A stretch of 64,000 nucleotides of DNA from Rhizophagus irregularis. Taxonomy: Eukaryota; Glomeromycota; Glomeromycetes; Glomerales; Glomeraceae. A program made the translations under genes and the position numbers. Every line of letters begins with the position of its first letter. Position 1 is the first letter of the stretch. The stretch spans positions 4,030,001-4,094,000 of the forward strand of contig NC_089443.1 in assembly GCF_026210795.1 (NCBI RefSeq), in the 5' to 3' direction. This document shows positions 1 to 64,000 of the stretch, in pieces. A model generated the notes under the pieces. It searched no databases and was not told where the DNA came from. It was given only the letters and a program-made list of their open reading frames with translations.

Positions 1-995
1 TAGGATGCAATACATAGATGGGCGCGGATGTTTGTCAAGGCTTTTAAATTTGTTTCTTCTTCCAATTTGAAGTTGCCTAAATTGCATTCATGGGTTTATC
101 ACATTATTGACTCAATACGATTTTATGGCGCAATAAATGGCTATATCACAGAAACTTACGAAAGTCTTCACAAATATTTCGTTAAAATACCCTACCGAAT
201 TAGCAATAAAAAAGATGTCAAACCTCAGCTTTTACGAACTGTAAGTATTTGGAAATTTATTTATTGTATATATTTATTATATAACTTAAGATGGAAATTA
301 AATTAATAGATAAAACGTCAAGCAATATCTATTAGAATGTCTCAACATTCAGTGAATCCGGCAAAAACACCTCGCACTTGTAAATTTTCTGCAAGACTCT
401 TAGATTTCTCTTTACAAGATGCAAATACATTTTTTAATGAAAAAAAAGATTCCGTAGACAATAAAATGCAGACCGGTTTTGCTAGATTTATAAGTTGTCT
501 GGATTCATATCTAGATTTACTTGATGGGTTCACAATTATTGGTGAAACCTGAATAAATATATACGGATCGGTAACACTGGAAAATGGTGCCATAATGCGT
601 GCCACAAACAGGTATCATAATAAAGTATGGTTTAGCGACATAGCTATTTCAATGGATTCTGAAGAATCAAATGATTATATATCAGACAAAGGACTTTGTT
701 ATGGACAGGTATTTTTCCAATTTATGTAATAATTTATTATAAAGTATTAATAAATATTTATTATTTATAGGCCTTATTGTTAGCAGAAGTATTAACAGAC
801 CCACCGCTAAATCTCGCATTAATTCAATGGTACGATTTTAAATCTAAAAGGAACCCATATTTATATGGATGTCCTCACTTAAAATTGATAGAATTATATA
901 ACTTTGTAACTATAGAGTCTATACATGGTGTCGTTCACATAGTACCCCGATTTGATAAACAAAATGAATATTTCGTAAATAAATATATTTTTTAG
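1..995 (+). pseudogene. 3' part of a Plavaka-type DNA transposase, broken
   Basis: Three exons, 4-240, 310-708 and 771-995, join in phase 0 with GTAAGT and GTATTT donors and TAG acceptors. The first exon is preceded by an AG at 2-3, so the gene begins upstream of the window. The conserved blocks of Plavaka (CACTA-related) transposase C-termini are visible: LHSWVYHIIDSIRFYGAING, then TETYESLHKYFVKIPYRISN, and near the end LALIQWYDFKSKRNP, YGCPHLKL and VPRFDKQNEYFVNKYIF followed by TAG. An in-frame TGA at 550-552 interrupts exon 2, after which the same frame continues as INIYGSVTLENGAIMRATN, so this copy is a relic of a cut-and-paste transposase that would act on element ends in the nucleus. 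Family placement is from remembered motifs; the exact superfamily name is less certain than the transposase identity. Confidence 0.75.
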
Positions 996-1834
996 TCACT
1001 TGATATAGGAGTTTTGATTTATTTTAATAAAATTATATCCTTAAAGAATTTATGGTCACGTTTCCCATATCATAAATAAAATGCAGATTTATTTATTTAA
1101 TTATTAACAACACGGGTGTGACATAAATAAATCGTGACTGAAATTTGTGTTCAATTTGTGTTCAATTTGTGTTGATAATTCTGGTAAAAAATTATTAATT
1201 TTGGCCAAATTTCGTTAAATTTGTTAAATTTGTGTTGAGTTTGTGTTGAATTTGTGTTGCGTAATTTTTTATTTATCACAAGGGGATGATATTTAGTAAT
1301 TGCATGTACGACGTACAAGATTTTTTTTTATGATTTTTTTAAGAAATGTACGCAAAATATTTAATCAGAATATAATTGTTTTATTTTTAAATATGATATA
1401 TTGATGATTTTTTTTAAAAAAAAAAATTGATTTTTTTAAAATTCAATAGAATGTGCTAATAATAAATTGGTTTATTTTTAAATATAATATATTGATATTT
1501 ATATTTAAATAACCAAAACATGTACATGATTTTTAATTATTTTTAATTGAAATCAAACTAAGATTTTTTTTTAAAAAAAATTAAAATAAATTAAGTGATT
1601 TATATTTATATTTAGAATCATGATATTTATATTTAGATAATCCATATCCGCATGAGATTTAATTAATATGTTTAATGATGAAAAGTCTAATAAATTAAAT
1701 TTTAATTGAAACGAGAAATAAAATTAAACCAAAGAGGTATTATTCAAATTTTATTTAAAGTGACATTTTACGACTTTCTTTCAAATTTTTACTCATCCCA
1801 AAATCAAATTATAAAAATCAAATCTAATCTAATA
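996..1834. other. Non-coding, AT-rich; short TTCAATTTGTG repeats
   Basis: No coding signal is seen. Between about 1139 and 1262 a short motif of the type TTCAATTTGTG or TTGAATTTGTG recurs about six times around a GGCCAAATTTCG segment. That wording is also seen in the subterminal parts of the transposons further right, so this may be the remnant of an element end. Homopolymer A and T runs fill the rest. Confidence 0.4.
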
Positions 1835-2459
1835 ATGCCTCACCACACACGTCGTCGTTCCCACTATAACGTCCATTGGAACTGGGCTATGATGGACGAA
1901 CTTGTTGACATACGCCGAGACAGAAACCGCGCCTACCACAATATTAATGGTAGAAGCCGCCAAGATTTTTGGGACTCTGTTGCCAATAGGTTCATATGAC
2001 TAATATCTATAATTTCTTTAAGAAAGAATTTAAATTCAAATTAACCAATCCATTTAATTGAATCAGAATAAATAGAATATTTCGAACGAGGGTTTCCGGG
2101 CAACAGTGCAGCCAAAAGTGGAGGAACCTCGTCAGGGATTACCATGTAAGTAAATAAATAAAATTACATTCATATAAATTAAATGTATTTACCGAATATT
2201 CAAACTGATTTTGATATTTAGAACTATGTCCTTTATCGTAATGGTAACCCTGGGCGGCAGCTGTGGACGCGTACCGGTGCAAGATATTATCGTGAATTTA
2301 GAACGAGATTTTGGGAGAGGCCGGGTAATTATACTATAATAAAATTTATAATTAATATTTACGTTCATGTTTTAAATTTGATAAATTTGATCAATTTTAG
2401 TCACGCGTGATGATCGTAGGGCAAGGAGAAACTTACCTACATATCGTATAAGAAGATAA
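1835..2459 (+). CDS. Small Myb/SANT-like DNA-binding domain protein, four exons
   Basis: Exons 1835-1989, 2076-2145, 2222-2324 and 2401-2459 give an uninterrupted 128-residue protein; the last three junctions use AG acceptors and GTAAGT or GTAATT donors, while the first donor (GTTCAT) is weak. The ATG at 1835 was chosen because coding composition and higher GC start there. The protein opens with a basic stretch (HHTRRRSHYN), then a tryptophan-spaced helical domain: WAMMDELVDIRRDRNRAY, DFWDSVANR, CSQKWRNLVRDYH. This resembles the trihelix/MADF group of Myb-like domains found on transposon-associated and regulatory proteins. The C-terminus (YYREFRTRFWERP, then RRARRNLPTYRIRR) is strongly basic. 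A broken relative lies at 8246-8608 on the other strand. The target and role are unknown; it may be an accessory gene of a transposon. DNA binding is inferred from the fold pattern only. Confidence 0.65.
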
Positions 2460-2830
2460 TTATTTTTATTTTTTTATTATTTATTAAGTGAGTAGCTAGG
2501 CCCAGTCCGTACCAAATATCGGCTGGAAACTCACTTTTTTTTGGGCTGTGACTGATACTGACGTCCACGCCGTACAGCCTGGGTACTATTTTATAAAATA
2601 GTAGCGAACAAGTATCAAATGTGTATTTTTTTTATTAAGTTATAATAAAAATTAGAATTTACTTTAATTTTTAACATAAAAATTGTAAATAATAAAAAAT
2701 TCGTAAATAAAAATAAATTTGCTTTCCCAAACTTAAAAAAAAAGGTGTTTATATAAAAGAAAAGGTGTTTATATTATTTTTGATTATTCAATAGTATCAC
2801 ATGCCCCTTGTATACGTTCTACTGCATATG
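2460..2830. other. Non-coding with a GC-richer patch and a perfect 20-bp palindrome
   Basis: Downstream of the small Myb-like gene a GC-richer patch (about 2490-2580) is followed at 2584-2603 by the perfect palindrome TACTATTTTATAAAATAGTA. It could be part of the 3' UTR or the end of a small element; no gene is seen. Confidence 0.4.
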
Positions 2831-3535
2831 CAGTTTACAATCTCGTAAATTTTCAAAATATTTCAACCGTAATATTACGCAGGTTTACAGTTTCGTAAAT
2901 TTTCGAAATATTTTAACCGTAATATTACGCAGGTTTACAGTTTCGTAAATTTTCGAAATATTTCAACCGTAATATTACGCAGGTTTACAGTTTCGTAAAT
3001 TTTTGAAATATTTTAACCGTAATATTACGCAGGTTTACAGTTTCGTAAATTTTCAAAATATTTCAACTGTAATATTACGCAGGTTTACAGTTTCGTAAAT
3101 TTTCAAAATATTTTAACCGGAATATTACGCAGGTTTACAGTTTCGTAAATTTTTGAAATATTTTAACCGTAATATTACGCAGGTTTACAGTTTCGTAAAT
3201 TTTCGAAATATTTTAACCGTAATATTACGCAGGTTTACAGTTTCGTAAATTTCGAAATATTTCAACCGTAATATTACGCAGGTTTACAGTTTCGTAAATT
3301 TTCGAAATATTTTAACCGTAATATTACGCAGGTTTACAGTTTCGTAAATTTGCAGAATATTTTGACCGTAATATTGCGTAAATCTTACGATATTGAAAAC
3401 TTACGTAATATTTTAACCGTAATATCACATAAATCTTACGAAATTGTAAACTTACGTAATATTTTGAAATTTTTCGAAATATTGTGCCATAAACTTTCGT
3501 AAACTTACAAAATCGTAAACTTACGCAATTTTTCG
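2831..3535. repeat. 50-bp minisatellite array, about 11 clear units plus a decayed tail
   Basis: The phrase GGTTTACAGTTTCG returns at 2882, 2932, 2982, 3032, 3082, 3132, 3182, 3232, 3281 and 3331, giving a strict 50-bp period with one single-base deletion. Each unit holds the 12-bp palindrome CGTAATATTACG and a TTTCGAAATATTT-type segment. From about 3370 to 3535 the units become degenerate and rearranged but keep CGTAATATT and CTTACG wording. No reading frame runs through it. The uniform period with substitution-only differences argues for unequal crossing-over or gene conversion. Confidence 0.95.
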
Positions 3536-5379
3536 CGCTATAAAATTTCCTGATGACAGATCAATAATTCTATAATAAATCAATTTAATAAATTAAAAGC
3601 ATGAGTTAAATACAATAGAAATCTAAAAAATTAATGATTGTAAGTCAAAACATTATGCTTTAATACTCAAGAATCATAATTCATCAACCTAAAGTTGAGG
3701 ATTAACCGGATACCTTGCTTTAGATTCAGCGACACTGCCTAAGTTGGATGGGGTGTCACAGGTACACTTTAAGAAGACTCATTATGACTCTCTTGTAAAA
3801 AAGATAAGTATATTCGAAAATACCAAATATGAATTCACCTTAGAAATTTAGCAGGAAACCCCTATAAACAACTGCAGTTTCATCATTACCAAAATCATTG
3901 AACTTAGAGATACAATGAAAAAGTAAATGAGAATGACGGCTTTAAAAAAAAAATACAAATATATTCTTAACTTTGACAATGCATCCTTATTCTTTGGCCT
4001 GGAATTCTCATATGACTAAATTATTGTTGTTTGTAATTTGATCCATTGAATCCACCATAAATTGCCAGGCAAAGCAAACTTTTATTAGACAACTATAGCT
4101 TCATCAATAAACATTGCAATGTGTTTGGATGAATGAACTCCCTGTTTAATAAATTTTAAATGGGCAAACGTGGTCCTAAAACCCATTACAAGATAGGCTG
4201 CAAGAAGTACAAAGCAACCTACCTAACCTACGAGTGGGTTTAAGGGTTAGGGAATCAATTATACGCCAAACACACACAAGTTGGTATGGAGTTAAAGTCT
4301 TACAAACTAAAAATTATTTTTGCCACTTAATTTTCCAATAATCAATGTTATAAAAAAGTTACTTATGACTTAAGCCTACTTAATTATATATAAAATGACA
4401 CTTTGAACAGACAGAGCTCATGATATATGAGAATATCCCATCATGCCTATTTTAATTCTTGATTAAAGGATTTTCATTACATTATCAAACTGATTATATA
4501 AGTTTTACGCCTATATAACATAAGCTTATACCTATATAATTAATCAAACAAGTCCTCTTTTTCCTATAACACACTATGCACGATGGCAAACGATATAGGA
4601 GACAGACTCTACTTTTCAGAAAGAAAGTTTTTTTTTTAAAAAAAAAAAATGTACAAAATAAATAATCTTAAATAAAATAGTGGTTAAATTGACTTTTTAG
4701 AAATTAATAATAGGCCTTATAGCCTTATAATATACGCGATCATTTAATATACACGATTATTTAATCAGACAATTTATTAAATTTGGTATTACATAAACTT
4801 AATCAACCTGATAATTGTTTAGTCTCTTTATAGGTGGATATTTCTTAAATTATCACCTGAACTTTTCAATTTTTTGCAGAATTGAAAATGGAAACCAGAA
4901 AAGTATTCTGATTCAGAATTTTTTTTTAAGAAATGTGTTTGTTATTTTGTAAATTACCAGTTAGAATTGGCTTAAACTTTAAAGTTCTTACTTACGCAAA
5001 TATTACGCAAATATATTTTTTTGATCTGTATAAGAACGTCAAATATAATAACCATTCCATTTTTAACAAAATAACAATTACTTTTTAAACTTGAAAATGT
5101 TATATCTTAGACAAACATTTTATAGTTTTATACATCCATTTTATTTTATATTATTATCACTCGACATTATGGTATAATGTTTAGAATAATGATGTTTCAT
5201 ATTATCATTTACTTGTAAAATTTACTAAATTTATTCAATGTAATATTGTTATAAAATGCATAATTTTATAAAAAAATTAGAATATTTGCTAAGATTTATA
5301 ACTATGTATAATTTAATATTATTATTAATAACTATGATTAAAGGATATGAAGTATTTTAGTATAAATAAAATAACTTAC
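3536..5379. other. Non-coding stretch, nothing recognised
   Basis: No open frame, splice-bounded exon series, tRNA or inverted-repeat element was recognised here. Several poly-A and poly-T runs and isolated GC-richer islands (for example around 3670-3770) are present but do not form a pattern I can name. Confidence 0.4.
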
Positions 5380-6548
5380 CGATAAAGAATCAACCATCTT
5401 ATTTCTGCTCCTAGAAGGTATCATTAATTCTTTTGTTATATTATCTAATTCTTTAATGGCGGGTAAATTTTTTCCATTTCACGAAACCTTAAAGGTTTCT
5501 CTTACGAAATTAACTAAGATATCGAACCCTCCATTTCTTGTTTATTCTGAAATATTAACAGCTACAAGCTGTCAGCTTAGAATCTTTTAGACAAATTCTT
5601 CATCAACATAATCTATAAGTTCCTTTTGAGATAAACTTCCGGTAGATGCTCTATAATTAAATTAATAATTAATACAAACAGTACTATTTAGTTAGCTACG
5701 AAACAATTAAATAAATACCTGTTTTTTCGTATTTCTTTAAATTCTTTTACAGAAGTTAAAATAATTTGATTAAACTTGTTTCTGAAATCTATAAAAAATT
5801 TTCAGGTTTTTTCGAGATACTAGCTTTTAGCTTCATTTGAGTGTATTTTAATTTTGAAAATTTTTGTTATTAACTCATCAAAAACTTCATCACGTAGACT
5901 TCTCGCACGTAAAAAAAGACACTTGACACTTTCGTCCCATAGACGAATTTTATCCTAAAATATTAAAAATACATTATTTAAAAGATTTAGACATAATAAA
6001 TATTATCATGTTAATTTAATACTTACGTTCGTAATTTTAATGAATGATGAGATAGCAACATCGTTTTGTTCATTTCTAGTGCCAATCTTAAAATTTCTGG
6101 ATGGTTGACGAGCCAAGCAACTATTTCTAAATTTGATTTTAATTGAAATACTTCAGGTTTTTTATGATCTTCCGTCTTACCCACATTATCATTATCATCA
6201 TCATCATTATCATCATCATCATCATCATCATCATTACTACTTTTTTCATTTACTACTACAACTTCTTTATTAGCAGATTCAGCAGCTTCTTTATTACTAT
6301 GGTTTTTACTTTTTTTTATCAACTGATTGGCCTTCTCAATGTTAATATCTCTTCTTTTTTTTGTAATTTGTTTTTTTCAATCCTATTATACATATTTTTG
6401 GTATTTATTAATTATTCTTCTTATATATAACTATATAAGCAAAACTTACTATAAATTTACAAGAGAGTTATATCTACATACCTCCTTCAACTTCCATTTC
6501 TTGATTATCATCAGACGATTTATTAGGTGATTTACGTTTAGTCGTCAT
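5380..6548 (-). pseudogene. Decayed copy of a lineage-specific repeated gene family, four exon remnants
   Basis: Reading the minus strand from ATG at 6548, exon 1 (6548-6482, MTTKRKSPNKSSDDNQEMEV) has a GTATGT donor. Exon 2 runs to about 6014 and contains an acidic run of mostly aspartate (6180-6240) and FQLKSNLEIVAWLVNHPEIL; it ends at a GTAAGT donor only if a frameshift near 6070 is accepted. Exon 3 starts after the TTTTAG at about 5956 (DKIRLWDESVKCLFLRARSL) and carries in-frame TAG and TGA codons. Exon 4 (about 5650-5380) carries further stops. The exon plan and spaced motifs (CLFLRAR, FRNKFNQIILTSVKEF) parallel the intact gene at 20051-21412 (CLFLHTR, WRNTFNTKLTALVSEM), so both belong to one family. 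I do not recognise the family. Two of the stops, in a W and an R/W context, fit C:G to T:A changes. Confidence 0.6.
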
Positions 6549-8245
6549 AATATAAAAAAAAAATATGAGCGAAAAAAAGTGGAACAACCTTTTTGTTTAA
6601 AAGTAGGTGATATATATCGAGAAAATATGAATGAACAAAAAAAGTAGAGCAACTTTCTTGCTCAAAAAAGTAGGTGATAAATATCGAATGAACAAAAAAA
6701 AGGGCGAGGTTATCATGATATAAATTTGAGATTTTAGTTATTGTAATTATGATTGTAGTATTTAATTGGAAAATATACATGATCTCAATGTCATTGTGTA
6801 TCTTGTAGAATGCAGGATCAGTTAAAAATATCAGGAGATGGGAAAACTAAAAATTATGATTTCTAGAAGATCGAAAATTAAATTTAATTTATATAAATAA
6901 TTTGTATTTCATTTAATAATAAAAGTGAATACTAGACACTTTTTTTATATAGAAGATTACTTCAAATCAAATTTTTACAGTTCAAATCTTTATGATCTGT
7001 TATTGCGTATTTATAATTCAATTTCATAAATTTTATTATAATTTTTTAGGCTATATAAGGAGTGAGAAGAAAAATATTAGAAGAAAGGAGTGAGAAGAAA
7101 TTAATCATTTGAAGTATCATTTTATGTGATACAATGATATGCACCAAACTCAAAAAGTATAGCCATTATAGCTACTATTATCATTCAGCAATGCAGATTA
7201 TTGATAATTGCATTAAATTACGTAATGTTAATGATACTATTATTGCATAAGATATTTCCAAATAACCCAATCAAACCTTTGTACTCATATGTGACTGATT
7301 ACTAAATTTGTGAAAAGACAAGACAACTTTTTAACATATGATTTTTTGTATATTATTGTACAATTATGAAAAGAAAGTCGTGATTCAATAATAGCAGTTT
7401 ATAGATTATGTAAAGCTACAAAATTTAAGTAAATGAATTTACATTTCAATAGTACCTTTAAATAGAAATTTATTATAAACTTAACTGCTAAAGAAAGAGA
7501 AATTTTTTAAATGATAAATGGATAAAACATAGTACAGTTTGATGGTTGTTAGAATACTCTCAAAATAATTTTCATGATTAATTGTGAAGGTTATAATTAA
7601 AATATTCCAATTGAAATAATACAGTAACGATCTGCTTATTTGCTTATTTGCTTATTTAATGATTTAGCATATTTTATTATTTTATGTTTAATTTAAGCAG
7701 TAAAGTAAATAGTATATAAATTTTTTTCCAAATAATGAAAGATACATCGTTTAGAAAATAAAAAAATTGAATGTTGTACAGCAATATAATATTAAGCAAA
7801 AAATTAAATATTGTACAGCAATATAATATTAAGCAAAATTAAATATTGTACAGACATCAATATAACAAAATAGTAATTATGATTTGAAAGATTTCAATTT
7901 CATATGAAGTAAGGTGAGCGTAAATGGAGAGGCGAAATTATTCAATTTCAATGATTTTATAATATAAAGGTGAGCCTTGTAAATGGTAAGGTGTAGGTGA
8001 TGAGTGACGGAGAGGTGTAGGTGATGAGTGACGGAGAAATGTAGGTGATTATGATGAGTGTGAACGGAGAGGTGATATAGGTGAGCATATTGGTAAATGT
8101 AGTGGTGAGGATGACGGAGTTGTTGTATGGCTCATTGTGTTGATTTTGTGAGCAATATCATAAATTGTTTCTAAATAAATAATCAGATTAATTTATGAAT
8201 TAAATAAAAAAAAATAAAATATTTACGTGTTTTTCAATATTTACG
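6549..8245. other. Non-coding, with three groups of short direct repeats
   Basis: At 6566-6710 a roughly 75-bp segment (GTGGAACAAC or GTAGAGCAAC, then AAGTAGGTGATA, then ATATCGA) occurs twice. At 7755-7860 the phrase TTGTACAGCAATATAATATT is repeated at a 45-50-bp spacing, with a third partial copy. At 7980-8110 GTGTAGGTGATGAGTGACGG occurs twice, followed by looser copies. No gene was seen. Confidence 0.6.
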
Positions 8246-8608
8246 TCATTTTTCCCAAAAACGTTCACTGAATTTCTTGTAGTACTTCACTCCTAGAGCA
8301 CTTCTCCTTCCCTTTGGCTGACCATCGATATATAATTGCATTTTCTAATAAAATTATATTAGTACTATTTAATATACTAAAATAGTAGTTGAACTTAAAA
8401 TAATGTTTATATACTTTATAAGCTCGCACTAAGCCATTAAATTTTTCTTTACATTGCCTCCCGTATATGTAATTCTGAATTCAAGGTTTATTTTGCTTGC
8501 TAGCTCTTTCCAAAAGTTATGCTTCATATTACCACTAAGTTTGTGAAAATTATCATTTTCATTTTTTCTTTCATTAATTAAAACTCGCAATTGTCTATCA
8601 GTCCACAT
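8246..8608 (-). pseudogene. Myb/SANT-like gene, relative of the one at 1835, with one frameshift
   Basis: On the minus strand exon 1 runs 8608-8415 from ATG (MWTDRQLRVLINERKNEN, then HNFWKELASKINLEFRITYT) to a GTATAT donor. Exon 2 runs 8344-8246 (KMQLYIDGQPKGRRS, then VKYYKKFSERFWEK, TGA). Near 8445 the reading frame must shift by one base to continue as RQCKEKFNGLVRAYK, which aligns with QKWRNLVRDYH of the gene at 1835; the C-terminal blocks YYKKFSERFWE and YYREFRTRFWE match as well. Exon 1 has 194 bases where 195 would keep phase, consistent with one lost base. This is therefore either a recently broken paralogue or a base missing in the assembly. Role as for the paralogue: probable DNA-binding domain, target unknown. 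Confidence 0.6.
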
Positions 8609-8611
8609 GTT

Positions 8612-8866
8612 ATTAAAGAATTAATGAAATATTAATGAAAATAAAAGAATTAATGAAATGAAAGAATTTTGAAAAGGAGTGGAAAAAAAAATCTGTGTAG
8701 AAAAAATAAAATCAAATTACGCCTACAATCTATGAACACAAGAATTAATGAAATATTAATGAAAACGAAAGAATTAATGAAACAAAAGAAGTGGGAAAAA
8801 AAAAATCCATGTAAAAAAAATAAAATCAAATTATTATGATGAATACAAGAATTAATGAAATATTAA
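8612..8866. repeat. Tandem repeat of about 125 bp, left part of a split array
   Basis: Two units share the order GAATTAATGAAATATTAATG, GAAAACGAAAGAATTAATGA, a poly-A tract with ATCCRTGTA, AATAAAATCAAATTA, and CTACAATCTATGAACACAA. The array resumes at 10279-10392 with the same order, so the 1412-bp element between them was inserted into a repeat unit. Confidence 0.75.
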
Positions 8867-10278
8867 CAGTCACTGGTCATTTCAGCAAAATTAGTGGTGA
8901 GATTTTTTGTACTATGATATTATAATAAAAATTCTTAATATGATACAGTCTTTAGGTATATAATATTTATTTAATATTTAAATTCGGCTAAATTAGTTTG
9001 ATTAGTTAAAATTCATTAATTTTTAAATTATAATTCTGGCCAAAATTTTCTTAATTCCGGCCAGATTCATAATGCCGGCCTAAATTTTGTTAAAATCGGA
9101 ATTTTTAGGTCAAAGGTAACACCATATTTATGCAATGTAACACTTTTTCTAACAATAGTAAACATGTTCGTTCAAGGTTTGAAAAATATTTTTAAACCTT
9201 TTAAAAGTCAAAAACTTCACTTTATTCAGTTACATCTGGCCAGTGAAGGTTGTCAATTATATGGTTATTTTGATATAGCAATCTAATAAAGTATTAAGAA
9301 AACTTTTTTAACTTTTTTCTTTTGCTTATTTTTTTTAAATATATTATAAATATCTTTTATTTTAACGTTACTTTAGATATAAAAAAAACATTTTACTTAT
9401 TCATATTATACTATTTGTATTTATGGTTTAACAAGGTAAGCAAACCTAATATCCAATTTGAATTTTTCTATAAATAAATAATTTTTGCTTTATTTTCTTG
9501 TTAAATGAACTAAAATTTAAAAATTTTAAAGTTTTTTTTTAATAAATTACAAAAATTTACATGATTACTACAATACCAATATTTAAGCATTAAAGGTCTA
9601 ATGTAGATAAACAAAAAAACATTATATTTTGACTAGTTTTGCGATTTAAAATTATTTATGACACCCAAATAGACCTAATAATATTATTCTAATAAAAAAA
9701 AAATTCTTATTAGCGTCTAATTAAAAAATTTTAACAAAATTTATAAATAACAAAAAATCTGGTATAATAATCACCCTTCTAAGCTTAACAAAAGTTGTTT
9801 GTTTCGCCATATTATGGCTAGAAATAAAATAATTAATGGTTAAAAAAAGCTTTTGCTAAAAGTTTTATTGAAATCAAAAAAATTTTTTTTTATTATAAAA
9901 ATTAACTTTTTGCAGTTTACACAAAAACTACCTAAATAACTACCTTTTTCAACTTAGTAAATCTTTTTCTTCTCGTAAAATTACATATATTTTTATTGTT
10001 TAAACTGTATTTTACATCTACTTTTAAGTTGCATCTGGAGGAAAACTTCATTTTTGAGACGAATTTTCTTGTATATGCAAAAAAAAAAATTATTATTACT
10101 AAAGAGGAAATGATGATGAAAATTTATAATACACATGACGAACTATTAATTTACTTAATTTGTATAAGCGTTGTATTAAGAATTTCTTTTTTTAGCTACA
10201 TGATGAAATATTCAATTATGGTTACACAAAATTATTTTAATTAATGATCAGCAAGTGATCTGAAATGACCGCTGACTG
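8867..10278. mobile_element. 1412-bp non-autonomous DNA element with TTAA target duplication
   Basis: The ends are inverted copies: CAGTCACTGGTCATTTCAG at the left and, read inward from the right, CAGTCAGCGGTCATTTCAG. TTAA flanks both sides (8863-8866 and 10279-10282). The surrounding tandem repeat supplies an empty-site reference: intact units read AATATTAATGAAAAC, so one TTAA has been duplicated on insertion. TTAA specificity is characteristic of piggyBac-type transposases, but the terminal sequence is not the usual CCY start, so the superfamily is left open. No convincing gene lies inside; the 82-codon frame at 9996-10244 is AT-rich and runs into the terminal repeat. A solo end of the same family is seen at 27212-27310. 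Confidence 0.8.
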
Positions 10279-10392
10279 TTAATGAAAACGAAAGAATTAA
10301 TAAAACGAAAGAATTTTGTAAAAGGAAAAAAAAAATCCGTGTAAAAAAAATAAAATCAAATTATTACGCCTACAATCTATGAACACAATAAG
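10279..10392. repeat. Right part of the split 125-bp tandem repeat
   Basis: Continues the unit interrupted by the TTAA element: TTAATGAAAACGAAAGAATT, the poly-A tract with ATCCGTGTA, AATAAAATCAAATTA, and CTACAATCTATGAACACAA. Confidence 0.75.
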
Positions 10393-10451
10393 AAATTGCA
10401 ATGATGTGGAATAAATAGTTTAAACAAATTTGTTAAACAAATTTGGATAAG

Positions 10452-10539
10452 CCATGGGTATGCCGTGGGTGTGTCGCAGGTGTATCGTGGGTGTCTTTAT
10501 GATAAATTAAAGCATTTACCGTAGGTAAGTCGTAGGTCA
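10452..10539. repeat. 11-bp GC-richer repeat (RTCGTGGGTGT type), six copies in two groups
   Basis: Four adjacent 11-bp units occupy 10452-10495 (GCCATGGGTAT, GCCGTGGGTGT, GTCGCAGGTGT, ATCGTGGGTGT). Two more lie at 10518-10539 (ACCGTAGGTAA, GTCGTAGGTCA). They stand out from the AT-rich surroundings, and no frame uses them. Confidence 0.7.
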
Positions 10540-10882
10540 TTTGAGGATTTACTATAGAATAATAAAGATGTTTTTATACACATAATTATCTTTTATGGTG
10601 GTTGATTTAGAGGTTCAATCGGAGAAGTTTTACCACAACATTTATTTTATTTTGACAATGGCTTAAAATTAATGAAAATTGATTTAATTGGTCTGCTAAT
10701 AACAATCATGATGTTTAACGAATTTGTTTTATTAGTTTTGATGTTCAAAAAATATAATCGTAAATTAAATCATACTTTATCTATTATTTTATTAAATCGT
10801 AAACTTTAATACTCTACTACTAAATTAACTAAATTATTGTTTTACGAGCATTTTCTATTTTATTAAGTATAGTTTTTCTGAG
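10540..10882. other. Non-coding, nothing recognised
   Basis: AT-rich sequence between the 11-bp repeats and the hAT-like MITE, without frames, repeats or splice-bounded exons that I can support. Confidence 0.35.
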
Positions 10883-10890
10883 TCAACCAC

Positions 10891-11235
10891 CAGCGCAGAA
10901 AAAAATCTTGGAAAAATTTCAGAAAAATTCCGGTTAAATATAAAAATTCTGGAAATTTATTTTTTCAACCGGTAAGAAGTTTAATTATAATCGTGCATAC
11001 ACAATATAGAGTAACCAGAAAAGACGTACTGGCTTTAAATAATTATATTGTAATAAACTACAAATAATAAATAATAAAATAAAGATAAAAAACTTTTTTG
11101 CGATATAAATTTATTAAATAAAATTTCCGGTATTTACAAAATATTCCAGAACAATTCTGGGATTATAAGATTTTACCAGTTTTATCAGAAATTTACCGGA
11201 AAAACCAGTTAAATTATAATGGATTTTCCACGCTG
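10891..11235. mobile_element. hAT-like MITE, 345 bp, with 8-bp target duplication
   Basis: The left end reads CAGCGCAGAAAAAAATC and the inward-read right end CAGCGTGGAAAATCC. The flanks are TCAACCAC (10883-10890) and TCAATCAC (11236-11243), an 8-bp duplication with one mismatch. A CAGCG-type terminus plus 8-bp duplication is the hAT signature. The interior is AT-rich with CCGGT or ACCGG clusters near both ends and no gene. Confidence 0.75.
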
Positions 11236-11243
11236 TCAATCAC

Positions 11244-11654
11244 TATTTTTTTATAATCCTGCATATGAATTTACAGGTCAAAAACTTCGCAATTTAATTA
11301 GTTTAATTTTCAAGTTTTTTGACGGATTCGTGAGATTTAAGCAAGTATGAAATAAATTTTTTTTATACTAATTGAATTTTATGTATTGATTAACGATAAA
11401 AAAAGCATGTGCTACTTGATTTTGTATACGATTGTGTTACACTTTTTAATTGTATTACACTTTTTCAAAACTTCAATCAGAAACTATAGCCAAATCGGCA
11501 ATAATTTTAACCAAATTGACCTTGAGTTTTTTGGTTTTTTTGTCGATACGCTAATAATATAAAAGGTATTAAGGTATTTAATAAATAATTTTTATAAAGA
11601 TTTATTGAATTTTATAAAATTCTAAATTAAATTAAGGATTTAAATTGTTAAAAG
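11244..11654. other. Non-coding, upstream of transposase copy A
   Basis: Contains ACACTTTTTAATTGTATTACACTTTTT as a short direct repeat near 11440-11467, and no gene. If copy A belongs to a mobile element its left end should lie here, but no terminal repeat matching the region after 17804 was found. Confidence 0.35.
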
Positions 11655-12275
11655 ATGAGAAGACGATATAGTCACAACAAACCAATAAAGCCAATTCGAA
11701 TTTGAAATCAGTTTTCTTACAGCAAACCTAATGAGACAACAGATTCTGACGAGAGAGTGGCAATTCGTTCACCTGTACATTCACCTGATAATAATAACAA
11801 TAACATGGACTTTCAGTATGATCATAAAGATGATTTAAGTTTTCAAGATATTAATGATGACAATAATGCATATGGATCAATTAATCCTCAAGACTATAAT
11901 GATGAGATGATATTTTCGCAAGATAATGTCAATTTATCTGATACTAAAGAGGAAGAAGAAAGTGATAACGAATACAATTATGAAGAGAAGGAAGAGAAGG
12001 AAGATAATAATGAAAATAATGACGAAGAGGAGGAAAAGGAAGGTAACAATGATGATAATAATAATCAAGTGGAAGAGGAACATAATAACGATGAAGAAAA
12101 ACGTAATAATGAAAAAAAAGAAATACATCAAATCATTGAAATATTAGATGAAGACAAGATACCGTTCTGCAATGATGAATTTGCACTGTACTTTAATAAT
12201 TATACAACTATGGCATTATTTTGCTAGTTTCAGAAGCATAAAGTTTCTATGAAAGTATATGAAGATCTTATCAAT

Positions 12276-14664
12276 CACTGGTCGAAATAAAAACTTTTGG
12301 TCATGTGACAAATCGGCTGATCTGTCACACATTTCGGCCAAATTTTGGAAATTATTAAAAATTGGCCAAATTTCGACATATATGATTTATGGTCGATTTA
12401 TTGAATTATTTAATCAAACGTTATGCATTACGTGTTACGCATATTAAAAGTTTAAAAAAGGATCATCCTTTTTTAAACTTTTTTTAATTTTTTTCTTCCC
12501 CTCCCCTTTCCTTTCCTTCCTTCCCCTTCCCCCTTTCACTTTTTTTACTTTTTTTTTATAGGTTCGGCTTTTGGGTGGGCTTCTGAAGTACAGAAACTCC
12601 AAAGATTCGTAAGTACGAATACTTTGGAGTTTATTTTATTTTTTTTAATACAAACGGTTACTAACCGTTCTTTTTTCTTTCTTTTTTTAGGTTCGGCCGT
12701 TCGGGTAGGCTTCCGAAGTACAGAAACTCCAAAGATTTGTAAGTACAAATACTTTAGAATTTATTTTATTTTTTTTTAATATGAACGGTTACTAACCGTT
12801 CTTTTTTCTTTCTTTTTTTTTAGGTTCGGCCGTTTGGGTGACTTCCGAAGAATGGAAAAAACCAAGTTTCGTAAGTTCAGAACTTGGTTTATTTTTTTTT
12901 AATATTATGAACGGTTATTAACCGTTCTTTTTCTTTTATTTTTTATAGGTTCGGCGTCTCGGGTAGGGCTTCCGAGTTCCGAAGAACGAAAAAAACCAAG
13001 ATTCGTAAGTAATCTTGGTTTTAATTTTTTTGTTTTTTTTAATTTTATTAATGAACGGTTACTAATAACCGTTCCTTTCTTTATTTTTTTAGGTTCGGGT
13101 GGGCTTCCGAAAAACGAAAACCCAAAGGTAAAGATTAGTACGAATCTTTACTTTATAATTTTTTTTTGTTTTTCTTTATTACAAACGGTTACTAAAACCG
13201 TTTTTTTCTTTATTTTTTAGGTTCGGGTGGGCACAATGAAAGAACGAAAACCCAAAGGTAAAGATTCGTAAGTACGAATCTTTACTTTATAATTTTTTTT
13301 TTGTTTTTTCTTTATTATGAACGGTTACTAATAACCATTTTTTTCTTTATTTTTTTAGATTCGGGTGGGCTTCCGAAGAATGAAAACCCAAAGGTAAAGA
13401 TTCGTAAGTACGAATCTTTACTTTATAATTTTTTTTTTAATTTTATTAATGAACGGTTACTAATAACCGTTCTTTTCTTTTTTATAGGTTCGGGTGGACT
13501 TCTGAAGAATGGAAAAAGGAGAACCTTTAAGATTCGTAAGTAATATACTTACGAATCTTTTTTTTAATGTTATGGAACGGTTACTAACCGTTCCTTTGAT
13601 TTTTTTTTTATAGGTTCGGGTGGATTTCCGTCTTTCCAAGGAACAGAAAAAACTAAAGATTCAGTATAAATCTTTATTTTTTTATTTTTGTTTATTATTA
13701 CGAACGGTTTCTAACCATTCTTTTTCTTTTTTTTTTAGGTCAGTGTCTTTCAAAGAATGGAAAAAACCAAGATTCGTAAGTACGAATCTTGGTTTTATTT
13801 TATTTTTTTTTATAATATTAACGAACGGTTACTGATAACTGGTCTTATTTTATTTTTTTAGTTCAGTGGGCTTCCGAAGAACAACCGAAAACCAAGATTC
13901 GTAAGTAAGTACGAATCTTGGTTCTTTTTTTTATTTTTTATTTTTATTTTTTATTACTATGAACAGTTTACTAATAACCGTTCTTTTCTTTTTGTAGGTT
14001 TCGGGATCTTTAGAAAAAGTGGAACCAAGATTCATAAGTACGAGTACGAATCTTGGTTTATTTTTTATTTTTTTTAATATTATTATGAACGGTTATTAAT
14101 AACCGCTCTTTTTTTCTTTTTATAGGTTTGGTGTCTCAAGTGGATTCCGATAAACAGAAAAAACCAAAGATTCGTAAGTAGAATCTTGGGTTTTTTTGCT
14201 TTTTTTTAATATTATGGAACGGTTACTAACCGTTCTTTTCTTTTTTTTATAGTTTTGGTGGGTTTCCAAAAGATCAAGATTCGTAAGTATATACGAATAC
14301 ATGAATAATGTGATTGTGGAATTGTAGATTAGCAATACTTATTTGTAATATGCATTTATAAATAAAGTTGTGATTTTATTGCGAATATCAAATAAAATGA
14401 GTTGTGGCTGAATATTAGTAAATAAATTTAGTACAAATTTGCAATATAAATTAAGTAACATTCGGAAAACTATTCACCAAAATTTGCTATCTGAAATTGT
14501 TCCGAATGTTAACTGAATTTTGGCCGAAATTTCAAGCTGAACTTTAGGCGAGTGGCAGCGAATTGCAGCCAAAAAATCTGCTAAAGTTCGACTAGCATTA
14601 GACCATAAATCAGCCTAAAATCGGCTGGCTGAATTTTGGCTGATTTGGACTATTTTGACCAGTG
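12276..14664 (+). mobile_element. CACTG-terminal DNA element, copy 1, 2389 bp, filled by an intron-like repeat array
   Basis: Both ends begin CACTGGTC when read inward, and the element is flanked by AAT on each side (12273-12275 and 14665-14667). Removing it restores the host frame: LINIIHNSQFKPIHVV in transposase copy A, which fixes the boundaries and the 3-bp duplication. CACTG termini with 3-bp duplications are the hallmark of the CACTA/EnSpm superfamily. The order inside is a subterminal zone with CGGCCAAATTT-type motifs, an 18-bp inverted repeat with 1-nt spacer (12446-12482), a C/T-rich tract (12493-12540), the array (about 12545-14310), and a second subterminal zone. No transposase is present, so it is non-autonomous. 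Subterminal sequences match copy 2 (28414-31947) in reverse order, so the two are one family inserted in opposite orientation. Confidence 0.85.
12545..14310 (+). repeat. Tandem array of 14 intron-like units, about 129 bp each
   Basis: GGTTCGG-type unit starts lie near 12561, 12690, 12823, 12948, 13092, 13220, 13358, 13487, 13613, 13738, 13861, 13998, 14124 and 14252. Each unit has a T-rich tract ending in AG, an exon-like segment of about 37-48 nt, GTAAGT, then GGTTACTAACC, then the next T-rich AG. GTAAGT sits in the loop of a hairpin whose arms vary together between units: CCAAAG with CTTTGG, CCAAGTT with AACTTGG, CCAAGATTC with GAATCTTGG, and GTAAAGATTC with GAATCTTTAC. TACTAAC sits at the top of a second hairpin, GAACGGTTACTAACCGTTC. 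Exon-like lengths are not all multiples of three, and no long frame is formed, so protein coding is unlikely. Confidence 0.9.
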
Positions 14665-14860
14665 AATATTATTCACAATTCTCAATTTAAACCTATCCAT
14701 GTGGTAAAAAATATCTGAAGATTCCAATCATGGAGAAAATGTCTTCCTCTTCTACCAATAATAACAAAGTCTATTAAAATTTCACCAAAAAAAACTCCAT
14801 CAACCTCACGAGGATCAGAACTTTCGTATGCTAATGAAGCATATGTATTTTGGACCCAGC

Positions 14861-15177
14861 ATTACCGTATATAGCGGGCCACAGTACCCCGGGTATCTTG
14901 CAAAAATCGGGGTTTGACCCTGTACCCTCAGGTACTAAACAAAGCCTAAAAATTCCATTTTTTGCGAATATCTCACGATCTACCAGTCCAATTTGAACGA
15001 TCATTTTTTATTTTGAAGAGCTTAATGAGAGCTATCAAACAAAAAAATGATGGCTCAAATCTGATCACTAGATCACGAGATAATTGTAAAATATCCCCAG
15101 GTACTATACAATTCTATGAAATTTTTCAAGGGGGTACTATGCATAGGGGGGTACTATGGCCCGCGATATTTGGTAAT
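14861..15177. mobile_element. MITE of about 317 bp inside transposase copy A
   Basis: Inward-read ends share ATTACC, then ATAT, GCGGGCCA and AGTACCCC (left ATTACCGTATATAGCGGGCC, right ATTACCAAATATCGCGGGCC), inverted repeats of about 32 bp with a few mismatches. The element splits the block homologous to MYFGPGIEV and EFWHGTLW of copy B: MYFGPSI reads up to 14863 in one frame and EKSEFWHENLW resumes after it. Target duplication could not be settled because the flanks ATT and AAT are themselves complementary. No gene is inside. Confidence 0.75.
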
Positions 15178-17804
15178 TCTGAAGAAAAATCAGAATTTTG
15201 GCATGAAAATTTATGGGGGAATTCCCACTTTTTGGACAACATGAAATATTAATATCAGAAGGTTATAAAATAATACACTTTGATACAATTATAATTTATT
15301 ATCATTAATAATATTTATTAAAGTTATTTTTAATAAATAGTATTGTACTGATCTGGTGATTTTATTTACTATCATGATAATAATGGTCAAAAAAAACTTG
15401 GAAAATTAAGATCAATTTTAAAAAATGATGATGGATATTATCAGTTACGAATTCAAAAAATTTTGGAATATAGTGATTTACCCAGAAATTTAAAAGGGTT
15501 ATTAAGACAACGTCGTTCTATTACTGGTAAAGTATGGTTACAAGACGAACCATTTTTAATTATAATGACTTCTCAAATTTTAGAAAAAGTAACTATATTG
15601 ATGATGTTTCAACATTAAAATATTCCTGATGGTTCATTGCGGATTAGTGAAATAATTTATAAATGTAATGACCGTTGGCACGTTTGTAATATAAAGCTTT
15701 CATACCTACATCCATCTTATTACATTTCTATCAGAAATCCACCATCATCATCTATGCCAGTCTATAAGCTGTTTTTAGATCTTTATTATGATGATTTTGG
15801 TACATTTGGAAATGTATACCATTCTCTAGGTGGTGTTTATGTACAGTTTGGAAATATGCCAGCACATCAAAAAAAGCTAATAAAGAACTATTTGTTATTG
15901 GGTTTATCCCATTTAGAGGAAAATTTGATGAATTTATGATACCATTCATTTCAGAAATGAAGGAATTAGAGAAAGGAAAGGTGATGACTGTTCAAGGACA
16001 AGATACATGGATAATTGCTGGTTTAGGTGTTGTTACGGCAGATTTACCTCAAGGTAACGATATGACAGGAGTACTAAGGTATTTTTTCAACTTAGTTAAT
16101 AATATAATAATATAATTTTATGACAACTATTAAAATTTTTTAAAAAATAAATTTAGACATAATGCAAATAAAGGTTGTCGTACTTGTAAAACTACTAAAG
16201 AATCATTGAGTGCTCACAATCAGGATATCGTAACAACATTACGTTATCATCATATTACAGATGAAGAAATCTTAAAAATTTCTCATGAGACTATAATATC
16301 AAGAAGAGATCAACTTTGTACGGAATATAGTTTACCATCATTACCTAGTATTTTAGATAAATTAAAAAAAAAAAGACATTTACAGATGCCGCAGGATGTT
16401 TATCACATTTTTTTGCAGGAAAAGATTGGGCGGCTACTAAAATTAACTTGTGAATTATTTTCACGAGAAGAAGAAGATAATTTTATCGAAATTTGGAAAA
16501 ATTTTGAAATCCCAAAAAGGTGGTCTCGCTTACCAAATCCGATTACTCACTACAATAGTTTTATGATGTCAGATTTACTTAGATTAGCTATGATTATGCC
16601 ATTTTTGCTAAACCAGTTTTTAAAAGAATCAAGTATCAAACGTAATTAAACAGCCATGATTCAACAAAGAATTGATGCATTTCGAGTTAGTTCAGTTTCA
16701 AAAATTATTATATCTTGTTGGATACATGTTGCAAAAATTATGAAAGCGATTTTTAACAAGAAATTTACATCAGATAGCTATGAGGAATTGCAACAATGTC
16801 TTGAAGAAGAGTTTTCAATCCTTCCAAAGGTATAGTAGTTACAAATTTGATATTGAAATGTAGAATAATTTCAAATAATTAACAATATTTTACTTTTTAT
16901 AGGTTTTTGTAAATTTTGTTAATTTACTAAACATACACGTTAATATGATGCATGCTAAAACACTTATTAATACCCAAGTTGATATAAATGAAATGGTCTA
17001 TCGTATTTTTAAGAGGATGGTACCAAAGACTAATTGCAAAAACATAGATTTGGATTTATTAAAGCGTTACAATACTTTATTTGCAATTCGACATTTAGCA
17101 GATGGTGGTATTAATCCAAGATTTAATAGATCTTGTACTGGATTTACAAATTCAAATTTTGGACAATTATTTTTAAATTGGTATATTACAGAAGATAAAT
17201 ATTCAACAGAAACAACTGAACAAGTTCAAGACGACGATGATGATACAAAAAGTAAATATTTTATTGCATATAGTAGTACATGTTTGATATTTATATTTAC
17301 TAATCTTTTAATTTAGTTATATCTCCAGTAAACTTTATTTCCAATATTTCATTAAAAAAAAGAATGTCAAAGCAGGAACGTGATAAACTTCTTTTAACTT
17401 TACATAATTTTAAAACTGAATTGTTTTTATCTTATGTGGATATGAAGTTTGAGGCGTCACTTATAAACTCTTCAATTAGTTGGTACAAATTTGCATTATA
17501 TATGATTGAAGAAGAAAATGGTATTCTTTCAAAAGTTCACCTACATCTCGATGATTTTATCACAATTTATGAAGAAGATCATGAAGAATCTTATGCAATA
17601 ATCAAAGGTATCTTTCAACATAAAGGTAATAATAACAAATATTGTGCATTTATTGTTGTAGATTGGTTTGAAGATACTATGGTTAAACATTCAGTATTAA
17701 AATGTCCACTTTACCGTCTTCAAGCAACAGGAGATAAATGGAGACGTATTTTTCCAATTACTGTAATAAATAATGTTCAAAAAATATACTTTATTCATAC
17801 TTAG

Positions 17805-19099
17805 CTATCAGTGCCTATTTTTTTGATTACCATATAATAATCCTGTAATGTATATTTTGTAATAATTGACAATATAATTGCTATTATAATTTAATATATA
17901 TTAAAATACCATATTACAATGAAATGTAAAAAAATAATAATTTTGTAATATATGACAATTATCCTTTTATATTGGTTATAATATTAATATTAAATATCAT
18001 ACTTATTAATAGACTTATTAATATATATGTTATTAAATATGATATTTACATGACATGTCAAAAATTCCTATTAATATTATTTAAAAAGCATTATAAAATA
18101 CTACCAAAAAAATCACCACTGATAGCAAAGTAATTGTAATTCAGAAAGATGTCAACTACCAAATCATGATACTAGTACAAATAGAATTTGGATAAAAAAT
18201 AATTTTTATTTTACAGTTATATAATCATATTAATTATATAAATACTAGGAAACGGTAACCATTGGTGCGTCCAAAGCATTATAAATTACATGTTCATAAA
18301 TTTAAACTGAACACTAAAAATATAACACTAAAAATGCTAAAAAAAGTAATAGTATCACTAAAAAATATCATTTTATTATCATACTTTCATACTTTGTACT
18401 GTGTTGCAAATTTTTAATTTATTCTCATGATTGTCAAAAAAAAAAAATAAAAAGTTAACATTTAATTAAAAAAAATACAAAATGTAAAAATTATGAGTAA
18501 AAAAAAAAATTAATTTATTATTTGAATGCCATAAAAAACTTTTAAAAAATAAGAAAATTTAAATCAGGGATAAAAAAATTTTTAAATTTAACGTATAAAC
18601 AGTAGTCATGTGACTTTATAAAGATATTTTTAGAATCAGGGGCATAAAGATGCACGTAAACAAATTTAAGGTTACACCTGATCCTTAGATTTTATTGGCC
18701 ATACACGCGTGCGGACAGACACCAACATGCATGGTATGGAGTAGAATGAAAGTGTCTTACGCTTACGCTTCGGATAATAATAAAATAATTATTTTCATAT
18801 AAAATTTTGGTTAAAATTAACCAATAAAATCATATGCATGATATAATAATAAATTAAAATTAACCAATTAAAATCACTTTAATTACATGCATGTGATATC
18901 TAAAATAGCTAAAATTCACGTTTATTAATGAGATTTTTTTTGCTTATTTTCAAAAATACGCTTTTCTTTTATCTTTTATATTAACACTTTAAGTTCGTCT
19001 CTTCTTTTCTCTTTTTAAAGTATACTTTAATTATCTTTTTACAATATTAACAATACTTTGAGACACTTTAGTTTATATATTCAACATAGTAAGACACCC
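17805..19099. other. Non-coding, very AT-rich
   Basis: No gene was recognised. ATGACAT/TTAATAT-type short repeats occur at 17930-18060, and a GC-richer patch lies at 18690-18780 (ACACGCGTGCGGACAGACAC). No terminal repeat for copy A was found here. Confidence 0.35.
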
Positions 19100-19463
19100 A
19101 CTTTACTAAAAATAGCCAATTTTTTAAAATGATTTTGTAATAATTTTAAAATACTACAAAAATACATTTAATACATCAAAATGTTTTTATTATATTTTTG
19201 CTATTATTTTGTAATTATATTGTATCTAGATCTATAAAAATAACTCAAAATAATATCACAATAAATTTTAATGTTTTTGTTATTATTTTATTATTATAAT
19301 ATAATTAACTTTGATATTATTTTAATATTTTAATCTCAAAAATACCTTAAATATATCTTGATATATTTTAATAATTTTACAAAATAATTGCACAATTGTT
19401 TTGAAAGCCATTGTATCTAGGTTTATAAAAATATTTCAAAAAATTGGCTATTTTTAGTAAAGT
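19100..19463. mobile_element. MITE, 364 bp, ACTTTACTAAAAATAGCC ends
   Basis: The left end ACTTTACTAAAAATAGCC, then AATTTTTT, is repeated inverted at the right end with one or two mismatches over about 28 bp. The flanks (CCC and TGT) show no duplication, so the insertion is old or the ends are not exactly placed. The interior is AT-rich with ATATTATTTT-type internal repeats and no gene. Confidence 0.7.
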
Positions 19464-20050
19464 TGTTAAATATATTTAGCAAAAATCCATAAAAAAGTGA
19501 TAATCCTTATAAAAGGATTATCTGCATTTTATAAGGCTTTTGGTATAGCGTTTACAGCATTTTAATAATTTAAAAATAAAAAATATATTTAAAATGAGTA
19601 TACAAGAATTATATTATATGAGATTATATAACAATTTTGAATATAATAATTTTAAAATAATTTTATAAAGATAAATTATATAACAATTTTTAAATTGAAT
19701 AATAATTACTTTCGCTTGTATAATCATTATTTGTTTATTTATTCAATAATAGCAAATTTTACATATTATTTTAATTACTAGTATACATACAAAGAACTGA
19801 AATAATAAAATTACTGCTAAGCTATATAATAAGCTATACTATTAATTTTCGTTTTTAATTTTATGTTCTTAGATTTCAACGTTATCTGCAATATCAGTTT
19901 CACACAGACTCGGAACACTGATATTTTTTGTAATGAAATTCATATCATCTTTTTTTACTTTGTCCAATACATCTGTTATATAATGATGCTTGTCATTTCC
20001 GTTAAAATAATGTTCCAAATGTATGATTATGGCTTTTCTTGTAAAAATCT
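19464..20050. other. Non-coding, downstream of the gene at 20051
   Basis: AT-rich; contains a small inverted repeat near 19500-19530 (TAATCCTTATAAAAGGATTA). No gene was supported; a 63-codon frame at 19863-20054 is antisense overlap of the gene end. Confidence 0.4.
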
Positions 20051-21412
20051 TTAATGCTTTGTAGGAGCTTTCGTGTTGGTCAAACTTGAATGTAATTGTG
20101 ACATCCAGAATTCCAATAAACTTTTTATAACATAATTATCAACAAATTTAACTAAAGCTGAATTAGTTGGCATCTCAGTTAACCTGTTAAAAAACAATAA
20201 ATATATATTCATCAGTACCATAAACAAATATTAATATACAAACTAATGCTATAAAAAATTTAAATAATTACTCAAGTTGTTCTACCATCTCGCTAACAAG
20301 TGCTGTTAATTTCGTATTGAAAGTATTTCTCCATGAATTGAAATTATTTAATGATTTTTGAATCAAAGTATTTGCACCTGTAGAATTAACTACATATTCA
20401 GACCAAATACTTTGAATGATATACTGAATGACGTTCTTTGAAGAAATACGTGTATGTAAAAACAAGCATTTACATTCGGTCAAATAATTCTTTTGATTCC
20501 TAGTTTCATCTACATTTGATTTATTTTTCTAAAAATAAAAAATTTTAAACAATGAATTAATTACTTATAAAATATATCTGATAATATTTAATCATTAAAA
20601 TTTACCTGAAAATTCACAACATTAGTGGATAATGGATTAATTTTAATAGGCGCAGGAATTGATTCCACAATATCTTTAAATTGATCCCATAAATTTTTGT
20701 CTTTAACGAAGGTATTGATGAATCCTTTTACCAATCTGTCTACCTTTGCATCAGCAACTTCTCCTAATGTTATAACATTATCATCTAAATCAATTACAAC
20801 TTCATCTTGTGCGCCTTGTTGAATTTCACTTTGTTGATTTTCACTTTGTTGATTTTCAGAATTAAGATTAATAGTTACATCCGGTTCTTCATTATCATAT
20901 GTATCGCTATCAAAATCAGCAAGATCAATGGACTGAGATCTTTCAGGAGTATTATTTTTAGGATTATGAACAGCTCTTTCAGGGGTATTGTTTTTAGGAT
21001 TATGAACAGCTCTTGCAGGAGTATTAATTTTAGAATTATGGGATGATGATGCAGAAGTATTAGCTATAGAATTATGGGGTGATGATGCGGGAGTATTAGT
21101 TATAGAATTATGGGGTGATGATACGGGAGTAGAATTATGAGATGATGATGTAAGCGAGTTGTCATTTTCAGAAGTTGATGCAGAAATGTTTGCTTTAAAT
21201 GATGGTTTTGTAAGAGTTAATGATTTTGTAAAAGTTGAAAAAGATTTCGGTCCAGTAATTTTAGTAGAGTCGGATGGTGAAATAACAGAAGTGGACGATG
21301 ATCCAGTAATTTCAGGAGCATCAGAAGTAATAGATTTAGATTTACTTCTGGTAATTATTTTTCTTTGTCTTGATTCATAACTATCATCTTCAGCTTGTCT
21401 CTTTTTTGCCAT
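20051..21412 (-). CDS. Intact three-exon gene of an unrecognised lineage-specific family, 398 aa
   Basis: Exons 21412-20606, 20528-20272 and 20183-20051 join in frame (donors CAG|GTAAAT and A|GTAATT, acceptors TTTTTAG and TTAACAG) with no stop until TAA. The N-terminus is basic (MAKKRQAEDD, RQRKIITRSKSK), like a nuclear-localisation signal. Residues 40-160 are Ser/Asn/Pro-rich and contain direct peptide repeats (SSPHNS; PARAVHNPKNNT and PERAVHNPKNNT). An acidic stretch follows, then a helical domain: ADAKVDRLVKGFINTFVKDK, ECKCLFLHTRISSKNVIQYI, SLNNFNSWRNTFNTKLTALV, and SALVKFVDNYVIKSLLEFWM at the end. The same helical motifs occur in the decayed gene at 5380-6548. I do not recognise a function. 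Because one member is dead and one intact in the same window, the family is probably multicopy and may travel with a mobile element. Confidence 0.75.
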
Positions 21413-21732
21413 TTATTTAAAAATAAAATTTTTTAAAATTTATAAACTCGTATCAAATAATTTATCATATATTTACCATTATGTTTATTAGGTTTAGGAA
21501 TAAATCACGTAGCGCTGGCCATTTCTTCTAAAAATTATAAACAAATTATTAGAAGAAAATTGAGAAATCATTATTATTTAGATCAAATAATTTACCTTCT
21601 CTTCCACTATTATCAATAAAAATACAAAGTATAGGTGATTCGCTAATAGATTTTAAAAAATAAGCTACATTAATATAACCTTACAATAAATTATATGTAT
21701 TTATTAATTTGTAATTTACCATGTAAAATATT
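21413..21732. other. Non-coding, upstream of the 398-aa gene
   Basis: AT-rich upstream region of the minus-strand gene at 20051-21412. Nothing beyond possible 5' UTR is supported. Confidence 0.35.
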
Positions 21733-22168
21733 TTGGGTATTGCTAAATATCACCAGTGGTGATCGTCACTACATGTAAAATATTTTTTGAATTTTCAAAA
21801 ATTTTTGACTGAGATATTATTCTAATTATAATATAAATATCATTACTATATGTAAATTTATGGGTAGAACAAGTTTGCCTTAGATTATAAAGGCTGTTGT
21901 TTAGATAGTTTTTGAGAAAAATAGGAAAGTTTGATTTTATAAGCAAAATACAATTTTTTGTTTTAAAAAAGATTTTTTTTAGTCAAATTTTTGAAATTTT
22001 AGTGTGATTAGTATCTACTCAGGTTTGTTTTACACATTTATTATTTAAATTGAAATTTTTGAAAAAAAATTTACGATGTGTTTTTTAACTCTGGCCAAAA
22101 TTATAATTTTCGGCCAGAATTAAGTGGTGTGGTGACGATCACCACTGGTGATATTTAGCAATACCCAA
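21733..22168. mobile_element. MITE, 436 bp, with 36-bp near-perfect terminal inverted repeats
   Basis: Both inward-read ends carry TTGGGTATTGCTAAATAT followed by CACCAGTGGTGATCGTCAC, identical over about 36 bp. Within the repeat ATCACCAGTGGTGAT is itself palindromic. The flanks ATATT (21728-21732) and ATATT (22169-22173) could be a 5-bp duplication. Near the right end TGGCCAAAATTATAATTTTC with GGCCAGAA forms another inverted repeat, and the same GGCCAGAATTAAG wording reappears near 46315. No gene is present. The high terminal identity suggests recent movement. Confidence 0.85.
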
Positions 22169-22456
22169 ATATTTTTATTCTTTAAATTTCGTTTCATGAT
22201 TATTTGTAAATTGTAAACTATTTTACACTATTTATGTAAATAAATTAACATTCTGATATGACGATCAGCATAGTAAAAAATAGATGTTGGTTAAATTATA
22301 GTAAAAAATAGTTAATTTAATATAACATACTCACGTTATTTTTTTAAAAATTTTTTTAACTCACGTCATTATTTTAAAATTTTTTTTAACTCACGTCATT
22401 TTTTTAATTTTTACCCACATTATTTTTTAATATTATGATTAATTTGATTGATTTTT
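22169..22456. other. Non-coding leader of copy B with AACTCACGTCATT repeats
   Basis: At 22330-22425 the phrase CTCACGT(T/C)ATT followed by a T-rich run recurs three to four times just upstream of copy B. No gene is present. Confidence 0.5.
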
Positions 22457-25400
22457 ATGATGAGTTATATAAGAAGAAGAACGTCAAATAACACAATTTT
22501 TAAAAATATTGGTATTAGAAGACGTACTAATATCTCTCATTCTTGTCAAAACTTTGTTCCGGCTTCATCAAGATTTAACAATAATAACAGTGCTAGTAAT
22601 ACTAGTAAAACTAATAGAACTAAAAAACCTTTTACTGACAGGTCGAATTTAGAAATACAAAAAGAACGACATGTACAGAATGAAGAAAATATGACACAAC
22701 ATAATGATTATGACTTCTTTGAAAGCGAAATACAAGATATCGAAGAAGAAAGTATTATACAAATTGAAGATAATACTATAATACAAGATGTTGTTGGTGA
22801 GAAGAATAGAGTACGAGATAATAATTCTAACGAAGACATTGGGTGCATTATCGAAACCAGAAACTCTCACGTAAAATACGATAGTGATTATGCACCATAT
22901 TTTCCAAATGCGACAATTTTCATGCTTTTTACATAGTGTACAAAGCATATGATAGGTATTATAAAGTAATTTATATATTGTGACAAATATGATAGTATTA
23001 TTAAAATATATTTAAGGTGTCACAGCGTATAGAATTAGTAAAAATTCTGAAACACCCAGAATTTAAATGTAACAAAGTACCAAATAATCTTGCCTCATTA
23101 AAGCGATATCGAAATGGATTGCCATTATTACCAGTCAAAAGTCATTCTGTTAGAATTGATTCAAGACAGACACCATCTACGTCTAATTCACGCAAAGATG
23201 CATATTATTTTTCAATATTAGATCATATTAAAACGATTTTAAGTAATCCCTCTTTAAAAAATAATATGTATTTTGGACCCGGGATTGAAGTTAGTACCAA
23301 TAGGACAGAATTTTGGCATGGTACTCTATGGCAAGAATCACCACTTTTCGGCTGTAAAAAAATGACAATTAATAATAGTAAGCCAAGTTTTTATTAAAAT
23401 ACGTAATATTAATATTAATATTAATAATATTTTATACTATTGATAATTAATATTTTATTAGTAATGTTTTTTACGGGAGAATTTATTCAATATAGAATAG
23501 AGTCTAATACAAAAATCGGTAGAATTCTTGCTTTTGTAACGGATAAAAACAATAATACAAAAATCAAAGTTCAACAATTTTTATATAATTACGAATTACC
23601 ACGTAATTTTCACAGTGCAGCTCGTGATTCAACAAAGTTGCGGATGACTGATTGGGTAATCATGATTTCAGAATCTAGGATTATTACAAGAATTTCAGTA
23701 TGGCTCAAAGATAATCAAGAATCCTCTTCTTATGATTACAAAGTTGATGAGATTTTGTACAAATTCAATAATCGTTATATGATGAGACCAATAAAATTTC
23801 GTCATTATCATCCGAGTGAATATATTAAATTACATCCATCACCACTTGGAATACAAACATTGAAAATTTTTATTGATTTATATTTTGACGACTTTGGTAC
23901 CTTCAGGACATCCTATTACAGTTTGGGTGGTTTATATGTTCAATTTGGAAACTTTCCTTTAAAGTTGCGGCAACAATTAAAAAATCATTTTTTAATTGGT
24001 TTAGTTCCATTCGGAAGTAATTTTGAAGATTTTATAAGGCCATTCATCAATGATTTATTAATACTTCAAAAAGGTCTTTTTATGAAAATTGGTAATGAAG
24101 AATATTGGATCAGTGGTGGCTTAGGTGTAGTGACAGCTGATCTTCCCTAAGGGAATGATCTTGCAGGCATTTTAAGACATAATGTTAACCTGGGCTGTAG
24201 ATCTTGTAAATCTACTAAAGAAGAATTGACATTATTAGATTACGATATTCAATTGCATAGTCGTTATCATCATATTACAAATGATGAATTTCTGGAGATC
24301 TAACAATGTGGAAATCGAAGTACAAAAATCACAAATGCAAGATCTTTTGGTTTGTATTTAAAACCTAATATTCTTGATGAACTATTTAGGGATCGTCATA
24401 TCCAAACACCACAGGATCCTTTTCATATGATGGCTGGATTAGGTGGAAGGCTTTTGGATTCAACTTTTGAAATCTTTACTAAAGAAGGTCTTGAAAATTT
24501 TATTATAACATGGAAGAATTTCGAGATGCCAACAACGTGGTCGCGCCAACAAAACCCTGTTACATATTGACATAGTTATTTTATGTCTGATGTTTTAAGG
24601 TTAACAATGATATTTCCTTTTTTATTAAAAAGGTTTCTTGATAATACCATAGTAAAAAGCGAAGTTATTCAAGAAATCAAAAGTTAAAACTCTTTGCAAT
24701 GAGCTTCACAAGCAGTTTTATTGATCAAACAATGTTGGATTAATTTTGCACTTTTAGCAAAATTAGTTTTTACATCCACATTAAAGAGTACCGATTATAT
24801 AAGAATTGATCAACTAACAAAAACTTTTTCTGATGTTGTATTAAAAGTAAGGATTTAATGATTTCTTAACGGATTATTAAATTTACTGATTTAATTTATA
24901 CTTGTATTTTTTTAGCTTTTTCCAAATGATTTCAGAAATCTTCCGAATTTACATGCTTTAAAACATTTATCAGAACATGCAAAACGTTATGGAAGTTTTG
25001 TGAATATTTCTGTATCTTTAAAAGAAATGGTTCATAGACTATTTAAAAATCAAGTACCACATATGAATAAAAAGAACCTGGAATTGGACTTTATAAAGCG
25101 TGAAAATACTTTACAAGGTATTAGGTAATAATAATTTAATAAATTTAACGAGTAATTAATTCATAATATTTCATATTTATTATCTTATATTTTATATAGA
25201 TTTATCTTTGATAATGGATTTGATGAGCATTATCAAAATACTCAATTTTCATCCATGTTACATAATCATAAACTTAAATTTTTATGTGATACATGGTATA
25301 TTCTATCAGCTTCAATGAACGATGATATCAGCGAAGGTAAAATAATTAATATTTATAATTTGCTCGTTAAATGGTTTTATTACTTAATATTATATATGTA

Positions 25401-26018
25401 TTATTTAGATCAAGTAACTATACATTCTCCGTTAAAAAACTATATTAATATTACAGTTAGTGGCAAATGGAGTTTACAAGAAATCAGAAAAGCGGGTTTT
25501 AATGGCAAAGATCTTGATGATAATATGAAGAGTGATTTGTATTGGGCGTATAGTTTTATTTCAAGAATGATGCCTTGATTATTAACACTAAAGTAATATT
25601 TTACCGTCAAGTTTTATTTGAAATATTAGATGATGATAGCTCTTTAAGAAGTACAGTGAAACTTCATGTCGGTGATATAGTTGATGTACCTGAAGTTTCT
25701 GGTGACAATGACGATGATAATGAAGAATGGTTTGCAAAAATTATTGCAATTATTATTCATAAAGATAATAATAATAACAATTGCATTTTTTTAATGTTTG
25801 ATTGGTTTGAATATCTTAATTTTGATACTAATATATAGTGTCATTATTATAAATTACAAGAAAGAGAGAATTGGAAAAGGATTCATCCAATTACAATTAT
25901 TTCGGGTCAGCCAAAGTTACATTTTATTTATAATTGCAACGAATCTTGTATAATAGGAAAACATGATGTAAATAATAGGATTTTTTATAGAAATGATTAT
26001 TTATATACTACTGTATAA
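22457..26018 (+). pseudogene. tnp2/CACTA-like transposase gene, copy B, broken
   Basis: About six coding blocks match copy A in order: 22457-22954 (DSDYAPYFPNATIFMLFT, then TAG), 23017 onward (LVKILKHPEF, LPLLPVKSHSVRI, NNMYFGPGIEVSTNRTEFWH), 23464-24857 (DLYFDDFGTFRTSYYSLGGL, GLGVVTADLP, HNVNLGCRSCKSTKEE, RHIQTPQDPFHMMAGLGGRL, WKNFEMPTTWSRQQNP), 24917-25126 (EMVHRLFKNQVPH), about 25200-25341, and a last block ending NWKRIHPITIISGQPKLHFI. The region 25650-25790 (VKLHVGDIVDVPEVSG) resembles a BAH-like domain. At least seven in-frame stops are present. The one at 24148-24150 is TAA where copy A has CAA (DLPQGND), a C-to-T change. The TAG at 22934 occupies the same position as a TAG in copy A (12225). 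The zinc-binding-like CRSC is intact. Function would have been DNA transposition; it is dead. Confidence 0.7.
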
Positions 26019-26515
26019 TAATAATATAATAGTTTGCAAAGTAATCCTAATAAAATGATTATTAATAAATATTTTACAATCCTTATAAAATAATTAAAAT
26101 TATCGTACTGGTCTTAAAATGCATATTAAGACCAGTATGATAATTTATATAAATAAGCATTTTATAACCATTATTATTTTTAATGGATTTTTGCTAAGTA
26201 TTTGCAATTTCTTTTGTAATATTTGCTTTAGCCTGGAAGAAAATGTTGTAAAATAGGGCTGGATATTTATGGCATTTTCTGTCTTTCAATTACTTTGTCT
26301 GGGGGTAGCCTGACAATTTGTTGTTATCCGTCAGTCGTAGCAACTAGCATTTTTTTACAATATTATGATTTTAAGAAACAAACCACTTTCAAAAAAATTT
26401 AAAGAAAGAACTAACAAAAATATTATCATTTTTATTATTCTTTACAAAATCTCAGAATTATCTGCTCTAACTATTATCCTAAGGTTATGTATTAAATTTT
26501 AAGGATAAATCTAAT
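26019..26515. other. Non-coding, with a 50-bp near-perfect palindrome
   Basis: 26097-26146 is an inverted repeat centred on ATGCAT with two mismatches in 25 bp (arms contain ACTGGTCTTAA). The core ACTGGTC recalls the CACTGGTC ends of the large elements. A GC-richer patch lies at 26230-26330. No gene was seen. Confidence 0.6.
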
Positions 26516-26828
26516 TGTAACAGCCTGTTACGTGTCTTATTTGTAACAACCCCCAATTTTATCCAATTAAAATTTAAGATCAGGCGTAATGTAAACAAAA
26601 ACAAAAGATCAGTCGTGTAACTAAGACAAAAGAATTTTTTAAAAAATTTCAAGAAACTGCTTATAACTTAAAATTTTGTCTATGAAACTGTCTTAAATAC
26701 ATTAAGTAAAAGTTTTCCAAATTAAATTTTGCATATAAAAATTTTATTTGTGAAACACATATTAAATTTATTATTAAAAAAAAATAAAAAAAGGATGTTA
26801 CAAATAAGATATGTAACAGGCTGTTACA
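26516..26828. mobile_element. MITE, 313 bp, TGTAACAGCCTGTTAC ends, AAT target duplication
   Basis: Inward-read ends are TGTAACAGCCTGTTACGTGT and TGTAACAGCCTGTTACATAT, followed by CTTATTTGTAACA on both sides, giving about 34 bp of inverted repeat that is itself partly palindromic. AAT flanks both sides (26513-26515 and 26829-26831). The interior is AT-rich without a gene. The 3-bp duplication fits CACTA-like or Harbinger-like mobilisation but the termini do not decide. Confidence 0.8.
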
Positions 26829-27211
26829 AATACATTTTTTCAAATTTTAAATATATTTTACAAAGAGTACATTTTATTAATCATGATTGTTTTATATATA
26901 TATACAGTATATATATATATTTTAAAATTAAAAATGACGTATCCATCCACTCACATACGAAAAGAAAAGAATAAAAAAGAGAAGAAAAGAATAAAAAAAA
27001 AGGAAGAAAAGAAACATACTTCACTCACCCATAATAATCCACTAATAAAATTATTATTATTAATGTATAATAAATAATAAACATATATTACAATAAAAAT
27101 ATTTTTGTGATGTTAATTCAGTGTTAATATGATATCATTATGATGTAGTTACGATATTAAATAAATGTAAAACATTTTCTGTAATATTAATTCGATATTA
27201 ATATGATATCA
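26829..27211. other. Non-coding, microsatellites
   Basis: Contains a TA-rich run near 26895-26925 and A/G-rich AAAGAA repeats at 26955-27020. No gene is present. Confidence 0.5.
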
Positions 27212-27310
27212 GTCAGTGAAAATGTCATTTCTCTTGCCAATCATTAATTAAAATAATTTTGTGTAATCATAATTGAATATATCACCACATAGCTAAAAAA
27301 AGAAATTTTT
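27212..27310. mobile_element. Solo end of the TTAA element family
   Basis: About 95 bp starting CAGTCAGTGAAAATGTCATT and continuing ATCATTAATTAAAATAATTT, GTGTAA, ATAATTGAATAT, AGCTAAAAAAAGAAATT match the right end of the 8867-10278 element read inward. Similarity stops near 27310. No second end was found nearby, so it is a truncated copy. Confidence 0.65.
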
Positions 27311-27450
27311 AATGCATACTCTATGGTTTCCCTTTCTTGGGAATTTACGACCATTCTATTCCTAAGTATTTTCTCCATAATATAAAGCTGATTCTCGGTA
27401 AGGCAATTTATCCATCTTTTATAGGAGTCATTTACATCTTCAAACGTTAT

Positions 27451-27666
27451 TCAGTCAATATCCCTCTTTTCAAACTGCTTTCCAATAGCTTGGATTTTCC
27501 AGTATATATTCCCAATTGTAGTAGCATAATTTTTCCACCTCTTATATGCTTCTTGACGAACCTCCTGCCACCACACGCTATCTACCTTACTTGCTACAAT
27601 AAGGTCAGTATCTGGAATCTTTGCAACAATACGTTCAACTATTTCTACTGGTAACTGGTCCAACAT
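27451..27666 (-). CDS. Short F-box reading frame
   Basis: The minus-strand frame starts at ATG 27666 and opens directly with an F-box: LDQLPVEIVERIVAKIPDTD, then LIVASKVDSVWWQEVRQEAY. F-box proteins bring substrates to SCF ubiquitin ligases through Skp1, and residues 3-45 cover the usual 40-45-residue motif. The open frame is only 71 codons with little beyond the motif, so it lacks a substrate-binding domain. It lies 103 bp from an unrecognised frame on the same strand (27770-28216). Both are richer in GC than their surroundings and lack introns, unlike the host genes in this window. Origin from the host or from an invading element is undecided. Confidence 0.55.
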   Translation of the reverse strand: MLDQLPVEIVERIVAKIPDTDLIVASKVDSVWWQEVRQEAYKRWKNYATTIGNIYWKIQAIGKQFEKRDID

Positions 27667-27769
27667 GATGTTATGTTACTTACCATATAGGCTATATTCA
27701 ATTACCATATACTTATTACACACGGATAAAAAATATAGATTAAATTTACACAGGAACCTATATGGGAAC

Positions 27770-28216
27770 TTATGCAAGAAGTTCTGCTAAGGTCTTTTCA
27801 GCATCATTCCAGGTAACTGCATTCTTTGGAATATCTTCTGATGCATATTCCTTAATTAAGTCATAATACAATACGAAGAGGGCCTCAAACTTAGGTAAGA
27901 GAGCTTGCTTATTCTTGTATGACTCATGAACTTTTGCTATCTTAGCGGCATATGCTTGATCTCTAGCATCCTTATCCTCTAAAAACAACTTTCTTGCCAC
28001 GAACTTCACATATGATATAGGAGACTTTGCTGTTTTGATTCGATTGATATACCTTACATGATCCTGGACGAGATAGCTGGTTTTGCTGAACCCAGACATT
28101 AGTGCTATTATTACAATATCTTTTAAAACATTGATAATTTCAAGAACAGTTTTGTCAGATTCAAAATAATTGTTGCCAATGCTTCTAATGCCTGTAAATT
28201 CGGTATATGTTGACAT
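27770..28216 (-). CDS. Unrecognised intronless frame, 148 aa
   Basis: ATG at 28216, 148 codons, no intron. The product is mostly helical with charged repeats: TVLEIINVLKDIVIIALMSG, FVARKLFLEDKDARDQAYAA, FEALFVLYYDLIKEYASEDI, ending EKTLAELLA. No signal peptide or membrane span is clear; the segment around residues 25-42 is hydrophobic but contains charged residues. Codon use is richer in GC than in neighbouring host exons. With the F-box frame just downstream it may form part of a former gene block interrupted by the nested elements to the right. I cannot assign a function. Confidence 0.5.
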   Translation of the reverse strand: MSTYTEFTGIRSIGNNYFESDKTVLEIINVLKDIVIIALMSGFSKTSYLVQDHVRYINRIKTAKSPISYVKFVARKLFLEDKDARDQAYAAKIAKVHESYKNKQALLPKFEALFVLYYDLIKEYASEDIPKNAVTWNDAEKTLAELLA

Positions 28217-28413
28217 GATTCCTTGTACTTTTTTGTACTTTGTAATAAATAGGAATCTTCAAATTGACTGTACATTCAAGTGAGAAAAAATATATGTTTA
28301 CTGCAATAAGGGCAATGACAGATATTACCTAATATCAGTTTATTATAAGAGCTTACTTTCCCTCCCCAGGTAAGATATATTATATATGTAATTTCCTTAT
28401 ATATAGTATATAT

Positions 28414-31400
28414 CACTGGTCAGAATAGTCCATTTCGGCAAAATTTTAAATTGCCGAATGTTGGACGAAATTTGGTCTGACCTTAGCCGATCAGTACCAA
28501 AAAAATCGGCAACTAATTTTATGGACGATTTGCACTGTAACGCCTGCCAATTGTTAACAAATCAATCAGTAGAAATTGGCAACAAATCGGTAAAATTAAA
28601 TTGATGATTGTTAATAAACCTAATAATTATTATTACCGATTTTTGTACATTTAGCTGATTCTAATTTTATAATAATTTATTAATTAAATTTTATTAATTA
28701 AATTTTATTAATTCATTTTATTAAAAATTACATATTAAATTAATATATAGCTATCTATCATCTATCTATATACACCATCCACCGTCCACCATCCATCATC
28801 CATCCATCATCCTCATCTAACCTGATAAAAGTCTGAAAAAAACCTACCAGAAAAGGAGGAAACAGTTAGTAATTCATTTTTTATAATAAAAAAAATGAAG
28901 TTTCAAAAATATTTCGAAACTTACCCACCCATCCGATAAAATCCGAAGGAGAGAGAACCTACAAAAAAATTAAAGAAACGGTTAGCAAACCGAGTCTTTA
29001 ATAAAAAAATTTGTTTCAAAATATTTTGAAACTTACCAAACCAAAAATCCGAAGTGGAAATCTACAAAAAAAAGGAAGAAACAATTAAAGTTTCTTCGAT
29101 AAAATAATTTGTAAGAAAGAAACGATTAGTTTTTTACTAAAAAAGTTTTGCAAAAAAAACAAAACTTTGAAACACACCTATCCAACGTCCAAGAACTGGA
29201 GGCCGAAACCTACAAAATATAAAAAAAAATTAAAAAAAATAATTATTTTAAAGAGTTTCAAAGTTTTCGAAACTCACCTATATATCCAACGCCCAAGAAT
29301 CGGAAGCTGAAACTTACAAAGAAAAAAAAAATAATTAAAAAAAAATGTTTTTTTTTTGAGTTTCGATTATTTCACTTCGAAACTCACCCATATATCCAAA
29401 GCCCCAGGCCGAAACCTACTACAAAGAAGAAAAAAAAAATTAAAAAAATATTTTTTAGAGTTTCGAAGTTTTTGAAACTCACCTAGTATATATCCAAAGC
29501 CCAAGAAGTCAAGAACCGAAAGCTGAACCTATAAAAATAAAAATATAAATTTAAAAAATTTTTTTTCGCCCAATAGAAGAATAAAAGCGAAAGAAAGGAA
29601 AAGAATAAAAAAAAATGTTAGAAATTAAAATTAACGTTTTTTATCAAAGTTTTGAAAACGAAACTTACCTGGAATATCGGCGTCCAAGTTGGAGCCGATT
29701 TCCTATATAAAAAAATAAAAAAAAAAAGTTTTTAAAAAAGTTTCGAAACATTTGTTTCGAAACTTACCTGGAATATCGGCGTCCTCGTTGGAGCCGAATT
29801 CCTACAAAAAAAATAAAAAAAAACGTTAAATATAACGTTTTTTATATTAAAGTTTCAAAAATTTTCGAAACTTAACTTTGGGATTCGGTATCCACGCTAG
29901 AACATTCCTAAATAAAATAATAAAAAAAAACGTTTTTTTTATTAAAAATGTTTTATTAAAGAAGTTTCAAAACTTTAGTTTCGAAACTTACCTGGAATAT
30001 CGGCGTCCTTGTTGGAGCCGAATTCCTACAAAAAAAAATAAAAAAAACATTAAATATAACGTTTTTTATATTAAAGTTTCAAAAATTTTTAAAACTTTAC
30101 CTAGGAAACGGTATCCACACCGGAACCGATTTCCCACAAAAATAAATAAAAAAAAATGTTTTTTTTGTTAAAAAAACGTTATTTAAGAAAGTTTCGAAAC
30201 TTTTTTTTCGAAACTTAACTTTGGGATTCGGTATCCACGCTGGAACCAATATCCCTACAAAAAAATTAAAAAAAACGTTAATATTTAACGTTTTTTATAT
30301 TAAAGTTTCGAAAATTTTCGAAACTTTACTTTGGAATTCGGCATTCACGCTGGAACTGATTCTCTACAAAAAAATAAAAAAAATGTTAAATATTTAACGT
30401 TTTTTATATTAAAGTTTCGAAAATTTTTGAAACTTTACTTTGGGATTCGGTATCCACGCCGGAACCGATTCCCTACAAAAAAATTAAAAAAAACGTTAAA
30501 TATTTAACATTTTTTATATTAAAGTTTCAAAAATTTTCGAAACTTTACTTTGGGATTCGGTATCCACGCTGGAACCGATTCCCTACAAAAAAAATATAAT
30601 AAAAAACGTTAATATTTAATGTTTTTTTATTAAAGTTTCAAAATTTTCAAAACTTTATTTTGGGATTTGGTATCCACGCTGGAACCGATTTCCTACAAAA
30701 AAAAATATAATAAAAAATGTTAATATTTAACGTTTTTTTATTAAAGTTTCGAAAATTTCGAAACTTAACTTTGGGATTCGATATCCACGCTAGAACCGAT
30801 ATCCCTATATAAAAAATAATAAAAAAAAAACGTTTTTAATATAAAAACGTTTTATTAAAGAAAGTTTTGAAATTCTTTTTTCGAAACTTAACTTTGGGAT
30901 TCAGTATCTACGTCAGAACCGATTCCCTACAAAAAAATAAAAAAAAAACGTTAATATTTAACGTTTTTTATATTAAAGTTTCAAAAATTTTCAAAACTTT
31001 ACCTGGAATATCGGTATCCACGCTGGAACCGAATTCCTATATAAAAAAATAATAAAAAAAACGTTTTTTTATTAAAAACGTTTTATTAAAGAAAGTTTCG
31101 AAAATTTATTTCGAAACTTTACCTAGGGAAACGGTATCCACGTCGGAACTGATTTCCTACCATAATAAATGAAAAAAAAACGTTTTTTAGTTAGAAAACG
31201 TTTTTTTTAAGATAGTTTCGAAAATCTTTTGAAACTTTATCTAGGGAAACGGTATCCACACTGGAACCGATTTCCTGCAAAAAATATAAAAAAGAAACGT
31301 TTTTATCTAAAAACGTTTTTTTTTAAAAGAAAGTTTCAAAATTTTTCAAAACTTTACCTGTAATATCAGTATCTAAGCCGGAACCGATTTTCTTTACTAA

Positions 31401-31947
31401 AAGTATAAAAAAGAAACGTTTTTTAACGTTAAAAAATGTTTTTTTAAAGAAATTTTGAAACTTTTTTAATTTAATAAAAAGTTACCGAATTCAATGTGTA
31501 CATTTATGTGAAGAACTAAGGTGTAAAAAAGGGAAGGGAAAAGGACGAAAGAGAGGGAGGAAAGGATGCGAAAAGTTTAAAAAGTTTAAAAAAGTTTCTG
31601 TAAAATGTCGATCTTAATCATCTGATGATTTCAACAACTGATTTGCCGAATTATTGCCAATTTTTACCAATTTGGCAAATTTGGCAAAATTGTGTCGATT
31701 TATATGACCAATCGGCATAATTTTACTGAATGAACTTAAAGGAACAATTTTTCGTATATCAATCAGTATAAGTTGATTTTCCACCAAAAGACTGAACAAG
31801 CTTTTGTTTAACAATCAGTATCAGTCAATTTGTAATTGATTTTACCGATTTTTGCCATTGGTCAAAAAATGTGATGAATCACATGACCAATCGGCAAAAA
31901 TCATGCCGAAAGCTCTTAACGGTCAAAAGTTTTGATTTCGACCAGTG
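28414..31947 (-). mobile_element. CACTG-terminal DNA element, copy 2, 3534 bp, filled by an intron-like repeat array
   Basis: Ends are CACTGGTCAGAATAGTCC (left) and, read inward from the right, CACTGGTCGAAATCAAAACT. TAT flanks both sides (28411-28413 and 31948-31950). The left end matches the right end of copy 1 (CACTGGTCAAAATAGTCC) and the right end matches the left end of copy 1 (CACTGGTCGAAATAAAAACT), so copy 2 is the same family in reverse orientation. The purine-rich tract at 31525-31570 is the reverse complement of the C/T tract of copy 1 and lies in the same relative place. No transposase gene is inside. A CACTA/EnSpm-type non-autonomous element is the best assignment. Confidence 0.85.
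28840..31450 (-). repeat. Tandem array of about 23 intron-like units, about 110 bp each, minus strand
   Basis: On the minus strand each unit reads T-rich tract, GTAG, an exon-like segment of usually 34 nt (for example GAATTCGGCTCC to GATATTCCAG), then GTAAGT or GTAAAG. It continues with a hairpin of the AGTTTCGAAA/TTTCGAAACT type and a second hairpin ACGTTAAATATTTAACGT. Acceptor-like CTAC or CTAT (plus strand) recurs near 28949, 29052, 29207, 29305, 29413, 29526, 29702, 29802, 29905, 30026, 30132, 30251, 30363, 30472, 30582, 30692, 30804, 30926, 31034, 31157, 31275 and others. Units at 28850-29000 still carry GGTTAGCAAACC, close to the GGTTACTAACC hairpin of copy 1. The branch site is less canonical elsewhere. 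A 34-nt exon is not a codon multiple, arguing against coding. Confidence 0.85.
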
Positions 31948-32042
31948 TATGTAACTTAAGATTTTCAATTACCCCCTTCCCCTAGAATATTAGGTAATAT
32001 CTGGCACTGCCCTAACCTAACCGCATTCTTTGGCAATCATGT

Positions 32043-32500
32043 TCAGATAATCTTGTTTGCATTTTTCACATGGCAGTATCCTGCAGTTTCAAATTTAAGA
32101 GCTTTCAATGTTTTGGATGCATTTTCTGAACAAGTGATAAGTGCAGGACTATTTGGCTGCTCCTCTAGAATAAATCCATCTGTATGGACACGTTGTACTT
32201 TATCCTTGTATGGTTCTAATAACTCTGAAGTTGTCTTACATCCATGTGTTAGTAGGAATGGAGCGATTCTAGGATATTCCCCCTTGAAGGGATTACCTGG
32301 GTTTATGAACTGGAATCGCCACTGGTCAGATCCTACTAGTATGATGGAGTCAAGTGTATGGTCTTCCAGAAACTTGAATGGGTCTGTTTGATCTGTGGTA
32401 AGGGTCTTGTAGTTGCGTTTCCTTTAGCAAAGCGCTTGTATATACTCACTGAATATTACAATTTCAGAGATCCTTGCTTTTTGATCATATATCAGAGCAT
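32043..32500 (-). pseudogene. Fossil fragment of a family B DNA-polymerase-like gene, probably from a virus-like or selfish element
   Basis: The minus strand shows a block of coherent, GC-richer coding sequence with the wording PRIAPFLLTHG, then LLEPYKDKVQRVHTDGFILE, which resembles the region around motif C of viral and selfish-element family B polymerases, where the metal-binding motif is DTD; here it reads HTDG. It is a C-terminal piece only. It is broken (at least one or two breaks plus loss of the 5' part) and looks old. The family call rests on short motif resemblance and is tentative. It begins about 30 bp beyond the nested MITE and abuts another gene fragment on the plus strand. Confidence 0.4.
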
Positions 32501-32545
32501 TAGGTTTTCCATCCTGTATTTAGCAAGAAATTTATTGCTTTGCAG

Positions 32546-33014
32546 AACGATACTGCGCAAAGTTTCAAGCTTATGCAATTTGATGCGCCAGACTTTGCTG
32601 TGCCGTTGCTTTATGTGAGTAATTTCACTACGTCTATTGTACGCGTGATGATGGTCAGTGATGATCAAAATGCCAATATAGCAAGAAAAGTGATATGTCC
32701 GTTTTATTTTGGAACATTTATAGAGGCGGGAATTGATTAACATCGTGATGACATGTCTCAAGAAGCTAGCTGAACAATAAATCAACATACCTTATTATTG
32801 TTTACGGAATATAATATCGATGATGTAAATTATGGTAAGTTTGAGTATATCGCTTAATTTTTCATTTTTTTATTTGCACAAGGCGGATAAAAGGGTTCAC
32901 TAACCAGGACATCACCTTTTTATATAATTTGCAGGATCAATTTTGGAATACGCTTGGGGAAATTACGTTAATATGATCGCATTACAAAAATCTGATCAAC
33001 CGCCTCTACAATAA
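32546..33014 (+). pseudogene. 3' fragment of an unrecognised two-exon gene with in-frame stops
   Basis: The exon 32546-32834 follows a good acceptor (TTGCTTTGCAG) and ends at G|GTAAGT. The second exon 32935-33014 follows a CTAAC branch site and TTTGCAG and ends TAA. The frame reads FDAPDFAVPLLYVSNFTTSI, ICPFYFGTFIEAGID, HRDDMSQEAS, LLLFTEYNIDDVNYG, then SILEYAWGNYVNMIALQK. Stops at 32738 (TAA) and 32771 (TGA) break it. The 5' part is missing, replaced by the polymerase-like fragment. HRDDMSQEAS and the following helix recall the C-terminal parts of large repeated fungal gene families (Crinkler-type among them), but I cannot assign it. Confidence 0.5.
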
Positions 33015-33400
33015 AAGAATTTAACGCTATTCATATGTAAAGATCATCAAGGAGCCTTTTTTACATAAGAATTTTGAGAATATGCGAGAAAGTTTGAAAA
33101 TAAATTATTGCTTCCCGTGATACATGTGACGTCTATACTAAATGTTACTACGCATTTATTTATTCAAGTTCTGTCTTGTTAATAAAAGAATATGTTAGCA
33201 TACATGTATGCATGCTCAATTCACTTTCCACAATCCCATAACCTACTCGGCTACTCCATATATATCTGAATTTGGTAAATTAATTGTGCCTGATTTATTG
33301 ATTGTATGAGAAAAAAATAGGTTGAAAAAAAATATAATTGTATGCGAACTGATACGTTGTACAGCCTTTATTCTTTCGGCAAGAATTTTACCTGCGCGTC
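33015..33400. other. Non-coding, nothing recognised
   Basis: Between two gene fragments; moderate GC, no coherent frame or repeat. Confidence 0.3.
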
Positions 33401-33415
33401 AATTTTCTCACATGA

Positions 33416-33690
33416 TGATATTTGGCTCAGATAAAAAAATGTGTTACGTTCCAGGCAGGCGATTTTTATGTCATACAAACAGATATCTCATTGCATCAAG
33501 AGAACAAAAACAAGTTTCGTACAGGTAAAAAACAATGCTTTATTTGATAAAATAAATCGTGGCGGAGCCAGCAATAATACGTAAAATTGCACAATATGAA
33601 AATAGTCCGCTCAAGGTTCTAAGGCCTGCGGTTGTATAGGCATCTCATTGGATGAACTTGTCGAATATCTAAGTGAATATTATTAAAGGG
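33416..33690 (+). pseudogene. Short exon fragments of an unrecognised gene
   Basis: After TTTGGCTCAG a segment reads IKKCVTFQAGDFYVIQTDIS, LHQENKNKFRTG up to a GTAAAA donor at about 33529. A later piece reads AEPAIIRKIAQYENSPLKVL and, in another frame, GISLDELVEYLSEYY. Composition is GC-richer than the flanks. The pieces do not join cleanly and no start is visible, so this is a gene remnant at best. Confidence 0.35.
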
Positions 33691-33791
33691 TACCAAATTA
33701 GCAGCTTCAAGTGCGCTAACTGCTCGACTCCGTCTAAGATCGACACTATTGTTATATTAAAGATCGGGTATGTAATACTAATAATTTAATC

Positions 33792-35329
33792 TTACGATTC
33801 AATTTCACCTAAATTAAAATAAATTTTTGATGAATTGTTAATAACTTAATAAACAATATGCGATAATATAAATTAAAATAGATTACCTGTTGATATTTGC
33901 ATCGAATCTGATGCAAGTTCAGATTCTAGTTCTGATAAATTTGGTAAATCAAGTAATCTACTTTTATAATTTGCTTGAGATCTTGAGTCTAATGATAATG
34001 ATACAAATGTGGAATATACATCCTCAATTGTTTTATAGTCTAATTTAGAATTATCTGGAAAACGTATTTGATTAAGGATGTCAAAAGTGGTTAGACAGTT
34101 TTCTGGGTTTTCGTCCCAACATTTTTGAATTATTTCTTTTAAAACTTGTGGCGTTTCATCCCTAATTTCTGGACGTAATCCATAACGGCAAATATCTATT
34201 ATAAGATAACGATCAAATGATCGATCATCAAATGGTAATTTTCCAGAAATGATTGTATTGATAATAATTCCCAATGAATAAATGTCAGATGCCCTTGTAT
34301 ATGGTTTTCCACGTAATACTTCAGGTGCTATATATGGTAATACTCCATAAATTTTTTGATCATTCATTTCATGCGCTGGCTTACATAATCCAAAATCACT
34401 TATATACGTTTTTAGACCATTCTGCAAAATGTTACCCACGTGAAAATCTCTATGAACTAAGTTATTTAAGTGGATTATACCAAGACTCATACAAATTTCC
34501 CAAATACAAGTCAACTTTGTGCCAAGTATTAGTTGGTTGAATTCTTGAGTACGATAATAATAATGAAAATTACTTTCTATATATTTAAATACTAGTATAA
34601 AATTCTCGGTGTCAGGATCTTGTGAAATGCCATAAAGCGGTACTATGAATAACTTTCCACCAGTAATACTCAGTTCAGCTAATTTTACCAAAGCTTCTAA
34701 CTAATAACAATAATATTATATATTAATCAATAAAAGAATTAAATTAAAAATTTCAAAAGATTTTCTTTCTGTTTTCTTTTACTTACTTCATTAAGAAATG
34801 TTCTACTTATATCTCAAGATGAATCTTCTAGTACTTTTAAAGCAACTTTCTTTCGCTCTTTTCTTTTCCAGTTGTTAGTTTTTTGATCCCAACCTTTAAT
34901 GTATGCATCAATCCAATTGGCTGAATATACTTTAGCAAAACCTCCTTCAGCTATATATTCAACATCAGTAAATTTATTATAAGGTATCCATTCTATTATA
35001 CCATGTGAATTCTTTGCGTTTAGTTGTCTATTTTTTATTAATTCATCAATTTCTTGGTTTCCACTAGTCCACCTATCAAAATCTTGTTGAAGATGGTTTG
35101 TGTTGCAATCAGAACACCAAATAATTTTTCCCGTATTAGGTCAGGAACACTCTTTACATATCCCGAATTGTAAACGATTTTTTTCTCTATCGTCAGTTTC
35201 TTCTTTAAAACAATCTTCACAATAATATTTACTAATTTTATGTCTCCAATTTTTTTCACATATCACTTCATGATCTCTATATTTTGCTTTTCTTTCATCA
35301 ATATTTAAATTATGATCTGTTTTTATCAT
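33792..35329 (-). pseudogene. Protein kinase gene, intact apart from two in-frame TGA codons
   Basis: Exons 35329-34787, 34700-33887 and 33808-33792 join in phase. The N-terminus has spaced Cys pairs (YYCEDC, ICKEC, IIWCSDCNTNH) like a zinc-ribbon-type region, followed by IIEWIPYNKF and a kinase domain. The glycine loop is AEGGFAKVYSANW, the ATP lysine VALKVL, the catalytic loop VHRDFHVGNIL, the metal motif SDFG, the APE site YIAPEVLRG, and DIYSLGIIINTIISG marks the C-lobe, so active-site residues are all present. The final exon adds GEIES. Two TGA codons (about 35141, after ICKECS, and 34814, after LEDSS) interrupt exon 1; both stand where arginine CGA would be plausible. Without them it would be a 458-residue kinase of the expanded mycorrhizal-fungus type. 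It could be a recent pseudogene or use read-through; the former is likelier. Confidence 0.75.
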
Positions 35330-35838
35330 TCTTCATATTCTTAAATATATTTTTATTAAAAGGTATATCATTATTATTAGTCCCATTTCTATCCACAAGT
35401 TACTTTTTATTAACAGACCATTCAGTATTGTTAAAGCAATTATTTCTCCATTTAATTTCAGTGATAATCTTTGTTGAATTTTAATTAAAAAATGACAAAT
35501 TACAATTGGTGCAAACCTATTTATCAATAAATTACTTTCCATAAGTAGACCAACTATTATTGCTAAAACTATTCCTTGCCACGTGCTTTTTCCTCTAAGT
35601 GATTTTAATATAGTTTCTATCATCAGACTAGTAAATAATATTAGTAAAAACATGTCCTTTAACAATTTTATTTTCATTAATTCTACAACTATTGCTACAA
35701 AAACTACTTCCTGCCATTTTTTTTTTCATTAAAGGGTTTGTTCTATTTGCGAGTACCATATGAATTAATAGCGTTAAACCTATTTCCTCCCATCCCCATC
35801 CCCATAAAACTATTTCTTGATTTTCCTCCAATTCCATT
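35330..35838 (-). repeat. Degenerate repeats of about 65-85 bp, Asn/Ser-rich in one frame
   Basis: On the minus strand phrases such as GGAAATAGGTTTAACGCTAT, GGAAGTAGTTTTTGTAGCAA, GGAATAGTTTTAGCAATAAT and GAAATAATTGCTTTAACAAT return every 65-85 bp, each followed by AGT-AAT-type codons. In one frame this reads NSFSNNSWSTYGK and NNCFNNTEWSVNK but with stops; in another it gives 69- and 114-codon hydrophobic frames that look incidental. It lies directly upstream of the kinase pseudogene and could be its former 5' part. Confidence 0.45.
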
Positions 35839-36116
35839 TTGTATCTAAGATTTTATGAAATCGGAGAAAAAAAAAAATATTCCGAGTTTTTAAAATGAAT
35901 GTGCGAGTTAATGAAACACGAGATTCTGGTAATACACAAATTAAACTAACCTTTAATAGTACCGAAACAATGAATATGATGATTACGATCTTTTCTTTCG
36001 AAGTAATTCTTTTTTTAGTTACTGAAAAATAAGAAAACCCGAAAGATTATGTATAGTTTTTCACTACCTCTAATCGTTAATTCACAAAAGAATTTTCTTT
36101 GTGGTTTTCTCTACGC

Positions 36117-38840
36117 ATGTCTAATACCAAAGTTCAATCCAAACGTCCCAAAATAAGTAAAGAAACTATCCTAACTATAAGCGGCCATGTAATTACAAAT
36201 AGCAAGTTTGCTTCCAGCCTGTCAAACTGTGGCAAAAATAGCTGAAGAAATTCTGACACTTGCCGACACTACAAATCGCAACCAGGAAATTCTTAAACTT
36301 CTAGCGGAGCGCGTTGAAGTATCGAGTCTTTGGTTGTTTGAGCTGAGTCCAAAAGAAACAAAATGTGAGCGGGCATTTTACCGGTATATTGACGTTCTCA
36401 CTGAAATTAGGAACTATGCGAAGGAGCTAAGCAAGCCAGGCAAATTTAGTAAACGGTTCCTTCTTGAAAAGGCTGCCATGTTCTTTGCCGCCAAGGATGT
36501 AAGTTTGAGTATATGAATTTTTTTATTGCTGCATTCTCGTAGCAAAAATTCCAGCCGCGAGAGTTGCATCATAATTTCTGATATAAAGATCAAACAACGT
36601 TCAATGGCATGTGCCTAGTTATTAATTTTTATCTTTTATTCTCTTCAGATTCAAAACTCGTACGTAATTTACAAAACTAAACTTGACGAAGCTATCGGAG
36701 AATTTAGCCTTGCGCTTAATTATGACTGTAACGTCCTTCTCCATAAATATATTGAAGATTTGCCTGCAAGCTTTGAGAACAATACCAAAATGTTTGTTAA
36801 ACAAAGCCGCCAGTTGACTGAAATTCAAGAATCTATAGTGCTGATTCGAAAAGGTATAGAGATGCCTGAATCAGAATTGGAAAAAGTTCGATTAAATACT
36901 GAGTTGATCCGTAATGAAGATAGTGAAGAACCGGAAATGAAAGGGAAAAATATGCACATCAAACGCCAATTGTATGGTTCCCAGGAAGTTGCAGTCAAGA
37001 AGATCAAAATTCCGGAGAGCGAGAATGAGAATAGAAAATCAATCGAAAAATACGCTTTTTTAATGTCAAAGTTGTCACACTGTAACAGCATTGAAAAGTT
37101 GTAAGTAAGACTTTATATTCTTAAGAAAATATTCCTAAGATTGATTATTATAAACAAAGAAAAATTTCTCTTTACGAGATATTATGCACGGCTTTCTTTG
37201 TTTTTTTGCTTTTTGCAAACTAACAAGCAAAAAGTGGATATGAAATTAAACCACTTTTGTCTTTCTAGTATAAATCCTTCTTTGTGCCATGATGCACATT
37301 TTAGAATTATTTATACTCCTTTGCCAACTTTCATTTTTTTTATGTTTTACTTTTCCACCATAGTTATGGAACCCTTCTTATTAATCACGATCTTCATATT
37401 GTAACGGAATGGGCTGAAAAGGGTAACCTTGAAGACTTCCTCCGAAGCGATCAAGAAATCTTATGGTCGTGCAGGCTTGAGATTGCGGAACAAATTGCTA
37501 ATGCTTTAGAGTTTATCCATCGTACCGAAATCTTTCATCATGATGTAAAGAGGTAAAAAGAAGTTTTTGCCTTGACAACATATTCTTTATGGCCTAAAGA
37601 TAATTGATAGCTTGAATTTCGAAACACTTTTTAAAGTAAAATCTTACCACTGTAATTAATTATAGTCGAAACGTGTTATTGGACAAGTACATGGACGCAA
37701 AATTAACAGGATTCGATTATAGTCGACTCCAAGAGCAATCAACAACGAGTAATGAAGAGCAAATCTTAAGTTTACGGTAAGTAAAAGTTCTTATCTATGC
37801 ATTAAATGATTTCTCCTATTTAAACGATAATATCATTATTTAGGTGGACGGCTCCCGAAAAATTAAAGCAAAGTTCTGTAAGTTTTGTACCTTATAGTAA
37901 AAAATGTGATATCTACGGGTATGTATAGAATCTGCCTGCATATAGAGCATTAGTTTATTATTAATCTATAAGGCCGCTAATGTTATTTAATTCTAGCTTT
38001 TCTATTACTTTATGGGAAATTGGAACGCGTAAAAAGCCATTTGAAGAAATCGAAGATGATATTGATGTTGTTGATTATGTAGTTAAAAATAGCGGACGCC
38101 CAACACCGTTTCCTATAAACGGACCTAAAGAATACAATGAACTGATAACGCAAAGTTGGTCATCTCATGCAGGCACTCGCCCAACAATTGAAGTTATGAG
38201 AGAAAAACTTCGCAAACTGACAAAAAAATACCAAAATTATTACGATAACCCTTCGACTGATTTCGGGTTACAAAATACTGATACTTCCAATTCTTCAATA
38301 TCACAATCTACCAGCCAGTCAGAGCGCAACGAATCTCTACAAGATCAACCACTTTTGCCATTTGAAGATGTAGTTGAATTACATAAGCAGAAGAAATATA
38401 CCAGTGCTTTCCCATTATTTCAACAATACGCAGCTCTTTCCCATCGAAAAAGTCCACTTGCAAAATTTTACTGTGGCTATTATTTATATCATGGTAAATG
38501 TGGAATAAATAAAGATGAGGACAGTGCGATCGAATACCTTCGTCAGGCAGCTGATGCAAAAATAGTAAAAGCGCAAGCATTATATGCGGAGGTATGCCTT
38601 GAAGGTAGCACCTATGATCCGATCAATGGCATTAAATATTTAAAAAAGGCTGTCAAACATGAGGATCGGTCGGCATTAGAAATGTGGGCAGAAATCTTGT
38701 ATAATGGAGAACATGATCATGAGATTGACCTGAAAGAAGCATTCACCATTTGGAAGAAGGCGGCAAGCAAGGGGAGTAAATTAAAATTGTTTGAGAGAAT
38801 CAAGAAAATCGAGATGGAGGATATTTTAAAAATATTTTAA
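36117..38840 (+). CDS. Sel1-repeat protein with a degenerate kinase (pseudokinase) domain, seven exons
   Basis: Exons 36117-36156, 36203-36498, 36649-37100, 37364-37552, 37666-37776, 37844-37918 and 37997-38840 join in one frame of 668 residues. Intron 1 is only 46 nt, with a CTAAC branch site. Residues 14-200 are helical (SLLPACQTVAKIAEEILTLA). The kinase-like domain follows: no glycine loop (RQLYGSQE), lysine in VAVKKIKI, HIVTEWAEKGNLEDFL, catalytic loop FHHDVKSRNVLLD, then LTGFDYSR where DFG is expected, RWTAPEKL as the APE site and FSITLWEIGTRKKPFEE. After a Ser/Asn linker come Sel1 repeats (SPLAKFYCGYYLYHGKCGIN, SAIEYLRQAAD, GIKYLKKAVKHEDRSALEMW). The GFD in place of DFG suggests a weak or dead kinase serving as a signalling scaffold. 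This architecture is hugely expanded in Glomeromycotina. Confidence 0.9.
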
Positions 38841-39335
38841 CTGTTGCTGTACCAGTTATTTTGATAATGTTTTTGATCGTTTTTGATCGTTTTTTATGAA
38901 TAGTTCGATAATAAAAATACTGTACAGTACATATGTTGGAAGCCTGTGAAGATATGAGAGTCAAGTATACCAAGTCGTTAAATTTAAAATTTAAGTTGTT
39001 AAATTAATAGAATCATAGAATCATATAGGAAACCAAAATAATAACAAAATCAGATGAAAATCAAATTTGATTATAGGTATTAATTTTTTAGTAAATTAGT
39101 AATTGTAAACTGAAAACAGGAAGTAATCATTATTGATCTTAACTATTATAACTAAGAGTTAAAACTATCAATCAAGGAAATTTCTTTTTCAATTTATTTT
39201 TTTCATGCGGCGACACAATCTCTAAGTTCGCTGAACATCGAATTTGTTTTAAATAATACTGCACCCTTACATGATTGTATTTCAAACTATCAAAATGATT
39301 TGCGAAAATTGAAAAATCACTATCTCGTAAAATTA
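38841..39335. other. Non-coding between converging genes
   Basis: 3' intergenic space of the Sel1 pseudokinase (+) and NADAR gene (-), AT-rich. Contains TTTTTGATCG twice near 38870-38890 and no gene. Confidence 0.5.
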
Positions 39336-39871
39336 CTATTCTTGTTGCTCATTTGCTAACTTTTCTCTAATTTCCATCAACAACCGTCCCAACTTATTAA
39401 AACCTTCACTTCCATCACTCCGAGTAGCATTACCCCAATAACTGTCAGTTGGAGAAGCTTCAACAATTTCAGCATCTCCTGTACTTAATAATTTTTCTTT
39501 TAAATTTTGATGTTGAGTAAATTTTGCACTTAAAGCATTACGCATAACACCATCTTTAATTTGTTCCCAATCTGAACGTAGACCTGAATGTTTACGAGAA
39601 AACTTAGCTGCTTGGCCAGGTTCTTCGAAATTTCTAATCTTTTGTTGGATTTCAGGTTGCGATGGAAATTTTTGAGCTTTAAACAGTTAGAGTATGGAAT
39701 TCAAAATCTAATTAAAATATAATAATAAATATAAAATTTATTTTTACCTTGAAAATAATGTTCGGTTGTTGGCCAGGTCTCTCCGTCAATCAAAATTTCT
39801 GCTTTAAAAAAATTACTGAACTCACCCCATTCATTTCCTACACCATAAAATTTTATTACAGACTTTTCCAT
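39336..39871 (-). CDS. NADAR/YbiA-like N-glycosidase domain protein, two exons, 154 aa
   Basis: Exons 39871-39748 and 39676-39336 join in frame (CAAG|GTAAAA donor, TTTAAAG acceptor). The whole protein is the NADAR domain: IKFYGVGNEWGEFSNFFKAE, TWPTTEHYFQAQKF, SGLRSDWEQIKDGVMRNALS, AKFTQHQNLKEKLLSTGDAE, IVEASPTDSYWG and LGRLLMEIREKL. The spaced residues typical of the family are present (FSNFF, EHYFQAQKF, KF, E-S-D-YWG, G-N-LGRLLM). Family members related to bacterial YbiA cleave N-glycosidic bonds in early riboflavin-pathway intermediates or remove ADP-ribose-type modifications; which applies here cannot be told. The length (about 150 residues) is normal for a stand-alone NADAR protein. It is divergently arranged with ARMH3. 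Confidence 0.9.
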
Positions 39872-40234
39872 ATTTTAGTTTAAATATTTTGGAATATAAC
39901 CTAATGCATTTAAGGTATGAATTCATGTTTTACATGAATTAGTTTGTACATCCTACATCGTAATACAATCTTCATTGTTAAAAATAAAATAATAATGTTT
40001 GGATCAAGTGAGAAACTGCCACGAAATAAATGCAAATAATGTAAAAATAATGATTCCCAATATTTAAATTGCATAGCCATGTGGCTCAAAAATGAAATGG
40101 ATTTCCATATTTATCCTTTATATAAAGCCTGAGCCGGATAATCAACTGATAATTTCGTTTTTCTTGGTTTTTCACTATCTTTAATTTATTTCTTAATTAC
40201 TATCTTTTTTTAAAAGAGCATATTAAAGTTAAGA
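39872..40234. promoter_or_regulatory. Shared upstream region of NADAR (-) and ARMH3 (+) genes
   Basis: The two start codons are 363 bp apart on opposite strands. A TATA-like CTTTATATAAAG lies at about 40108-40120, roughly 115 bp before the ARMH3 ATG. On the other side, TTTAAATATTTTGGAATATA lies close to the NADAR start. A bidirectional promoter is inferred from arrangement only. Confidence 0.35.
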
Positions 40235-43200
40235 ATGCAATCACCAACAAAAACAGTGTTTACTGGCGTTATAAGACCCGCTTATGGTGCAAAAACCGTA
40301 TTGAAAGAAAAATTTGTAGAAATTTACGAGAGTTTTTTCAAGGTTAAATATAATAATTTCTAATTTATCTCGTCATTGGTTCGTTAGTATGTTTCTTAAT
40401 TAAATTTATTATAAACTTTTCATTAATTCATCTTAGGGTAATGATCCATCAATTGGTCAACCAAATTTTTGGAGTGAATTATTTTTACTTAAAGTTAATG
40501 CAACATATTTAACGAAATGCCTATCCGAAATTTCTCAGGATAAATTATTGGCCATCAAAGTAAGTAAAAAAATTGTTTTAGACATGATTAAAATCAAATA
40601 TTTAACTTAAATTGCCGTTTTTGGCGATAATTAGAATAATATTGGAAAATTATTTTTAAAATCTATTGAAGCTATGAAAGAGGAAAATACTCAGAGAAAG
40701 ATAAATGCTATGGAGGTGATGTATATTAAAAAATTTTGTGTTCATTTCACGTTAATATTTATATTAATAAGTTATTATCTTTATAGACATTATGCGTACT
40801 TCTTCAAGGAATATTTTCCAAGAGGTTTAATAATTTTAGTTTTGAAGTTATTAATCTTTTGACTGGATTAAATAACGCTGATACAGTTTTTCCGGTATGT
40901 AATATCTAGATTGCTGTTAATCTTGACAGAATTTTTAATGAATTTTCTTTTTTTATAGCAACTTGTTGACACCATTAAATATTTAATGAGACATGGTGAA
41001 ATAAGTAAGAAATTTAGTTAATTATTATTTTATAATAATAACTCGTTCAATTTAATATCTATATGTTAGTAGAGGTCCAACATGAAGCATTACGATTAGC
41101 TATTGTGATCGTATGTGGAAACACTAATATCAATCAAAATAGTATAAATGAATATTTCATAAAAAATGATATTTTTGATCCTTTAATCCAGGTATTTAAT
41201 TACTCGAATTTGTAATTATTTTTTTAGAGGGAAATATTTTAATTAATTTTCTTGTTATTTAAAGTTAATAATTTCCCCCAAAACATCGCATATGGCTTAT
41301 GAAGCTATTATGTTACTGGATATCTTGGCAAATTATAACAAGCACGAGTCGAGGAACCCTTATTTAACAAAACTGATTGATATTAAGGGTGAAGCTGTAT
41401 TTGAGGTATATAGATAGATAATTTGGTAGATAAGTGATACTTGAAGATATAATCGTTATTTCACCTTTAAACTAAATTTATAGAAAATCATGGAAGTATT
41501 ATCATCGACATGTATAAAATGTCAAGGGTATTTATCATTTATTATTATTTATATTCGCGGTTTTTTTTAATTATTATTTTAATTTTTTTTTATTCATTTC
41601 TAGACAATATATTGAGATACAGGAAGACGATGAAGCAAACAAATATTTGATTTCAACTGTTGTGTCATATGTTGGATCTATTTTACCTTGGTATGGCAGT
41701 GGAACAAAGCAACATTCAAATGTATCGGATCCGGAATTGGCATTTGTTAGATTGTGAGATTTCATCGATATATTATTTTTTTGTTAAAAAAAAAATTTCA
41801 TTCTGCACTTCTCACAAATATGCATGCATAACTAATAATGACATAGACCATCTGCAAATGTTGCAATTCTTTTATCCTTTTATGATATGGTGAATAATAA
41901 TAAACGATTCGTTGATTATATAACAAAATCCATTGCAAGATTTTCGATTCCTTCAAGACCTCAATTTAATGACAACCCTGCAACAACAACTGAAGATAAT
42001 AAAAAATCAGCCGAAATTGGTCGAGGTGAATAAAATTATGTCGAGTTTTAATATCAAAAGTACGACAAGCAATAATATTTTCTCTATTTTAATAGACTGT
42101 CCATATTTTTGTGACTTTCTTTCACTTTCATCATATCTCCTACAACACAATCGTACTAACCGTACTGCGAGTTATGCGAACCTGATATTACTAACATTAG
42201 TGATATTAGTTGAAGACGCGTCATTTAATGAGATTATATGTGAAGACGAAAGACAATTTGTAGTGAGACTTTGCAGACAAGTAAGTTTTCGGTGAACATA
42301 TGAATTTTATTTTGCGTTTAAAGGAAAGGTATCTTATATTAATTAATATTCTCTGATATACAGAGACCACCTTTGTTACAAAACGCAAAGTTTCCTCGTC
42401 CATTAGTTGGTGTTATATTAGATGTTGTTATTGGATTCATAAATCATAATTTGAGGAGAAAATTACAAACTGATTTATATAGGTAAGTTAACAAAAATTT
42501 AACGGGTATTAATTAATAATAATTAAGTAACTTATATAATGTTTACACACACAGCATGGCATTAGGCGTTATACATCGAACAATGTCATATCTTAAAAGG
42601 AATCGTGTTAGATTACGTAAATATTATTTCAGCTTTTTTTAAATATATATATTTATATAATAATAGTAATTTTAATCTCCTTTCGTTAATAGAAATTATT
42701 TAATAACATGGATTATTATTTTATAATCTTTTACAGCATATCATTGGGCAGAATTATGGCACTCACTTATTGGCTTATTGAAATTCATACTTTCAAACAT
42801 AGAACACTTTCAACAAGATCGAGCTTCAGTAAATGAAGTTTTACTTTCTGCAATAAATATTATTAATTTAAGTATTACACATGGTGACACTTTCTTTCCA
42901 GATCCAATTAGTTATGATAACTTTTTTTATGAAATCGTGAGAGCAAAAGAAACATTTGAAGGATTAAGCCGTATAGGTAATAATTTATTATAGGAATTTT
43001 TTTGTATAGTTTACTTTAATGGTTTTTTATATGTTAATATTATATCGTTTTATTCATGATTTTTTAGTTAATAAGACTAAGCCAGGGAGTCCAACCAAAT
43101 CTGCATTTCAGAAGCCTGCATCACCATCATCACAATTTGATGTTTTATCAAATATTAATACCATATGTACACATTTCCATTTAAAAATTGAAACTTGGAA

Positions 43201-43569
43201 ATTAAATAATAGAGCGAGAACAATAACTCCTGAACAGGTTAGTGTAATTTACGTAAAATTTTATACTTTAGGAAATTAATGCTAATAGGACTTTATTTTA
43301 TTATATGCGTATAATAATGAAGGTTTACTGTAAGTAAATTATGAATTTTTATTTATATTATTATTTAATATATTATAAAGTTATTTACATTAATCATTTT
43401 TTTTTGAAAAATAGCAATCATAAGTTCGAATTATGATACTTTAGAACTCATCACGCCAGAAAAACTTGATCATTACACCCCCTATAGTGAAATACGACAT
43501 CATGGTCCTTTATTAAGACAAGTATTAAGGGTGATCGTTGAAGATTTCAAAAAAAGGGAAATTTGTTAA
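40235..43569 (+). CDS. ARMH3: ARMH3 orthologue (armadillo-like helical domain protein 3, DUF1741), 17 exons
   Basis: Exons: 40235-40342, 40437-40559, 40635-40715, 40787-40894, 40959-41004, 41070-41191, 41265-41405, 41484-41527, 41604-41753, 41847-42025, 42096-42280, 42364-42482, 42555-42616, 42737-42976, 43068-43237, 43323-43329, 43415-43569. They sum to 2040 nt, a 679-residue protein without a stop, close to the animal protein (about 690). Diagnostic blocks: LKEKFVEIYESFFKGNDPS, NFWSELFLLKVNATYL, TLCVLLQGIFSKRFNNFSFE, INHNLRRKLQTDLY, YHWAELWHSLIGLLKFI, HGDTFFPDPISYDNFFYEIV and SSNYDTLELITPEKLDHY. In animals ARMH3 is a Golgi-associated scaffold that binds PI4KB and GBF1; a similar Golgi role is inferred. 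Exon 16 is a 7-nt micro-exon (GTTTACT) needed to keep frame. The ATG at 40235 follows an AT-rich leader, and the 5' neighbour is the divergent NADAR gene. Confidence 0.93.
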
Positions 43570-46500
43570 AATTAATAAAAATTGAGTAATATTTAAGATT
43601 AATGAAGTTGAATAGATTTAAGATTTACCAACATCAAAAAAAAAAATTATTATTTTTTTAGAACCATAACTAATATTACTTTTCATGTAAGTATCAAAGA
43701 AATGGCGATAAGAAAATACGATTAAAAATAATGGAAAAAAAAAAATCTCAGAAAAATAGCGAACGATAGAAAACACTATAATAAATTAATAAAATTACTT
43801 TAAATTACGTGATAACTGTCACGACTCTAATATACGTATATACTGTATGTTAATGAATATAATGAATAAAAGTTTATATAGTTTAATTTATATCGAGTTT
43901 ATTAAAACTTCACGAACCATTTTAAAAAGTAAAATTTGATTCTCGTCAAATAAATAGACGACTCGAACTTCTCAGTTCATATTTTAATATGATTCATTTT
44001 CGTTTACTGGAGAACCCTTCACATAAATGATTGATTTTTATATACTTAATTAATTACTTTTTCAAATCTAGGAAAGTTCAAATTAAGAAAATTTTGTTTC
44101 GACTTTAAAAAAAACATACCATTGGTCTTTATGATTCTATTAACATTGTAATGAAATATTTTATATTCAAAAAATGAAATCATTTTTAAGATTTTTCTTG
44201 TAGGTTCTTGTGAGATAAATAGTCAAAATCAAGTTCCTGAAATCGTTTTTTTTAATGGAAAAATAGAAAATTAAATGAATTATATAAATATGGAATTATT
44301 TGTCCTATATTTTTATAAAAATGAATTTATGGTGTCTTTGAAATCAATGATGGAATATATATAGTAAAAAAAAGATCACGCTTAGAATGATATTAAATAT
44401 ATTCATTTGATTATCGAATCGGTTGCTTTCTTAAAGAGTAAATTCATTAGTTATTATAATTTGAGTTTAATATATATGGAAAAAGTGACTAATAATAAAA
44501 AATCCTGAGTGCAGTACGTATGCGAAATTTGAAATATAAAGATGATTGTAATAATATTGCACGTAGGTATAAATTAACGGATTGATCATTTGATCTATAA
44601 TTACCTATGTAGTGATGCGAGTGAGAGTAAGGATTTAAAATGATTTAATCAACAAAAATAAAAGCAGTTGGATGGGAGCGACTAAAATCCTAATATTATT
44701 ATAGCGTAGCTTTTTTGATCAGCCATTACTATTGGCGAAAATATAGCTTTGAAATGGGAAACAATAGAATTGATTGATTGATTGATCTATTGCACAATAT
44801 AAGTTGTTAGTGTCATGATGAAGTAATTAACTAAAATCTCAGAAAAATGAATCTTTTAAAGTATGTATCTTTTCTCTTCTGAAATAAAAAAAAAACCATA
44901 GGAGATGAGAAAGTATAGCATTCAAAATCATTGGATCAATATAAAAAAGATTTCAAATAAACATTTATAGTCAACTACATACTATATTTTCGTTCTTACC
45001 ATAACCTCACTAATGCTACTATAGTACTATTAAAAAAAATTAGTTGATTAAAGTGATTTATTATCCTCACTGAAAGCAGCGACTTTATTAAGAAATTTCG
45101 ATTTACGCGTACATACTAGCATCCCATCAGAGAGCAATTAAAGTAATTACAGTAATATCCATTTTGAAATTTATCAAAATCCATCGATCAAAATGTGTTT
45201 ATTACTCAAGTGTTGGAGAGTCAGTAGGTCTTTTATGACAAGCATTTAAAAATGTAATTCTTTTATGACAAACAGCTATAATGAGACTTAATTTATAAAT
45301 GTAATTCTTTATGACAAGCAGTTATAATGAAGACTTAATTTAATTAATTTAAAAATGCAATTCTTTTATTTATGACAAGTAGTTATAATGAGATTTAATT
45401 TAATTAATTCTTTTATGATAAGTAGTTATAATGAGACAATTTATTTAATTTAAAAATATAATTGAAAATATTTACAGAAAAATCTTTTTTGATTTTTTTT
45501 CCCCTAATTTAAATTTTATGTCTATGATGAATATAAAAAAAAGGGTGAACTGATTTGAAATCTTTTCGTCAATTACATCTTTTTTTTATATATTGATACA
45601 GACAGGATTGAAGAATTAATGTTTTTTTGGGGATTTTTTTTTTTAAAAAAAAAAAGAATCAATAAAATTTGTAATATATGAATAGCATAATAGTAGTTAT
45701 AATTTATTATAATTTTGCATATATTTCATATATTTCAAAAAAAAAAAAAAAATTCTTGAGTAATTTAAAATGAGTAATCTAAATAATAATACCATATTTA
45801 CAAAAAAAAAAAAAAATTTATATAAAATATTATATAAAAAATATTTTTGTTATAAGAAACAATCATATTAAATGTTAGTTTAAAAATATAATTAATATGA
45901 ATCAAGAATGTTTAATGCTATAGTATGAATTGAATAATGTTATAAACTGAATAATGTTATGAATTGAACATTACTTTGTCAGTATACAACTATACAACTT
46001 ATACAACATATACAACATAATGAACATACTGATACAACATAATGAACATATACAACATAATGAACATATACAACATAATGAACATAATGAACATATAAAA
46101 CACTATACAACGCATACAAACATACAAACATACGACATGTATTACACATCAAAATCTTTCATGACTTAATTTTAACGTAGTACGACTAAATACGTATACA
46201 ACAATTTTTAATCATATTAATCATCTGAACATTTGATCTAACTGCTAATATTTTAAATATTTTAAATATTTTTGGCCAAAGTTTACAAAAGTTTTATGAA
46301 TAAATAATTTTTTTTTTTCGGCCAGAATTAAGATAATCTAGATAAAACTTTAGTTATCTTATTTATCTTATTTATCTTTTATCTTTTTTTTTTTAATATT
46401 GTTCCAAATTTATTAACAATATTACCCAAAATGTTGTTCACAATAATTGAAGTTTCGCGTATAATCGTATAATTGTATAATCGTATAATGTTCACAAATA

Positions 46501-49500
46501 AAAAAAGGAAATTAAAATTTCGGTCTTCTTTTTTTCATTCTTTTTTTCCCAAAAAAATTCTTATTCAAAAAAAAAAAAAAATCCATTCAAATCCTATTCA
46601 TATCCTATTCAAAAAAAAAAGAAAATCTTACTCAAAAAAAAATCCTATTTAAAACTGGTAAACAAAACAATACCTTCGACCAAAAAAAAAAATGGAGAAA
46701 AAAAAAAAAAAAATCCTTGTTCTAATATCAACCAGATCAACCATTCTTTTAAAACCGGTTAACAAAAAGTTAAATGAAAAACGAATCGGGTAACAACAAA
46801 AGAACCTGATTTTCTTATTTCTTTTTTTTTTTACAAGTACGAGAATGGTTAATAAAATATGCGTGGCTTATATTATTAATATGTATTATAAAAGGATAAA
46901 TCATTTGATTATTTTGTATAAACTACCATAATAGAAGGAACCCATTTAGTAAACACTATTAAGCCAATATGTTTACATGAATATTTCCTAAAATTTACTC
47001 ACAAAAAGAAATGAAATCTTTTTGTATCCCTTAAGTAGGTAAATTTTGATATAATATAACCTCCGAAAAAAAAAAAACCAATCGGATGGATGATCATTTA
47101 GTTTGACATAATAAATAAATAAATAAATAAAAAAAGATATAAAACTATAAAAATTTTCTTAGTTTAGATTATAAACTGAAACCGAAAAGCTCGGCCCTGT
47201 GTAACTGCCTACCTTTTTTTTTTTAAGGATGAAACGAGGGGGTAAATGTTTTTAGCTAATCGGGGTAATTATTTAAAACATCTTTGTAGGATCAACAGAC
47301 ATAACATATCTATAACCTAAGACATGTATAGAAAATGAATTGAGAAAAGAAAATTGGTTAAATCCATGTTTCCAAATATGGTATCAAAAAAATATAAAGT
47401 GTAAGAGAGAAAAAAAGAAAAAAAAAAGGTTTTGTTGTTACAGATCATACCGAGATAATCAGGAAAATTTGAGGATAATCTTTCACAAGCGTAAATCAGG
47501 TTCGTTTTAATTGGTCATTTGATATTAAAGTGGCTTTTTTTCTTTTAAACTATTTGTTAATCATTATTATATAACGCATAACTCCAAACTTACCAAAGCT
47601 TAAACAAATTTATACTCAAAACTTACCTCACGTTTTTTAAAACTTTTCTGTTAACGTAAACTTTATACCTCACTTTATACCTCAAAATACCTCATAAATA
47701 GAGTTTAATTACTTTTACTTTTAGGTTTTATTAAAAAGTTTACACGATACAATTGATTTAATTGATTAGACTCGCCCAATTTCCCAAATTACTCTAAAAG
47801 CACTAACCAATATCGGTAATATCATATAAACATGATAAGTATGTGAGAATTATTCGGTCAATTGCGAACAATGACAATGACCACAAAAAAAAAATTTTTT
47901 TTTTCTATCGCTGCAGAAATTGTTAATGATTTTTTACTTTGAAAAAAATTAATTAATATAAAATGTATGGTTAGTAGAAAGAATTTTTTTCTTCAATAAA
48001 ATGAACATTTATAGTTTAGCGTACTTAACGTATGTTCCATACTGATCAGGATTGTTTGAAACAAAAAGAAAATTCTTAAATTAAAAATAGAACTTTTTAA
48101 ATAAACAATTCGAAAAGGAAAGATGATTATAGGCTTTGTTTGTTTTTATTTTTAATTTTTTTTTTCGTTATTTAGCAGGGGAAAAAAAAAATTCGTCATG
48201 AATATAATAAAATACTTTTAGATTGTTTTATTAATTTCAGCCAAATCATTTTACAAATTCTTATATAATTAAATACAATATACTTATTGTTCATATTTCA
48301 TATATGGTGTAATTTAAAAGAGAAAGTTATTAGTTATGTTTGTTATACATAATTTAAATCATTGAAGTCACTTGATTTTATGTGGCGTTCTTTAAATGTA
48401 ATAAAATGTATTTGGTAGAATCATTATAAAGTTAGGAATAGGTAATAGGTTAATGATAGATATTAGCGTATGTATGGATAATGGATTTTTATAAGTAATT
48501 AATTAATATTTTAATCAGTTTCTTTAAAAAGTAATTTGATAGTAAATTAATAAATAAAAATTAATTAATCTTAATTAAAATATATATATTATGTTTCGAA
48601 AAATACATTATTAAAGGGTAGATATGTGGTTAACTAAAAAAATCGATAAACAATTAATTATTTAAAATTTGATTGGATACATAATTAAAGATTTTAATAT
48701 TTGTTATGCATGGGATCCTCAAGAAATCTGAGAAATCTTTAATTATCATACTTTTTTTTCTTTATACCCAAAAATATATATTATAATAATAATAAAATGT
48801 AAGATTTGTGATATTATTAAAGTTTAAAAAATTATTTTTTATAATAAAATATTAATAATCAATACATCAATGAAAAAATATGCTACATTTCTAACATTAT
48901 CTCCAAAGTAAATTTTGTTTATGTATACACAACAAAAAAAGTATATGGTACAGGGTAATAACATTGCATAAATTAGACATAATAATTACACAAAAAACAC
49001 AAAAAAAAAAAAATAAAAATTCTTTTATTTTACATATAAAGTTTTATCTGTTACTCACACGGGTTGAAACTCTTTCGGATAAGGATTACACTAATTACTA
49101 CTTTAGGTACAAAACATTTTTTTTTAAAAAAAAAAAGCTGCGGATGACTGTTAAACTTTTTTTCCGTTCAATTTTATCCTGTATGATCATCGTATAACAA
49201 AAATCAAGAGAGTACAAGTAAAAAAAAAAAAAAAAAAAAAAAGAGCACACATTCCAACACAGCCTTCACCTCGATTTGAATTTTCCTTATATTTAAAATT
49301 ATTTTAAGTTATTTTTTACAGGTAATCGCGAGATTTATCGAAATTAAAACTGGAGATATCCGAAAAAAATCAAAAATCAAAAAAAAATCAAAAAAATCAT
49401 TACCTTAATTAAATATAATTAAAAATAAGTATTCATTGTACATTGTACAAAAAAAAAATATTTATAATAACTTTTTCTTTGTTTAAAATATTTAAAATAA

Positions 49501-52500
49501 CGCTAAACAAGAAGTTTTAATAGAAAGGTGACACAAACAATACTTTTTTAATCATTTTTTACCGTTGATCGAAAATAATAATCGAAAATAAAAAAAAATC
49601 ATAGAAAATCGACCCCTTTAAAAGGAAACAATAATTGTATTCATATTTCATACTCGTATATTTTTATATCGTATTTTTAGAAATTCTAAAATAATAATTA
49701 ACTCTGCGTATAATTAATTGTAATACATCAAATTCCGATAAAAACGACGATAATAATAACTCCGAAATTATCCCGATTTACATACTTTTACAGTAATGAT
49801 ATGAACGAATATTTTTGTTTACGCGGATCTTGATAAGCGAAAAAAAAAATTATAATATATAAAATAATGTAAGAAAAAGTATGAATTCACAAAACGAATA
49901 TCTTTTAACACATGTACAAAATTAAAGTTGATGTCATAAATTCATATTAAACGGAAGTATCTTTATTCCGGAATTATTGAGATTAGGGTAAATTTGGTCA
50001 AAGTTGGACAAAAAATTAGGCAAAAATTAGTTAAAGTTTAAAAATAAAATTAGGATAATACTGTATTTTCATCACATCCATCACATTCATCAGATCAATC
50101 CTTACTTTATTTAGAAGTTCATAACAATTCTACAATGAAATGATGTACTCTGCTTTTTTCCCCGCCAAAAAAAAAATATATAATTTTAAAAAACTTGTTT
50201 AATTTCTTGATTTTTCAAAAAATAACCTATTTTTATCTATTAAAACACATTAAACACATTGGAATAACGTCGCCATAAGATTAGGTTAATACCAATTTGG
50301 GTTGGTTTATTGTTAGCATTGTATTGTTTTAATAATAAAATGATAATAAAATGTAATAGTAATTGTAATAGTAATTGTAATAGTAATAAAATGTAATAAT
50401 ATGAATAGTAATAATAAAAAAACGTAATCCTGTTTTAGGAAGTTGTCATCCAAAAATTTGGGTATTCTGACTTTCAAGAGTTTCAGAATTTCAAAAAAAA
50501 TTACTTTTTACGTCATCAACAAACATTTAATAATCAAAAACCTGTTTATTTTGTTTATAACGAAATTTTTTTTATTGGTTGTAGAGATTTGAATGTACAT
50601 AAAATTCGCGGACATCCCCATTTAATCATATCAATAATATCAATAATACCATTTTAATAACAGATAGCATTTTAATTATATTTTTTGTTTTGGATAGCAT
50701 GATAGCATGATAGCATGAATATTGAATAGCATGAATTGAGAAAAGTAATAAAAAGTATAAAAAGTAAATTATTATTATTATTATTATAATAATGTACATT
50801 ATGTATGTATGTATGTATGTATGTATGCTATGTACGTTTTGAACGAAACAGTCGAAACACAATAAAGAATAAATATAAAAAGAGGAAATAATTTTAATAA
50901 AATCAAATTAGCCAAGTAAGCCAACTTTCCAAAAAATAAAAAAAGATGACAAATTTTTATTTCCAAAGTCGAGTAACAAAGAAAACAGTAATTCTCGTGA
51001 AATATATATATAATATATAAATATATAATAAATATATATACATTTTTATTTATTTTTTGTGTAAATATTTATAACTTTTTTATTTTTTACCCAATTTTAA
51101 AAAAAAAAATTTGAAACATGTTCAAAGTTTTCCATTAAAACATGAATAAATGTCGTGATAATGTCGTGATAATGTATTATTTATTTTAATGCATTTTTAT
51201 TGTTAAACGAAAATAAATGAATGCAACGGAAAAATTATCATCATACTAATTAATGTCATGTATTCAAAAAACTTAACCTAGTAACTTTTATTGAATCATA
51301 CATTGTTTCCTTCTCAAGTTTACACCATTAATTAATGCATTGTCATACAAATTAGGAAATTTATTCAATTTAATAAGATTAAGCGAATGTATTATGAAAG
51401 GGGTTAAAATTTTTAATTACTGTGTAATCTGTTTACTAAATATTAAAAAAACTCCTTACATTTTTTATTGTACAAATATTACAAATATTATAATAAAATT
51501 TTTCTTTTACATTTTTATTCGATAACAAAATTTTGGACTCTTTTTTAAATTTTGGATTCCGGTTTAATGTAAAAAAAAAAAAAAAAAAAAATAAATACAG
51601 TACATACATACATATATAAATATATATATAAATATAAATATTATTATGTTATTATACATAATATTTTTTTTAACCATATTTTACAATTATTTCAAACAAA
51701 ATAAAATCATATATATATAATAACCGAAAAAAAAAATAAAAAATAAAAAAAACTGAAAAAAAAAAAATATATATTTTTTTTAGGGCAAAGTCGGGAAAGT
51801 CGGAAAAACCGGTAAACTCCGATGAAACTAGACTGATTTTTTCAGTTCCTTTTCATTATTTAATAATTTGAGTTTTAAATATCCGAAAATTATATAAAAT
51901 TACTATATTGGAAAGACAATTAAATAATGTAAAGGAGTAAAGAGGCTTATTTTTAACACATGATAACGATCCTAATGTTACATTATTACATACCATAAAA
52001 AAATAAATTGGCAACATATCAAATATTATCAATATTAAATATTATAACAACAAAAATGCATTGAACATCATCATTGTTTTTCAAATAAATACATCAAAAA
52101 ATTACCTACAATTTAGGGAGTGAATACCTAAAAATTACCAAATTTAACGTATTCCCCTTCCCCTGGGAACTGGGATTATCACGATGACGTACATTATACG
52201 ATATAAAAGATTATCAAAAGTAAGCTTGCGTGTAAGGTAAGATGCATTACGCATGTCATACATTTTATTTTTACACACTGTGCTTACTTTTCGTACAGAA
52301 CAGTAACAGTTACTTTTTAGCATGGCAAAAAAGTTATTTATTGTCATTTTCCTTTTTAGCATAAAACTTACAGGCTATTTAAGTTTTTTTAACGTATAAA
52401 TCTAACTATAAAAGGAAAATGGGAGGTAGGATACATGATATATCCGAAATCTTTTGATATCTTTAGAACGGTAAAAATAATTTTTATTTAATAAAGTAAA

Positions 52501-53972
52501 GTAAATAGGTATCATAAAAGTACATAACAATCATTGATATTGTAAATAAATATTTTGATTATGATATGATGTGAATGGTAACATTTCCCTTTTAATACTG
52601 CGGTTAATTCATTTACCTTTAAAGTTGTACGTATGTGTAATCTAATCTGTAATTGGTGTAAAAAAATCTAAATTTAGAAAATAAATAATATAATAAATAA
52701 ATATATATATATATATATATATATAGGTTATTTGTTATTAATAATAATATTTTATATTATAAATTATAATAAATATTATTAGTTAGTTTTTGATGTACTA
52801 ATATGACATCAATACATCAATTTTCAAGATTCGTACTAATACTTGTTAATATTAGTAACTTTTTGGATTGGAAGATCTTTTTTTTTTTATTCATAAAAAA
52901 AAATTCATACATTTACGTTTATTTTGAACTAATCAAGTAAAACTTTTATAGTCATTATAACATTTGTTATATTTATTAAAATCTATTTTTATTATTTTCA
53001 TGTAATAATTATAATCGGGGAGATTTCCAATAAATGATAAACTCATTATATAATTATTAAATTTTAAAGTTTTACAAATATCCATATTAGTATTAGTATT
53101 CAATAACTAAGATTCAATTAATACCGAGTAAAAAAAAAAAAATTTTTTTTTTTATTTGAACATTTTTACATTTTACATTTACATTTTACATTTTTACATT
53201 TTACATTTTCTCTCAGTCAATTTATTCATACCCGTGCGTAATATATATATAAGTATATTGAGTATAAATAGTATAAATAGTTTGTTTATATATAAATACA
53301 TGTATATTTTTTGATATAACTTCCCAAACTAAGAATAGTTCTTTTTGTTTGAATAAAAAAAAAATAATTGTAGTTATTATCTAAGTTTTTTTTTTTTATT
53401 TATTTATTTATTTATTTATCTTTATTATATAATTTAAACGAAATATTTTTTTTATATTCATATATATATATTTTTTTTTTTACTTATTTCCGGTTTCTGT
53501 TAACACCATTTTTTTTTTTTCTTTCTTTCTCGTTATTTTAGAAAACAAAAATATATCATACATAACATACATAATATTCTTTTTTTATAAGTTCCATTAT
53601 AAAAAATTTATGTTTTATTTAAAAACGATAATTTATTTTTTTTTAAAGTAAAAAAAAAAAAAAAATCTATTCCAAAATTTTTCCGTACTTTCTTCTTCCC
53701 GTATTTCCTTTCAATTTTTTTTTTTTTTTTACCCAAAAAAAAAATCCCAAAATTAAAAAAAGAAATTATTATGATATTTTAACCGGTTCCAAAAAAAAAA
53801 AAAAAAAAATCCTTTTCATGTATTAATAATAATAATAAGATTCAATCAAAAAAAAAAAAAAACAAAAAAAAAATCGAATTTTTTTTTTTTTTAAAAAACC
53901 GTAAAGAAAAAATTTTATAATCTTTAATAATATAATAATAAAAAAAAAATTAGGAAAAAAAAAAAGAAAATT
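43570..53972. other. 10.4-kb gene-free stretch, extremely AT-rich
   Basis: No splice-joined coding series, tRNA or transposon termini were recognised on either strand. Features seen: about five copies of a 45-60-bp repeat containing TTCTTTTATGACAAG and AGTTATAATGAGA (45231-45470); TACAACATAATGAACATA repeats (46000-46100); a TTA/TAA run and GTAT repeats (50766-50830); TA runs near 51000-51040, 51610-51640 and 52700-52725; many A or T runs of 10-20. Part of it may be the 5' regulatory region of the membrane-protein gene. Confidence 0.6.
45231..45470. repeat. Imperfect tandem repeat, about five units of 45-60 bp
   Basis: Units share TTCTTTTATGACAAG or TTCTTTATGACAAGC, then AGTTATAATGAGACTTAATT, with TTTAAAAATG between some of them. 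Spacing varies because TTTAATTAATT is present or absent. Confidence 0.8.
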
Positions 53973-56900
53973 ATGAACATAAAACTACATTTTTTATTCA
54001 TCTTACTCTTCATATCGTGTTTTATACCAAAACTAATATTATCATTAAATACAAACATAATATCAATAACTGATACGACCTCATTAAACGAAAGAGTGAT
54101 TCAATCAAAGATTTATTCGGATAATACTATATTATTAAGATTGATCAATGTAACGACAACTGGATGTTCGGAGAATCAGGTTTTTTTAAGAATAATTAAT
54201 CCGGATGGAACATTCAATAATAATGTAGTGATTAGAGATGATAGAATACTTAATGATAATTTTTGTATACCATCAACAAATCATTTTGTTGAAGGTGGTA
54301 TACCTTTAGATGGTATAAGAATTTATGCTTTACAACAAAAATTAATTTTATTAACATATTTTTGTAAATTAGAACAAGGATCAAATGTTGCGGGATTATG
54401 TGGAATGATAATTAATTGGAATAATACTATTCAAGATCAATTCGATTTTGAACATTCTTGTACAGATTCTTCTATTGTAATACAAAATATTATTAATAAT
54501 AATGGTGATGGAGAATTTTTATTGGCGTGTTATTTAAATGATTTTAATCAAGGATTAATAATAAATTGGTCTAGATATACTGTTGATAGTAAAAATGGAA
54601 CAATAAATATAAAAGATCATGGTACAATAAATAATATAAATACTTCTTCACAAAATTTTAGAAATTTATTTCCAACTGAAGATGGAGGTTACGGTATTTT
54701 AACTTATAATTCTGATAAATTAGCCATATTCCTTTATTTAATACCTCCTTTACCTCCATTATTTCATTCTTCTTCTTCTTCTTCTTTCACTAAAATTAGA
54801 GGTCCTTTTCAATTATATAAACCAACTCAAAGTTTTACTACTTTAAATATTTTAAATATTCTTAAATGTGGAATCTCTTTTGTGGAATTTGGTTATAATT
54901 GTTTAATTTATCTTAATGATTTTAATATCCTTGTTAATATTGATTTCTTAGATTCTGGAAGTATTATATCCACTAATGAATTTATAATATTTAATCCTAC
55001 TTCTCTTCCTACTGTTAATATTATTAATGTTGATTCTTTATATTATGGTGGTTATATAATATTAATTCAAAATCCTGATAATAATAATAATGTTTTGGGT
55101 TTAATTTATAGTAATAATGGTGTTTTATTTACTGATCCTGGTGGTAATAATTGGCAAATGCCTATTACAACTAATGATGGTATTAGTTTATCTTATACTG
55201 GTAATTTGGGTGTATTTACTGATAATATTATTTGGTCTATAGCTAATACTATACAAGGTTTAAAATTAATTACGAATGATTTATTATCAAATTATTCTTC
55301 TATTATTAATGGTAATTCAAAAAATAATTTATTGATCTTTGGAAATTCTTTTATTGATTCTGTTAATCCTATAATTGGTAGTATGATTAATACTACTCCT
55401 GGTCCTATTAATATATCAATCACTTTTTCAAATTTAATTGAATTATCAAATGGTAATATTAGTATTTGGCAAACTTCTAATAGTGGTGATCATAATCAAG
55501 ATATTTTAAGACAATCTTTTTCTGGTGATCAATTACAATACGTTAGTATAGATAATGAAAATAGAACTGTTACTATATCAGTATTTGAATCTACTTTTAA
55601 TATGCCTGGTCAACAATATTATGTTAAAGTTGATAATGGTTTCGTAAAAGATTTACGTACTGGTCAAGATTTACTTGGTATAAGAGAAAATCGTTGGAAT
55701 TTTAATACAAGTAAGTAAACCGCAGTAAAAAAAATTTTTTTTTTTTCGTTCGTTGTGTGGCGTAGTAATTTCTTTTAATTTTTTTTTTAATTTATTGTGT
55801 TAGGTATAACCACTCAAGATATAAGTACAGGATCTTCTAGTTCTATAGTTCGATTAACACCTGAAGGAACAAAATATTTTAATTCTTTATCAAATTCAAA
55901 AAAGGAACAATTTTCAAAAGAAATGAGTGAAGAATTATCAAAAATTATACCAGTAGATCCAATAAGATTATCTACTTCGAAACATTTTCAATTTGATCCA
56001 AATACTGAATCAGATCAATTATTATTTCGTATGGATGTTAAAGGTCCAAATAATGAATTAATAGGTGTTGATAGTAGTATAAATAGTGAAAGGATTGCAA
56101 GAGATTTAAATATATTAATTAGAAATAAAGATTTTACAGGTATTAGTAAAGGTGATTGTTCTAGTATGTTGGATAGTACATTTGGTGGTATATCAACTCG
56201 TAAGTATTAAAAAAGATTATTTATTTTTAACGTGAAAAGATTTATTAACACGCGTTTAAAATTTTTTTATATAGCTGATTTATGGGATAGATATCGATTT
56301 ATATTAATAGGAGTGGGTGTTGGTTTGGCTATATTAATTTTATTATTCTACTTGGCGAATAAATCCGAAAAAGTACGTTAAAATTTTTATTATTTTTTAT
56401 AACAATATTTATTAGGATTATATTCTAATAATTTATATTTTAATTTTTTTTTAGGGACGTAATTACGTTGTATTTATGTTTACAATAATATTGGTTGATT
56501 TTGGATTAGATATAGCATTTATAATAGTACATGGTCATGATTTAAAAGGATTATATCCCGCAACGTACGTTGATTTCGTAATTCAAAATTATCAAAAAAG
56601 TGTTACAAGTAATTAACATTAACCAAAATTTTTATTTTTTCTCTTTTCTTAATTTAGTGTCGTAATATTATCATTCCCAATACTGATAAATTTAATAGCT
56701 ACCTTTATGATTGTAACCAGAGAATTAAAAGAAATCAAACCACCAGAAAATAATAATAATAATAGAACAGTTCAAGGATCACCACCAGAGAAAGATAAGA
56801 ATTTTGAATTTAGAGAATGGTGGAAAAATCATGCAAAAACTGCATTATTTTTTGTTTTATTTTCAAGTATTGATATTGAAGGATTAAATATATTAAGTTC

Positions 56901-57775
56901 GGGATATTCTGGTTATAAACGTTTTGATGCTCCTATATCAGATGAATCTGCTAAAATAATTTTAATCATTAATGGTGTTGTTAAATTTCTTGAAGATATT
57001 CCTCAATTTATAATATATGTAAGTATTGATATATTTGATATATTTGATATATGAATAATTAATTTATTCAAGATTTATGAATAATTTATTCAATTTATGA
57101 AATAATTTATTCAAAATTTTTGATAATTTATTCAAGATTTTTTTTAAAAAATTCTAATTATTCTAATTATTCTAATTATTCTAATTCTTCATCATAGGTT
57201 ATATATCTTGTTTATACCGTAATACCAGCGATAATACCAATAATAGCCATATCAACTTGTAGTGTTGTGATAGTTTTAAAATCAACAGCTATATTGGGTT
57301 ATGGAATATTTTGTCCACCTCCAAGATCATATTATAGGGTACAAAAGATTAAAAAGGATAAAGAGTTGGAAGATTTATCAAAAAATGGAAAATATGAACC
57401 ACGTCCACAACATCCAACACCGCCACCTTCACCTTTTATTACAAGTAAACGACCTACTTCCGTTAACGGTTCTTTATCACATGATGTTATTAAAAAAACA
57501 ATGTTTGGAAGAGATGATATTGATATTGAATTTCAAGAAATTCCCATTAAACATCCTATTGTTATAGAACCTGAAGGTGGAAGGCCTGAAGCAACAACTA
57601 GATTATCAGAAATTGGTATTGTCGGATCTATTGGTGAATATCCTATAATAAGTGATAATTCAGGACAAAATCAAGAAGAGATGGAAGTAATAGATTCTGG
57701 CGTAGCCGGTGGTGAAGGTTCTTCAAGTGGTTATCAAACAAGGATGTTTGAACAATTTGGTATAGATATACCATC

Positions 57776-57814
<39 letters not shown>

Positions 57815-58001
57815 ACAACAACAACAACAACAAGAACCTCCTTCTCCTCAATCTACTTCTTCAATAAGGAGTATTGTTAGTGGTGCTGTTAGAAGTATTA
57901 GTGGTAGTATTGGTCGTGGTAGTAGAAGAAAAGGTAGCCAGGGAAGCAAAAAGGGTAAAGGAAGAGACGATGATGATCAAGAAAGAAAGGATGATAGTTA
58001 A
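53973..58001 (+). CDS. Large multi-pass membrane protein with signal peptide and long ectodomain, six exons, 1168 aa
   Basis: Exons 53973-55710, 55804-56199, 56275-56372, 56455-56564, 56658-57018 and 57198-58001 sum to 3507 nt in one frame. The protein starts with a signal peptide (FLFILLFISCFIPKLILSL). An ectodomain of about 690 residues follows, with many N-x-S/T sites. Its part GPINISITFSNLIELSNGNI to QQYYVKVDNGFVKDLRTGQ looks like a bacterial-Ig/SbsA-type fold. A stretch EGTKYFNSLSNSKKEQFSKE to RLSTSKHFQFDPN follows. Membrane spans: ILIGVGVGLAILILLFYLA, VFMFTIILVDFGLDIAFIIV, VILSFPILINLIATFMIV, ALFFVLFSSIDIEGLNIL, IILIINGVVKFL, and a long one around IPAIIPIIAISTCSVVIVL. The cytoplasmic tail is Pro/Ser-rich with a glutamine run (57777-57834, CAG then CAA codons) and a basic GRGSRRKGSQGSKKGKG end. 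I recognise no named family; a surface sensor or adhesion protein is a guess. Confidence 0.85.
57777..57834 (+). repeat. Polyglutamine-coding CAG/CAA microsatellite
   Basis: A pure run of glutamine codons within the last exon of the membrane protein: CAG/CAA alternating at the 5' side and only CAA at the 3' side. CAA interruptions usually slow slippage. It lies in the predicted cytoplasmic tail. Confidence 0.9.
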
Positions 58002-60049
58002 AAATAAACGAACTTTTTAGTAGAGTACATAGTTTAATTTATTTAGATTTTTAGTTTAATATATAAAGATATGCATACAAGTATACATCACTTTTATAAA
58101 AAAAAAACACAAAATCATCCTTTTTTTTTTAAGTTTATATGGGTTTTAATAATATGTTTTAGTTATATAGTAATTATGGTTTTATGGTATATACAGTATA
58201 TATATATATATATTTACACAAAAAAAAAATCTACTCTTTTTTTTTTCTTTTCTTTTAAATTTGTTTATTAAAAAAAAAAATTTTTTTCTTTGTTTTTTTT
58301 TTTGTATTTTTACATCAATTATTCCATTTTTCTTTTTTTTTTAATCCCTTTTTTTTAAATTTTTTTTTATTTTTTTTTCTTTGTATCTAATTTTTTTCCT
58401 TTTTTATCTCTTTTATCTCTCTATCTGTGTACTTTTATATGTCTTTAAAAAATCATTAATTCTTTTTTTTTTTTTAAAAAAAAAAATGTATATATTTATT
58501 AAAAAAAAAAAGAAGAAAAAAAAAAAAGGAAAAAGAGCATTTTATACAAAAAAAAACTCTTACCTTTAATTTAAACCAAGAAATCATGAATTCGTAATAT
58601 TTTTTTTTTTCATTATTATTTTTTTTAAAAAAAATAATTAGTAATAACAAAAAAAAATAATTAGTAAATAACGTAAATTAATAACGATCCATAACGATCC
58701 ATAACGATCCATAACGATTATAACGATTATAACGATTATAACGATTATAACGATTAAAAAAAAAATGAAAAAATGATTTAGATTTTATCATTTTATCCGA
58801 TTTGAAAAAAAAAAACTAAATTACTTTTAAACTTAAACTCGAAACTTTTTTTTGTAAAAACTTGAAACTTGTAAAAACTCGAAACTTTTTTGAAAAAGGG
58901 ATAAATTGTGGATAGATCGAATAAATTATGAATAGATTATGGATAGATCGTATTAAATTATCTGTTATGGATTAGACCATATAAGATTATGGAATAGATT
59001 ACGGATAAATTGTATAGATTGTACATAATTGTAAATTAATTTCTCATTAGAATTAATATTAATTAATATTAATTAATATTAAGGTTATTATTATACTCGG
59101 GGTCGAGCCATTCGTGAAGAATATAATTGAAAGGCTGGTAAAAGTAAATTTTATTATTAAGCACGGAAAAAGATTGTAAAAAGTTGATTATTGATTGTAT
59201 AATTAATTATAATTGTTTATTTTATTATTCTAATTGTTCTAAATTTAATTTATATTGTATTCTTTTTTTTTAAAAAAAAAATAAATTTTAAATTAAAAAA
59301 GATTATGATATACGATACACGAAAAAAAAAACGCTTTAATTTATATTGTATTCTTTTTTTTTAAAAAAAAATAATTTTAAATTAAAAAAGATTATGATAT
59401 ATACGATACAAAAAACAAAAGCTATAATTTTTTTCATTAGTCATAATTAATCTTGTTATTATTTATCGTGATTCCTTTTTCCTTGACCTTTTTTCGAATA
59501 ATATTTTGATCACAAAAAAAAAAAAAGATCGCTCTCTCATTGAAGAGCTTTCAATTAATCACAAATTCACAAATATAAACAAATAATTCTTCATTAACTG
59601 TTTAAGCAATGTCAATTTTGAGTACAAAAGAACAAAAAGATGATTATAATGAATGATTATAATGAATGATTATAATGATTAATTAATATTGATCATTTCA
59701 TTATAAAAATAAAACTTTGTATTACGAGAATACAATTTTCCTTTTTATTATAACTTTTTATCTGACAAAAAAAAGTTGATTATATCAATGAATTCAATGA
59801 ATACAATGAACGGATTATTTGAAAAATAAAATTTTGTTCAAAAAAAGAAAAACTTTCATTTTTATTCTTTATTCGTACCTTTATTATACAACTTATACAA
59901 CTTATTTATCAATGTTAATTATTTCCTTTTTTTAATTAAACGGGATCTGAAAAAACCCTGTAAACCATAGAACTGATCAACTGATGGACTTATATTCGGC
60001 CCGTTCGCGGTAGATCATATAATGATATATAATGATTATGATGATTTAA
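58002..60049. other. Non-coding with low-complexity runs and short tandem repeats
   Basis: Contains 58681-58756 (ATAACGATCC three times, then ATAACGATT-type 9-mers five times). A roughly 90-bp duplication lies at about 59243-59410 (TTTAATTTATATTGTATTC, then TAAATTAAAAAAGATTATGA). TTTT/AAAA runs are common. No gene was supported. Confidence 0.6.
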
Positions 60050-63000
60050 ACGCGCATGACATCCAATGTAACGGTTACACCGATTTCATATGTTTGTATA
60101 ACTATGTGTAGGTTGAACTTGGAATTTTTTCTCAACCGGAAAAAAACTCTCCTCTACTTCCGCTTACTCCTCTATATTCCTTTACTCCTCTATATCCCTC
60201 TATTAAATTCTTTATATTTCTCTACTTCTCCTCTTTCACTCTTTTTTAAGTACTAATATATTTTAAATGACTAAATATGAGAAGTGTCGGCATTAAACAT
60301 GTAGGGTTTATTTTATTTGTATAAAAGGTATATTTTTACATAAAAATTTTTATTTTTTTTTATTTTTTGTCATTTGTTATATTAAACTGAAATCTTACCG
60401 TAACCACTCATATTTATTCGCAGTTCACGTGATCTGGGAAATTTTGTGCGCGTGACTACATGAATTACGTAGCTAGTTGGTTAATATGGTCGCCTCGTGC
60501 GTCATATTAATAGGCTATCTACCGGTTAGTAATTTATACTTATAGAATGGATCTTTTATATCTGGATAAAAGTTATGGATTATTATTATTATTATTATTA
60601 TTTCTTTTTCAGAACATAGCAAAAAATTTTTTTCTTTTTTTCGAATAATGGGAATACGAATCCAATCATCCAAATAAATTTTGAGAGGTCTCCCATGTTC
60701 ACGACTTAGGTAGATAGTTGGTTAATATATATTTATATAATTATGATATTTCTGTTATATTCAATAAGATATTAGACATCTGTTTAGTATCAGTTCTATT
60801 TTCAGTATTGAAGTTTTTTTCTTCTGGATGATCTCTCAATTACGATAAAAATTTATTTTGGAATGGGTAGTTATAGGAAAATCCATTTCAATATGTACTG
60901 GAAACTTCAATTTAATGCTAGGTAGATAGTTGGTTAATAGTACTTATTCTGTTTCAGATAAGTAAATTAATCTATATTAATCTATTAATAGACATCTGTT
61001 TAGTATCAGTTCTATTTCAGTATTGAAGTTTTCTTCTGAATGACCTATCAAGTTTATGATAGAAAAATTTTTTTATTTGTTAAATAAAAATATATATTAA
61101 TTTCTTCGATTGTATTAATTGTAAACCTGTAATGATTTGTCAATTATCGCCGCGTTCAAACATAAATTTATCTACCGATGATTGGTGTACAATAGAACGA
61201 ACCCTCTAATGGAAACATTTTTTTGAGATTAGCTTATCAGAGTTAGTAATTTTCAAAAGTACATGTAACAGTTACACTGGTTTCGTAAGATTCATATGCT
61301 TGGCTGTATCAGATAAAAAAAATACTCTCATTCCGCTACTACTCTTTACTCCTCTACTCCCGCTTTACTCCTCTACTCCTTCACTCCTCTACTCCTACAC
61401 TTAACTCACCACTTAATAATAATAACATTTCACACTCTTTTTTTAAAATGCTTTTAATATTTAGCTTAGTACATGAAAAGTTAAAAGAGTTAAAGGTATA
61501 ATATTTGCTTAAATCAATCAAATGGATAATTTTTAAAATTTTTTATTGTAAGTAATAGTATACAAAAAGTTGAGTTTACTTCACGTGATCTTGAGTGTTT
61601 TGTGCACTTTGATTCTGTACGAAAAATTATTTTATTTCAAATAATTTATTTTTTTACTTTTATTTATTTATTTTTGTTTTTTTATTAGCCAACTAAAAGA
61701 AATATAATATATATTAGTCGGTTAATTACTTGTTAATCTGGTTTCTAAGATAGCTGATAACGATAATTAATAGATTTTTTAATTAATTGAATACCAATAG
61801 GAATTATCAAGATTCGAGAAGTTCTCAAAGTTGGTTAATAAAAAATATGACGTAAATAGTTACCGATAAATCGACAAAACAAGATATTAATTATTGGAAA
61901 GGAAACTACCGAAATTTTTATATCGAAATATATTATTATTATTTTTTTCAGAACATATTAGCAAAAAATTTTTTCTTTTTTCGAATAATGTCGAATAATG
62001 GGAATACGAATCCAATCATTCAAATAAATTTTAGAGGTCTCCCATGTTCACAACTTAGGTAGATAGTTGGTTAATATATATATATAATTATGATATATAG
62101 TATGTTACATTCAATAAGATATTAGACATCTGTTTAGTATCAGTTCTATTTTCAGTATTGAAGTTTTTTTCTTCTGGATGATCTCTCAATTATGATAAAA
62201 AATTTATTTTGGAAATTGGGTAGTTATGGGAAAATCCATTTCAATTTGTACTGGAAACTTCAATTTTATACAAGATAGTCGGTTAATAATTTCACTTGAA
62301 ATAAGTTCAGGTATATTATTAATAGACATCTGTTTAGTATCTGTTCTATTTCAGTATTGAAGTTTTCTTCTGAATGACCTATCAAGTTTTGTTTATGATA
62401 GAAAAAATTTTTTTTATTAGTTAAATAAAAAAATATATATTAATTTCTTCGATTGTATTAATTGTAAACCTGTAATGAAAATTTTTGATTTGTCAATTAT
62501 CGTTGCGTTCAAAAATAAATTTATCTACCGATGATTGGTGTACAATAGAACGAACCCTCTATTGGAAACATTTTTTGAGATTAGCTTATCAGGGTTAGTA
62601 ATTTTCAAAAGTACATGACTACATGTAACAGTTACGTAACTGGATTCATAAGATTCATATGCTTGGCTGTATCAGATAAAAAAAATACTCTCATTCCGCT
62701 ACTACTCTTTACTCCTCTACTCCCGCTTCACTCCTCTACTCCTTCACTCCTCTACTCCTTCACTCCTCTACTCCTACTCTTAACTCACCACTTGAATAAT
62801 AACAACATTTCACACTCTTTTTTTAAAATGCTTTTAATATTTAACTTAGTACATGAAGAGTTAAAAGAGTTAAAGTTATAATATTTGCTTAAATCAATCA
62901 AATGGATAATTTTTAAAATTTTTTATTGTAAGTAATAGTATACAAAAAGTATTTGAGTTTACTTCACGTGATCTTGAGTGTTTTGTGCACTTTGATTCTG

Positions 63001-64000
63001 TACGAAAAATTATTTTATTTCAAATAATTTATTTTTTTACTTTTATTTATTTATTCGTCTTTTTTTCTTATTAGTAGCCAACTAAAAGAAATATAACGTA
63101 TATAGTCGGTTAATTATGATTCATATGATTCAGTCACAATAGATGACAGTATCATCTAATTAATAGACTTTACAATAGAAATTTGGTAAGTTTATTTATT
63201 TATTTATTTTTGTTTTTTTTATTAGCCAACTAAAAGAAATATAATGTATATTGTCGATTAATTAATTACTTGTTAATCAAGCTTCTGAGATAGCTGATGA
63301 CGATAATTAATAGATTTTTTAATTAATTGAATACCAATAGGAATTATCAAGATTCGAGAAGCTCTCATAAGTTGGTTAATAAAAAATATGACGTAAATAG
63401 TTACCGATAAATTGACAAAACAAGATATTAATTATTGGAAAGGAAACTACCGAAATTTTTATATCGAAATATATTATTATTATTTTTTTCAGAACATATT
63501 AGCAAAAAAATTTTTGCTTTTTTCGAATAATGGGAATACGAATCCAATCATTCAAATAAATTTTAGAGGTCTCCCATGTTCACAACTTAGGTAGATAGTT
63601 GGTTAATATATATATATAATTATGATATTTCTGTTATATTCAATAAGATATTAGACATCTGTTTAGTATCAGTTCTATTTTCAGTATTGAAGTTTTTTTC
63701 TTCTGGATGATCTCTCAATTACGATAAAAAATTTATTTTGGAAATTGGGTAGTTATAGGAAAATCCATTTCAATTTGTACTGGAAACTTCAATTTTATGC
63801 TAAATAGATAGTTGGTTAATAGTAGTATTACTTAGTCTATATCAGATAAGTATCATATTACTATTAATAGACATCTGATTAGTATCAGTTCTATTTCAGC
63901 CTTCTGAATGATCTATTAAGTTTATGATAGAAAAATTTTTTTTATTTGTTAAATAAAAAATATATATTAATTTCTTCGATTGTATTAATTGTAAACCTGT
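60050..64000. repeat. Large tandem repeat, unit about 1.35-1.53 kb, at least three copies, runs off the window
   Basis: The phrase ACGAATCCAATCAT returns at about 60655, 62005 and 63537. All flanking landmarks follow in the same order in each unit: AGGTCTCCCATGTTCAC, TTAGGTAGATAGTTGGTTAA, TAGACATCTGTTTAGTATCA (twice per unit, about 220 bp apart), ATTATCG then ATTTATCTACCGATGATTGG, a CTCCTCTACTCC tract, TTCACGTGATCTTGAG, and AGCCAACTAAAAGAAATATA. The second unit is about 180 bp longer, mainly through an internal duplication of the AGCCAACTAAAAG segment (near 63076 and 63223). A more diverged first part lies at 60050-60500. No gene is present; short frames over the C/T tract are incidental. Confidence 0.9.

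Follow-up and report, generated by a model that had tools for sequence, protein, structure and literature searches.

The window studied here—the whole stretch of 64,000 nucleotides from Rhizophagus irregularis, with positions counted from its first base—contains a CACTA-type transposable element of family A that harbours, at 12562-14282 on the plus strand, an array of 14 tandem exon-intron-like units. Most of these units, not all of them, exhibit the order of a spliceosomal (U2) intron, i.e. donor, branch point, pyrimidine tract and acceptor, at host-like distances. The same signal order recurs in array types that have little exon sequence in common, and such an array is, in our judgement, rather probably a non-coding gene that is carried by non-autonomous CACTA elements and spliced at multiple introns.

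The exons of the array start at 12562, 12691, 12824, 12949, 13093, 13221, 13359, 13488, 13614, 13739, 13862, 13998, 14126 and 14253, all on the plus strand. An earlier note on this DNA had credited each of the 14 units with every landmark of an intron, including a perfect TACTAAC, and its observation as a whole is partly confirmed: the array itself and the acceptor TAG behind a T-rich tract hold for all 14 units, whereas the exact 5' splice-site-like GTAAGT is found in 11 of them and a branch hairpin in 13. The GTAAGT sites are located at 12609, 12739, 12871, 13005, 13268, 13404, 13536, 13776, 13901, 14174 and 14283 (within 12609-14288, plus strand); the exceptions are unit 5 with GTAAAG (13128) or GTACGA, unit 9 with GTATAA (13664) and unit 12 with ATAAGT (14034), the GT being lost in this copy. 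The hairpin-borne branch-point-like motifs begin at 12660, 12791, 12917, 13061, 13191, 13327, 13459, 13583, 13711, 13831, 13970, 14095 and 14225 (within 12660-14230, plus strand), unit 14 being without one and the units 5, 9 and 12, devoid of GTAAGT, being among the 13 that have it. The exact TACTAAC is confined to four units, TACTAA occurring in nine (unit 5 with TACTAAA), and the remaining motifs are TATTAAC, TTCTAAC, TACTGAT and TATTAAT. The exons ending at GTAAGT measure 30-56 nt and the ten introns delimited by GTAAGT and TAG 78-97 nt. On the left, the array is preceded by a putative promoter-like region (12406-12541, plus strand) with a hairpin from 12451 (TTTAAAAAAGGATCATCCTTTTTTAAA) and a C+T-rich tract from about 12495; on the right, downstream of the last exon, there are candidate poly(A) signals AATAAA at 14361, 14391 and 14421 (within 14361-14426, plus strand), AAUAAA being given in the available part of PMC10234402 as the main poly(A) signal of R. 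irregularis (56.7%).

The intron pattern of the array can hardly be due to chance. When the sequence is scanned by script for a donor, a branch motif, a tract with pyrimidines at 10 or more of 14 positions and an acceptor, over a length of 45-150 nt, this grammar finds ten introns on the sense strand and none on the antisense one, with a mean of 1.05 and a maximum of 4 in 100 dinucleotide shuffles, and GTAAGT is present 12 times in sense and once in antisense, the rest of the window having 0.52 per equal length. In 20 family-A loci, the window's own included, the introns total 216 in sense versus 11 in antisense, with at least seven sense introns in 18 of the 20 loci (three in L037 and none in L032). 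Host tubulin introns, inspected by eye at seven exon joints of two loci, show the same kind of signals as the array introns, the closest one being GTAAGC...TTCTAAC...ATAG, and others having GTATTT or GTATGT as the donor. At the locus L031, a family-A unit is split at element offset 1185-1476 by a short insert repeating variants of GAACTATGACCACTTGTCC.

The element carrying the array covers 2,389 bp (12276-14664, plus strand) and possesses CACTGGTC ends with AAT on both sides, which bears out the former placing of the mini-introns in a CACTG transposon; its terminal inverted repeats are CACTGGTCGAAATA (12276-12289, plus strand) and CACTGGTCAAAATA (14651-14664, minus strand), the right end holding also short repeats, e.g. 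CTGAATTTTGGCCGA. The second CACTGGTC element of the window, a member of family B with its own array, spans 3,534 bp (28414-31947, minus strand) and has ATA on both sides. CACTA elements are characterised by terminal inverted repeats that begin with CACTA or CACTG, and CACTGGTC is present at both ends of both window elements. The 3-bp target duplications, AAT and ATA, respectively, have counterparts in the family-A loci with both exact ends (six of seven duplicated, the window's own included; L022 without) and in five of nine other elements (L042, L049, L050 and L052 without). The 13-base end pattern CACTGGTCRAAAT occurs 504 times in the genome (248+256) versus nine times (2+7) for the reversed control. 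Both family-A ends were found at at least 40 genome places, own copy counted (left end, best 40 of 157 candidates; right end, best 40 of 87), and the family-B left end also at at least 40 (best 40 of 86 candidates). A larger relative with CACTGGTC ends, L042 (8,405 bp), contains a 796-residue frame that matches PF02992 (Transposase_21/tnp2) above the cut-off (E=2.8e-11), a piece of L044 matching it below the cut-off, and no frame comparable to the L042 transposase is present in either window element. The CACTGGTC elements are a CACTA/EnSpm-type family, and both window elements look non-autonomous.

L042 and L044 have repeats of their own. An 89-bp tandem array (L042:4687-5091 with 4.6 copies; L044:4547-6309 with 19.6 copies) sits between the transposase frames and opposite-strand frames, its repeat having GCTAACG and TATAG, but with a donor-branch spacing too small for an intron; in L042, it is adjoined by a 147-bp repeat (5203-5935, five copies) with an open frame, which encodes a charged repeat region.

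The family-A element lies inside a reading frame. The window has two related genes, at 11706-17316 and 22448-25838, with the motif YYDDFGTF...YHSLGG.YVQFGN.P and, in the pieces tested, no convincing Pfam match; the former is interrupted by the CACTA-type element, by stops and apparently by a second small insertion (~14870-15180, GCGGGCC ends). With four ORF pieces of the second gene (22448-24570) used as the tblastn query, the homology restarts at 14662, i.e. at the right border of the element, with E=5e-7 for the nearest piece, and the left flank gives no match to that gene at E<0.05, its frame being open up to the element border after one TAG. The insertion into a coding exon is thereby upheld, the gene hit being already degenerate.

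The second window element, absent from the earlier note and having the same design with an unrelated array, is taken as the strongest evidence. Its array, consisting of units of ~110 bp on the minus strand, and the one at 12562-14282 show no mutual match at E<=1e-4, and the grammar counts 16 introns in sense and none in antisense, the shuffle mean being 1.24. The donors are GTAAAG, GTAAGT, GTGAGT and GTTAAG and the acceptors mostly GTAG or ATAG; the last units have their branch motifs, among them TGCTAACC and TTACTAAC, in hairpins, the middle units being weaker, several of them with a weak branch or the GTTAAG donor. Four family-B copies yield sense/antisense counts of 10/1 (L054), 2/2 (L055), 4/4 (L056) and 3/0 (L057). 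Three Rfam matches to TD-2 RNA, below the gathering score, fall into this array (30263-30576, minus strand) and probably reflect a chance likeness of fold.

The genome search for like elements with arrays, proposed in the earlier note, also succeeded beyond the window. Nine further elements were chosen by their end spacing, with the content unseen beforehand, and five of them contain intron arrays, namely L041, L049 (by eye), L050, L052 and L053; the remaining four are without such arrays, L042 and L044 having transposase pieces, and L043 and L051, both with CACTGGTC ends, 35 and 27 copies, respectively, of an 81-bp repeat, in which the grammar is absent on both strands. The sense/antisense counts are 0/16 for L050 with its reversed array (shuffle mean 0.65), 8/2 for L052, 9/6 for L053 (five of the six antisense introns within the terminal repeat), 8/10 for L041 with arrays on both strands (shuffle maximum 6) and 3/5 for L049 with arrays on both strands by eye (not above the shuffle maximum of 5); the array-less elements have 4/3 (L044), 1/1 (L042) and 0/0 (both L043 and L051). 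The scripted count by itself does not decide all five array calls. Seven array types, A-G, were named by their exon and 5' sequence, some of them by eye. Where different types match at E<=1e-4, the match is mostly short or traces to a composite array, like that of L050, where A-like units are followed by B-like ones. In type C, the donor, GTACCT, is a weak one.

The exact 18-base 5' hairpin is found 254 times in the genome versus none for its reversed control, with no match in the viral contigs, and the branch-hairpin core ACGTTACTAACGT 114 times versus 12 for the control. Introner-like dispersed single units were considered and rejected, all three isolated hairpin matches examined being situated in an array or what remains of one. 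The 5' hairpin is clustered at four loci, L058-L061, which represent a sister family of the CACTGGTC elements, with the left end CACTAGTC in two of the four (L060, L061), the right end GACTAGTG in all four, and the respective sense/antisense counts of 14/0, 10/0, 20/4 and 15/0. The promoter-like region of the window element is 81.9% identical to that of L061 (149 columns) and 81.2% to that of L060, and the array is 75.6% identical to that of L061 over 1,912 columns; between L061 and the window element, neither the outer 130 nor the last 316 bases are matched, either at E<=1e-5 or within the top 40 pieces. Elsewhere in the window, at 2833-3425, there are 12 copies of a 50-bp palindrome-rich repeat (GTTTACAGTTTCGTAAATTTTCGAAATATTTTAACCGTAATATTACGCAG) with no clear intron grammar by eye.

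The family-A units decay chiefly by C to T and G to A changes. Fourteen of the 20 copies supplied 164 units for scoring (the other six were left out, their right end being outside the fetched stretch, and units with a missing anchor were dropped); the acceptor G is retained in 92.1% of them, as compared with 90.7% for the donor G and 52-97% for the other G columns. The donor G ranks second among the eight G columns in a CpG context, at best a hint that there is constraint, and clear protection of the splice letters is not seen in these 164 units of decaying copies. The case for selection rests on the recurrence across array types and families, not on the copies. Such GT and AG letters without clear extra protection favour a neutral expansion, in which non-autonomous elements would have picked up an intron-bearing fragment on one or a few occasions and multiplied it into a palindrome-rich satellite, with its signals as unselected relics; the non-intron tandem arrays, by which internal arrays appear habitual in other CACTGGTC elements, and the branch hairpins of several types, which look alike and may be homologous, point in the same direction. 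So does a loop inversion in the unit placed like unit 12 of the window, where GTACTTAC replaces GTAAGTAC in L034, L038 and L039 and the donor is lost; it shows that DNA-level palindrome processes also act. Against this stand the persistence of the ordered signals, though the exons of the array types are largely unrelated, and the promoter-like region and array common to families with different ends, leaving neutral expansion a serious contender, yet an improbable one.

The hairpins deserve separate attention. Most GTAAGT sites of the window array are indeed, as had been described, in a hairpin linking the exon end to the intron start, but this feature is not constant, the 5' hairpin being absent by eye in the types D, F and G (L049, L041). 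Covariation was evaluated in an alignment of 23 5' hairpins, 21 of them distinct (13 of the 14 window units plus 10 units of L050), using shuffles that leave the relatedness among hairpins in place; the branch-hairpin alignment A2, with some rows out of register, was kept out of the pair counts, and a loop-indel tally was discarded, since its matches took in non-array sequence. Pairing cells amount to 88.3% versus 79.6% in the shuffled alignments (0 of 500) and 27-51% in slid versions, cells changed on both sides to 23 versus 9.8 (0 of 500), and the covariation score to 0.289 versus 0.148 (0 of 500); the six pairs with a double change (51 of 500) and the 13 further pair types (118 of 500) are not unusual compared with the shuffles. 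The covariation of the GTAAGT stem, to which the earlier note had drawn attention, accordingly surpasses every slid version and, on three of the five measures, also the shuffles, the other two giving no clear excess. The next step taken there, that it implies selection for structure, does not follow from covariation alone: palindromic DNA can undergo arm-to-arm correction, and in one unit type the loop is inverted in three copies. The stems are real, and selection acting on the RNA is, from the sequences at hand, plausible. A scan of hairpin loops revealed a strong polarity, with GTAAG in 161 loops versus its inverse in 4 and a branch-like motif in 171 versus its inverse in 3, neither being present in 68; two of the inverse loops come from the oppositely oriented array in L060. 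This polarity can be inherited via tandem duplication.

Folding of seven units (six of the 14 in the window plus one of the second array) gave structures more stable than the shuffle mean in every case (z -2.85 to -5.03), and these, together with the covarying stems, would suit a source of intron-derived hairpin RNAs, in which splicing would free structured introns or hairpins acting as small or lariat RNAs. The array stems are, however, short, below the typical length of a Dicer substrate, the types D, F and G have no 5' hairpin by eye, and Rfam at E<=0.1 found nothing above threshold in the window segment 11800-32300, its only matches being the three sub-threshold TD-2 ones of the second array. 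Small RNAs are made at transposon loci of R. irregularis, according to the available part of PMC8647823, and we nevertheless consider such a role unlikely. A role at the DNA level—palindromes binding a transposase or host factor or folding as cruciforms, with the splice-like look being secondary—is very unlikely: the many near-perfect palindromic stems and the loop inverted in three copies would agree with it, but palindromes need neither T-tracts, nor TAG, nor strand polarity, and type G displays the intron grammar without hairpins by eye. The array is, moreover, internal and not subterminal, which is why its function as transposase-binding subterminal repeats, raised previously, is unlikely as well.

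The array gives no sign of a long reading frame, in keeping with the original description. A gene for a repeat protein, each repeat being encoded by a short exon of its own, is scarcely credible. Stops are less frequent in the exons than after mono-shuffling in each of the 14 sets with exons, but the antisense strand has still fewer in 11 of the 14 (an equal number in one and more in two, L052 and L049 minus), for which reason coding is not supported, and the exon lengths, 22-72 nt across the sets, leave no constant remainder, the frame not being kept. SP7-like effectors, considered for the repeats, are different, one conserved intron preceding the first repeat in SP7 as described in the available part of PMC11333574. 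Concerning spliced retrocopies, two exon-exon junction patterns with one mismatch allowed had no match in the genome.

Returning to the preferred reading, a multiply spliced non-coding gene, we infer transcription, splicing and benefit of the arrays from their signals. The array would be the transcription unit of the element, composed of tiny exons and of spliceosomal introns that are likewise short (78-97 nt in this array), its transcription being driven from the C+T-rich region on the left and ended at the AATAAA sites on the right. Each repeat unit would comprise a single exon with its acceptor and donor, plus one branch point; unequal exchange or slippage would gain or lose a whole exon plus intron, with the grammar intact, and this would explain the varying number of units among the copies (seen in four). 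Mobility would be provided by the transposase from the larger CACTGGTC elements. The camouflage suggested earlier, with the element being spliced out, is unlikely as stated, because the splice signals are internal and the host RNA would, after splicing, still contain the element ends and mini-exons. The benefit would most likely consist in the intron-crowded transcript being treated like that of a host gene, processed efficiently and spared the silencing directed against mobile DNA poor in introns. In human cells, introns counteract the silencing of mobile DNA by HUSH, even if unspliced (PMC8770142, available part), and splicing in vitro is delayed by tandem UACUAAC, to which SF1 binds (PMC3116199, available part). 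As a more tentative idea, a class of CACTA elements in this AM fungus might have swapped its coding content for intron trains that mark the transcript as self, i.e. for a silencing shield, with the hairpins tuning the pairing of tandem sites.

If spliced, the arrays would be naturally occurring genes with at least a dozen similar introns one after another. They would make it possible to test directly how the splicing machinery pairs tandem sites, whether RNA hairpins at the donor and branch point help or hinder, and whether mobile DNA outside animals is protected by introns; tandem duplication within transposons would then represent a source of new multi-intron genes.

With regard to known systems, published work on tandem introns, introners and CACTA elements revealed no such design in titles and abstract openings, in a coverage that leaves out most subscription papers and bioRxiv preprints, and the searched main text of two papers on R. 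irregularis transposons (PMC11075540, PMC8647823) is without any word beginning with 'intron'. The closest framework is the fungal branch of non-autonomous CACTA/EnSpm (CMC) elements, which are alike in the CACTG/CACTA ends, the 3-bp target duplications and the larger relative encoding tnp2, the difference being the internal exon-intron trains of the R. irregularis elements. The soybean Tgm-Express, in the available part of its description (PMC1947982), is likewise a CACTA element with multi-exon, spliced content; it carries, however, host gene fragments, whereas here one small unit is repeated up to ~19 times (grammar count), often with hairpins and with coding unsupported. In a human non-coding gene, SNHG14, introns are likewise arranged in long tandem runs (29 and 48) and release SNORD115 and SNORD116 (PMC11608373, available part); that is a host gene with intronic snoRNAs, whereas the elements described here are mobile, bear hairpins and have introns in which no encoded RNA is known. 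Introners share the link between DNA transposons and spliceosomal introns, but an introner turns into an intron at its landing site (PMC9860276, available part), whereas the present introns are internal and the element ends would stay in the RNA. The internally symmetrical stwintrons of Hypoxylaceae, finally, are likewise fungal introns with inverted-repeat symmetry; they are, as presented in the available part of PMC8469720, introns at new positions in host genes, for which DNA transposition was excluded by their authors.
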